From positions 62,001-126,000 of the forward strand of contig WIXG01000171.1 of NCBI GenBank assembly GCA_009869945.1: a stretch of DNA of 64,000 bases, given 5' to 3'. Below are positions 1 to 64,000 of this stretch, one piece after another. This stretch comes from Mesaphorura yosii (taxonomy: Eukaryota > Arthropoda > Collembola > Poduromorpha > Tullbergiidae). The translations under genes and the position numbers were made by a program. The notes under the pieces are model-generated. The model worked only from the letters and a program-made list of their open reading frames with translations. It was not told the origin of the DNA and did not search any database. Numbering within the stretch: the stretch's first letter is position 1; the number at the start of each line of letters is the position of its first letter.

Positions 1-428
1 TTGATGACAACCCCACGCGAGAGATAAGTGACAGGTGAGTCAGTCGATCAATGTTTACAAAAACGGCCGTTGAACTTGTTGAGCAGCGCAGACTCAATCA
101 TTACATGGAATCCTTGAAAGCACTGCTTCTCACTGAACAAAGTTAACAGATCCAAAACGTTCAAGAAGTACTAAAAATGGCAGTTTCAGTCATAATCGCG
201 TAAAATAATCCAGGACGAGACGGGCAAGGCACGAAACGACACAACGGAACGCAACAAAAGAATTGATCTGTTTGTTGACTTTTTGAATTCTCTCAATCTC
301 CCTTCAGTTTACGTGTTACGAAAGACAAGGTGCTCAATCCCGCTCGATTTGTTTCCTTTCTTTCAAATGAGACAAAACGAACCGCAAGTTTTCTGATTCC
401 ATACTCACGTACACTTTCGCGAGATGGA
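1..428. other. No gene seen downstream of the putative 3' UTR
   Basis: AT-rich sequence with no ORF, motif or repeat I can name. It may be intergenic or the continuation of the 3' UTR. Confidence 0.3.
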
Positions 429-2455
429 TTTAATGAGAATTAAAATCTCCCACCTGTTTCATATCATAATTTTTTATTAATGTTGAATCATAATACCAAT
501 AATAATGATCTTTATCGTATCGTATCGTATATAATAGTAATTATGTGTAGTAATATTAATAATCCTCATTTTCAGATCGGTACGGTACGTAATCTTAAAC
601 AAATTACTTTCTCCACGCAGCTCGCGTCGTAAAGTAAATTTTAACTAGGATAATTTCAATATCAAGATTTAACCAAGAGTCGGTTGTGTCGTGAAGCATG
701 AAGAAGCAAGCTGCATCAATTGAGATTTTTGCCTGGCTAATTTCAGATTCTTAACTTCAATCCCAGACTCACGCATCTCACGCTCACGTGGTATCAAAAA
801 AATATATCAAGATCGCAGTCGTCAACATTCCAAAATTAAATTAAAGTAAAGTATAAAGAAAAATCCTGTCCACAGTCAACAGAGTATCAATATCAAGTGA
901 ATCATGGCTGAATTGTTCGATGATCTGGTACATATACTCAAAATCATAAGAGATAAGGGTAAAGTAAAGTAAATTGTAGTTGCGTAAGGCGTGGCGTTAC
1001 ACAAAAAGAGATGACATTCTTAAAGAAATCAGTACATAAAGTCAAAGAGACTGATGAAGGTAATGATTCACCATAAAATAAACAAATCTACGTCTACTCT
1101 AAGTATGATTTTTACGTAATACATTTTGAGTGTTCTAATATGGCAAGATGTGACAAGATCTTTGCGTTTTTGGAGAGAGAATTTCGTTACTCTTAATCGC
1201 AAGCCCAACTAGGCCAGGCTGTAGGAGGCGCTAACTACAAAACTAACTAATCGTACGGAGTATGTACAAAAGTCATGCATGCAATTGCATTTCACGTGTC
1301 GTCGTGTAAGGAACTCGTGTAATGTGATGTAATCAGTAATCAGGAAACAAAAGTGGGCTCAAGAAAGCTGTAGTGGAGAGTGGATTGGAAATTAACGGGT
1401 TTCTTCGATCACATTTCCACGTCGGCTCGTAAAATATTAATGCCCTACATCTCACTTTAGCAAAATTGAAGCCCTGCTTTGATTCGCGTGGATTCAGAAC
1501 TGTGATCTTCCAGCAATGCTTGCTTACTTAATCCTAACTTTACGTAGCGTAAATAGCAATTTGAGTAAGTGTGTCAAAGGTTTTTAAAGTTAAACGGTAA
1601 TAGAAAGATCCTTGTTCAATAGCAGTTAACAAACTATAGAGTAATTAATAAGAATATATTCTCACTTAGCTAGAAATCGCCTCGCGTATCTACAAATTGA
1701 GTGTTTCTTGTGTTAAATTGCCTTAGTCAACATAAAAGATCACATTATTAAAATGAGTCATTTTGTTTCTCGTTTCTCCGTAATTTGTAGACTTGTACGT
1801 TGTGCTACAGAAACTCTGCCACGACAAGAAACTCTACGCCACAAAATAGAGTACACGTACACTAAACTGCTGATGGCTGGTCTAAGCTGACTCTCTCGAC
1901 TGACTTGTTGGTCCTACTCTAATATATTGTAATATCAATGCTTTGTGTCTTGTGTAATTTGTTTGGTAATAAATAAAGTTATTGAATAATTTCTTGTGTG
2001 CAGACTTTGTGTAGTGAATTTGTCTTGCCAGAGATTGAAAATGAAATTTAAACAGTGAACAAAGTCATTTTCATTTTAAGTTGTGTCAAATTGTACAGTA
2101 AAATACGGAAAAGCAGAGTCGTTGAGGTCAACAATGAATGAACAAAGAACAAGTTTGGTTTTGGAATAGGAAACTGGAAGATTTCAGGAAAAGAAGAAAA
2201 AAAAACAGCACAGAACCACAAAAATTGTGGCCTTGGTTCGAAATGTCAGAGAATCTCCGTCGAGAACTTCCAGTTAGCTATTTTACAAGTAGAATAGAAC
2301 AATAATCTTAGTTTGACTTAAAAGCTAAGTTGGCACAAAACGCGGATGAAAGATGAACCCCAGTTTTTGTGTTTCCCATTCTTGATCGAAGAACCGAAAT
2401 GCTTTAACGGAAGAAGTGATGTCGAACTGGAAGTGGCTGTCGAATGCTGGCGATG
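429..2455 (-). other. Rbfox1: Putative Rbfox1 3' UTR
   Basis: AT-rich sequence after the stop with no convincing ORF. The first AATAAA on the minus strand after the stop is at 478-473, followed by ATTAAA at 434-429, suggesting a UTR of about 2 kb. It contains overlapping UGCAUG copies (1274-1283, transcript sense) and one UGUAGAUA Pumilio-type site (1687-1694). Plus-strand AATAAA at 1968-1977 is not relevant to this gene. The true end could lie beyond the window edge. Confidence 0.4.
473..478 (-). terminator. Candidate polyadenylation signal AATAAA
   Basis: Canonical hexamer on the minus strand, with ATTAAA 39 nt further on (434-429). It is the first AATAAA after the Rbfox1 stop. Cleavage usually follows 10-30 nt downstream. 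Unsupported by transcript data. Confidence 0.3.
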
Positions 2456-2500
2456 TTAATATGGCGTGAATCGATTATAGCCGCTCCGATACATTGCGGT
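2456..2500 (-). CDS. Rbfox1: Rbfox1 terminal coding exon and stop
   Basis: Follows acceptor GTGTTTCAG in phase 0 and encodes [14 protein letters not shown], then TAA at 2458-2456. The [11 protein letters not shown] ending is nearly invariant in Rbfox proteins and fixes both the frame and the stop. The exon continues into the 3' UTR. Confidence 0.95.
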   Translation of the reverse strand, partial: TAMYRSGYNRFTPY

Positions 2501-5500
2501 CTGAAACACAACGAAAGGATTTCAGATCTGAATTCATGGATCACAAGTATTCGAATAGCAGTTCGGGAAGAACTTACCCCGTAACCCGTAATCGGTCCAA
2601 TATTGTGGCCGATGTACGTTTCCGGAAAGTCTCTGCCGTAACTGCGGAAGTGGAATAAATACATCAGAACATTAATTCATACAGGTGACTTTATCCCTGT
2701 AAAGTAAAGCTGTTGGAAAAGCAGCATTGCAATAAAAACTGGCACCATTCAAAAACAGCAGAAAGAAACCCAGTAAAAATGAATTCCTCACGAAATGAAA
2801 CATTGCAACGAGTAAACGAAAAGAAACGCGAGCTATACAAAGCAGAACCCAACGAGTAGAAACCAGAAATGAATGAATCAGAAAATTAGTGATTAGTGCC
2901 AATACGGAATGAACAATACAAGAATCAAGCTAGCAATTACAGGCTAAGACGTGACAATCTCAAGGGAAAGAGAACGCACAAGTTTCACAATCCCTTCGAA
3001 GTAGGCTACCGGGGGAAGGTTCTGGTAGGTGCAGAATAAAAGCAGGGAAAACATGGCACGGCACGACGGTACGTTTTCTCTTACCCTTGAACGAAGCCAG
3101 CCACGTTTGCTGGCTGAGCAGCAGCGACACCGTAAGCTGCCCGTGCAGCTGCCGAGTAGGATGCAGCCGCAGCGTATGTGGCCTGTATCATCAAATATCA
3201 AATATGGAGGTTGTGTTTACGGCGACAGAGAACTGAATCAACTTCCTAAACTAAAAACTCATTCTAAATTCTACTGCTATGCTGCCTCCTGCATTTGTCA
3301 GTCATGTAGTAAAAGTAAAAGTCTTTGGCGGTGGTTCTTCAGATGTCGACCATAAAAACCTCAAATCTCAAAAGTTGTCAAACGCAGGAGCCAATAAACC
3401 GCCGCACTTTGGGCTTATCCGGTCGGAGCAGTCAACAGTCAGCAGTCGAGCCAATGCCATTTGCCATTATCCGTCATGTCATAAATGCTCTGGCTGTATG
3501 TAATGCTGGCACGGTCAATTCAGGCAGCGCAGCGAGCGTATGTGCATATGGAACAAAAGTTACTTTAATGGATTTGTAATTCAATATTATTATGTGCTTG
3601 CCAAGCCATTAACTGTACTGACTGAGTCAGCACGGACAGCAGCAGCAGAGAACGTGCAGAGAAAGTCGAAAGTGAATTTTCTTCGTTGGCTGACTTCCGC
3701 CGAGGCGAGTATTTACACAACACATTTGAAAAATCCGATTCAGCTTTTGCATTTGCTGTAATTTGCAGGAACATAACAAGTTCCAGTTAAATCCTAACAA
3801 GCCTGTGCTTCTGCGTTCTTTTTTTTTTAACGCGCTACCAGAAAAAGAGTCTCTAATGAATTCTGAACGTTAAACAATGAGCTTAAACGAAGCGAGCCAC
3901 GAAACAACAACGAAACAGCAACCTGTGTCTGGCTAGGGACCGACTGTTATTTGAATGCAAATTAAGCGCCAGCAGAAGTACGAAGCTGTCATTCACGGGC
4001 GGGCCACGAAGGGGCAGCCAAAGCCCAGTCAAGTCGTCATCAAATTCATTTGCGCCAACGGATGCCTATCGATCCGTGCATTTCGAGCGCTAATTAATTA
4101 ACAGTCAGAGTGAAATGCGTCTCGTCCTGCGTCATTATTTCGTGTAATCATGCGGCATGGCACGGCACAGGCACAGCACAAGAAATGGCCTCCAATCAGT
4201 CTCGGTCAACTCGACGTCTGTCTGGTCCGCCTTCCTATAAAATGCGCATTAGCGTTTATTACCTGGACACGAGGATCAGCTGCAGCCGCCGAGGCTAAGA
4301 ATGGATCGTAGTATACCCCACTGTGGAAATACAAGATAAGAGGGCAAGAGTTAGTCAGGTTTTGGGCTCCGGGCTCTGAGAAATAGTAGAAAGTTGAATT
4401 AATAATAACTAATTAGAGTAATGAAATCTAGGTTGGTGTTGTGCACTGCAATGCACTGCACTACGATGGGCATGAAACGAGAGCTACGAGCCTTTGCTTG
4501 CTTGCCTTGCCTAATCTACCTTCATTTCGCACGCAAAAACCAATAGCCTTATGCTTTTATTCCATTTGCTACTCAAGGCCTAAAGCCCTAATCATTTTTC
4601 AACATTAATTCATGCCTGTGCCCGACATGAGATCTGAGGAAAGTTTGGAGCTTACGCTCGTCTTAAGCTAATATTATTATTCCGTTCACCACATCCTTTC
4701 GCATCGGCATCGTTTAATGCGGGCGTATTAACACAATGCAAATGTTAATTAATCTCATCTTTTCGACTTAACACCGTCGTGGCAGCGCGGGCCGGGCCTG
4801 GCTGGAAAGATATGCCGGATGAAATCCCAAAGTTTCTGACAGCTTGCTTTACTAAAAGACTGAACATTATTGAAAAGTAAATATTTGGCATTCTACACAT
4901 GCCGCCACTGCCAACGGCAGTGACAACTTGCAAATTCCGGAGCTTTGACCGTGCATGTCCTTCCACACGTTAAAATGCAAGCGGAGCGGGCGGAGATCAC
5001 AGAATGGAAGAGGAGATTCTAATTACAAGTCCGTTCCGGTTCTGGAAAGCTACATTACGCTTTTACGCTGATGTAATTACTTTTGTTAAGCAATTATTTG
5101 CTCTTTGTTGCCCAATGGACTGTTGCGTTTATACGTTTCGAGGATCGAGATTAACGGAGTAGTTATAAACGGGCCATTTTATTACGGACTATTTATTTCC
5201 AGCCAGACGCCTCTCGCCGAATTCGAGCCGCCTTCGACCCTATTACTTTACTTTACACTACCTAGCCGCCTAGCCTAACTTGAGGTTTTGCGAATACGAG
5301 TACGAATCTATCAACTATTTAATGTCCGTTTTTATAGCCTCATGAAACCCATGCCATCGCCATGGAACAGAACATTCGAGCATTCGAACATGCATCACGG
5401 CACGGAAAATTACTGCTTGTAACTTTCTCTTTACATTTTACACGAAACGTTTGACTAAACGGAAAGTTCGTACACAACTCTGGGCGGTGTGCTTAGTTTT

Positions 5501-8500
5501 TAGTTGGTTCATGACTGGATAATCTGGACAGCATGTTACAAGTTTCTCTCTCAAGGCTGTTCTCGTAAAACAGCTTCTTTCACATTATTTTCACCATGAC
5601 ACGAGCATTAAAATGCTTGGTTCTCAATGACAAGTAAAATCAATCAGCGTTTAAACATAAAATTCATTCTCATTCCTGCATTACATGCAAGTACATTCCC
5701 GAAAGTACGTACGACTAGCACCAGCACTCATCAGTTAGTCACAAAACACGGTAATTAAAAGGAGTATTAATTAACTTGTTTCTTACGGAAGTCCATGCAA
5801 GCCCGCAGCAGCTGCTGCATTCAAATTCAGAGACGACTGACGAGCCAGGGCTGCCGCAGCAGCAATCGCAGCCGCAGACGAGTTATTGCCCACAAGTGGC
5901 GACGGATGTGGACTAACACAAGCAAGTCTGTGGCCTAGACCGCGCTGCAGCATGGCAGCTCCACGCAGGCCTCCAACTGCTGCTGGTTATTTGCAGGCGG
6001 GCAATGGGTAAATCATATTTTGGTTGCAAATTGGATTCCGACGCATGAGAGACACACGGCAGGCGGCAGGAGTGGAGCAAAGTGATGTTATTTTGTGTGT
6101 TTGAGGTTGTGACACAGGCAAAATCCATAAAATCCGGCATTCCGACAAGCAATCATAAGAACAAAAGAAAAAATATATCATATTATAGAACATTAGCAAT
6201 GGTAAATTGATTTTCTCAAGATTGGGTTACTTGCTTGAGCAGAGGAGCAGGCAATGCAATGCGTGTACGTAAATGTAATGTAGTCGAGTCAGGCCAGAGC
6301 ATGGTGAAAGCAAGACAGGGCAATACACATGGAGAAAGCATGACAAAAACTGCAAGACGCGTCGCCTTCTAATTGCATCATCGCATTTGCAGTCAAATTA
6401 AATCCTGACTAACCCGAAATCACATTTTTGAAATCTATCTCTTACTCCTATCAATTATACATAATTTCTTCTCTCATTTGGCTCCGAGCCTAACATTTAC
6501 TTCTTTGACTTCGACAATCTGCTGCCGCAGCAGTATGTGCTCACGCTTACCTTCTCCTTAATGGTCTAGTTGCGAGTACTAATGGACTGGCAGCTGCTGG
6601 AGGAAGCGAGGCGGCAGCAGCCGCAGCCGCTGCGGAGGCTGGCCCAATCCAAGACCATGGAAGCTGTGGTAATCTAATCCCTGCGTGTACACAGCAAGAT
6701 CGGATGCGTTCGCAATTATTGAACAACGCGAATCGAGTACGAGTAACGAGTATAATGATTAGTCGTACAACGTAAACGCTGACAACACTGCGAAATTCAA
6801 AGGTGGATTGCGGTAAAGTTAATTGCAAAGTCGACCTTTCTTTCACACACATTTAAAATTTCCTCATTTATTTTAAACGAACATTTCTCAGTTTTCTTTC
6901 CTATCGAGTAATGAAGTAGTAATGTAACGCCATGCTTCAAGCCAGCTCATGTCAATCCGTAATTTAAGCATCACAACTAAAATGATGTGTTACTACATTA
7001 CATGTACGTACGAGCATTGCATAACCCAACCACGAGACAACAAGACAGGTGGAAAATGTAAGGTTGTACTGACCATTGGCGATTCCAGGAGTAGTCACCG
7101 GTTTCTTCGTTTGGACGCGAGCCGTGGCGTTGTTTACCTGCAGGAGAACAGCAACATTCATGTTCAGCAGAGCATGGATTCATCAAAGCTCAAATTATCG
7201 TTTCCCGCACAAACGAACCGTGAAATCAAAATTCAACGTGCAATTAGCAGTTTTCAAGACTTCAGAGCTCTCACATTGCATTTTACAGAAACTGAGCTCG
7301 CTTCAATTCATCTCATCAGGCTTGGATGCCAATAAAAAATTGCCAGCGGGTTAATTAAAGACTCAAGCTAGTGAAAGGTTAATTACTGGAATTGTTAGTT
7401 TAAGCACAAACTTTGAAGTAAGGTTGTTAGTACCAAACGCAAAATTACAATTACCAAAACCATGCCAGTGTTGTAGTGTTAGTGTCATTTCTAGCAGATG
7501 ACATACGATACGAAATTCGCAATAAATTACTTGTATAAAATCCAAAATGTCGATCCATGAATTCCAACTACGAGTCAAGCCATATTCAATAGACCTCATT
7601 TGTGAAAATGTATACGGAATGCCAAAATACCATGCAGTGATGCAGTTGCAATTGTATCATAGCTTTCATCTCGTTTCGGTACACCCGTTTCGTTTCCAGC
7701 AAAACTTTGTTTTGCAAAAGTCGCAGCAAAAGCAATACCCCGAAGCTACCGTCTTAACCAGGACGCTGCAAAAATTGGCGAGATAAGTTTGGATATAAAA
7801 ATCACTACCACAAAGCAAGTCAAAGCGGAGTAGTAAACAATCGAGCGTTTGTTTACATTGCTTTGATGGGCTACAGTCTGGGCACGGGGCTCAGGCGCCA
7901 GGTTCAAAGAGATATCATAATACAATACAGACATAAGCTAAACGAGCAGAACAAGACAAGAAGAACTAGAATCGAGACTGGAGACGAAAAAAGAAGGGCC
8001 AAGAACAAGAATCAAAAACTATCGAAATCAAAGCAGTCTGGTCTGTTCGGTCGGCAGCTGGTATTTCCTATCGTGGTTTGTGGTACTCAAAAGTTGGAGT
8101 TGGAACTGAGATTGAGATCGGGATCTGGAGTTGATATGTGTAAGGGCCTTGGTCTTATTTCAACTTTCCACAGCAAAGCCACAAACGAAAAGTGAAGATC
8201 ATATGAGACCATCGTCATCGTCAAACATCATCACATCACAGTAAACACAGCGCAGGGCGCAGACAGACAGACAGAGCGAGGACAGAATCACAGAATCACA
8301 GAATTGCCCGCAGCTGATGCTGTTTGTGGCCGCTGCACGTTCTTAACCCGAAAACTTTCTCCACGTCAAACGCATCGCAAATACGTTTTATCATAACAGG
8401 AACGGTACACAAAAGTTCCGCAACTTGACAGAAAACGTGGAAGTGAGAGTGAAAACGAGCACGAGCACAAGGTAAATTCAGATGAAAGACGATCCCGGAC

Positions 8501-11500
8501 TATGACGAGGAAGGAAACAAGAACACGATCATAATGGTCCGTACACAAACTGCTGGCGGGACGAAAAAGTTACAAACAAACGCAAACGGGAAAAGTGAAG
8601 AAAAGTTGGGATGGAAAGTTATGAAAATGATTATACGTAGAAGTACGAGAAAGGAGCAGGGAAGTTAACATCTTTATCATCGATCTACGCAGTGCACAGA
8701 GCGTAATAATACACTCAAAACTTGAAGACGATAATAAACTTTATCTTAATAATAACGTACAAGTTTAGTTTACAGGTAGAATACAAAAAGAAGTCGAGTG
8801 GGGCGGTCAAATTCCATATTCCGTATCACTTACACAAAAAGCAAGTTAACGTGGAGTCACGAGTCAAGCTGGATGGCCCGGCCGGCCGACTGGCCAACAT
8901 GCAAAATGTCAAAAGGGGCACAAAACAAGGAGCGGGATTCCAAAATCTCTCAGCCATCAGCGTATCCTCGCTTAATGCTTCTTACTGTTTGTATTTGTTA
9001 TTTGTGACGTGTACTTACTCGGTGAATTCAATTTCCAGGCCCTTTCCAAAGGATCTTTGGTGTTTGTAGTTTGCGTCGTCAGCGCCCGCCGGCCGGTAAC
9101 TGAAGCTGGTGTTGGCAATACATATTTTCCACCGAGAAGCAGACAGGCTCTCATCTCACAACTACACTTTTTGAAGTCTGAACCATCAAAAATAGAGCAC
9201 ATTGTAATCAAGGGAGGCAAACGCGCAGTTTGAAGGATAAAGGCGGATCGAAATGTATAAAATTTTGAAAAATTGGGAGCAGATAAAAATTGGAGCTCTG
9301 GAAAGTCAATTCTCAACGGGACAAGTGAAAAAGTTAATACTTTTACAAGTTTTACTTCACACAGACTTAACTTTATTTTCTATCTCTATCCTACCTTTAA
9401 TATTAATGAAATTGATACGACGCGAAGTACGAAATACGAAATCATGAAATCAGAGTTCAAAGACGACGAAATCCAGGGCAGCAGGACTTTGGGAATTGGA
9501 AGTAAACATGTGACTGAGTCCCACTTTCGTTAATTAGAAAAGAAAGAGAGAACAGAGAAAGCTTTACAACTTCGTGTGTCGCGTTGGAGGTGCTTTGCTT
9601 TGCTTCGCATTAGTTACAAGTACAGGACAGTAGTGTAATAAGCAATTCGCATATGGCATTGTCATCAGACCATCATCATCATCAATCAACAATACAAATG
9701 ACAAATGTGGAGCTGTGAACCAGCAACCAGCCAGCAGAACAGCGGTAGCAGCAGCAGCCAAAAGTGCTTATCTTAAGACTATCAGTACAAAATGGTTCTC
9801 TTAAGAAGATGCACTGGCATTCCTGCATAAGTTATATAATAGTAGTAAGTAGTACAATACAAGAAAATAGCAGAAGTGAAAACTACCAAGACCAAGAAAA
9901 GACCATGACCAAAAGACCAATAACCAGAACCAGGAGAAAGAAAAGGACAGGAAAAAGGAAGGAGGATAGATCAGATCAAAATTGGTTCAGAGTTCACAAC
10001 AGTCCCAACATAATCAAAGTATAAAAATTCCGACTCCGAGATCAAGATGGCCAAACCTTCGACCGCGTACGTTTCGTGGCCCATCAACAACTGCATACTG
10101 CATCGCATCGCATGGCATTCTGGCATAACCCGCAAATTGCAAATTGGCATTAAAACAAAGACAAGACTGTGGTTGGCTGCCCTTGCAGCAGCAGCACTGC
10201 ACTGGTTAGTTAATTGGACTAGTACGTGTACAAAAAGCGGCTCGCATTAGACGCATACATGACAGCATACGCAAATAGTAAATACAAGTCAAGTCAGATG
10301 TCATCTCACAACAGACAATCAATCACTGCACTGGCATGGCGGTTAGTTGGTTAGTCAGTTTGTTAGTATTTCAGCAACCGGAAAATTGCATTGCAAATTC
10401 GTACAAGCAGAACTCGTTCGAGTGTGGCAGGCAACACGAAAGAATTCTACGGCTACTTCAACTACAAATTATACTTGATTAGATGAGGAAGAAGCGAATT
10501 GGCGAATGGCGAGTTTACAGTTTAGCTCTACGAAGTGACTGAATCATTATCATTGACGTTCCTTATCCCCGAATGCGATTAAGGTGATAGTGATTATGGC
10601 GGAGGATGGAGTAGACTTTTGATCATCGTATGAATTTCAGTAGCTAATGTTAATACGTAAGAATTTCATGCACACCTCAATTTTACGTCCTTCTACAACG
10701 GTTCCATGGAGTTTCTCGCGTGCTCGTTCAGCTTCAACATTACTGGCGAATGTTACGAAACCGAAGCCCTGGAATGCAAATGAGAACAAAACAATTAGTG
10801 TATAATAAAGTGGAGAATGGTAAATAAGGTCAGAGGGAGTTTTAATTAGTAAGGCAACAAACGCTGAAGTGCTGGTAGCTGTTTGAGTCGAAATCTAGCC
10901 CAACCAGTTTCTAATCAAAGTCATTTTACGCGCGGGGACAAATATTGTCTGTGGATCGTGGTTGTGTGCCGTGAGTTCCTGGAGCCGGAATGGCACATGG
11001 AATTGATACGAAGGAACTTGGAAATGGCACACGAGCGGGCAAAGTGCAAGCGCAAACACTCGGCTGGTGTCGACAAATAAATATTAATTAAAGGAAACAA
11101 AATTGACATAATAAAAGAGAGCGAGCAAGTAATTTCGGAGAATTTGCTGTGGTACATCTTATTCGCTTACTCAAGACTTTGGGCTGTGTAAGGAAACTAA
11201 TCAACTTATGTTAATAACACGTCTTTCTGTTGTAAGCCTTGCTCGCACTGTTTCTGGTGCGGTTTTGGGAAACTGCTACTTGCTGTGCCGTGCAATGCTT
11301 GCTTTGTAATTTGATTCCGAGGCTTAGTCGCTCGGGAAGAAAGTTTGAAAGCCTTTCTTAACGCAACAACCACGCAGCCGAGTCGAGGCGAGGATGAATT
11401 CACTTTCACCTCAAGTTTTCCTTTTCTCGCTAAAATAAACATGTGAAACTAATCGAACACGAAATGCTTGGTTGGCTGATGCCACGCGTGCCGTGAAAAG

Positions 11501-14500
11501 CAGCGAGGAGCGAAGAAGCAGCAGAATATTATGATGTAGTACTTTTGCTGCTGCCTACTTTTATATTCTCAAGAGGTTTCGCACTGTCTGCGTCGCCCGC
11601 TTTCGCATCCGAGAAAGATTACCTGGCATGTCGCATGTCTTTCCATTCCATTCGAGTGATTGATCACTTTTGCAACTTTTCTATTCTCATCTTTGCAAGT
11701 GTCAGTCTGTCGCGCATAGAAAACTTTATCATGTAATAGGCAATTGCGTTGGCTTCGGCAGTGGACTGGACTGCGATGCAAACAGTCGAGCAGGTAGAAA
11801 TTGCAAAGGAAATGAAGACACACGAACACGACGGCCGCCAGTTCCTAATTTCCTCCTATACTTTCCTAAGTTTGATTCAATTTCTTGCTGACTGCAGTGA
11901 ATTAAGATTGACGTGCTCTTACCTTTGATCCTCGTTCATTGAAAATAATCTCAACATCCAGAATCGTTCCATATGGCTGCAAATTAAAGAAGACATATTA
12001 ACCAAGGGTTCAATCAGAAAAATCAGAATCATGTCTTCACGTGGCGGAGTTCGGGGCAAAGTCCAGCTAAAGCTCAGATTTTCGCACCAGTTAATTGAGC
12101 TTCTCATTAAACTCTTTCAAAATGCGCCAACACGCCGAACGCACTCAAGCCTTTATGTTTCTCAGACGTAGAGTTAAAGCTCTGCCTGTCTGCCCGCGAA
12201 AGCCTTTGCGTATATTCTCCTCTCCATACGAGATACGATAATGATAATGCGGAGCAATTTGATTTTTTACGATTCGAGATCCTAAACACCTACCCAGGGC
12301 TGGGTTTGCTCGTTTTACATAATACGAAGTAAAGCCTTCATTAGACCCACGCCGCTCTGTCTCTCGCGTCTCGCCGACTTACCGCATTCGAAAGCCTTCT
12401 CGTACATTTACCAAAAGCCTCTTCGTCTTCGTCCTCGTGAATTTAAATACGAGGAATAAAAACCTAACGAGCTAGATTCTAATCTTGTATACATTTTATG
12501 CGGGGCTTCGACATTCATTCGGCTCAGCCCAGCTACCACATCTTTTTCTCGTTTCAGACTCTTCGTCGCTTCTTCTGCACTTCTACGCTCAACTCAAATG
12601 CGGACACGATGATACAAGAAAACGGTAGTGAGTCGAGATTATCGAAGGATTTCTTATTCAGGGCTTGAAGTACGGAAGACGGAATGACAGCTGGAGACAC
12701 GAGACAAGAAGCTCAAGCTCAAGTTTATGTTCGTACACGTACTCGTACCGTATCTCTGCTACTACAACACTTTGCATCTTCATTTTTATGTGGCTGCAGT
12801 TTTATTAAGAGATTCGAGATTCTGTATTTGCAACCAGTTTCTGCGAGCGAGAGCAAATCGACACTTCCTGGCGGCAAGCAAACCAGTACACGACTCAAGA
12901 CTCGAGTATCGAGTTGGAGTACTTTAGTTTAGTAATTTAGTAAAGAAGTGCAAGTGCCGAGCTTATATTTTAGTATTTCCTTCCGCCGTGTCGAGCGCCG
13001 GGTGAGTCGTCATCAACTCCTGGTCGACAGCTTCGATCATTCTTTCATGCACCGTACACGTACACCGCGGTTACATCGCAAAATCAGCACCACGTGAAAC
13101 GAGAAAAAACCAAAACTGAATACAGAGTCGTCCCATGGGAAATAATAAAAAAAGGAAATGGAATTTTGTGCTTTTTCTTAAAACTTGCATCGCATTTGGA
13201 GAAAAACATTCGTGGGCCGATACACGATGCTGTTGCAGGTTCCAAGAGAGAGTATTTACGTAATGAGTTTTAAGAGAAACGTAAATCTTGTGACGTTAAA
13301 TGGCAAACGGTGAAAGTCGAGCCAAGAACCGAATCAAATCAATTGACGCTTGACAGCAGCGGAGAAAGTTTAAATAACATTTCAGGCGTCGACTTTCCTC
13401 CCGCTGTTTGAGGAATTTAGTTAGTTTCATTCCCATATTTTTGGGGAAACGGGCAAAGTTTGACTGAACGTGAATTCAGAGTGACATTTTAATCAAGCCG
13501 ACTTTGAAAAAGAGCACGAAAGTGCTGCTCAAATTCTTGGTAGTACCTTTCATATGTACCCAGTCTATGAACGTCATTTTTATACTCTGTTAACGGCGTC
13601 CTCTGAGATTAATTGCAGGGACACCTGTTGTTCTTGTCTGGAGCGCACGTCATTAAAAATTAGTTTCTTCACGCACTTTAGCTTCCAGCAGGTTCTTTTC
13701 ATGCATGACTTTTAATGACCTTTTATGACATTGCTCGGAGCAGCAGCTTGGCATATTCCGTATGTGAACTGTGAACTCATTAAACGTATGAATAATTAGG
13801 CGCTCATCTGTAAGCCTGCTGCTCGCTTGACTGTTTTTGAATCTCCTTTCAAGCTCGATGTCTCCTCCGGCCCTGCCTGCCTGCCTTGCAGTCAATTTTG
13901 CTACTGCTACTAAAATTCACAATTCATTTTATGCACTGCCTCACTGCCTGCCTGCACATTAATTGTAGTGAAGTTGAAATTACTGTTGCGAAGCAGCCAA
14001 AACTAGTCGGTTGGTTAAGTGCATAGAAAAATGGTGGGCGTTGGGCGTGTCATTACGAAATCAATTTATGCTGACATAAACGACTACAGACTGCTGAATG
14101 TTTAATCAATCTAGTTTAGCCGCCTCTTGCCTATTGCAAAATGAAGAGACCAAAAGGTGAATAATGGCAAAGGCATAGTTGCACTTAACGCAGATGAAAA
14201 TCTGAGCCGGAGCTGGACTCAGCACGTGTGCCATGCCGCGGCACACTGCAGCAGTGTAAATAAACAATGGGCCCATGCATTACAAGGTTGGACTTACCCC
14301 AAACATTGTTCTAAGATCAGGATCACGGAATCGAAATGGAATATTAGACACGTGGAGTCGTTTCGGTTGGCCCTTTCCTCCGGCCGCAGCATCGATTGAG
14401 TTTTGTGTGGAAACGGATGTGCCTTGGCTCACTACAGCGTTGCCAAGATTCGAGACCATGCTCATTGATGGATCAGACTCAGGATCGGTTTGCTGCGGAA

Positions 14501-17500
14501 GAGAAAGGAGAAAGTTGTCAGGTCGAATTGAAGTCTGGCCCCTGCTTGCCTGCATGCCCCTCGGGCAAAGGCTAAATTAGGTTACGCCTGCGTTAACGGC
14601 TGAAAACGACCGCGTTCCTCGCGTAGCTTAAAATTGCATAAACTGAGGGAATAGAAGTAGAAAATTGTCAAATTGCTTGCAGACACTCAACTTTAAACCC
14701 AGCTTCAGCTTATTTGTATATAGTGCACTTACAGTTTGTTGCTCCACAGCTTGGCTTGAGGCGACGTTTACAGGAGGAAAATTCTGTCCAATCTCTTTCT
14801 CGGCCTTTATTTGTTGTGACATGGCTGCAGCCAACCCTGCTGCACTCGACAGTTCTCCGTTTTGGATCACCCCAGAAGCTCCGCTCGGGTACGCCATCGA
14901 GCCCGCCTGTACGGTTTGCTGCAAAGAAACAAGATAGACAAGATTATTACATAGTCATTGTAACCGTTGCAAAAATAATTGATATCTCGATTCGCAAGTT
15001 CACATTGGCAATATTTCAATAAATTGCACTCAGAATGGCAATGACAATGGCATACGCGCATATGGCATTTTGGCATTGGCGACTCGCGAATACGATTGAG
15101 TTTTCCATGCTTGAAAGCTATGAAACCCGGCTTCTTTACAGACTGTCTCTCTGCTTGTACATATCGACATTGTTAAATTCCCTTGAGTTTGTTCCACTCA
15201 CGTAATAAACGGATTCAAGTTCTCACTTAGCATTTCTATTAGTACAATAGGCTTGGCCGACGAGCTCGCGAGCGAGCGGAGCGAATTGAACTCGCTATTC
15301 GCCATCGATTCACTCGGGATAAATTCACATTTACACAATCTCATTTCGAATTCGAACTAACCGAGGCTGCCAGGCTGCTGGATTCGAACATTGAAATTAT
15401 GCCAAGTACTCGCTACACGGCCTCTAATGGCCCTGCCCCCGCACTTGCTCGCATTTCCAGCATTCACATTACAAAATTGACTTGGCCTGAATGTCATAAC
15501 CCTGTTACCGTACCATTGTACCAAAATTACTAGTGCCGACGAGACGACTTGAATAAATGCATATCATTTGTTATTCTACGCTATGTCGTGCGTTACTGTA
15601 GCCAATTGTAGTAATTTGATGACCTTGCCTCTGCCTGCATCGTATCGCATCCGCTCCATAAAGGACAGTCGGTTTTTCATCAGGATTGCCGATTCACATT
15701 TACTAATTCGCAGCTCGTAAAAGGGCGAATGGATACGTCGAAGGCTTTCAAGCCATGCCAGAGAAAGTGAAGTAGTGAAAATTCCCTACCGCGTTTAATG
15801 TTTTGTGCTCGCTATTCGCGAATACCGTCTGTTTTCTGTCCGGGTTTGAATGGAATCTAGAACAATGAATTTCAAAGCATTCCATTGTTCTGTATTTTGC
15901 TTTTCGCAAATTGTGGTGAAATACCAACAAACAACAAGCCTGGCGCAGTAGTCCATTGAAGACAAAAATAAACCCGCGCCACGCAGCAACACGGGCACAG
16001 ATTTCTTTGGTTTTGCAATTTGCTTTCTTCACACGAAGCCAAGCCAAGCCAACTCCAAGCCCTAGCCTAAATTATTAACAGTCCCACCTTTGTACTTTAC
16101 ACTAGCAATTTGGTTTTCTGGCTCATATTCGTAAATAATGCGCTGCTGGCCGCTGTGCCATGAGGCCGTGAAAACTCTGTCACGACACGAAGACGAAAGT
16201 TTGCTTCTTTGGCCTCTCTCGTTGTTGTTGGCGTTACCGAGTTGCCGTTCACTGTGTCATAACACGCGAAATGGGCATTTAACGTGGACTTTACGGTCAT
16301 GCAATGCAATAGTTCAGGAAATGCGGAGTATAATAAAAGTAGTTCATATTTTGACGTTCGCGTTTCCCAGAACAAGGCAGAGGAAAGCGCCAGGCGAGTG
16401 TAAGCCACTGTCAAAGTCGCACAAGCACAAGGCACAAAGTTTGAAGACAAAAACAAGGAATTCCATGCTTCGTGTTTCCGTGCTTGCTTTCACTCGATCG
16501 TCATACCGTAAATTTAGGAAATTGATTCCACGACACGATACTCACGTCAAGAAAGGAGCCGAGTGCAGAGGTGCTGAAGCGAATGCGAAATGAAACGGTG
16601 AAATCTATCGTCTCTTCCTCCCCGAGACCTGGCCTTCAAGAATCGTGTTTACACTTCCCACAATACAACTCGCTACTCGTTACCCGCTCTTTCGAGAACC
16701 GAATAACCTAATCCATTATAAGCTCCGTCGCACAAACAAGTATTGTGCATCGACTATCGTGCCTTGCGAGTATCACAGTGGCAAAATGTATTATTAAAAT
16801 TATACTTCAGTTTACGACTCCAGCCACTTTAAATATAAATCTCACTTCACTGCACTGCACTTCTGCATGCATGCAGCGCGAGCGAAGCATGTTTCTTAAC
16901 TTTAAAACGAAATGTCGTGTTTTGGGTCCAGAGTACTAAATTATATTACGAACAGTAAACTTTTCTGCCTCCACTGCTCATGGGTAATTCTGTGCTACGT
17001 ATTATTTATGAGAGACATTAATTCATTATCACATTGACAAGCCTGCCTGCCTACCCAATTTTACCTGCCTGCGCTGCTGCGCTTACTCTGAACTTTCTCC
17101 TAGCCCTCTGCTTTCTCTCAAGTATACGAATAAGTATCAGAGCAACTTATTCAGGGTTCATGCTTCACATTATGTTAAGCTGCTTGTTTACTTCGCAAAG
17201 GTCCCCTTAAACTTGCTACTTGCATGTAATGCATTCGATTGTATTACACTCCTCATGTATTTATCTTTTCGTCATTATACTTCTATTTTGAAAGCCGGCA
17301 ATTATTCTTATGCTGACTCGCTCTGCTGCTGCTGCTGCTCAAAACAAATTAATAGCACGGCATGGTATAGAAGAGTTGGGCGAAAACTTTCCCCTTTGCA
17401 ACAGAAACGAAAATACGCAAACATTGGCATTATTATTCGCATGAATAATTACCAAACGCTTGGCCATTAATTACTTTGCTGCGTACGCCCTGCTCAAGAG

Positions 17501-20500
17501 TTTTGAGTTTGATACGATCTCCAGTTCAAATTATGCTCTCGATAGGCAGTCAGGAAATTCAAACTTATACTTTCACTTAAGCTTGAGCCACGGCTTATGA
17601 GCAATGAAGCAGAAGTTTAACAGTAATTTCGCATTTTGCGCGAGTTTGCACGAGTCGGAATAGCGAGTCTTAAAAGTTTCTTGCCTATTGTGCGCCAGCA
17701 ATGCATGAAAAAGTAATTTAAATTAATTCAGGGAAAGAATATTTCAGCGTACGGTGAAAGCCCTGAATTCCAAGCCGAGCCCAGAAGAAACGACCTGAAA
17801 GCCAACAATACGGAGAAATGGAGGAGAATTCAATTGAATTAACGAGCCTGAGAATTTTCCATACCATTCCATCTTTGACAATATGACAAAACGACGAACA
17901 CGAGCACGAATGCGAAGATGAGATGAAGTGTTTGAATGTTTCTTTTGATGTCAAGTGTCGTTTCCACTATTCATAGTCGTGCAACAAAGAAGTCTGCCTG
18001 CTTGCCTGCCTACAAGCAGGCAATAAATGTGACATGTGAAATTACCTATGCGAGTACCGTCTCATCCACAGAGTACCGTCATTATCATCATCACGCATCA
18101 CAGACACAAACAAAATGCCTACATTTGCCATTCCGCCATTGCTTGTCTTTGCCATCTGCGCCTCGCAATTGTTTCAATTTGAGTTTCATCTCGTACGTGT
18201 ACGGGTAGGTGTATGTGTACGAGATTAGTTGAGTAATCTCCAAACAATGTAATTTGCAATTTCCAGATTAAACAATAATATCGAATTACTCTGCTGTACG
18301 TACATGGTAGCAGATACAGACAGCAGAGAAATTTAATCCGAACACATGAACAACGAACCTTTCATTTTCCATTACGCTGAACTCCAACGCATTGATTCCA
18401 TTGTACGTGTAAATGATTTCTAATTAACTAAACAAACAGTCCCTCATCCCGGGCACCGGGTCTGCCAGGCTCAAAAAAGACAACAACGGGGCTAATCCAG
18501 GCTGTTGCTCTTTTATGTAAACATGGACCACGTACAGGAAAACAATTAGCCGAGTTCGGCGTTCGCGTTCGGAGTGCTGCATCTCTAAAAATGCTTGCAC
18601 GTCACAATTTTAATAATCTCAATCTCGTTATTTAACATCGGCTGTATAAACAACGCAGCGAGATTTACCATCAAATAAGTCTTCCCCATCGTATTTCGCT
18701 TTCGCGTACCGTACTTGAATGAATTTTCCTGCTGTGATGTGCTGTGCTCGTGTGTAAACACAAAGAAAATTGGAATATTTCGTACATAAACATCAAACAC
18801 CTTCGTACTCGACCAACTTCGTCATATTTGTGTACCGAGCATTTTTACATACTCCTACTTCATGTTGTTATAAAAATTTGATTAAGGAGGATTGCAACAA
18901 CATCATGCATGCGAATTGTGTGCTCAGGTGCGGCACGCGCCGAGCCGCGTCCGTGTTTTGCTGTTTACCGAAACATAAATTCGTGATTGAATCCCAGTCG
19001 CCTGGCCTGGCATTCTCTCAGCTTAGGACGATAAAGACTTTCGCCACCAAATTTTATAGCATTTCGATTGCTTTGTGCTGTGTACATTATTTGATTGAAC
19101 TCCGGACCGACCCATGCGCTGAGCTTTTCGAGATTTACTTCCGAGGAACCCGAAACCCAATTCATGCTTTTATAAATTGTGCACATTATTTTAACTTTGT
19201 TTTCCACTTTCCACTAGGCGCCGAAGCGCCAACTGCCAACTTTCTCCATCGCCCATCGCACCTTTCGCTCGCTTTCTCCGACCTGGCGTGGCGTGGTAAA
19301 TATTACTTTTATTCTCGCTCTTGCTGCATACGATTGTGCAAACGAAAACACGAAAGGCGAAAGCGAACTCGAATTACAAAGTAATGTAGCCACACAAGTG
19401 CTGGGAGAACGAGAAGGGAAGGTTGTTTTTCTTGGGAACCGTGGCGTACGCTGTACGCGTACCGCTGCTGCCAATGGAGCTCGCACAGGAGAAAGCACAA
19501 GTAGAAGCTTGGTGCTGACGCTCGGTGTTGGCAGTAACAGTAGTCGTAGCCACTCAGCCTACTTATTATCGATCCATATGAAGGCATAAGTACGTTACAC
19601 GCGCATCGCACGTTCCGTTCCCAAACTGAGAACAGAACTCCACACGCTTTCCTTGCGCTGGCTTCGTTTGCTTGCTCACAAACTCCTTAGGAGCTTACAA
19701 CAGTTTCCAAACGAATTCACGTTTTACCTTTTCCACATTTCTACTTTCTTCGTCTGCATGCATGCATTCACTTTTGCAAACTAGACAAGTAGACTAAACT
19801 AGCCTTGTGCCTTGGCCCAAGTATTGAGCATTGCCCTGCTCATGCATGCATAAGGAGCTGAAAATGTCTGGCTCACTATAAAATCTTTCCCGCACAGTGC
19901 CGGAGAATCAGAATACGTATTATGGAACATTTGCCATTCGCGCGTACAAAACGCAAACCGTCTTCCGCGTATATGCAATCTTGTCGTGAGTTCAAATTCA
20001 AAGAAGATAACAAACTCGGTGAGAAGGAGAGTCTGTCGGAATAAGCAAGCAGCAGCGGTGCTTGTGCCTGGCCACTTATCTTCTTGACAATCTCATTTTG
20101 GTGGCATTCAAATTTGTTCGCATTCGAGCCCCATGCAGTCACCGAGCTCAGCTACTTGGAAAAAACAATGAGAGCCTTAACTACCCGCGTCCTTTCTTCT
20201 CCGAATGCGCAAATAGCGAATTACAAATGGCTCGAAATTTGCGAGACGGTGACAGGAATTTAAATGTTGAACGGTGAGCAGTGAATAATGAATAGGCGAT
20301 TGACGAATCTGATGACATCACAAGCCCTGCACTGCGAACTTGAAGCGGAGCAGCACGCAGTATGTCAGGCTCCGCTCCGTTTTCTAAATCATTTGAATCA
20401 GTGCCATACAGCAGCGGCAATAATCATTATTAAGATTTACACGCCCCATCACCCGTCAACCGTCACGCTCATGGGATCATGACCCAGCTTTGCTCTAGCT

Positions 20501-23500
20501 CCAAGACAGTTTGCCTTTTATTGGCGCCATTATTCAGAGCTCAGTGTTAAAATCTTCGTTGTCCGCTGCGATCTGACTGAGCGAGCCCCGAATTCGATTA
20601 TTACCGGAGGTGTCACGTCAGCGCCGAAACCTTCAGCGACTTCAGCCGGAGGAATTTATCGAATTACAATCACTGCAGGAAGGCTGATTGGCTCATTTAT
20701 TCATAGAATTCAAGCTGTCACACGTCTCGCTCTAGCTCAGAATTCAAGAATATAATTTTGTCACATTCTGGCATGAAATATTAAATGATCTCTCTCAAAA
20801 CGGCGTGGATTCGTGGGTGCAAAAAATAGTTATTGGGATAATCCGAGCCCGGAATCCCGTCTGTCAGGCTTTAGCTGTGCCGTATTGAATTAAAGAATCG
20901 ATAGGGCAAAATTTCTTCGAACGCAAATTCAAAACCCAAAGCCAGAGCCATTTTATAATTACGAGCTGCTAAAACAAATAAATACAAAGAACCGAATCAC
21001 GTTTAGAGTTTCTTCCGACTCGACTCGGCTGGACTGCTGACTCGTTCTCACGGGCGACCGACCGACGAGACGAGCTTGCAATTCATCAAAGAATACTCCG
21101 GCCAGTATAAATAAAGATGTATAAGAGTAAGTTCCATTAAATACGCCACTACGTCATGACCCAAGAAGCAGAGAGCGAGTAGCAGAACGCAGTCAGCAGA
21201 GTGTGAGTGCGGGACACATTGCTCATTGGATTCCATTATCTTTCTCATAATGTATGTTTTCTTTTCTCAATTTTTTTGTTTTTAGAAAAAATATTCAAAC
21301 CATTCACACATCTGTTCAGTGTTTAGATTTGGATTCCCTTTCCTCATTCAACTATGAGTCAAGTCAAGCGCAGCGCAGTTCAGCAGTTCACTTCACAGAT
21401 TCCTCCTCCCAGCCAGCCATCCCATAATTTTGTAATGTGTTTGTTTTAAATTTCGTTAAAATGTCGAAACCTTCAGCAACAAAGTTTCTGTACCAATTTC
21501 AATTTCACGTATCACATCAATAATAAGAAGCCATGCATGGCTGTAAAGATAAAGTTTCGTCAATTAAAAGATTAGGCTAATTTTCTACGCTGACGCTGCG
21601 CTCTGCTCTTGCAAGCGGCCGAATGCGAATGCCGAAGAAACCAGCTCAACTTGACAAATAACGCATTGTAATTAAACTGGGTTAAGAAGAACAATGAATG
21701 CGAACAAGAAACTCAAACTAACCGTAGCCGTAACTGCCGTGTCGTGTCGTAACATTGAGCCATGAGAAGATGAAGTAAAGTCAGCCTTTGTTTTTCCAAC
21801 CGAAAACAATAACTTGAACTAATTCTAATCTCTTACTGACTATTACATAATCCAAGATCCCTGCCACTGCCTTGTCTGCCTGCATGCAAATGTGAATCAC
21901 GGATGAAAGAGAATCTGAATCGTCCACAACAATGTATCTGCTATCTACATGAAAAGATTACTTAAGCCAGACCAACACCAAGTCGAAAGAAGAGCAAACA
22001 CAAAGCAAAGCGATCATTCTCAATTCAATTGACAGTATTACCTTAACTGTACTTTACAAATGTTAGAGATTCATTCGCAGAATGGGAACACTTGCTTAAG
22101 GTGCCGTGCTTACTTATGGAATGCACGTTGCGCGAGACGAGAAGAGAACGAGCGAGTTGATGACAACAAAAGTCCAATATATTTCAATTAAGACTCAAAC
22201 TACTTTTGAATAGTTCCACCTCAGTTATCCTTATTCCTTGCCTAAACCTAAGCCGATTCGTAACCATTTCGTAAATCTCAACATGTGTTTGGATTTCTTT
22301 GGATTTCCAACTGCCGACTCGAGTTCGACTTGAATTGGATCTGCTGCGCTACGCAATTTATTTCAATCGCCAACGACACGATGGGCACATCTTTCCTTAA
22401 TACTGACTCTTAATTAACTTCTGGTCGCCACATCATGTCAGGCCCCTCTCGCCACGACTCAATCCGTCACAAATGTACATCTGGAGAGATCATTCTCGTA
22501 ATGCGTAATAAATACATGTATGGTGCATGAGGCCTGGCTTGGACCATATCATTTAATTTATCTGCTCTGCTCTTAATAAGCTCTATTGAAATGACCTTTT
22601 CACCCTAATAGGACGTTATTACTTCACCCATATCCACCAGCATCAGCACCAGCAGAACTCTTTTCAAAGTCTTCTGCACTCGTACACGCTCGCACACTGA
22701 CAAAATCCTATTGCCTGCCTCGTGTCACTTAATATTAAAACAGAGTCTCTGCTCTGGTTCTGGTCGTTGGTCTATTATTACCCCAACTGCAACTTGTTCA
22801 CGGGCTGTCCTGTCCTGTCCGGGTCAGCCATCGCCATCATCTTTGCAACTTAGCAACCCACAAAGAACGTAAAGACTCAGGCCAGGCGAGCCAGGCCACA
22901 GCCCACGCTTTATAATAAATGGGAATGGACGGGACAGGCAGGCAAGTCTTTTCATAATAAAAATTTAATATGGTTCTCTACTCCAGCTCAGCTCCAGAAA
23001 ATCTGCTGACCATGTGTGTGACTGTGACTGTGACAAGTATGAATGTATGGGTCATTATGCATTATACACAAAGTCCTGGTCGCCCAGTCGCTGGCGCTGG
23101 TACGAGCATATCCCTGGGAGACATTCGCATCTCCATTTTTCATGGGCCAATTCATACTATTGTACTTATCCTGAGTGAGTCCCGCTTGAGGACCCTTGTC
23201 TTGTCCCATTTTCCAGACTTAGTATTTAGTTGCCCACTGGCTCCCGTTTCTCAGACTGGAGATTATGTTTGTGTTTACCGACCGACTCAGAAACTCAGAT
23301 CTCAATGACGCATCGCATCCATGCTCGCATGAAAAGGTTTTGTTTTCGACAAATTCCAAGAAAAACTTGTAAAACCATAAAATTAGCTCGAAAGAATTGA
23401 CCGTAAGCGTTTACGACATGCGAGCTGAATTCCAAGGAACAGATATAAGACAAAGGGTCCAAAGTCAAAGTCCACCAGAAGGGCAAGGATGTAAAGAATA

Positions 23501-26500
23501 GAAGAAATTATAATTACTTGAGAAGTGAGTCATTCATTCCTCCACATCCAGTCTCCAGTGCGTAAAAAACCTAGCTAATCCTACTCCTGAAGGGTGGCTT
23601 ATCACCTCTGCATTTGAATTGTATGCGCTTCCTCCTCCAGGTCAAGATTTTCAGGTAGGATAACTATATGAAGAGACTTAACCTGTGACTAATGCCAATT
23701 TCTTAATTTTAGCTGTAGAAAACGTCGCGCTTGCGTAGCATTACGGTAATTCACTGATTAGTCTCGTGGCTAGGCAAATGGAGGCGTAGAAAAGTGTCAG
23801 TTAGCTAAAACTTACGCGTCGCTGCGCTGTCTTGTCTAGCACGTCATCATTCTTACGCGTTTATGCTTTTGACTAGAAAGAGGAGGAAGGCAACGTGTAA
23901 CAAGCCGGTTAGATCTCTTTTGTCGCCAATATTGATTGCATCAATTATTCAGACTCATTCGAGTCCTTTTCATCATTGATGAGTTGAGAATTTTAATTGT
24001 TTTCTGAACCGACGCGACGAATGCATATGCAAAAGTAAGTCTGACCAATGCCTCGCGATGCATCTTTTCCAAATCCTTTTCTACAAACTTTCAGTAAACC
24101 GAAAATATCAATGGTATAAAGCAATTCGGCAACGCAAAGGAAAATTCAAGACGCTTTTTGCCCGAACGCGAACCAAGAATTATTCAAAATCCAGACGTAA
24201 ACTGTTCGTTGAGGAATAATATAACTGCAAACAGAGTGTTGAAATAAGATAAATAGTATCCAGGAATCATTTGCTCGGATGTTTACTTTCAAGAGGCTGC
24301 AGACTTTCATTATTGTCCTTTATCGTTGTTAATAATACACATTCTGACAGCGAGAAGATACAAATATTGCCTGCCATCGCACGTTTTGTCTGTGGACATG
24401 GACCATTTGGATCTTCGACAAGCAACCGCAAAACGTTGCCAAACCATACCCAAGCCAAGCCAAGTCAGTAAAGTAAACGTATGCCGCTCGCGGGGGCTGC
24501 TAGAAGACGTTGTTAGAATTTATAATGAAATAATTCTAGATTTTATGCCTTTTTCTAAAAGTTCACAGATGTTGGCCATTTATCGTCGTATGGCACTGAT
24601 CCTGAGTCTGGAAGCAGTGTAGTGCAGCCGGAGCAGAAGTCGAAGTCTTTGCCATTAAAAATGGATATTTTTACCATATCCCATTAATTTCGCATTTGTA
24701 CCGTAAAGCTAAGCCAAGCCAAGCCAAATCTGTCTTATGATTAATATCGCGCAATAATTGAATAAATTAGTGATACTTACAGCCGGGTAGTACAGACCCT
24801 GGTGGTGAACTCCCTGGGAAGGGAAAATGAAAGCACCTGGACCCCACAGTTTGGCAATCGAATTAGCCACGTCGGCCATTAATAAATGAATGATTTCTCA
24901 CAATTACTGCACACACAATACGAATACGGACGCTTAACTAGGTCACTACTCGCTTTGCTGAGCTTTGCTTTGCTGAGATTCACGACGATGATGATACAAG
25001 ATTTCTGATCTCAGCCAGATTCTGGCCAACTCTGTTCCGTTTATGCAACAGCAGCAAATTTACGATCTCATAAAACAGCACAGCCTGCAGGGGATCGAAT
25101 GAGTGACGAAATAGGAACGGGTTCCAAAACAAATGCCAGTTTGTCACTTGTCAGACACACGACACGCGGTCACACCTTCTCTCAAGTCGCACTGAGCAAG
25201 TTGCTGATTCAAGTTTACACTACGAAAGACGAAGCACGACTGATAATTGCACACGAGCTGTACTACTGCGTTGTGCCTTCTCAGGTAATAAATTTTAATT
25301 ATCGCTCCTGTCTGAAAGTCTGCACCGCAAAACGTCGACGATTTTCGACGTCGCGTCGTCTGGCAATGAATCAATCAATCAAGAGCTGATCGCAGGTGAA
25401 CTCATACTCGATGCTGGAAGACGATTGCTTTATTTCTTATCTCTGAAGGATACCGTTAACCTCTTTATCTCCCCTCGTGGCAAGACAATACGTACGCACG
25501 ATGGTCGCCACTGACCTGACACGACTGCAGTACACTTAAGGAACTTGTTTCTAGAATCTATTTACTTTGTGCCTGCTGCTTATCAACTTTGTTTGTTCTT
25601 GGTCTTGGTCTCGACTTGACTGAGTCCGTACTTCTCGCCAGTCACGTATGAATCGAAACTGAAACGAAGTCTGCTCTGCCCGGAACTAGAACCGTACGCG
25701 TACCAAGTCGCAAGCCTCTTCTCAGGCCCGTAGAACTAAACCAACTCTCAACTGAGCCTGCTACTGCTACGCTATGCTGCCAGTGCCAGTGCTTTTGCTT
25801 TGGGTGCGTGCGACTCTGCTTTCAATGGAAACTTTCATGAAAGAAAACTGCTGCGCAATGTCGATCCTTTACGTTCGTTTCAACATCGTCTCATATCGTA
25901 ATCGCAACAGAGCCTGACTACAGAGTAGTAAGGAGAAGTAGAAGTAGAGCTAGCTAGATTCTTCAACTAATACATGTTAAGTTACAAAATACATGCACGT
26001 TCACATTGTACCAAGTAGCATCTTATTACAAGATCCTTTTCTTTTCAATTTCTTTTCATCTGTTCGTTTTTAGCATCTTGCTTCTTGCATCTTGCTTGGA
26101 TCTTTGTGCTGTGCTGGGATTGACGACTCTGCTCGCGCTCCTGCCTGCCAATTCTCTTTTGGTTCTCGTGTGCGTATGATGAAAAAATTATTTTGTAATA
26201 GATTTTAATTTCATAAGGCAAGGCGAACGCACCGCATCAGCATTTTCACCGTGCAGTCATGCCATGCTCGAGCTTTCATCACTCGGCGAAGCAACAATTT
26301 TGGGGTTCTTACATTTAATTATTGTGACGACAAAGGCAACGCAGAGCAGAACAGTCATTCTACGGTCGAAGTTTAATGCAGTTGGCAGCCGCAGCCATGT
26401 GATGATGCGTTGCAATGCAAAGTTCAAAGAGAGGAGTCTCACTGGGATTTGGAACATTATTATGTCTGTGTGTACCACAATGTCCTCTGACTTGACGACT

Positions 26501-29500
26501 TGACTTCGTATACTCTTATCTGATAATGGCATCTAACTCATATTGAAACTGATGACAGAATATTAATATGCGGGAGAGTCCCGTGCTCTTGAGCCAAGTC
26601 CAACCCATGAAGACTAAGAATTAAACTTTTCTATGCAAGTTACTTGATACGCTGAACTGCTTTACATTGTATTGGCGTCCTGCGTCCGCCCGGTTTGAAC
26701 CAAAACCAAATTTACTAATTCAACAACTAACTCAGTCAGCTTTCTGAAGCCTGACCGTGATGGCAGTGATCTCCTGGAGAAAAGTTCAGCGTCAAGATTT
26801 TACTTTGGTCTTAATTAATAAGTAAAGAATAGCTAAAACATCAAAGATTCCTCGGAGCCTCGGCATTAGCTACCAATTCGCTTGTTCAGCTTTACAGCTC
26901 GCATTTCTAAACGAAAGGTGAAAGACATTGTTGTTTTTACTTCAGGATTCGCCTGAAAGACCTCTGAATCGGGAAGCCGAAAAGTTTTCAGACTCCTGAC
27001 TCGGTTCTGCCGCAGAAAGATAATGAGTGTGAACTTTTCACCAGCCCACAAGTATGAAATCTTGTAAATTATAAATGAGGCTACCGCATTTACTTTCACT
27101 GCTCGTCCTGCACAGCACATCACAGCATAGCATTCCTGACTACATCCTGACCCTGTCCATCATAAACCGGGAAACGAGAGAACCTCCATCGCAACGCACG
27201 GATTATTCCTTGGCTCGAGACGGGAGATTAATTAATTCATATTAGGTAGCAGACTGTGAGCATAAATTACGCATTTCGCGCTCCACATGAATTTTTGTAC
27301 AACGCAGAAACAAAACAAGGCATTTAGTATTCAGTGCCCGCTCGCCCGAGTTGTTTCGGTTGTTGTTCCTGCTCCTGCTGTTGCTGAATCTATTATTAAT
27401 TATTAACGCTCATCTGCTCATCACCACACTCATGCCCAGGATCGCACGATCGCACTACGTGCGATTGCGATTCATGCGGCTAGATTAATTTGACACCCGG
27501 TGCCCACGCGGAGAAAGCAGTAATTACAAGATAGGAGCCAAAGCAAAGACAAAGGCTGATTAGTGAATCCTAATCTGGCATGGCACCACCGCGTGCCTAT
27601 AATTACAATATACAGGAATGAATGAAAGAAGCTTGTGTCTTGTGTCGTGGCGTGCCTTGCCGTTCAGTGATTAAGACATCAGACTGAGGCAGGACTTTCA
27701 GCCCGTGCTTTCTGCTTTGTCTGATTACAGGCCTCAAGGATTATTTACCGTGAAATTCGGAATTCCTGAAGCCAGACCTTATTTCAACTTAATAGTAACT
27801 ATTACTACCACTAAACAGAAGAAAGCTACGGTGACAGAAATTGGCCTGGCCTGCCCCACCAAAATGTCAGGCAACCCGGCCCGAAAAATTTCTTCAACCA
27901 TGACACGACCTGAAGCTGAGCCGCATGCCAAAATCCATAGTCGTGGTCCAAGGAAAAGCAGGCATGCATTATTTCTAGTAAATTTCCTGACTCTGCAGGT
28001 TATTTTAGTTTATAGCTTGTCCAAGCTCCATCAAAAGCATAAGAATAAGAGTCAGCGTAGAGTATTGGACAAGTTTACCGGAAAACACCAGCACGAATAG
28101 CCTTAGCATTATTGGCAAAACAAAGTACCGAGTGAAAGCTGCCTGCCAAGCTGCACTGCTCCTGGGCTTTTGCTCCGTCGTGACTCGTGAGTGGTAAGAA
28201 AATGACAAATGATTGCATTTTCGTTGTCATTTCATTGTAAGCCACAGCCACAGTCTCAGAACGGAGTTTAGGCTCTTGTTGGATAATACGAACACTCGTA
28301 ACTCGCTCACGGGCCCAGGCCAGCGTACATGCTACATGTCACGAAGATTGCACGTTTGCGTGGAGAAAGCTGTGAAAGCTCGCATGCACGGTCTGGCATG
28401 CTTGTTATCGATTACTTACACATTTGAACTCGCGACGCGACTCGCAGAGACACTTCTGAAAATAGCAGGAGATTGCCTGGAGATGGTATCTACGGAGCAC
28501 TACAAATAATATAGTTCAAGATGAAATACGACCGATCGGGCGAGAAAGACAGCGCAACGGAGAAAGCGGAAAGCGGGGCGATAAAAAGAAAAGCTACATT
28601 GTGATACAGAAGATTCTCATCTCAGCACTCTTAAATCAAGCACTTGTGCATTGTGTTTGTGCTCGTAGCTTGTACTTGATCGATTCCAAACTTTGTTTGT
28701 GCTAAGCTCGCTCATGAATCGGATCGAGATTACAGTCACCAGTCGCTGGGCTGCTCGCTACTTTGATGGATGCTTCGAAATCTGCCATGCCACATGGATT
28801 AAATGCTCAGCAACAATGCGGACAGGCGCAAGGACAAAGCCTGAATTAAGATATGACCATGCCATGATGGCGATATTGACAGTGATATTGATGGTGAAAT
28901 GGTGATCACCGATTGGCGATCAGCGCAGCGGAGCAAAAGCAAAAAAGAAGAATAATGACCAGGCCAGGCGAGAATGCGTTCAGCTCAATGAATCATCCAA
29001 TTGTTTACAAATGTTCTCGCAGGGCAGGGCAGAGCAGAGCACATAATTAATACCTTTCTTCTATCGTGTCCGTATCACATTTCATGCCAGTCGTACCATT
29101 TCTTCGCAGGCCTGGCCAGTCAGTACACGTGAGAAAATGCCAACTGCTTATGCCATGGCCATACCGTATTGATATTGATAAAATTCAGTATTAAGAGAGG
29201 AAGCTCTTTCACTTTGCACAACGAACCATGAATCGTACAGAGATGCGGAACTCCGTAAGGAATGAAATGGAGCCCGCGCCGAGACGCTTTTCAATTACAG
29301 TTACAAATGGATGTGGATGATGAGGTGAAAGTGAATAGGAATAATAGATTTCGGCACCAAGAAGTAAGAAGACCGAACGAACTTTACGTGCGGACAATTC
29401 CGAATTCCGATTCTCTAAAAGGATTCTCATTCTCTGATCTCGATGCCTTCGCCTTCTTCCTGCATCTCAGATGCTGCAATGTTCTCGCCTGTTCGCTATC

Positions 29501-32500
29501 GCATTTCATTTTCCGAGCAGAAAAAGAAGTAAAATCAGACTAAGGAGCGATAATTACACGGTACACGAAAATCCAGACGAGACGAGATGAGATTGAGTTT
29601 GTGGTTTGGATTGGCTGCCAAACTCTTGTCGCTGCCAGCTCAATAAAAATACGACTGCAAATTAAGGGGCAGAGTTGAAAGATATATTTGGTATTATTTA
29701 TTAATGTCGACGACATGCAAGTCATTAAATTCGACTGATTCACGAGACAGAATGCGAATTCTGAGTTCTAGAACTACAGCTACTGCTAATGAAGACCAAA
29801 ATCTGAAGCAGGAAACACACGAAACACGATGGCGATGAAGAGGTCATAAAACAAGACTTCTGTTTAACCATTAAATCTCGCCTCGCACAAGCAGGCAAGA
29901 AGCAATCTGTACGAAAGCACTGAAAGTTTTGCGAGTTTGGATTTTGGTCCACACGACAGAACAGAACTCACAACTCGCGTTTTGCAATTCACATCGTGAG
30001 TAAAAGTTTTGGACCGCTGCCCAGAAAAAACTCAAGTATAACATGACCATATATTATGCCAGTAGTTTAGCGAACGAACATGGAGTAAGGAGCAACGAGC
30101 CAATGCACTGCAACATTGCATGGAATGGTAAATCTTTTTCATTTCCTAAAACTTGTGTAATCTCCAATTCTTTCATTACACAGCGAGGGATCTGCAACTA
30201 CTACCACGACCACGGCCTTCACAGCAGAGTGCAAGCGCACGACCACGAACACGAACAAAAGTGGGTAGTCGGTAGCGGATAGCGTGGAAAATGCAAAAAA
30301 GCACAGGGCGCACACTAAAACTGTAATCTTGTGAATAAAAATTACTTGAGCTTTGTCCAAAAACTTCAAACTCAAAATTATATGGAAAGCAGTTTCATTT
30401 TCTTATTCCGCTAGCTCTCCTCTGCTCTGTTTCTGCTTTTTGTCCTGTCCTGCCTGCAGTGCGTCCATTCATTCAACAATTCAGTGTTCGATCTCGTCTC
30501 GTACCTTCACAAATCAGAGTCTTTCATAAAATCTTACACAAGCATTAAACGGCATGGCACCGACATCAATGCACTCAAATCTGCAGGGGCATACGCACGC
30601 GTAGTTTACTTTGATTTCATTTAATGGATTCGTTCCAGGTAAATCTTGTTTTGCTAGTAACATCAAAGTCAAAGCCTCGACCAGAGTCTTGTTCCTTGTC
30701 ATCTTGCCTCTTTAGTTGCTTCTCGGTAAAAGTAAAACCCTAACAAGCGAAAGGCCCAAAGCTTCCCCGCGCAAGCAATCTGAAATTACAGCGCCGAGCT
30801 TCGAGCTCTATTATCGGGACGACACGACTCACATCTCGCATCCATTAATTTTTTAATAGCATCCGTCCGTCTGTCGAGTGCGCTCCGCGTCGGTCGTGGC
30901 TGCTGGTGTCTCTTTCAAGACATGTAATATGCACAGACGACTCGAGCTTGGAACTAATTGGAAAAGAAAAGCTTTCTCGACTTGACTCGCCTTGATGCTT
31001 CTCTGCTGCTCGCTGTCGTTCTCACTGCAAGAGTCCTGAATTTGATTGTTGGTAACATAAAACTTGCAAGAGCAACTTTCCCACGTACGAACACCGACTC
31101 GACTGCGAAAAGTTTGTCATACGGTGTGTGGTTGTCATTTCGAGCACTACTCGCTAATGCACTGTGTCCTACTCCAGACTGGCGCGTGGCGCTTGGCGCT
31201 CGAGCTGTTGGTGGCTGGTCCCACCTCAGACATACAAGACGTGTGCCACTCATCATTTGCAGAAGGCAGGAACCGACTTTCTCCAACGCCAAATTGCTGG
31301 TGTAGCACATTTCACTTTGCCAAGCGAAGGATGCGATGCTAGTCGCCGTGCGCCGTCCTGAAAGCTTTCACGTCAAAATTTAATTTAGAATATTACAAGT
31401 ACAAAATGGTGCTTCAGACGTGAGCAAATGGTAATGACATGACGGCCCATACTCCCATACGCGTGCAGTGCGCGCTCGTCCTGCAAAAAGCACAGGCTAT
31501 TTGCCTGTCTAGCGTAGCAACATCCGAATTAGTGTAATATGCTTACATGCTATCTGCTATCTATTAACTTTCATTGCCTGCTTCGTTTCAATTCAATTCC
31601 AATCATTCGCAATACGCGGCCTTTCTGCTGTTGGCTGTTGACGCTGACGGACAAGGCTAAACACTGAAAATGGACCGCCAAACATCAACTTCATCGCCAT
31701 CACTAAAAGCTTTTATGGCACAAAGTTAATTTTGATGTGTGCTCCTGGAAGAACAAAAAGAAAATCGAATTCAAAGGAAATTTTGGACTAAAACAGGTTA
31801 CATTGTTCACAAAACAGATTGCAGATACTTGATTAGCTGCTACAGGAATGAAATGCCCTGCCTTGTTCGTTGTTCCATCGCGTAGCGAGAATTTAATTTA
31901 AAACCTGTCCGAGCACGCTCTTTAATCTCGGTCGCGTCGCCCGTCCTAAATTACACACATTCCTTCCACATACGAGCAACAGCAACAGCAATATCGAGAG
32001 CTTCCAGAGATCCGAAGTCGTCGGTGAATCCGAATCGAAATTCTAAAGTAAACTATTTAATCGAAGAAAAGTTGTATTTTTTCCACTTTGAACTCATTTC
32101 CCACTTCCCAGCTTCGTTTCGTTTTCAAATGCTAGCGAAATGCGAAACTTCCAGCGTACACAAAAATCCCGAGTGCCCAATAATTTACGTGTGCAATTGA
32201 AACACACGTTTCTAAGAACGTTTTCTATTGAACGGCCTAAAAAGAACACAGAAATAGTATTTCTCGTCTTAAGTACATAAAGAAGGCCAGTTCCAGAAGT
32301 AAATTCTCCCAACGGAGAATCTAGCAAAGCGTCTAACGCTTGGACCTGCAATGGTCTTAATATTTTAAAAGAAACCAGGAGCCAGTTCTCCGTGTCCCTA
32401 GCGCTATTGCCAAAAGATACATTTATGGCCATATTTCCGCCATGTGCTTTTAATGTGAGAGTCTCATTATTACTTCAAACCGTTGATAAATGGATTTGAA

Positions 32501-35500
32501 GTTCTTTCCATCCTAAATTCACGTCAACCTTTCAATTTTAATAGCAATTTTCCCTCTGAGAGCCTTCAACGTGATAAATTCGCACTACTCCAAATAATTA
32601 AATTGCTGCTTAAAGGCAATAACAACGGTCCGAATTGGCAGTCGGCGAGTTTCTAGTCTAGGATGCAGTCGACAGCTGCCTGCTAGAAACGAAAGGGAAC
32701 GTGAGATTCTAGTTCTAGAAAGCTATTGCACATGGCACCATGCGTTAAAACCCGAAACTACTAAAAACCTGGAGCCAGAACCCGGATCTCGGGAATACAG
32801 ATGGCAACCCTTTCTCAGGTGAGAGATTCAAGACTGGCTCAAGAAAAGGAACCGCAAAAGCAGCGAACGCGAACAGCGAGCACACTTTCACGGGTGAACA
32901 GCAAAACGTGTAAAATGCAGTGCTAGCGCTCATGCCATGCAGCGTGTACTTCATAATTAGTGAAACGACTCACAATAAAATAGAGAAAGCACACAGATAA
33001 GAAACAGGAAAGCGAAAAGAAGCAAAGGCAAGCATTACCAAAATTTCATTCGAATACGTTTTCCAGTCTCGTTCCATCATTTGTTTTTCCAGGAGCTTCA
33101 TCCAGAATCCGTAGCTGAACTTGAATTCTCTTTGCCAATAGAAGCCAATTGGATCAGCATAAACGTCTTCTTTGATCGGGAGATCCCAGATGCGGGCGAG
33201 TTGCTCGCTCTTCTTGGAATATCTAATTTCATACTCTGTGATAGTTTTAATTTCCAATCCCTCCATAACTGCGAAGAGCGTCGTGATTCTGCTGCTGGGC
33301 TTGGCTTTTCTTGGAAAAATTGCAACTAAATTTGCAGGGTACAGCAAAATAAATAGGAGACCTCGTTAGAAAATAAAAGAGGCACTGAAAAAGATACCGG
33401 TTGACAATTGAGAGTGAGTAACTTGCCGAAAATCAGTTTAAGGTGCATAAAAATCTTAGAAAAAGCATAAGCGACTATTCCATCCGAAGTCAAAAAATGA
33501 AATAGGGTCCGGATTTGAAGTTACTGAGGATTTAGCAAAATGATTAAGCCAACGTATTTTGGACGACAGCAATTTAAAGGTGGATCGCAAGCGATGTCCT
33601 ATGGAAATTCGGAGTGCGTGTCACATGGACGGGCAGACAACATACACGCAGGCAAGCTGTAAGCATTTAGTAAGCCAATTGCAGGCATCAGTCGTGTCAG
33701 ACGATTTTAAGCATTGGCGATCCGGCTCTGGGTAGAATGTTGCGTTGCGCTACGCTACACTACGGCGCTATTGGCATTTCAATGCGAATGACCCGGTGTG
33801 AACTGCAGTGACATTACACTTGTGATAAATACACGCCTTACATCAAATTTTTGGTTTCTCGCAAGTATGAGTTAAATCGTGTAGACATTTCAGTGGACAC
33901 ACAGCACTAAAAGATTAAACGCTGTATTTGGCGTCTCGACATCAGGTAAAAAACAAAATTAGCCAACCCAGCTTTTGGATAGGAAAATAAAATTTTCAAC
34001 TATTCCTTTCCAGGTAAATTCTACAACGCATGCAAAAAGTCCACAGAATCCCTGCAAACTGATTTCATTCTGCTCCAGCACGTGCATCGCGTACGTAGTA
34101 AGTTGCCTATTGCCAATTATATCATCTCATTAGCAAACATGAACCGTCGTGAAATAATGGTATTCACGTTACTTGTTCATTCTCCGTAATATTTACAATA
34201 CCACAACCACAGCGAGCCCAACTTTTACTTCTACTTCTTTTCCAGTTAACTGTAGCAGTGGCAGTAGCAGTATTGTGAGCAAAGCAAAGTAGATTTAAGA
34301 TAATGATGTGTCAAACCGCATCTGAAACTTTTATTCATATTGACTAAAGTCAAAGTCAATACATACATGCATTGCGTGCGTACAGATAGAGACATTTAAC
34401 GAGTGCTCCAGCTCCAGCTGTTTAGCACGGTAATTGTCAAATTATTAGCAAACTTGAGAGTATATATTTCTTATCATTAGCAAACATGATGATGATGAAT
34501 ACGGTTACGGCGGAGATGGTGCGGTGGTGTACGGGCTCTCGGCTCTGGTTTGGTAAATTGTAAATATTAACTCAAGCATCAGACATCAACTCAGCCGGAC
34601 AGTAAAGCGTATAGCGTATAAAGAGTTGTCATCACATAATTTGCCATGCCCTGGCCAACTGAGGCACGAGCCTCACTCCACACTGCACCACCGCACCGCG
34701 CTTTTCGCATATCTCGTCTGCTCTGACCACAAGTAGACCTTTTAGCAGTTCCTTTCAAGTTTCAACTAATTAAGAACCCTTTTTTGCACTCCATTTATGC
34801 GTCCGTGTTCGCCACAATACTTGAGGTTTTAATTGAATCGATGACAAAAACTGTCAAGTCAAATTGCAAATTCTTCTTCGTGTCTTCAGTGTGTCTGTGT
34901 CGTGTCATCTTTGTCTTTGTCTCGGGTCTGGCAATAATTGTCAATTGTCTCTACACCTGCACCTGTGCCCAGTGCGGTGCCAGTGCCCATGCCATTGTAC
35001 TCTACTCTACTCTGCCATACCAAGCCACTATGCCGTGCTGGGGCTGGTCGATTAAACTTTTTAATGCTTTACGTCAACAAGAATAAAAGTTTCTCTTGTA
35101 GTCGGCAGTTCGCATGCTCACAACGAGCGACTGCGACGACAAAAGAATTCGTGTCTTGTGTCTTCTTCCTTACTGTCCTTTCCTCACACGATAAAGGAGG
35201 CATACTAAATGCATATTAAATTAAATGAGATCGACCAGCCCACTACCTTTACACATTTGTACTGTACTAGAATTTACAACTGCCAACAACAAACAGTCAA
35301 TTTACTATAAATGAGAGGAGCGGACAAAGCAGGACGGGACGGGAATTGAACTCATTCTTTCCACAGGCTAATTTAGTAATTTGTTTCTACACAAAAAGAC
35401 ACAAGTCGCAAGTCACAAAGTCCCAAAGCTGGTCTTGGAACACGAAAATTAGGCTCGACCCTTTGCACTTTGCATGCAAAGGTGGAGAATGTCATCACAT

Positions 35501-38500
35501 ACTCGAGCGAGTACAAATTGCCGCAAAAAATTGGCAATTCGTAAACAAAATGCTGATATAAACGGCATAAAACGAAAGTGAAAGATGATGATTTATAGTC
35601 ACTGTCCACTTGTGTGCGCTGTGCCACGCAAAACCTGAAGAAGTTGTAATACAATCATAAATTATACACACGACTTCGATTCGAGACCTGTAATCATGAT
35701 CGTCGTATACATGTATACAATTTAATCTTCAGGCGCATGTTATTGTTTTCATCGTTCGCACAAAAAAGTTGGGCCACTTTTTCTCTCGCCGTCGCGGCCG
35801 TGCGCGGCTGAAATCTGTGTCAGTGGGGAAGGTCATACAGTACAGTCCACGCTGCAATGCTGCATAAAATGTCTGTATTGTTGCTGCGCTTTGCTGTTCT
35901 GCTGCCCATGCCCACAGGATTATGAGAACTTTCAAGAATTCAAGTACACTTGTTATGTGCTTATTATATAAGAACAAACGCAAAACGTGAAAAGCGAACG
36001 TGCAAAATACCAAAAAGCTAGTAGCAACAATAAAAAATTCTTAACGCGCTTTGGTTTGCCTTGCTTTGAGTCAAGAAGGCCATAAAAAGAATGAGTGCAA
36101 TGAATGGAACCAAACTGTCAGCCAGCAAAGTGGCATGTAAACGTCAAGCCAAAGTCATGGCGACCACTGCCAGTGCTTGCAATGACAATGACGTACTTGC
36201 CACTGCCAATCGCCTCGCCAAATTTCTATTACATTGTCGTGTCGAGTGGCGAGTGGACATTTGTTTCTTGTCGGATATTGGAAAAATTCTGCGTGTAGGT
36301 GTGCAATACAATTAGGCAGGAGTAGCACTTGTTCCTTCGGTTGTCGCTGACGCTGACATTGCTCTCAAGACAAGACAAGACTAGACGGAAAAACCAAGGA
36401 ATTCTGCTTTGCATTTACAAATTAGGAATGTGCTTTATTTGTTTCAATGAAACGGCCTTCACTGGCTACAATGTAACTGTAAACTTTCATCTACGCGAGT
36501 TGCAAATAAAACTAGCATCATCATCGTCATCTTGATCTTCATCGTATGGCGATAATTATCAGTATTTGATATCAAATCTCGGCTTGGCTTGGGCAGAGCA
36601 GCAAATAATTAACATTCACTAAGCAAACTTACAGCTTAGCTATAGAAATAAAGACCTTTTTCGTAGGATGGCAATGGTAATGGTAATAAATAGATTGCGG
36701 TTTTAATGCTTGATTAAGTATTCATGTACGGTATTCATCGCACGGGCGGTTAATGGGCCATGTGTGATTGCTATTCTATGGCTAAATGGCTAAATTTATG
36801 CGCATAGTAAATCCCTGCATGCAAAGACAAAGACGTTAACCCTAGCCTAACCACGTCTCGGCTGACTAGCCATGAACCACGCGGTACGATACGGCATGAA
36901 ACTCTGAAATTATTCACTTCCTCGTCAATTAAACCGCTTGTTATTAAGAATTCTTCATTCAAGACCCGCAAGGATCCTTTTACAACAAATGAGCATCGAA
37001 TCTACACCTTCAAGAAAGAATCCACATACGTACTTTGGTACAATGACGGCAAAATTACAGAGTAGTTGATGGTTGATAATGACATTAAAACCACGTCCAT
37101 GCCTTTGCCTTCTAAATATTTGAAACCTTGAGAGTCGCCGCGCGCGAGCCCGCTCACTGCTCATCAACAGGATTTGGTTTTGATGAGCCCATTCAATGGA
37201 TGGGAACCTCTGCATTGTTTTTAGTAAGGATAAGTCAGTCACGTTCGTCAACTTCCACAAAAAATAATCTCGTACTGCACCAAATTGGTATCCGTGTCCT
37301 GATTTCTTCCTTAATAAAGTCAATTTTAGCCGAGCCGAGGCTGATGTGATGATGATGGAGATTTCCGTAATGTGCCTGCTTTGTTTCATTTCAAGTTCAT
37401 TAATTACAGTGATGCGGGAAGGGAGAACGAAAATCCCACAAAATACATCGGTTCCGATGAGATCATTAACGCATCTTGCCTCAATACGTTAGCTTTGGCT
37501 GTGTTGTGGGCTCGGACTGGCTCTCGCATGATCAATCTCTAATATGGTCCAATTCCAGTTTTCCAGTAATGAATGTACAAAGGAGAGACTAACTAAGCCA
37601 ATTTGGGCGCGTATAGTAGCACAGTGCGGAAGGATTTTCATGAACAACTTTTATTTCATTTCACATTCTGTCGGCCAAAGGTTCCACTCTTCCACAATGA
37701 AACGAATCACAGTTTCGGAGCGCAGGTTCCAAAAATAGCAACTTTGGAATTGGACTTTTACTCAGACAGATGAGTTTAATTCAGTTTCCGGCGCTGAAAT
37801 CGCATAGCCAAGCCTAGCATAACAATTCCTTAAGAAACTTGTGCCATTCTACGATTTCGTCCTTCCCTCGGGACTGTGAATTGCAGGAGGTTATTCAAAT
37901 ATTTACAATTTACAGAAAAAGACCTGAATTTACATAAGGTCGAGCAAAGAGTCACATTCAAGACGCTACGCTGACGCTGGGCTCCTGGCTGAAGGCAATA
38001 ACGGCTCCATTCAGGCTAAGAAAGGCCTGAGTCACATTCACAAAGAGACTGATTACCTTTTTGATGGCACATGATATAAATTATGTACGTAGACCCGTAT
38101 CAGGGCAACACACGGCGCGGGCAGAGAAAATTATTATGTAGTAACTCTGAATTCTCCCTGGATTGACTTCTCTTGAATGAGGGAATTCAGCTCAATTCGA
38201 TTCTCGTTAAAAAGCTCGCACTCGTAGGATTTCGAAATTGCGGCGCAGAAACCCGACTCGACTTCAATTCCTTCCTTTTCCAGAACTCAGGATTTCAGTT
38301 CCAATAATCAATTCTATTTTTAGTCATCGTTTCATTACTATCTCATCAGATCTGCCATACTTTTAGTTGTATATGGGAAGCTTAGACGCTTAGATGATTT
38401 TCGCCCTTGCCTTGCCTGAGAGCCCATCCATTAAATTAAGTGATACGTTCGTCGTCAATGCAATTCTGCTCTGCGGTTAAACAGATTATTTGTGTAGTCG

Positions 38501-41500
38501 TGAATTCCGAACTCCAGGCAGATGGGCAGGCTGTCTTTTCGATATAATTTCAGTACAGCAGCAGCCCGCAGCCGCTGCCATGTTGAAAAGCAGGAGGCAG
38601 CCGCCCAGAGAAAAAAAATCTGTTTATTTAACCGAAAGAACCACTCTAGACCTCATCAATCCATGTGTATGTGTATCTGTACACATTTGCTAAATGGATT
38701 ACGGAATGGCAACATCGGGAGCGCACGCAAAATGGAAGAACTGCGCTCAGAATCCTATTTCCGACCGCTTTACTGTGACTATGGCGCATATGGCAAGATC
38801 GAACGTTTTTGGTGGAATCACGAATTGTGAGCTGCTGTAGTTTTAGTTTATTTCGCCCGTCTGTCTTTCTGATTAAAATTCTCCTCTTGCTGTATGCTGT
38901 GTATGCTGCGGCTTTGTGTACTTTATTTAGCCCGTCTGCCCTGCCGGAATGATGAAGCTTTCGAGAGTGAGATCCTGCATTTAATTGTCTTTACTTTGCC
39001 AAATCTCAAGATCCATTTCACGAAAAGCGAAAATTCTCGACGACGACGAAAAATGTGTGTTGTTAATAAAGCCCTGTGTATTTTCCCACTCACTCGTCAC
39101 TCACTGGTGTAAACTAGCAGAGCAACAACGATTTTATAACCCTTTGCATGCCTCTGCCCTGCTCGATTCTGCCTGCCCGGCCTACATCGTGAATTTGTGA
39201 AGGAGTTGATCATAAATCTTATAATAAAAAAAAAACAAATCCAATCCCAGTCGTGATATGCCCATGCCGATAAGATGTGAATCAGCGATTCTATCTTTGG
39301 ATTTCGCCCAACACATGGTGACGGTGACGGTAAATAATAAATCTCGACACGAGAGTTAAATTAAACGCCTTCAGCTTTAATCTTTACTGTAGGTGTGTTT
39401 AGTGAAGAATACATAAAGAGGGATCGGTAAATGAATTCGTTTCATAAGAATATGGCTCAGTTTCGTGTCTTGCCAGCCGCAGCTGCAGCCCCCGTGGCTG
39501 GAAACTGGAAGCTTTAGATTGAGTTTCATTCATCAAGGAATTGTAATTCCTTTCCGGTCTGAACGAACTGCCTATATCTTCCGAAGAAGAAGAAAAACAA
39601 CACCGCAGACTGCAGATTCCATGCGCCACGATAATTTGAAGATTTCGGCAAACTCTTCCAGAATCACGCTTCACGTGCGCAGTGCCCAGCGCTCGTGACA
39701 TGTCATGCCAAAATGATATACTCTGCCGCTGTTGAAAGGAATTAATCGCAATCTTGCTGCATCGTGCAATCAAGGAGAAAATTTTTCAATTTCCGGAAAC
39801 GAAAGTTATTGCATTATTTATACGAAATGGACGGTAGAAGCTAAGGTTAGCTCGCATTGGCAAATGACAGGGCGAGGAGAAGAGAGTGGCGTGCGTTTGG
39901 AATTGTCATTGTGTCTCGCACAAAGCGACAAAACTTTTCTTTTCCTTATTTCTTTCCATACAGTTTCGTTTGAAATCATAAACAGTTTCGCCACGCCATC
40001 GACCGCGCTCAACTCTCAAAGAAAGCGAGGACGGAAACGAGACACATTTGTTTTCATGCCTCAAAGGTAAGATTAAGATAAACTGAAGACGACGAAGAGT
40101 AAAGAAAGGAAAGTGCGGAAGACAGGACAAAGTAAGGATCTCGAGCCAGAAAGCGTCTAGCGTTCGCTAGACGATTGCAGTCCCATGCCTCAAGATTTAA
40201 AGTCTTCGAATGACAAAAGCACAGAGCCTGCAGCCTGATGCTGCCTAGTCTTGTCTGTCTTATTCGAGATTCCTTATAAATAGCATTTCTTATCTTGTCA
40301 ACAGCAGACGATTGACAATTTTCGCACTATGCTGATTTCGAAAGAAATTGAAAAGACCTCCAAAACCAATCTTTGCGAAATACAAGATTTGTAGAAAGAA
40401 AATTGATTACATCACGACAACATCAATTACTATCTTCTGCTCAGTCGAGGCTGGAAGTCGAGCTTTGAACTGGTGCTCTGCTCTGCTAAAAATATAACGT
40501 TGAAGATGAAGCCACAGAATCCAATAACCAATTTCATCATCATCATCTTTTCCTTGGCTGGTGGCTGTGGCTTGAAGGTCTTGATCATCTGAACTTTGAA
40601 ATCCCGTCCCCGTCTTTAATTATCGGCACATGCCAAGATGTACAAGTCAAAAATATTCGCTTAACTCTAAACAACTTGCCAATACGCATGCGTATTGAAT
40701 TCAAATCCAGTCAGCCTTGATCTTTCGTCTGCATTGCTAAAATTTAAACGAACAACGAATCACACGCATGCACGTGTAAATTCAATCTTATCCCAAAGCG
40801 AATAAAAGTAATATTAAAATTTCGACCTTTCGGGCCTTTCAGCCTTTGACTTGGACCGCTCTCCTCGAGTCATTCCCATATAAGACACTTTATCATCCTT
40901 TTCTGTATCAAAGAGTTTCTAGTTTCTACGTACAACGTACATTTTATTGCCTCGAGTGATCTCACATCTGACTTCTTTCAGTGATCTTCACTTCACCTTT
41001 TCTCTCTTTCTTTCATGAGTATCCAAGAATCCCAACTATTTCTTGTACTTGCAATACCGACACATGCCATGGCATTCAAATGCATTTATCTGAACTGCTC
41101 ATTTTAGCTAGCATGCCTTGCCCAGCAACTACCGAAGTAGAATTTGACAAATGATTCTTCATGTCAGTGAAGTTGTCTAGTTTCCTATTCCTGGCCATAG
41201 CCAGTTGCTAGCTCATTTATCGTCGGGTAGTTAAATGGCTGGTTCTGGAATCGCAATAGCTGCGGAGTAGAGCTGGCAAAGAAGAAAGAGCCAAGAAAGA
41301 AGAAGCATAGCAACTAGCAACCATTTATGTAACCCGAGTGGAGTCGTAAGACTTGAACCTCAAAACACATTTTATCATTTCATTACGCAGTTTAGCTAAA
41401 CCGCAAGATTACTGTTACTGCCCTGCCCACGCTTTACTGGCCTAGTTTAAACGTTCTAGTACTGCTAAGTGCTAAAGTTCCAGGCTGCAGTTGCAGGACC

Positions 41501-44500
41501 CGAGCACGGTTTTCAGCACCACGCCAGGCCAGCCCATTAATTTGGAGTCAATGAAAACAATCAACGTGGAACGCGGAGAGGGAATGGCTTCTGAGCCTGA
41601 GCCATGTCCTGTACGGAAATTAAATAGGCGATTACCGAGTTTATAGTCTGTAATAAAAATATTTTTATAACACCAATTCGCCATTCCAATGGACAGGACC
41701 AGCATTCTGAGTGAGTCTTGCGTTGCAGTACAGTGAAACAGAGTGCCGAGATGAAATTGGGCAATTCTACGGGTTTACCGGTCTGTGCTGATGAACGGAC
41801 TCAAATTACGGCTTTGGACTACGATTCTGTACCGCCCTGGCCCTGACTTTGTTATTTCCATTTATGAGATCCTGGAAAGGAAGTTTCGCGCCCGACGTTC
41901 ACACGCTGACGCAGTTCGCATTCGCTTTAGCTTCATTTGCAAATTGTTATCCACAACCCGACTTGTAACTGAAACTTACAACTTGCAGAATAATATCATA
42001 TTTTGCTTTTTTTGCATATGCGCGTGGAATAGAAAGCAATTTTAATTCATGAAACATGCAGCATGTAACATGGTCACCTTACAAAGGCCTTTTTAAGTTT
42101 CATGTTTAGTGTCTCATATCTGATTTCTATCAACCATGTAAATATTACTGACGACTGACAATGCATGTTTCTAGAACAAGGTCAGGAGGCAATAACCGTC
42201 TTTCGTTAACGTTCTGACTTCGACGTAAGTCGAAGACCGAGACCAATTCGAATTTGCAATATTTCTGTGTACGGATGCCCGACGCCTTTTGCACCGTTAA
42301 ATTCTTTTGCGGAATTCAAAGAAATCTCTCTCACACTCCAAGTTATATTTGTTGATTTCATGAGAGCACCGAGCTTGGCAGAATCCCCGCATCGATCATC
42401 ACACAACAGCAACAGCCCATTAAGTCCGCCCGTTAATTTTCCGCCGTGCCAAATAAAAGTTCGGTTGCATAATCTGGAATTGTATCATAACACAGATGGT
42501 TACACACATCAAAATTATCTGACATCACACGAAATATGAAAAAGAGCTGTAAGTCGTGCGTTGTTCTGCCGCACCGCCGCGTCTTGTACGGGATTTCGAC
42601 ATTTGGCTCGAATAAATAATATTAACGACAATTTGGAACGATAGAGCGTTCGTTGATTCTCGACTGTCTTCATAAAGGCCATTAATAAATTAACAAAATT
42701 ATAACGCAGTCATAAGTAATAAAACCATGCCTTTCATGCCATTCGCCATTCCATTTCCATTGACTCACATAATAATAAAAGATGCGCCACATTGCATTTG
42801 ACTATGATTACTAGGATACCATGAATGAGCCGAAAGCGAGTCGCGAATGAGATGCGATGCCTTTAGGACGTAATCTGCACATAATTATTATGTTCACTCC
42901 CGAGCTTGAAATAATAATTCGCACTCTGGTGTTATATGTCACAGAGTCACACTAAATGCCAAAATGGGTCTCGCCTTCAACATGTAACTCTGCCCTCGCC
43001 CCGCACCCGCCTGCGTCGTGTCTGTCCTACCCGTTTGAGACCTTTATCATTATCTGCATTTGCAATCTTTATACAGTGAAATCCGACATCATTCCGCGTA
43101 CGCATTAAAGAAAGTCACATAAACCGGCAGCCGCGCCGCAACCACTGTCAAAAGTCAGTCGCTGTCACCGTCGCCATGCAGTGCAGTGCAGTGCTGAACT
43201 TTCAATTGAGGTAATGGATTTCCAATGCCTACGCAAACGTACAAGCTACAGGACAAATGAATTATGAATCATGAATATTAATCTACGAATACGCGAAAGG
43301 CACAGGCAACACTCACATGTGTGTCTGAATGGTTTACTTTTGCAAAAATTGAATAATGGTTGACACATGAACATGAACTCGACTCAGGCTCTCTTCATGG
43401 CAGGCATGCCTGGCGAAGGATGATATCGCTCACATCGTCTTCGTCGCATGGCGTGATTTCACATACGGCACAGCACATATGTGCCGCTGGGAAATTATCT
43501 CGCTGACTTGACTGCTGACGTTTAATTTCCCATCACAGAGGACCCAACCCGACGCGTCGGGATAATAAATTGCCCGAAATTGTGTGATGATACATGACGA
43601 TGACGTGTTAACATTTAAATTGAATATGAACCGAACCGAAGCCGTGCCAGTGCCAGTGTAAACTTTCGATATTAGTATGTGTCATTCCAAGCGCCAAGCA
43701 CGCAGAAGGAGCGAGAAGCACGACGGAGTCAGGCAGGCAGGCAGACAGGCCACGCGCGGCGCGAGCTTTGGTTCGCAGTGTATAAACAATTTGCGAAAAA
43801 CATGAACTATGACTGTGACTGTGAAATAAGCAAGCATCAAGAAGAAAGAGACGCTCTGTTCTATTCTGTAGTCAAGCCATGGGATAGTCTCAAGAGTGTT
43901 GCTGCTCCACCGCGGCTCCTGCGCCCCTGCTGCAGTAATCGATAATAATGTTAGCTCAGTAAAATGTTTACATTAACTTCCTCTGTGCTATATACGGCCT
44001 ATTAGCATATTATTCAAATCTCATCTCATCTTTCGCTTTAAATTCCTCACTACTTTCGATTTCACAATTTTAAGTAAAAAATTTCTTCATAAATTAATTT
44101 CTGCTGGCTCACGACTCGACTCGGCATGGCGCTCGTTGTCTTGTGTCGTCCCTAGTCAAGTCAAGTCAAGCAACAAGAACTGCTTTGCCATTTGCCAACC
44201 GACGAGTAATGAGATAAGATATGATCGCGAAAATATTTCCGTATCTTTACATCATCAACATTTACTCATCTTCACATTCTTTATCCGATTATTACTTGAG
44301 CGCACGCATCGCGCGTAAAATGACAACGACAAGGAAGATGATGGAAGCTGAATACGGTTAATTAGGATTAATTGAAGTACATTATGCATCAGAGCAGGAT
44401 AGAAAGGATAAGGACAGTCTGTCTAACTTCGAAGAAACTTGTAACAAGCACCATGTACGGATGAAATTGCTATTCGCAAAGTTAATGCATCTAATAATTA

Positions 44501-46295
44501 CTCACTCTCAATTCAAGTGTCTTTAACTGACAGTTTGGTCGAATAAGATAATACTAACCGATCCATATTGCCGCCTGGTATAGGTATTGGTACGGATACT
44601 GGTGCTCGACCCACACGCACTCAGAATGATAAGAGAACTCGTATTCGTATTGGAAATGCGACTGCTTTGAGATCTGTTGGATGTCCATTTTGGACGCTGC
44701 GCTGATTCCTGAATAAAGGCTGTTCCAAACACGAAATAATGGAATGTCACAGTCTGACTCGCACCGACTTCGGCACGAAAATCAAATCACTCAAAAATTA
44801 ACTAGAACTCCAAATACTTAAATGTGCCCATGCAAAGACAAACGGCGAAGCCGACGACACGCTCGTGGCTTGTGCGGTACTGTCAACACGCTAAAATTCT
44901 GAAGTGACCAATTTATCGAAACAATGAACTTGTGCTAAATACTAAATGAATTGCGTCCAAAAAGATTTGACGTGATGCGATGTTGCATTAACATATGGTT
45001 ATCGGACCTCCAAGCAAGCAACCAAGCTAGGATGCTAGCACGAAAGATAAGGAATAAACAAGATCAAGTTGAGACGGACACGGAGGTCCCAGATTGGGCT
45101 AGACTAGACACTTGGTAGACGGACCACCCACGAATTGCTGCTGGACCGCGACACCGCTAGATTATGGCACTTTCTGTTTCAATGCCGTTACGTTTTTGGA
45201 AAATGTGAACTCAAACACACTGAACTCTTAAAGATGAAATGCAGATTCTTCGCTTTGTCCTTGCGCGACTATAGTGCAATGCCGGTAACTTAATTCTGAA
45301 ATCAAAGACATACGTGCGCTAGTAAGAACAGATATTGTCACAGGAGGCATGAACTTCTTGGATTGATATTCTAGCTAATTGCTAATTGCTGGAATTGCTA
45401 ATTTACGAGCAAAGACAGTTGGTCGCCGTGCAATGCCACTGTTAATTGCCAATTGCCATTGACCCTCATGGTGTCATGAACTGAATTCTAGTCTAGGAGC
45501 AGCTAAAGTTAGGGAAAAAAAGAATGAGGAGGGTCTGCTTACTGTGAATGACGGTGACAAATTGTTTGTGACTGTTCCGCCGGCGGTTCCGCTACTGGCC
45601 ACGTTACTGCTGTTGATGAGACTACTTGTACTATTGCTCAGACATGAAGAACTACTCACAAGTTCTCCGATAAAACTGTCGCTGTCACCCGGAGCTACTC
45701 CAATCTCAATTTTCGGCGCTAACAAAAGGTTTGACGGTGGCGGCGATGTAGAAGTGCAGCAGGAAGTTGTTGGTATCAGTCCATTATTTCCGTTGAATAG
45801 GTCAAGATCCGCCGTGGACGTTCCTGTCCCCACACCTACGCCTACACCGTTCACAGCTGACGAACCCATGCTCGTGCCGGTGCTGCAGGACGTGGACGAT
45901 GAGTATTTCTGCCCAATCACCCCAAAACTGCTCGGACCATTCAGCAGCGCCATACTGCCGCCGTTGTACTCGTACTCGGTTTTTATTGGCAGGCAGTTGG
46001 TCATCGTCATCGCCATCGCCATTGCTGAGCTCTCATTATTATTCATCATAATGCATTCATTGCTATTGCTGTTGGGATTTGCGCCACATGAGCTATTATT
46101 CAGAAGACTATTTTGGATTTGGTGGTCGTTTGCGTTTGTGCCCACGACTGACATGCTCACTCCGACACCGACACTGCACGTCACTGACGCGGCGGCGGCA
46201 CTGCTGCCATTATTGGTACTATTGTTACCCGACGCTGCTGTTGCGGACGACCCCGTACTGCTTGTCATTGGTGCTGTTATCATTGTTGTTAGCAT
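2456..46295 (-). CDS. Rbfox1: Rbfox1 homologue (RNA-binding Fox splicing factor), whole coding model
   Basis: Nuclear (and in some isoforms cytoplasmic) RNA-binding protein that binds (U)GCAUG in introns and 3' UTRs and controls alternative splicing, stability or translation. The model is complement(join) of 2456-2500, 2578-2641, 3085-3182, 4263-4294, [unidentified exon], 5787-5912, 6551-6680, 7074-7137, 10676-10768, 11923-11976, 14298-14492, 14733-14918, 24781-24813 and 45543-46295, giving a little over 620 residues. Order: Ser/Asn-rich N-terminus (1-251), linker, single RRM (about 369-450) with RNP2 LHVSNI and RNP1 GFGFVTF, Ala-rich tail, and conserved C-terminus ending in [11 protein letters not shown]. 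All junctions are GT/AG and in phase except for one gap between 5787-5912 and 4263-4294. The family assignment rests on the RRM and C-terminus, which are unmistakable. The exon-by-exon model is inferred without transcripts. Confidence 0.93.
2578..2641 (-). CDS. Rbfox1: Rbfox1 conserved C-terminal exon (64 nt)
   Basis: Between acceptor CCACTTCCGCAG and donor GTAAGT. One base completes a glycine codon, then the exon encodes [21 protein letters not shown] in phase 0. The GHxIGPxxGYG block is the insect-type Rbfox C-terminal signature. The intron to the final exon is only 77 nt. Confidence 0.93.
2642..3084 (-). other. Rbfox1 intron
   Basis: 443-nt intron between two conserved C-terminal exons. 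Nothing else recognised; ORFs here are short and without homology. Confidence 0.85.
3085..3182 (-). CDS. Rbfox1: Rbfox1 Ala/Tyr-rich exon (98 nt)
   Basis: Bounded by TTTGATGATACAG and the donor GTAAGA; enters in phase 0 and leaves two bases. It encodes [19 protein letters not shown] and then [13 protein letters not shown]. The Ala/Tyr-rich C-terminal stretch is characteristic of Rbfox proteins, where tyrosine repeats support higher-order assembly with partner splicing factors. The frame is confirmed by the join to [10 protein letters not shown] in the next exon. Confidence 0.9.
3183..4262 (-). other. Rbfox1 intron
   Basis: 1.08-kb intron. Several short ORFs occur on both strands, but none has splice sites or composition suggesting a further exon. 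Confidence 0.65.
4263..4294 (-). CDS. Rbfox1: Rbfox1 32-nt C-terminal exon
   Basis: A small exon between acceptor CCATTCTTAG and donor GTAATA. Read with two bases completing a codon it encodes [10 protein letters not shown], and its phase-0 exit joins [10 protein letters not shown] in the next exon. An ADP segment followed by an Ala/Tyr-rich stretch is the usual order in this part of Rbfox. It needs one base carried from an upstream exon that I could not identify with certainty. Confidence 0.65.
4295..5786 (-). other. Rbfox1 intron region that should hide one or more small exons
   Basis: 1.49 kb between two exons whose phases do not match (two bases left over, one needed). An exon of length 3n+2 is required. 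UGCAUG occurs in transcript sense at 5684-5689 and 5389-5394. Two weak micro-exon candidates are discussed in the findings. Confidence 0.5.
5787..5912 (-). CDS. Rbfox1: Rbfox1 Ala-rich C-terminal exon (126 nt)
   Basis: Bounded by acceptor TTGTGTTAG and donor GTAAGA. It enters after two carried bases and encodes [16 protein letters not shown] followed by Ala-rich sequence and AGLHGLP, leaving two bases. Its length is divisible by three, so skipping would keep the frame. UGCAUG occurs inside the exon (5794-5799) and 98 nt downstream (5684-5689), so it is a likely regulated exon. The exit phase does not match the next recognised exon at 4294, so at least one small exon lies between them. Confidence 0.85.
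5913..6550 (-). other. Rbfox1 intron
   Basis: 638-nt intron between two Ala-rich exons; nothing else recognised. Confidence 0.8.
6551..6680 (-). CDS. Rbfox1: Rbfox1 Ala-rich C-terminal exon (130 nt)
   Basis: Bounded by acceptor GTGTACACGCAG and donor GTAAGC. It takes over one base from the previous exon and leaves two, so the frame reads [11 protein letters not shown], then a run of eight alanines, then a Pro/Ala/Leu stretch. An alternative acceptor 17 nt downstream (CCACAG, exon start 6663) would shift the frame into an early stop. Ala-rich C-terminal halves that mediate repression or activation are usual in Rbfox proteins. Confidence 0.85.
6681..7073 (-). other. Rbfox1 intron
   Basis: 393-nt intron directly after the RRM. 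One GCAUG in transcript sense near 6936-6932, about 140 nt downstream of the donor; nothing else seen. Confidence 0.85.
7074..7137 (-). CDS. Rbfox1: Rbfox1 exon ending the RRM
   Basis: A 64-nt exon from CTGTTCTCCTGCAG to a GTCAGT donor, entering in phase 0 and leaving one base over. It encodes [18 protein letters not shown], the beta4 strand of the RRM, followed by the start of the C-terminal region. [12 protein letters not shown] matches insect Rbfox more closely than the vertebrate VMTNK form. Together with the preceding exons it completes one RRM of normal length. Confidence 0.95.
7138..10675 (-). other. Rbfox1 intron
   Basis: 3.5-kb intron between the two RRM exons GRKIE and VNNAT. It contains a UGCAUG overlapping the 5' splice-site region (10672-10667) and short purine-rich stretches. 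No gene recognised. Confidence 0.9.
10676..10768 (-). CDS. Rbfox1: Rbfox1 93-nt RRM exon with RNP1
   Basis: Thirty-one codons, phase 0 at both ends, bounded by TTTGCATTCCAG and the donor GTGTGC. It starts [16 protein letters not shown] (RNP1, with the aromatic residues that stack on RNA) and ends [10 protein letters not shown]. The exon length equals that of the vertebrate 93-nt RRM exon, whose skipping yields a dominant-negative Fox protein. Its donor is immediately followed by UGCAUG, the protein's own target. Skipping would keep the reading frame but remove the core of the RRM. Confidence 0.96.
10769..11922 (-). other. Rbfox1 intron
   Basis: 1.15-kb intron between the 54-nt and 93-nt RRM exons. 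No additional feature recognised. Confidence 0.9.
11923..11976 (-). CDS. Rbfox1: Rbfox1 54-nt RRM exon
   Basis: Eighteen codons, phase 0 at both ends, between TTAATTTGCAG and GTAAGA. It encodes [18 protein letters not shown], the beta2 region of the [17 protein letters not shown] is essentially invariant in Rbfox proteins. The 54-nt length is typical of this exon in animals. The first residues are PYG where most relatives have QFG. Confidence 0.96.
11977..14297 (-). other. Rbfox1 intron with several UGCAUG sites
   Basis: 2.3-kb intron inside the RRM coding region. Transcript-sense UGCAUG occurs at 14279-14274, 13705-13700 and 13052-13047. No gene recognised. Confidence 0.9.
14298..14492 (-). 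CDS. Rbfox1: Rbfox1 exon opening the RRM (65 codons)
   Basis: A 195-nt phase-0 exon between CTCTTCCGCAG and GTAAGT. The first 44 codons are a Ser/Thr-rich linker. The exon then encodes [18 protein letters not shown] and ends LRTMFG, the beta1-alpha1 part of the Rbfox RRM. RNP2 is LHVSNI, and the IPFRF phenylalanines that contact the UGCAUG bases in the known Fox-1 RRM structure are present. Usual family sequence has RQMFG where this has RTMFG. A UGCAUG lies 19-24 nt into the downstream intron (see findings). Confidence 0.95.
14733..14918 (-). CDS. Rbfox1: Rbfox1 linker exon (62 codons) before the RRM
   Basis: Acceptor TTCTTTGCAG and donor GTAAGT bound a 186-nt phase-0 exon beginning [13 protein letters not shown] and ending AVEQQT. 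It holds an Ala-rich patch and the motif IKAE, a second SUMO-consensus match. The next exon begins QTDPESD, in frame. Only 240 nt of intron separates it from the exon that opens the RRM. Homologous linkers in Rbfox proteins are poorly conserved, so identification rests on phase, splice sites and position. Confidence 0.85.
14919..24780 (-). other. Large Rbfox1 intron
   Basis: 9.9-kb intron. It contains a 204-codon plus-strand ORF (18770-19384) with no recognisable motif and composition unlike a normal protein, an inverted repeat at 18188-18225, and several short tandem words. No gene is supported. Confidence 0.8.
24781..24879 (-). CDS. Rbfox1: Rbfox1 33-nt exon with alternative upstream start
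   Basis: The core exon 24781-24813 is preceded by acceptor CCCTTCCCAG and followed by donor GTAAGT. It encodes [11 protein letters not shown] in phase 0 on both sides and links the long N-terminus to [11 protein letters not shown] at 14918. Upstream of the acceptor the frame stays open to ATG 24879-24877, with an in-frame TGA 21 nt before it. A transcript starting here, or spliced at a further TGTGTGCAG acceptor near 24902, would therefore give a short isoform beginning [15 protein letters not shown]. This is the usual Rbfox arrangement of alternative promoters with different N-termini. The core exon is well supported by phase and splice sites. The alternative start is an inference. Confidence 0.7.
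32094..33347 (-). CDS. Possible small nested gene, two exons
   Basis: Exon A (33039-33347) opens with ATG and encodes 103 codons with ordinary protein composition, including [19 protein letters not shown] and a Lys/Glu/Trp-rich end, up to a phase-0 GTAATG donor. Exon B (32094-32345) follows acceptor CCATTGCAG, begins [15 protein letters not shown] in phase 0 and reaches a stop after 83 codons. I recognise no family. The plus strand is also open across exon A (33081-33329), so coding direction is uncertain. It lies in the largest Rbfox1 intron, on the same strand. Confidence 0.25.
40154..40173. repeat. Perfect 9-bp inverted repeat
   Basis: CGTCTAGCG and CGCTAGACG separated by TT, forming a near-complete 20-bp palindrome in the large intron. 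Confidence 0.85.
43730..43749. repeat. (CAGG)n microsatellite
   Basis: Tandem CAGG units with one CAGA variant, next to a CGCG-rich segment. Confidence 0.8.
44154..44170. repeat. (AGTCA)n short tandem repeat
   Basis: Three copies of a 5-bp unit AGTCA. Similar short words recur across the introns. Confidence 0.75.
44559..44708 (-). CDS. Candidate Rbfox1 cassette exon, 50 codons
   Basis: A 150-nt segment flanked by a good acceptor (CCTTTATTCAG) and a GTTAGT donor. It is open in phase 0, the phase needed between the long first exon and the 33-nt exon. The product is Ser/Thr/Asn/Arg-rich and ends in QYGS, similar in character to the N-terminal domain. It would act as an in-frame cassette that lengthens the disordered N-terminus. 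No recognisable motif supports it, and it could instead be a chance open segment or an untranslated alternative exon. Confidence 0.4.
44709..45542 (-). other. Rbfox1 intron between first coding exon and candidate cassette exon
   Basis: 834 nt, AT-rich, with a tandem AATTGCT-type repeat near 45380-45410. Nothing else recognised. Confidence 0.5.
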
Positions 46296-46305
46296 TTTTG
46301 ATAAA
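45543..46305 (-). CDS. Rbfox1: Rbfox1 first coding exon, long N-terminal isoform (251 codons)
   Basis: Starts at ATG 46295-46293 and runs open to a GTAAGC donor after codon 251 (phase 0). An in-frame TAG lies 18 nt upstream of the ATG, so this start is forced if the exon is transcribed. A clean acceptor (TTTTAGTTCAG) just before 46305 leaves a 10-nt 5' UTR in this exon. The product is low complexity: Ser, Asn, Gly and Thr runs, a Met-Ala repeat near residue 92, and an IKTE motif at 104-107 that fits the SUMO consensus. Long disordered N-termini are usual in insect Rbfox isoforms. Phase 0 joins directly to [11 protein letters not shown] at 24813. The opposite strand is also open here, but that frame has no splice logic. 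Confidence 0.75.
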
Positions 46306-49300
46306 CTGAACTAAAAGTCTCAACTAATCTGTAATCTTTACTGTGCTGTACTGCCGAATTGAATGAACTACATCCCTCCGCAGAGTAAACCCATAATCCG
46401 TAGCCAATAAATGTCGTCATTAATTTCACTGATTTCCAGATAGAGAGACAAGTGCAGTAGAGATGTGGAGTATTGCAGGCAGAGCAGAGTAGACTAATAA
46501 TCGTTGTGGTTGAGTTGATTACATATTTCCAGGCGGAGGCGGACGTGTCACCAAACAGTCGTGTATCATTAACGTCAACACTGCGTGCCGAAGTGTATCG
46601 TGTGTCCGTCCTGTCTATCCGTGGAAGAGATTCACTTGTGACAATTTAATGCTCTCCAAAGTCGATGTCGATGCCAACGAAAGCCGAAGCCGAATCGGAG
46701 GAGATTCCACGTGAAGCGTATTTATTGTGTATCGAGTATTCTTATTTGTTATTTACTCGGAAATTACGATAAATGTCCCCAACGCGTCTGCGTCCGTGAG
46801 ACGTAAAGAGATGTAGTGTCAACACTCCAGCTGCATAACACGCAAATGAACTTTCCGCGATACTCCGTAATTCTTGTGCAAATATCAATATTAGACAATA
46901 AGAATCACTGACACAGACGAGGCGCTACACTACGCTGGTCGCTGGTGGTGGCACACAATTACTAAAATCTTAATATTTGCTTGTTTGTCACGATTCCAAA
47001 CAACGCACAAGCATACAGGCTTTCCCACTCGCTCGCGCACAGATCTCGGATGTCGGGATTAGAATTAGCTCGATCGCCTCTTAGATTTTAACGCGGTTCA
47101 TCCATTTGGTGCATAAACCCTTTCCAAATTCCATGTACGTGTAACTGAAGAAAGTATCGGTGCAGTTGCTACTTGCTCAGGATGAGATCAAATTCGAAGC
47201 GATTCAACTTATTTTGTGACAGATAATCACGAAGAGATTTTTTGTGTCGTTTGAAACTTTAACAAGATGACACTGAATGCAGAATGGAACTATACGTTAA
47301 CCCAAAGAATCACTTTATCACTGACAATGAGGATCCGTAATCTTGCCAATTAGCTACTCCAAATAATCACCAAAAGCTGCGCACTGTTCACACACGTCCG
47401 CGTCCCAGTCTGAACTAGTCCTCTTGCAAAATCTTCGTATTCGCCAATTGCGCAATTCTGCACGGCGGCTGCACGGATTTGACGGAGCACTGTGCAATGT
47501 GCAAAGATTGACTACGACAACACGACTTCTGCCAAGCAGTTTAAATTTGACTCGAAACAAAAGAAGAGGAGTTTTGTTGTGAATACCGTCAAGGATAAAA
47601 ACACCAGAGAGCAACAAACACTGGATGAGCAGAACGCTGGCACTGGAGACTGGATTGACTGCTGGATTAAAAGGAATTATTATGTCACTCTTCCCACGAT
47701 TCTTCGATCATGCCGTGCACGAGTACGCCTGCGACTTGAACTGGATGCGTCACAGTAATCATGATCACGTTAAACCAATAATGTTAAATTAACTTCAAGT
47801 TTAAACCTACGCCAATGCAGTCCCTGTTTTGGTTTGCCGATGAGTCCGATGATTGTGAAATGCTCCACGAGCATGCAGTTGCAGAAGAAACAAGACAGAT
47901 TCAGAAACACAAAGGAGCAAGATCGCAAGATGCAAGAGCCTTCACTTTTACTTTGTGAATGACGGTGTTGTTATTTTCTTTGTGATGCAGCGTAACAGTG
48001 GAGTTGTGGAGTAGTCGAATGTTTAGTGAACGGCCACCTGATTATGTCTGAACCACGGCCACAGCAGCTCCACAACCAGGCACAAGCACGGCAAGAAGGC
48101 GATGTGCGAGGTACGACTGATCATTGGAGTTGGAGCCCAATATCAAGAACTCTGAAACTGAAATCTTGCTGTTTGCTTGCCTGCAGAAGGACTCGACTCG
48201 ACTCAGCTCAGCATTGCCATTGAAGATTGTGTCTTGCGTGAGCTGGCTTAAGAACGAAGGAGATTCTTCTTCGACTTCTTATTGCTGTTGCCTATCCTGC
48301 AGCTGTACTCAGTATTGTGTTAAATCTATCGTATACGGACTCTTCTCGTCTCGAGTTTATAACACTTCACTACTTACACAGGCTCAGTCAGACTCGCACT
48401 TCAAACTTCTTTTTGTCTTACAGGATTTTAATAATGCGCTGGTATGTTGTACCGTTTATGCAGCAGCAGCACAGTAATGTAAGTAATGTAATGATCGAAA
48501 TATTTTTAAATCGAAGATCCGACCGACTCGACACTGCTCCAAGCAAGATCAAGCGAAAGCGAATGCCTTTAATGTAATGAGTTTTATGCTATGAAGGCTA
48601 TGATCTTTGCTCTTTATCGCGGAAGCGGATTCAATTCCTCGAAAACTCTTTTACTGGAATGAGTCATGCAATTTCTACTGCATCTGCAATCGGATCGGGC
48701 ATTGTATTGTGTTGCATTGGTTTGGCTTGCCCGCTGCTGCACCCCAGCCAGCATTTTAGCAGTTTTTTTGTTCATTGTGAGCGAGCGCGAGCAGTAAGCG
48801 GTGGACCCACCAAAACACCGAATTACCGAGTGTGGAGTGTGCCGTGCCATGCCATGCCAAATGCACCAAAATTATTGCTATTCCTGCTCTACTCGCACAT
48901 CGCATCGCCCTGCTTCCTCTTCGCGTTCCAGTTCCCGTTCCAGTAGTGTTCCAAGTAGTAGTATTATTATCTCTCTTCTGGATTCTGTATCTGCTTCTCG
49001 TCTGGTCTGCTGTCAGTACCATTTGCCTCCTTGCGCCTGGCCCGCATTGTATTCTTTACTCGTATTCGTACATTGTAGTGCACCGCAGCAGAGCAGTACC
49101 GAGAAACATAACCGAGTTGGTTGAGTTTGGAGTCTTGTTGGAGACTGGAGACGACCCTGATCTCTCTCACTCACATATCACATTCATGTATGGAGAAAAA
49201 GAACTTGTCTGTCTGCCCGTCCGTCCGTCGCGGCACGATGAGGCTGCTGTCTCTTTCTTTCTTTCCTTCTTTCTCATACAATGGCAATAGCAATGGCAGT

Positions 49301-50192
49301 GGCAACGTACGTACGTGTATCAAATCACCAACACCATTGCTGGAAATAAGAGATTCATGCTTCATGTGTTGCGTAACGCAACGTAACAATAGAATTACGT
49401 GTACACGAGACGCGTACACGCAGCTTGCTGCTGCCAGCATCGCACCCGCACAATCTTAAGTCTTAAGATTATTATGACATGAGAGCCCTTGTGCCTACCC
49501 TTGCGCTTGTGTGTTGTAATACTACTTTTGCCCAACTTAACAAAATTCCCGCAAGCAAGCAGACAGACTGTTGTGTTGTGTATTTATCTCGGGCCATGCC
49601 GTGGCCCGGCCATGTGTATGGTTCCTTTTCTCTCCTTTCCATATCCATGTCTTTGACTGTAGTGAAATGACGTCAATGAACAAAACCATGCCATGCCATG
49701 CCCGTTTAAAAGTATCATCTGCTACCCTTTCTCAGTTCCGTGCCGTGCGTGTTCCAGAGCCTCGCGTCCCGGTTCTCGGCGCAGCAGAATGCCAAGCCAA
49801 ACCAGCAAGACGGAAGAACCCGATTCCCGAACTTGTGAGCTGCTGCGCTGCAGAGTGCGGGAACGCGTACTTATGCGTTAGAGTTAGAATCAAGATAAGT
49901 TAACCAGTCTCTCACGGTCTCGTTTCGATGCGATGCGGTGCAATGCAATGACTTTGGAATTGGAACTAGAACGCGTACTTTGTTTGGGTTTTGCATCGAA
50001 CAGGAACTGCACTAAGCTAAGCTGTCGCATGAAGTGCACGTTTCCTACTCATTTTGCTAACTAGCATTTTTTTTTGCACTGAGGCCCACTTATTTGCGAA
50101 TTTCAAGTTGTCTATCAGGGGAACCCGGCAATAATTACCCAACCAAATCAATCAACAACCTGATAATGTAAATTGTGTATTTTGGTGCTTAC
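46306..50192 (-). other. Candidate first intron of the long Rbfox1 transcript
   Basis: 3.9 kb between the candidate UTR exon and the first coding exon. Many short ORFs occur on both strands, none with homology. Contains CATGC-rich tandem words near 48840 and 49685. Confidence 0.4.
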
Positions 50193-50470
50193 TTGAGTCT
50201 TTCAACGACGTTCTGGCTCCAAGATTCAGGAAACTCTCACAAAATTGCAAAAATCAGGTTCAATTGATTGCTTTCCGACGAAATCTCGTTCAAAATGCAC
50301 TTTAATTCACAAATTCAGTAAAAAAAATTCAAGTTGACCCCACAACAAATTAAAATCGCAGCACATACAAACGTTTCACACACAAAAAACAAGTATAAAC
50401 AAGAAAATTCACGATTGACCAAACGATTTTGATTAGAAACAAACAATTTAAAAATAAACAAACAATTTGG
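50193..50470 (-). other. Rbfox1: Candidate non-coding first exon (5' UTR) of Rbfox1
   Basis: Minus-strand sequence downstream of a CCAAT box, ending at a consensus donor (CTCAA|GTAAGC, donor at 50192). Composition is AT-rich and UTR-like, with one short upstream ORF of about 16 codons. The next strong acceptor with coding potential is the one before 46305. The transcription start was not determined and the right boundary is approximate. Confidence 0.4.
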
Positions 50471-50477
50471 GTGACGG

Positions 50478-50482
50478 CCAAT
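50478..50482 (-). promoter_or_regulatory. CCAAT box in a candidate distal promoter
   Basis: On the minus strand the sequence GCTGATTGGCC places an inverted CCAAT box inside a locally CG-rich stretch (about 50475-50580), just upstream of an AT-rich UTR-like region with a good donor. No TATA box is visible. This is the best promoter candidate for the long transcript. Confidence 0.4.
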
Positions 50483-51160
50483 CAGCGTTCGCGCAGCAAA
50501 CAAATAATGTCGGAGCTGAACGCTGGTTGGTTCGGCGCTTCGGCGGGGTGCTCACGGCCCATGAGGCACCAAATCAAGGCAATGCAGTGCGATTCAACGC
50601 TGAAGAGCTGTAAAATCGGTTTTTGACTTTCGTATAAAGGAATTATGGCCAAAGATATGCCATTAAACCCCAGCCCTGCCAGCTCCATTGCCAGTCACTT
50701 CAAGCCGAATGCCTAAAAGCATAAAATAACCCGGAAAAATGATTTCCATGTTTGATTTGGACAGGATATGAATGTGATCGGATTACAATAATATGAAATT
50801 CTCTCCTGCTCGTTTCTCCAACGCAAAGACGCGGCGCATAGTTTTCATACTTCCATACTATTTTGCTCCGGTTGCTCCAGAACAGTTGCCCTTTAAAATT
50901 GGCATCATTGAATTTTTATTTTCTCGTGACTTTCTACTTCGACTTTCTCTCTTTTGCTTTATGCATTTTACATCTTGCAAATCTTGCTCAGGTCTCTCAG
51001 GCCCAGCCTAAGCTGAGCTATTTTATTAGCTTATTCTTCCTTATCCGCATTACTTCTTGTCTTAATTAGCTTTTATGCATCACACCACAGTCGCAATCTA
51101 AATTGAATCACGCGCATTTTGGTTTCCTGTCCCGTTAATGGAAGTTAATAATGCACATTC

Positions 51161-51186
51161 GTGCGCATGCGCACGTGGCACGTGCG
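51161..51186. promoter_or_regulatory. NRF1/ewg-like palindrome with adjacent E-boxes
   Basis: GTGCGCATGCGCAC (51161-51174) is a perfect 14-bp palindrome containing the NRF1/erect-wing consensus GCGCATGCGC. It is followed immediately by CACGTG and a second GCACGTGC. It lies about 0.7 kb upstream of the candidate distal promoter. Function is inferred from the motif only. Confidence 0.45.
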
Positions 51187-51810
51187 AACGGAGAAAGTTT
51201 GCAATGATAAACGAAGGCTTCGTGTTTGAATGAATAAATAAAAGACGACAGGTTCACTTTGTCTCACTTACACTTAAAACTTTTTATGCGACACAGGCTT
51301 ATCTTTGAATTTGAACAAAAATATACTGACGCGAGCACGGAAGGCGCGGGCACGGGCAAAATAGTCATTTCAAGCTTGAATGAGATTATAAAGAAGTTTG
51401 AGTCACACGTAATAAAAGCAGGCTCCACGCCCGGCATTTTTCTGATACGCTCACGCTCGTTGGGCTCGGCTCCTTTTATCATATTTATACATTTGTCATC
51501 CATTTAAAGAAAAGTCGAATGAATTCATAATGCAAGACGCAAGACGTGATTTCGAAAAGCGGAAGCAAAGAGTACGATCACGAGTGTGAGTGAAACTATT
51601 ATTGGTCTTTGCATTTGCCTTTGATGCTTTCACTCGAGATTCGAGTCAGTCCGTCAGCATCTTGAGTCTCGCATCGCGATCACATCTTCACATCACTTTT
51701 CTTTTCCGTGTCATATCAAGCATGCAACGGGAGCGGCCTGCTTCCATTTCCAGTGCCAGCGCTGCCAAAGATTTCCACATGAATGACATCATTCAATTTG
51801 CAATGCAATG

Positions 51811-51875
51811 CACGCGGACGCGGGCGACAGTCAGCCGGCCGAGGCTCACTGCTGACTGACGCCCGCGTCCGCGTG
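51811..51875. repeat. GC-rich inverted repeat, 25-bp stem
   Basis: Arms 51811-51835 and 51851-51875 pair over 25 positions with a single A-A mismatch, around a 15-nt loop. The outer 16 bp (CACGCGGACGCGGGCG) are perfect. The stem is far richer in GC than its surroundings. It could fold as a pre-miRNA-sized RNA hairpin or a DNA cruciform; function is unknown. Confidence 0.9.
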
Positions 51876-52150
51876 ATCGTGCCGCAGTCTATTTTTACAG
51901 TGCAGATATGAATTGTGAATTGCGATTCTGAATCCAATGCGGGATAAAAACCGAGGACGAGCGCAAACGAACGAGCCGAGTCATAAACGAGAATGAGACA
52001 AATGAAGAGTGAAGGAATTCGATTTCTCAATCAGCGTCAAAATTGAAAAATTTGGAATTTATACGAGAAACGCCTGACAAAATTGCAATACGTATTCGAG
52101 AAAGTTCCCAATAGCCCATTGCCAATGTTCCATTACTTCGATAGTTCGAA

Positions 52151-52173
52151 TTTGCAATTTGCAATTTGCAATT
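52151..52173. repeat. Short tandem repeat TTTGCAA x3
   Basis: Three consecutive copies of a 7-bp unit, immediately 5' of the MITE-containing stretch. No function inferred. Confidence 0.8.
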
Positions 52174-52430
52174 ACGCTACTGTGAAAGTGAATCCATTGC
52201 ATTGTTACTTTTGACACATGCTTCTCACATTCACCTGATTTACCTACATTATGCAGTATTCTTTTTCAGATGTGTTCAAACGGATTCGATATTCGACGCT
52301 CGACTCGATAAATACAAGGGCCCTGAGATTCTGCCAAATCAGATAAGACAGTTACCGAGCACCTCGTTCAACGATAAACGGAAACGTAGTACTTTAATTG
52401 ACATCATCATTTAATGGGCGGTATGTAAAG

Positions 52431-52856
52431 GGTATGCAAAATTAATTCGAAAGATATGCTAAAATAGTTTACCAGCAGGTTATAAAAAGGTCTGCTAAAT
52501 TATTATCCCATATGCTAAATTCTTGAAATTTTTGTTCGAAATTTCGTGTTGTACCCTCCATATGGTACATGAAAAATTATAGTTGGCACTTCAGTTCTTT
52601 GTTTAATGATTACCACCACTGCTTAGTGGCACCAGTTAACCCAACTTGGGACACTGCAAACCCGGGTCTCATTACAACAAACCTAACCTTACCCAAAACA
52701 AATCAAATAGAGGAAATTGATCGCTTTTACAACAAATTAGGTTCAAATCGGTCAATCAATCACTTTGTGGTCTATTTAAATATTTTACATTTAGCATATA
52801 CGACCCTAATTTAGCATGCTGATTAATTAAAAATGCATATAGGAGTTTAGCATACC
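52431..52856. mobile_element. MITE-like element with multiple inverted subterminal repeats
   Basis: The left end starts GGTATGCAAAATT and the right end finishes with GTTTAGCATACC. Copies of (T)ATGCTAAAT occur near 52455, 52491 and 52511, and in inverse orientation near 52789, 52809 and 52846. Inverted ends with repeated subterminal motifs and no transposase fit a non-autonomous DNA transposon of about 426 bp. No clear target-site duplication is visible, so the superfamily is not assigned. Confidence 0.55.
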
Positions 52857-54428
52857 AAATAAATTCTTCCCTCATTTAATCAGTGCCACTGTCAGGCGAA
52901 AAGCGAAAGTAAAAGCGAGTGTTCGTGCCTCTCGTATGAGATGATTGAGTGTTAATAATTGCGAGATTGCGACAGCCAGCAGCAGTGAATGTTCAACACG
53001 CTATAACTAGAACACGGTAAGACATTTAATCTACTTTGGCACGTAACGTGACGTTCTTAATTTGTCTTAATCTAATTTTTATGTGAATGGGAGTCCAATT
53101 GTGTACGAAGTGTACGAAGTACGTCAATGCCAACGCCAACGCCGCTTTTGTCTTGCCTTGCTGATTGCCCGTCGCCCGTGGTCTTTGGCCTGGTCCTGAC
53201 TTTCGAGCTCAGCTGCGGGGTTAACAAACCTGCTTGGCACTGACGGAGATGGATTCAACCCAGCGCAGAATGCAGTGAAGAATTCTTGGAAGGCGAGGGC
53301 AGCCTTTCAAACGCAACTTGTAAGCCCAAAGCCCATTAATGAGATTTTGCACTGCTTTGTCAGCCAGCCAGCTCGCACTCGGTTCGTTGAGCGAGGGAGC
53401 GAGCAAGCTAGTTAATACAATGAACTCCGGCTGACTTGTAATTAACTGAAAAAAGTTTATACTCATTCATGTTTCAAATTTAATTTCAGGAGACACAGCA
53501 CGCAAGTGGAGGTTCGTCGGTTCGTGCGAGTACACAGAAAAGTATGAGGAAAAGAGAAACCATTTATCTTGGCTTTCTCCGTCGCAATTCGCTAAAGCAG
53601 TGTTGAGTTCCCCGAATCTGAATTTGAATACGGCAGCGACGCAGCAAGCAATGGTAATAAATTGTGTAAATGGATTTTCTATACCATCGAACTGCTGACT
53701 TGCAGACTTTGCTGCTTTCTTTCTCTGTACTGTACAGAATTCTGCTGTGACTAACTACCAAAGCACGGCTGGGAACTGGAACTCGATTTGGTTTGGTGTG
53801 GTGTTTGGTTAGCATAGAAAAGCCAATTAATCTGAGAATACAATTTTTGTACAATGAGAAATGAGAAGAGAGCCAAAACATGAATAGTACGCAGAAAATC
53901 AATGGAGGCAATTATCAGCAATCAAAATCAGCGAATAATCACGCACTGCCGCGCCAGTCACCATTGAACCATGGCCATGGCCGTCGTATTAGACGGCAAG
54001 ATATGTAAATTATAGAATCTAGCTTCAAAACTAACAAAAGAACGACGTGATACAAATCAGTTCAGCTCCAGAAGACCGAAGGTCCTGAGATTTTACGCCA
54101 CGGCTCTAGCTCCAGAAGTCTGCACTGCGCTCTGCGTACACGTTGGACATCTGCCTTCCCCGTCCCGTGAAAAAGGAATAGCGAACCTGATAGAAAAAAT
54201 AAGGTGAAGGTGAAGACGAAGACGAAGAAGAATTTGAATTTGAATATGGTCGTGTTGGGAGAGATCCGATGTCAAAGTGATCATTTTGCTTGCATTTGCA
54301 TTTAAATGCATGCTCCTTAGAGTGTCAGTTGGCGCTTTTACCCACCGCAGCTCAAATCAAATTATGTCATATTTCGAGCACCACTGCCTGCTGCTGTTGC
54401 TTCTATTTGACATTAATTATAGAATAAA

Positions 54429-54445
54429 CAACCAACCAACCAACC
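54429..54445. repeat. (CAAC)n microsatellite
   Basis: Four tandem CAAC units followed directly by a GAGC/GAAC run. Confidence 0.85.
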
Positions 54446-57114
54446 GAGCGAGCGAACGAGGCAAAACCTTTTTGTAAATATTTCAACATCAAAGGAGAGA
54501 GGCAGAACAGGCTTATAGCTGAGGTCTTTGCTTATCAGGAACCATAATGAACTATTCGCATTACTCTTTTGGCATTGTCATTGCCATTGGCCTGCGATTG
54601 CATAATTCAAAACTAATGAACCTATCATCATGAAAAGGTGGAGAAACCAAGTCGGGTGCGGTGCGGTGCATCTTTGAAACAAGAGAAGATACTCAATGAC
54701 TACAATGACAATGGCTCGGCTGTTCTCAAGTCTCGAGTCGAGTCTGCCGGCATTATGCAAGATGTTCATTATTTATTCACATGTCACCCTTTTGCATTTG
54801 CTTTTTGCAGTGCCAAAATTCTCAACGCGAGCCACAGCCATTCTTACTGCAGAGACACTTGTCTTCGCGAAGGCGACGGCGGTGCTCTAATAATATGATC
54901 ACTTGAAACTTACAAAGAAGCCTTTTGTCCTTTGTTCTTGTCTTGACGAGGAGACGATTAGCAAAGCCACCCTTTCCCGCAACGGCAACGGCACATTGGC
55001 ACGCATTGTTCGGGTCTTCCTTTGTCAATTCGTCATCTTTCATCTCCAGACAAGACAAGCATCTGGCCCTGGTGTAATGATAACGATCTCCTATCGTGTT
55101 TCAACATCGTGTTGGCTGATTATGCCATAATGCCCGCCATAAACATTGCATACGGCATATTGAGTCTTCTTCGACTTCCTTTCGTAGTGTGCCGTGTCGT
55201 GCTGTCGATACACCCACTTGGAAACGTGATACCCGTCATATTTCAGCGAAGTGGAGACAAAAGACGGAGACGAGGACGCGGATCGCATCGAGGAATGCTG
55301 CCAGGCCATTTTCCCTATGCATTAGTGCTCCGCTCAGCAGCGGAAGAGGATGCGGCAGACTAGATTAATGGCTCGTTGAGATCGATTCTCAATTTCCGGG
55401 ACTGAAGTGGACGCGACGCGAGCTTGGAGCTTGGAGCTTCGACCGGAGCCTGACCAGGGCCGGCTATTTTGAAGATGATGGGTATTGCAACGCAGTGCAA
55501 TGGACAACAGCAGGAAGGAACTGGAATTGAAACTTGTATTGTACGCACAAGACACAATATTTCAAGTATTATGGAATGCTGATTGTGATTGTCCACGTGG
55601 AAAGCAAGGCAAAAGCAAAACTGGGATGCGGGTGCGGGCGGAAGAGGACAGGATAAATATTGTCCATTACAAGAATAAATTGGTCACATTTCGGATGGAT
55701 GATCCATGAAGCAAACTTTCTTTGATGTCACGGCCTGTTCACCGCACGCTGAGGACTGGAATTCTATTTACAGTTATGACTACAACACAACCAGTACGAC
55801 TACGAATACAGTTTACAGTTGGCACGATATTCGCACAACGCGCAAATCGGCATGGAGTGCGGACAAAAGAAGTCATGCCCGCAGCGAGTGGCAATCGTTC
55901 ATCCGAACGACAACGGCGTAGTACATACGACATAGTTTCCATTCTTTTCTTGGGAAACTCATAACTTTTACTACTCTTGTCTTGTGAAGTGAATATGATC
56001 TTTTCCCCGTACGGACTGAGTGTGACTGCGACTGTGACCTGGCCTCCGAAGTTGGACAAATCTTCAGTGTAAATGGAATGAGCGGTCCGGTTTACTGAGA
56101 AATGCACTTGGACTTTACTTGGACTGAACTGGATTGGATGAAGTCTCGCCTTTCGCTCGACGACGCGGACGAGTCGAGTGTCGGGCGTCGCGCGTCGCGT
56201 CAGAAGAAATGTCCAAAGCCCAGGAGAGTCCGAATTCAAGCAACTTGAGCTGAGAAAAGAAAGGAATGGAACGGAGAAAGCAGCACGGTGGCGCAGCCCG
56301 GGGAAGCGACCAAGAATTTCGTCTATTTCGCCTTTCGCGTTCAAGGGGAAAAGTGCTGCGAAATTTTTGCGCGCGTTTAGGAAGCCCGGCATTGCATTTC
56401 TGCAAAAAGCGCGTCGGTTCGTCCTGGCTGTTGTCCCTCGTGTCGTCGTAACGAATGGGCTGCTGTGCCACGGAGGCCCGAAATAATACATGAAACACGA
56501 GGACCAACGAAATACGAAATCCTATTAATATTTATTGCGTTTGTATTGAAAATGGCCACGACCAGGCATTCATCCTCCTGTACATCCAATCTTCTATTAT
56601 GATTATGATTATTATTACAGTTGTACACGAAAGACGCGAGCGGAAAGCCATGAAAATGAAAGCGGGTCACCAAACAATTTTTCTTATTGTTGTTGACTTG
56701 CCTTGACTTGCCGTGCTGTGCCGTGACGCGTCGTGGAATCGCTATACGTAGGACATTATGGCAAAATGCTGTGCTGTTGCGTGGCTGGATGAGGAATTTC
56801 CGAATTCCAACCGACGACGACCGTGAGCGAGCCACGAATATGAATAATGACTTGAGCAAATGGCAAATGTGAAATTCGAGAGCGTTGAGTAATGGCCTTG
56901 GCTTCGGCTTCAGCTTTGGATTTGGACTTGGTGTGGTCGAGTCGAGAGTCGAAGCATCCGTGTAGTGGCAACAATACGTGATACGAGCAACGAATAACGA
57001 ATAGCGAATAACAACTTTATGTCATTTTGATTCCTATTACACGGAAATGCGAAATGTAATGTAACGCTTTCGCTTTCACCGTTGTTTATCGTGTCCGCGC
57101 TGGGCTGCCACGAC

Positions 57115-57154
57115 GGGACGCGTCCCGCATCTTCGACGAGTCACGTCTCGTCGA
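57115..57154. repeat. Two adjacent palindromes
   Basis: GGGACGCGTCCC (57115-57126) is a perfect 12-bp palindrome. It is followed by arms TCGACGAG / CTCGTCGA (57133-57154) around a 6-nt spacer. The pair lies in a CG-rich patch. Confidence 0.85.
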
Positions 57155-59844
57155 GCTTGGATTTCGCGTTGGGATTAGATGACATGGTTCAATGGTTCAT
57201 GGAGCATCTCCGTCATGCCTCAAGCAGCCATGCCACTTGGCCGTCTTCTGGTCGCGAAACGCAAATCGCGGCCGTGGCGGCTGATGGGCTGGCTTTATGG
57301 CTCGCCTGCCTTGTCACACCATTTTGTCATTGCCATTTTGCCATTATGCAATTTTCCTATTTTGTCACTTTGGACGGATTACATTTCACTTTAGACAGAT
57401 TCACTTGGTTTTACGTGCACATTCATCATTGATTTGACTATTGTCACGTCCGCTTTTGCGCCTTCGTCTCCGTCTTCGGCTCGGCCTTGGCGTTTGTGTA
57501 AATGTAAACAAAGCAAACTTGTTATAAATATTACGGGGAGGCTGTCACTTAATCTTACCAGTTCGCCATTTTCCCAGGGCAGCGGCAGGCTCGTGATCGA
57601 GACAGGCGGAGAAAGTGCGACTGTCCCCGTCAAGCGTCAGGCCAATTCACGAACGATGGTTCGAAGGCTTCAGAATAAGAAAACAAGTATCACAGAAACA
57701 AAAAAGCTTTTAGGAAAATGCGCCTGCAATAGAAGAAAATGTCAATTCCATTATCAGCTTCTGTGGGCGACAAGACAATGCGGCAGGCAAAAAATAGATT
57801 TACAATTACAATCGTAATGAAAATGATGAGGAGTCTCTAGTTGACTCGCTTTTTTGGTGACTGACACATGAATCATCATCAGCAAATCGTTGATGCCGTG
57901 GAAGTCTTTGCACCGGTCTTTGCCTTGTTTTTATTTGGTGGGCGGAATTCTGTTCCATGTTTCAATTAAACAGCGATTCTCGTGCCCCAGAATAACTAAC
58001 CATAACCGCAAATATTTCCTGTGGAGATGCCTTTCAAGATTTCCGGGAAACACTTCGCTCGAAGCCTAATTTGCTACCATACGTGCGTGTATACATGATT
58101 CAATATTCAAGATGCGTGATGCAGGTTTTGCTCGGAATTAAAAGCTTCCGGGAAGCGCTATGTCCATGCGCCAAGACGAGGTAATGAGGATGCCGAGTAC
58201 GAGTACGTGTCGTGTACGATGAATCAAGTAAAGCATGTCGAATAAATAAAATGTGGCACAGATTTGAAATTGTTCCCCTCCGCTTAGAACAATGCGGGCC
58301 TTATCAAGTTTGCGTTTGTTTTGTTCAGCTCCCCCTGATTCCTTCCTGAAACCTGTGCCGCTACTTATTGGACATGCTTCATTCCTGGACAACCAAGGCA
58401 CCGTTCCTGGAACCGGCAGCCAAAGTTGCTGGTATCGGGTCCAAGTATCCGGATGCTGATCCTGACTGCTGATTGTGAAATTATGGACTACCTCCTGACG
58501 AGATGAGTGGAATGCTCATGTCAGAATGATGATTGAAAATGATGCGTGTCTGTGTTTGGCTATAATTTGCTTGGAATTTATACGAGGCGATTCTGTGGTT
58601 CTCACAGAGTACCGAATTGCCCAAACCCACACCGATCAACACTCAATGCCCATTTGTATCTCAGTTTCATTACTCGATAAGATTTCAGAATTGAGTTCGG
58701 TTAAACCGCATCAACGGTGGCTGGGCGTCTCATTCACCAAGCAAGGCCGGCCTTTCTGCCGCTTGTAAACTTGTCAAACGATGATTAAACTCAAAACATT
58801 GACACCGTTTAACGAATCGAAATTGCTGGTAACGTTGATGAACAAGAATAAGGAGTACGGTGCTGGATTCCGTTATAATAAGCATGAAACATCATTTGTA
58901 CCGAGTGCAATTGCGGATCAGACCCATAATCCCGGATTCCTGGTAGGCAAATGGCAAAGGACAAAGGCTCAACCTTATTAACGCATTTCCTTCCCGACAA
59001 TCCGAGATTTTGCAAAAACAAGCGCTTTGCCCGGTTTGCTGTTGCTGTGATTTGTGATTCGTGAGTTCTCATGACGCAGCAGCGCAAGGCAGAAGAATCT
59101 GCCCTCACTTTCCGCATTCATGCATGCCCGCACAATCTGTTTGTGGCATAAAATATTGGTTTAGGGCCCAGGCTTGATTTGGATCTGGATGTTCATTTGA
59201 TCTCTCTGCCGCTCTGCTCTGCCCGACTCGGCTCTTGTCTGGCTGCGAATAACGAAGGAGACAAACAAGGAATCAAAATCAGCGATTGAATGAAGCTTGT
59301 TCGGCTTTAATAAGATTCTTTTTTCTGGATTTTTGGGCTCATTTTGCTATTTTCTGAATAGAAAGCAGATTTTCCGCCGCGGACGCGTGCAAATAGAAAA
59401 GTGTTTTCTTACATCGAGCTCGACATCAACTTTTTGTGAAAAGAAAACCATAAAAGTTTATTTACATTCTGACGCAACCAAGTTTAAGTCGTCTTTGTGC
59501 TGACTGAACCAGGTTGCTGCGACTAGAATCGAGAGCTCTCCGTGTTCGTCTATCTGCTCTGCTGCTCTCGAGTAAAGCCTCGTTACTATTCTGAATTCTG
59601 TATACAATAAGCATATTATTGTGATTCATTATTCTGCCCGAGTTTTATGCTCGCATCGTGCCGCGTCCCGCATGCTTACCCGATTTAATAATGCGGCTAA
59701 AATAGAAAAGTTTGCTTTTGCAAAAAAGAATCAAAGACGGGCTTCTACGAGTTTAGAAACGCTATGTTCTGCGCCTGTTTTCCAAAGTCTGTTATGGTTA
59801 ACACCAGACGTTTGAAAAAAAAGATTACAACACCTAAAACTTTG

Positions 59845-59932
59845 CACCTCATTCGTGTTGTTTTCTCGAAATTCTCATTGGCATCAAGTAATAGTAATTG
59901 AGAATTTTCGCTCATTAATTACCAATGAGGTG
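59845..59932. repeat. 88-nt imperfect hairpin
   Basis: Outer arms CACCTCATT / AATGAGGTG and inner arms CGAAATTCTCA / TGAGAATTTTCG are separated by internal segments of equal length (13 nt each side), with a loop of about 21 nt. The symmetry and size resemble a microRNA precursor, but a short MITE is also possible. Confidence 0.6.
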
Positions 59933-62176
59933 TTTTTGAATTATTTTTGCAATTGCCTCAACCTTTTGTGACAACCTTTGTATAATTTGCATGTGAAGTG
60001 TATCGAATTAATGGTGTTTAGGAAGATGGCATCAAGTAGCATGATGGGCATGGACGATATTCTAGTCGCTTAGCACTTGGTGTTGGAGTAATGAAAGCAG
60101 TAGCATTGGCATTGGCAAGTGTAGTTTTGTATCCAGCTGAGTTTAATACTCGCTACTCATATCACACTTGAGAAAAGCTGGAAAGCTGTTCCGTTCCAGT
60201 CTTCTGCCACTGTTGAGATCAGTCAGATTTACTGCGCTACTTATTTATGTTTTACGTTTAATAATAACAAGCAAAGCACAGGACCGCGACGACGAATTCC
60301 ATGTTTTGGTGAAAGTCGGAGCCATAGAAGCAGCGCAGAGCAGTGAAGTGCAGAGTAGTGAAGTGTAGCGCAGTGGAGTTGTCTCTCGACTCATGCGGAG
60401 CAGGGATAACTTTCCTAAGCCTTCTGCCTCCTGCCTGCTGATACAGCATGGCATGGCATTAGCTTCGATAATCATACACAAAACACGTAGAAGCCGCAGT
60501 AAGTGTCTATTAAATTCATAAAGTACAAAATAAAAGTTGTTTAGAAATACTTCAAGAGCGGCGCGCCGCGCCGTGCCACGCCGGCAGTTGCTTAGCCATC
60601 CATGGACTCTTGAGGTGAAAGAAACTTCAGACTGGCAGGGCAGAGTAGACTTAAGAAATCGATAGAAATATCGCACAGGTACGTGTTGGTGTTTTCTTTG
60701 TTCTACTGCAATGAGCAGCTGAGCCGCCCTGTCTGCGCTCCTGGCGAATGGTACAAGAAAGATGAGGACTGGATATTGATAACATGGCCTGGCCTGGTCC
60801 GCTGCTGGATGCTGAAAGATGCGACTGTGAGACTCTTTTCTTCCTGCACATCTGCACTGTGTTTCTGTGCTTTTCGCTCCACAAGATAAAAGAAGCTCCG
60901 ACCTGCCCACTTTGCAAAACTTCATATGGCTTATTATAAACTCGAAATGTGATGTGAATATTATACAATGTCTGCTTCCCGTCGCAGCACCGCACGTTCG
61001 CGAGCTTGTTTGGGTTCGCATCTTGCGATGTTGCAATTTTGAGCCCTCTTGAAATGAACGAGGTAGAAAGCAAGCAAGAAAGCGTCAAAGCAGAAGAAAG
61101 CTCCAAGCGCCCAAAAGCAAGCCGTTGCTGTTGTTTTCTTATGTTGTGTTGTAGTTTACAGGTTATCTTTTCGACTGTTCTGCAATTAGCACCCAGCACC
61201 AGTTTTTTTCTCTAATGAGTACACGTACACTCACACGTCCACGCATGTTAAGTGCATTTTGTCTTGTTTCCAGCCGCCTGCCTGTCCGAAAGACGAGACA
61301 AGACAGCCCATAGCCGTACCCCGTAGCCCGACGCACGACGCAAGACCCGATCCGACAGCCGACATACATTACAATCCACTTTATTTTGATTCTGCTCTCA
61401 TAAAAGCATGTATTATGTATCACATATTTGGCCAGTCCATTTGCGAAATGGAAGAATTCTTCTTCGTCGTCGCCTGTCTACGTCGCCATCGCCGTCATGA
61501 CGCGCGCTTGGCACGTGTCTGTCTTTCACGTTCACTCTTAACTGTGCTGTACTGTATGTACGGCAGGCGAAATGCGGAATGCAATTTGACAGATTACTGT
61601 GGATACAACAATAAACTGTTCCAGCTATCCAGCTTCGGCTTCAGACAGCGATGAGAGCCATGCTGCAGATATGGTCCATTTTTCTTATTTGCTTGAGAAC
61701 TGCACGGTGCACATTTTCTTGAGGCTGAAGACTAGGCTGGTCCTTCTTGCACTTTGCACTAAAGATTATGAAATTGTAAATATTTTATAATTTGGATCTT
61801 GATTCACATAATTTTTTTCGCACCTCACCAGTTCATAGTTGCCTAATGCATGGAAAATGAATCCAGCGTCAGGAGCCTTAAATTTTCATGGCTTTAATGG
61901 CTCCAGAGTGACAATGAAATAGGCATCAGCCATTTTTACTGGAGCTGGAAGTTCAGCACGCTGAATCCAATACCCAATGCAAGATCAGATACAAAGTACA
62001 AACAAAGTACTGTTACAAAGGAAAGATTGATCTCGTTGTGAATCTGTGAAAAATCTCATTTTAACTGCCTCATCGAAAACACCGCGAACGCAAAGCCAAT
62101 CGCAGGCACGTTCAATAAAGTCAGATTGGTTTGAAAAGTGAGATGTAATTTAGATGAGGCCCAAGATGACCATCTG

Positions 62177-62195
62177 CTTCCTTCCTTCCTTCCTT
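62177..62195. repeat. (CTTC)n microsatellite
   Basis: Short pyrimidine tandem repeat of about five units. Confidence 0.85.
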
Positions 62196-64000
62196 TCGCG
62201 ATCCGTGGATTTCTCTTTTCGCATTGCTACGCTACCGTACCCAGTTTGTAAGCTATCATTATAATTTATTGAAAATTGGTCCATTGAGACGAACACCGAA
62301 GGCAGCTCATGGATGCGCTGCACTCGAATCCGAAATTTATTGCTGGAGTTCGGTTGCAGTTGGATTCTTGGAAAGTTGGTGGAACGCAGATCGCATCGCA
62401 CTCAGTTGGAATTCGCAAAAGCGAAATAAAACCGTGAATCGTGAAAAGAAGCAAAACCAATCCAATTGACTCGAATTAAAACACAATCTTCTTTTCCTCG
62501 CAAATGCGGACTTGGTCACTTGATTTTGGCTGCAAGCTATACGTAGGAAGCAGCCTAAAATTAAGCTTCTTTACTTTTCATTCTCTCTCGCCGGCTCTCT
62601 TTCACGACTCTCCGTTTAATTTCGGCCAGGCCTCCGTTTTTGTAAAAATGAAATGAAATTACAGGACGATTGAGTTTCCGGTTCGCTGTAAATCTTGTGT
62701 ACCCTCTTTTATATACTACTTTGGTTGCAGGTCTCTGAGGAATGAACTTTTGCAGTTACGGTTCATTCGCATCCAGCCGCTACTGCTACTTCACTCCATT
62801 GCTCCGGATCCAGGCAGGCATTCTCGGAGGCTTAACACGAACGAAAGATGTAAGATTCATGAAGCTTCATGAAGTCGAGCACAATGGCCAGCGAAGGCGA
62901 TGGCCGGTTAATCAATCCACGTTTAACAGTTGTGTAAGCAGGGAAGAAGTAGATGGAAGACGCTGTTGTGGTCTACGGTTGGAATTGGAAAGGGCAGGTT
63001 AGCCAAGAACGGCACGATTCTTGTGTCTTGTCCAGGGTCCAAATATTTACTTTACCTGCACACTGCACGCTCGTCCCAGATGACCAATTTGTAAATGGAC
63101 AATTTTAAAGTTTAACTTTGCCTTTTTTATTACCCTCGTGGTAAATTGAGCCGAGTCGACGGCAACTTCTTCGGTTCCAAACTTTACTTTCTAACATGAC
63201 GTGGTATGATATCATATTGAACTTCGCAATAGCTCTACCAACGGCATACGCGACCTATTCACACCATTAACATTTGTGTTGAAATAAATACGAATATCAA
63301 CGGCGAAGAAGAGGAGGCAATGATTACCATGGCCACCTTCATTCATTAAAATCTCAGCAAGGATTCTCCTATCCGAAATGCCACAGCGACTGCCAGCTTC
63401 CTGACCGTGTAATGTATAAGTATCTGTGTTCTTTTATTACCGTTTGTTATTACGGCACATTTGCGCATTTCCCACATGCTGGTAGGTAAGGTTTTCTAAG
63501 TTTTGTTGCTGTTTCAGCTCGGTTTCGACTTCCAGAAACTCGAAACAAAAACACTGCACTTCACTGCGTGGTGGCCTGGCGAGGCACTAAAAAGTCTGGA
63601 TAGACTGGAGCGAGCGGCAACTAGAAAAAGTTGCAAACTTTACCATTGAAATACAAACTCGAAATGCGAATGTGAATGCGAATTCTTGAAAACTTAACCA
63701 AGCTTAGCACTCGAGACGTACACGTAATCCCACAAAACGAGCGCGAGCGGGCGGGCAAAACTGCGAAATGCAAACTGTTCTACTTCACCCTGCCATTAAC
63801 TGGAAGAGAATCCCATTGAAATTATAATATGAGAACTTTCATCTTCCGGAAGACTGAAAACGAAAACTCACTTCTCTTCACGTACTCACCACCTCTTAAC
63901 AACTTTGGAAAGCGCAGCGTGCACGGAAGACGGAAATCTGTACATAATGTGTGTTCTTGTTCGTATTCTTCTTACTTCTTTGATGACGAAACACCGTCGC

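Follow-up and report, generated by a model that had tools for sequence, protein, structure and literature searches.

A candidate Rbfox-binding hexamer overlaps the 5' splice site of the RNP1 exon in an Rbfox gene of Mesaphorura yosii

The window analysed here is a 64-kb stretch of DNA from Mesaphorura yosii whose minus strand carries a gene with an RNA recognition motif (RRM). The RRM region of this gene has human RBFOX1 as its best PDB match (4zka_A, E 2.2e-29), also matches C. elegans ASD-1 (2mgz_A, E 9.3e-20), and gave a Pfam RRM_1 match. Judged by this homology, the host gene is an Rbfox orthologue. We modelled eleven exons, E1 to E11, across 2456..14918 of the minus strand using homology and splice consensus only, with no RNA, and the 5' end of the gene lies outside the model. 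E1 (14918-14733) is followed by the 195-nt E2 (14298..14492), the 3' part of which encodes the first part of the RRM and which has a strong donor, GTAAGT. E3 (11923..11976; 54 nt, encoding 18 residues) and E5 (7074..7137; 64 nt, encoding 21 residues and starting with GTAAAC) lie on either side of E4 (10676..10768), and would be the upstream and downstream partners were E4 to be skipped. The remainder of the model comprises E6 (6551-6680; 130 nt, doubtful or alternative), E7 (5982-5787), E8 (4320-4263), E9 (3182-3085), E10 (2641-2578) and E11, which runs from 2500 to a TAA stop at 2458-2456.

The modelled protein ends in ...GYNRFTPY followed by the stop, a terminus that we take to resemble those of other Rbfox proteins. 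Reaching this C-terminus requires that E5 be joined directly to E7, because E6 as drawn breaks the downstream frame: the candidate exon is alanine-rich and open in frame, but it shifts the frame of E7. E6 is either a frame-changing cassette or an exon whose boundary has been misplaced.

When the genome (93.0 Mb, 1127 contigs) was searched with the protein sequence of the RRM region and 16 candidates were scored, five matches were obtained. Three of these are the Rbfox exons of the window, and the other two, at 36-37% identity, fall in contig C301, which carries other RRMs; no second Rbfox locus was found by this search. Similarly, no second copy or haplotig of the E4 region was identified in the organism's own genome. 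Among viruses (IMG/VR), none of 15 pattern matches was a relative by tblastn, while one of 162 pattern matches amongst prokaryotic contigs (GTDB) was a relative, namely a bacterial RRM with 44% identity; the plasmid collection contained no match. Elsewhere in the window, an open frame on the minus strand (45474-46295, 273 aa) is rich in S, T, N and G and includes the motifs IKTE and KIE. Its first 252 residues were compared with Pfam, and no family matched even with E values of up to 1 allowed.

An earlier note on this DNA had drawn attention to E4, describing it as a 93-nt RRM exon that carries RNP1, and we found that all of its coordinates hold (10768-10676, minus strand; phase 0 at both ends). 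The 31 codons of the exon translate as GFGFVTF...RKIE, encode RNP1 and the following RRM helix, and align with the RRM of RBFOX1; the acceptor of the exon reads ...TTTGCATTCCAG. E4 is symmetric, and joining E3 to E5 would preserve the reading frame, placing RGSK onto VNNATAR. The junction proposed for such a transcript, 11923 to 7137, is also correct, 11923 being the last base of E3 and 7137 the first base of E5. With E4 included, the Pfam RRM match scores 63.8 bits over model positions 2-69 of 70, and with E4 removed it scores 23.5 bits over positions 2-37 of 70, which still clears the Pfam cut-off of 20.7 bits. The skipped form would keep only about half of the RRM model.

The E4 donor (10667..10675, minus strand) reads GAG|GTGTGCATG across the exon-intron boundary, a site also written GAG|GTGTGCATGAAATTC. 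As the earlier note had claimed, a perfect TGCATG hexamer, which is a candidate Rbfox site, occupies +4 to +9 of this donor (10672-10667, with +1 at 10675), and its overlap with the U1 recognition region was borne out, the two sharing positions +4, +5 and +6. A Fox motif is present at the donor of E4 and absent from its acceptor: the donor site is the only GCATG on the minus strand within 10268-11268, and near the acceptor no TGCATG was found, the best sequence there being the one-mismatch TGCATT. A literature search combining GTGTGCATG with the word 'splice' returned no Rbfox title or abstract opening among the matches listed.

We estimated donor strength as the duplex energy with the 5' end of U1, a crude measure. 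Across the ten modelled donors of the Rbfox gene, to which this ranking applies, energies span -10.3 to -4.6 kcal/mol, and the E4 donor ranks ninth at -5.3 kcal/mol, with that of E7 alone being weaker. By the standard of these ten donors the E4 site is weak, and it is the sole exception to the presence of A at +4, which is found in the other nine. The acceptor of E5, CAG|GTAAAC (7130-7140, minus strand), resembles a recursive splice site; the U1 energy of its GTAAAC start is -8.3 in the genomic context and -6.9 once E5 is joined to E4, and either value is better than that of the E4 donor.

RNA structure was considered as a reason for the weak donor and rejected, as three folds around the donor were no better than shuffles (z 0.07, 0.68 and 0.69). 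In the best fold of two of the three stretches, an exonic GCACGC pairs with GUGUGC of the donor over 6 bp (10670-10723, minus strand; z 0.07 to 0.69). Predicted pairing of the hexamer varies with the flank chosen, and we therefore make no claim about its accessibility. We also scanned for weaker Fox-like 5-mers, which are common and from which no inference is drawn. Within 10268-11268 on the minus strand, these comprise GCACG inside E4 (10723), GTGTG over the E4 donor (10675) and at 11032, GCTTG at 11051 and 10408, GTTTG at 11057 and 10862, and GTATG at 10270. GCACG is a motif in use by C. elegans FOX-1 (PMC7787662).

Nine TGCATG sites lie within the span of the gene. For three of the nine, the first base is no more than 25 nt from one of the ten donors; the binomial P for this is 0.005, an optimistic value because the 25-nt window was set after looking. 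None of the nine lies within 25 nt of an acceptor. A possible second Rbfox site follows the E2 donor at +19 to +24 (14274-14279, minus strand), and so sits on the downstream side, which PMC8789036 gives as the usual activating side for Rbfox. Another TGCATG lies inside E7 (5794-5799, minus strand), where it starts 13 nt before the donor TCC|GTAAGA, the weakest by U1 energy.

Over the window as a whole TGCATG occurs at an ordinary frequency, with 63 sites against 56.8 +/- 8.1 expected; the minus strand has more of them, 39, which leaves 24 for the plus strand. We estimated the role of chance from two densities: 9 sites in 12.46 kb for the gene, and 39 sites in 64 kb for the minus strand of the window. 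The E4 donor was a single donor picked beforehand from published precedent, and the chance of a hexamer touching its positions -3 to +6 is 0.010 at gene density or 0.0085 at window density; when a hexamer at the donor or at the acceptor of E4 is counted, the corresponding values are 0.026 and 0.022. Of 205 AGGT sites on both strands of the window, one has TGCATG at +4 to +9, and this is the E4 donor. Scaling the window and genome counts suggests that approximately 1.5e-4 of AGGT sites would carry the hexamer in this register. Genome-wide enrichment of the donor string was ruled out, as the 11-mer AGGTGTGCATG occurs 44 times (22 + 22) and its reversed-pattern control 43 times (16 + 27). The string is therefore ordinary, and it is the placement that stands out.

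The idea that Rbfox controls its own RRM exon, and the extension of this idea to an invertebrate, are already known; given the precedent in mammals and Drosophila, the addition made here is one more species and the exact register of the motif. The abstract of Damianov and Black 2010 reportedly describes Fox elements that flank the fly exon and that, in Fox-1 and Fox-2, overlap the splice sites, and the motifs at the exon of Drosophila Rbfox1/A2bp1 are likewise said to be 'flanking'. The vertebrate precedent invoked by the earlier note, in which Rbfox autoregulates by skipping of a 93-nt exon, is backed by PMC4984447, PMC11380049 and PMC3126832. In mammals, the Rbfox1/2 pre-mRNAs contain a conserved 93-nt exon that the two proteins themselves repress via adjacent intronic motifs, giving rise to dominant-negative forms (PMC4984447); of the 73 RRM residues of RBFOX2, 31 come from exon 6, such that loss of this exon removes beta-3 with RNP1 and alpha-2 (PMC11380049); and the Drosophila Fox homolog has an equivalent alternatively spliced exon (PMC3126832, 2011, citing Damianov and Black 2010). 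A comparison of rat cortex with the suprachiasmatic nucleus found more of the form without the 93 nt in cortex, a difference that its authors link to RBFOX3-enhanced skipping (PMC5577181). The term 'dominant negative' applies only partially even where tested, because a study of mouse liver judged the amount of active RBFOX2 to be weightier than the dominant-negative form (PMC9771820), and an RRM-lacking form is described as blocking activation and not repression (PMC5778076). A study of heart disease saw no change in the level of the dominant-negative form (PMC4971515).

E4 is similar to the RRM exon of mammalian RBFOX1/2/3 (exon 6 of RBFOX2 and exon 8 of Rbfox3) in being a 93-nt, 31-codon, in-frame exon that encodes RNP1 and alpha-2, and the locus resembles mammalian Fox-delta-RRM autoregulation in that a Fox motif adjoins the exon and skipping is in frame. 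When set beside the mammalian exon, E4 has a single UGCAUG, located at +4 of the donor, with none at the acceptor. Unlike in mammals, only one Rbfox locus was found here among the 16 candidates scored, which leaves no paralogue cross-regulation. The equivalent exon of Drosophila Rbfox1/A2bp1 is an alternative exon in an invertebrate (PMC3126832). The A2 exon of MYH9 offers a parallel for Rbfox at a weak donor, but in PMC13158602 (2026) the proposed motif is GUGACU and not UGCAUG, the outcome is inclusion, and the gene is a target and not Rbfox itself. At intron VI of xol-1 in C. elegans, FOX-1 is an invertebrate Fox protein that represses normal splicing via GCAUG/GCACG; this system differs in its use of multiple intronic sites and in its outcome, which is intron retention or an alternative 3' site (PMC7787662).

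We propose that E4 and its donor hexamer may constitute a negative autoregulatory cassette of the Rbfox RRM exon that combines competition at the donor, repression and a dominant-negative product, a reading that we regard as evenly poised between right and wrong. When abundant, Rbfox would bind UGCAUG at +4 to +9 of its own E4 donor, and its footprint would take +4, +5 and +6 from pairing with U1 snRNA, resulting in mutual exclusion at an already weak donor. E4 would then be skipped and E3 would join E5 in frame, and the resulting protein, stable but without the RNP1 half of the RRM, would oppose the full-length form. Positions +4 to +6 would be required by Rbfox and U1 alike, which makes mutual exclusion the simplest interpretation, and the overlap would fit direct competition at the donor; Rbfox binding, exclusion of U1, skipping and dominant-negative action are each predicted steps. 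We favour this cassette on account of the exon, its frame, the motif, the Rbfox identity of the gene, the weak donor, the overlap chance of about 0.01, and the mammalian and fly precedent. Against it stand the occurrence of one UGCAUG only, with none near the acceptor; the donor of E7, which is weaker still and has a TGCATG near but not across it; the 11-mer without genome-wide enrichment; and the skipped RRM, which passes the Pfam cut-off. Any Rbfox effect at the E4 donor could have either sign, given a report of activation by Rbfox at a weak donor.

It is also conceivable that drift gave the donor its GTGTGC, which is weak yet still functional, with the TGCATG being accidental and E4 constitutive. 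The hexamer is frequent, its 39 minus-strand copies in 64 kb not exceeding expectation, AGGTGTGCATG stands at control frequency genome-wide, and with ten modelled donors the chance of overlap at some donor would be about 0.1. However, the precedent in mammals and flies had marked out E4 in advance, the chance of overlap with its donor is about 0.01, and a weak donor would otherwise be costly in an essential exon; we consider an accident of this kind rather unlikely. That the feedback is instead positive, with Rbfox on or beside the weak donor aiding U1 and promoting inclusion of its own RRM exon, strikes us as improbable. Rbfox sites downstream of a donor do usually activate (PMC8789036 and PMC11380049), in MYH9 RbFox reportedly compensates for a weak 5' splice site (PMC13158602), and the E4 donor is weak, but the mammalian effect on the same exon is repression (PMC3126832, PMC4984447 and PMC11380049), and simultaneous binding would be sterically doubtful with the hexamer partly in the U1-paired stretch.

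A block at the donor could alternatively lead to intron retention or the use of cryptic donors, and hence to an early stop and less protein, not to a dominant negative. Reading through the E4 donor adds 12 more codons before a stop, and C. elegans FOX-1 gives retention of xol-1 intron VI or an alternative 3' site (PMC7787662). The 3.5-kb intron 3' of E4 and the symmetry of the exon would nevertheless suit skipping, and we give this outcome a low probability. CELF proteins prefer GU-rich RNA, and the donor GGUGUGCAUG is GU-rich over +1 to +5. Another factor, for example CELF/Bruno acting on the GUGUG of the donor, might control E4, with UGCAUG being secondary; CELF1 overexpression moves RBFOX2 towards a dominant-negative isoform (PMC11380049), and Drosophila Rbfox1 and Bruno1 regulate one another (PMC8742874). 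The GU stretch is short, however, and a perfect UGCAUG is present, and we regard control by such a factor as very improbable.

Returning to negative autoregulation at the E4 donor, the hexamer would appear to be a well-placed motif that agrees with a switch already described. A more elaborate version, to which we attach little likelihood, is a two-site rheostat in which the UGCAUG at +19 of the E2 donor would promote the first RRM exon and that at the E4 donor would shut the second, and placement in the U1 footprint would represent the switch pared down to one site in an animal with a single Rbfox, as opposed to the multi-paralogue form of mammals. If the E4 cassette is used, the self-limiting switch of Rbfox also works in an invertebrate whose genome is compact and yielded one Rbfox gene. 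Editing its single donor hexamer could then probe homeostasis with no redundant paralogues to mask the effect, and the locus would be well suited to deciding between repression and activation by Rbfox bound in the U1 footprint.
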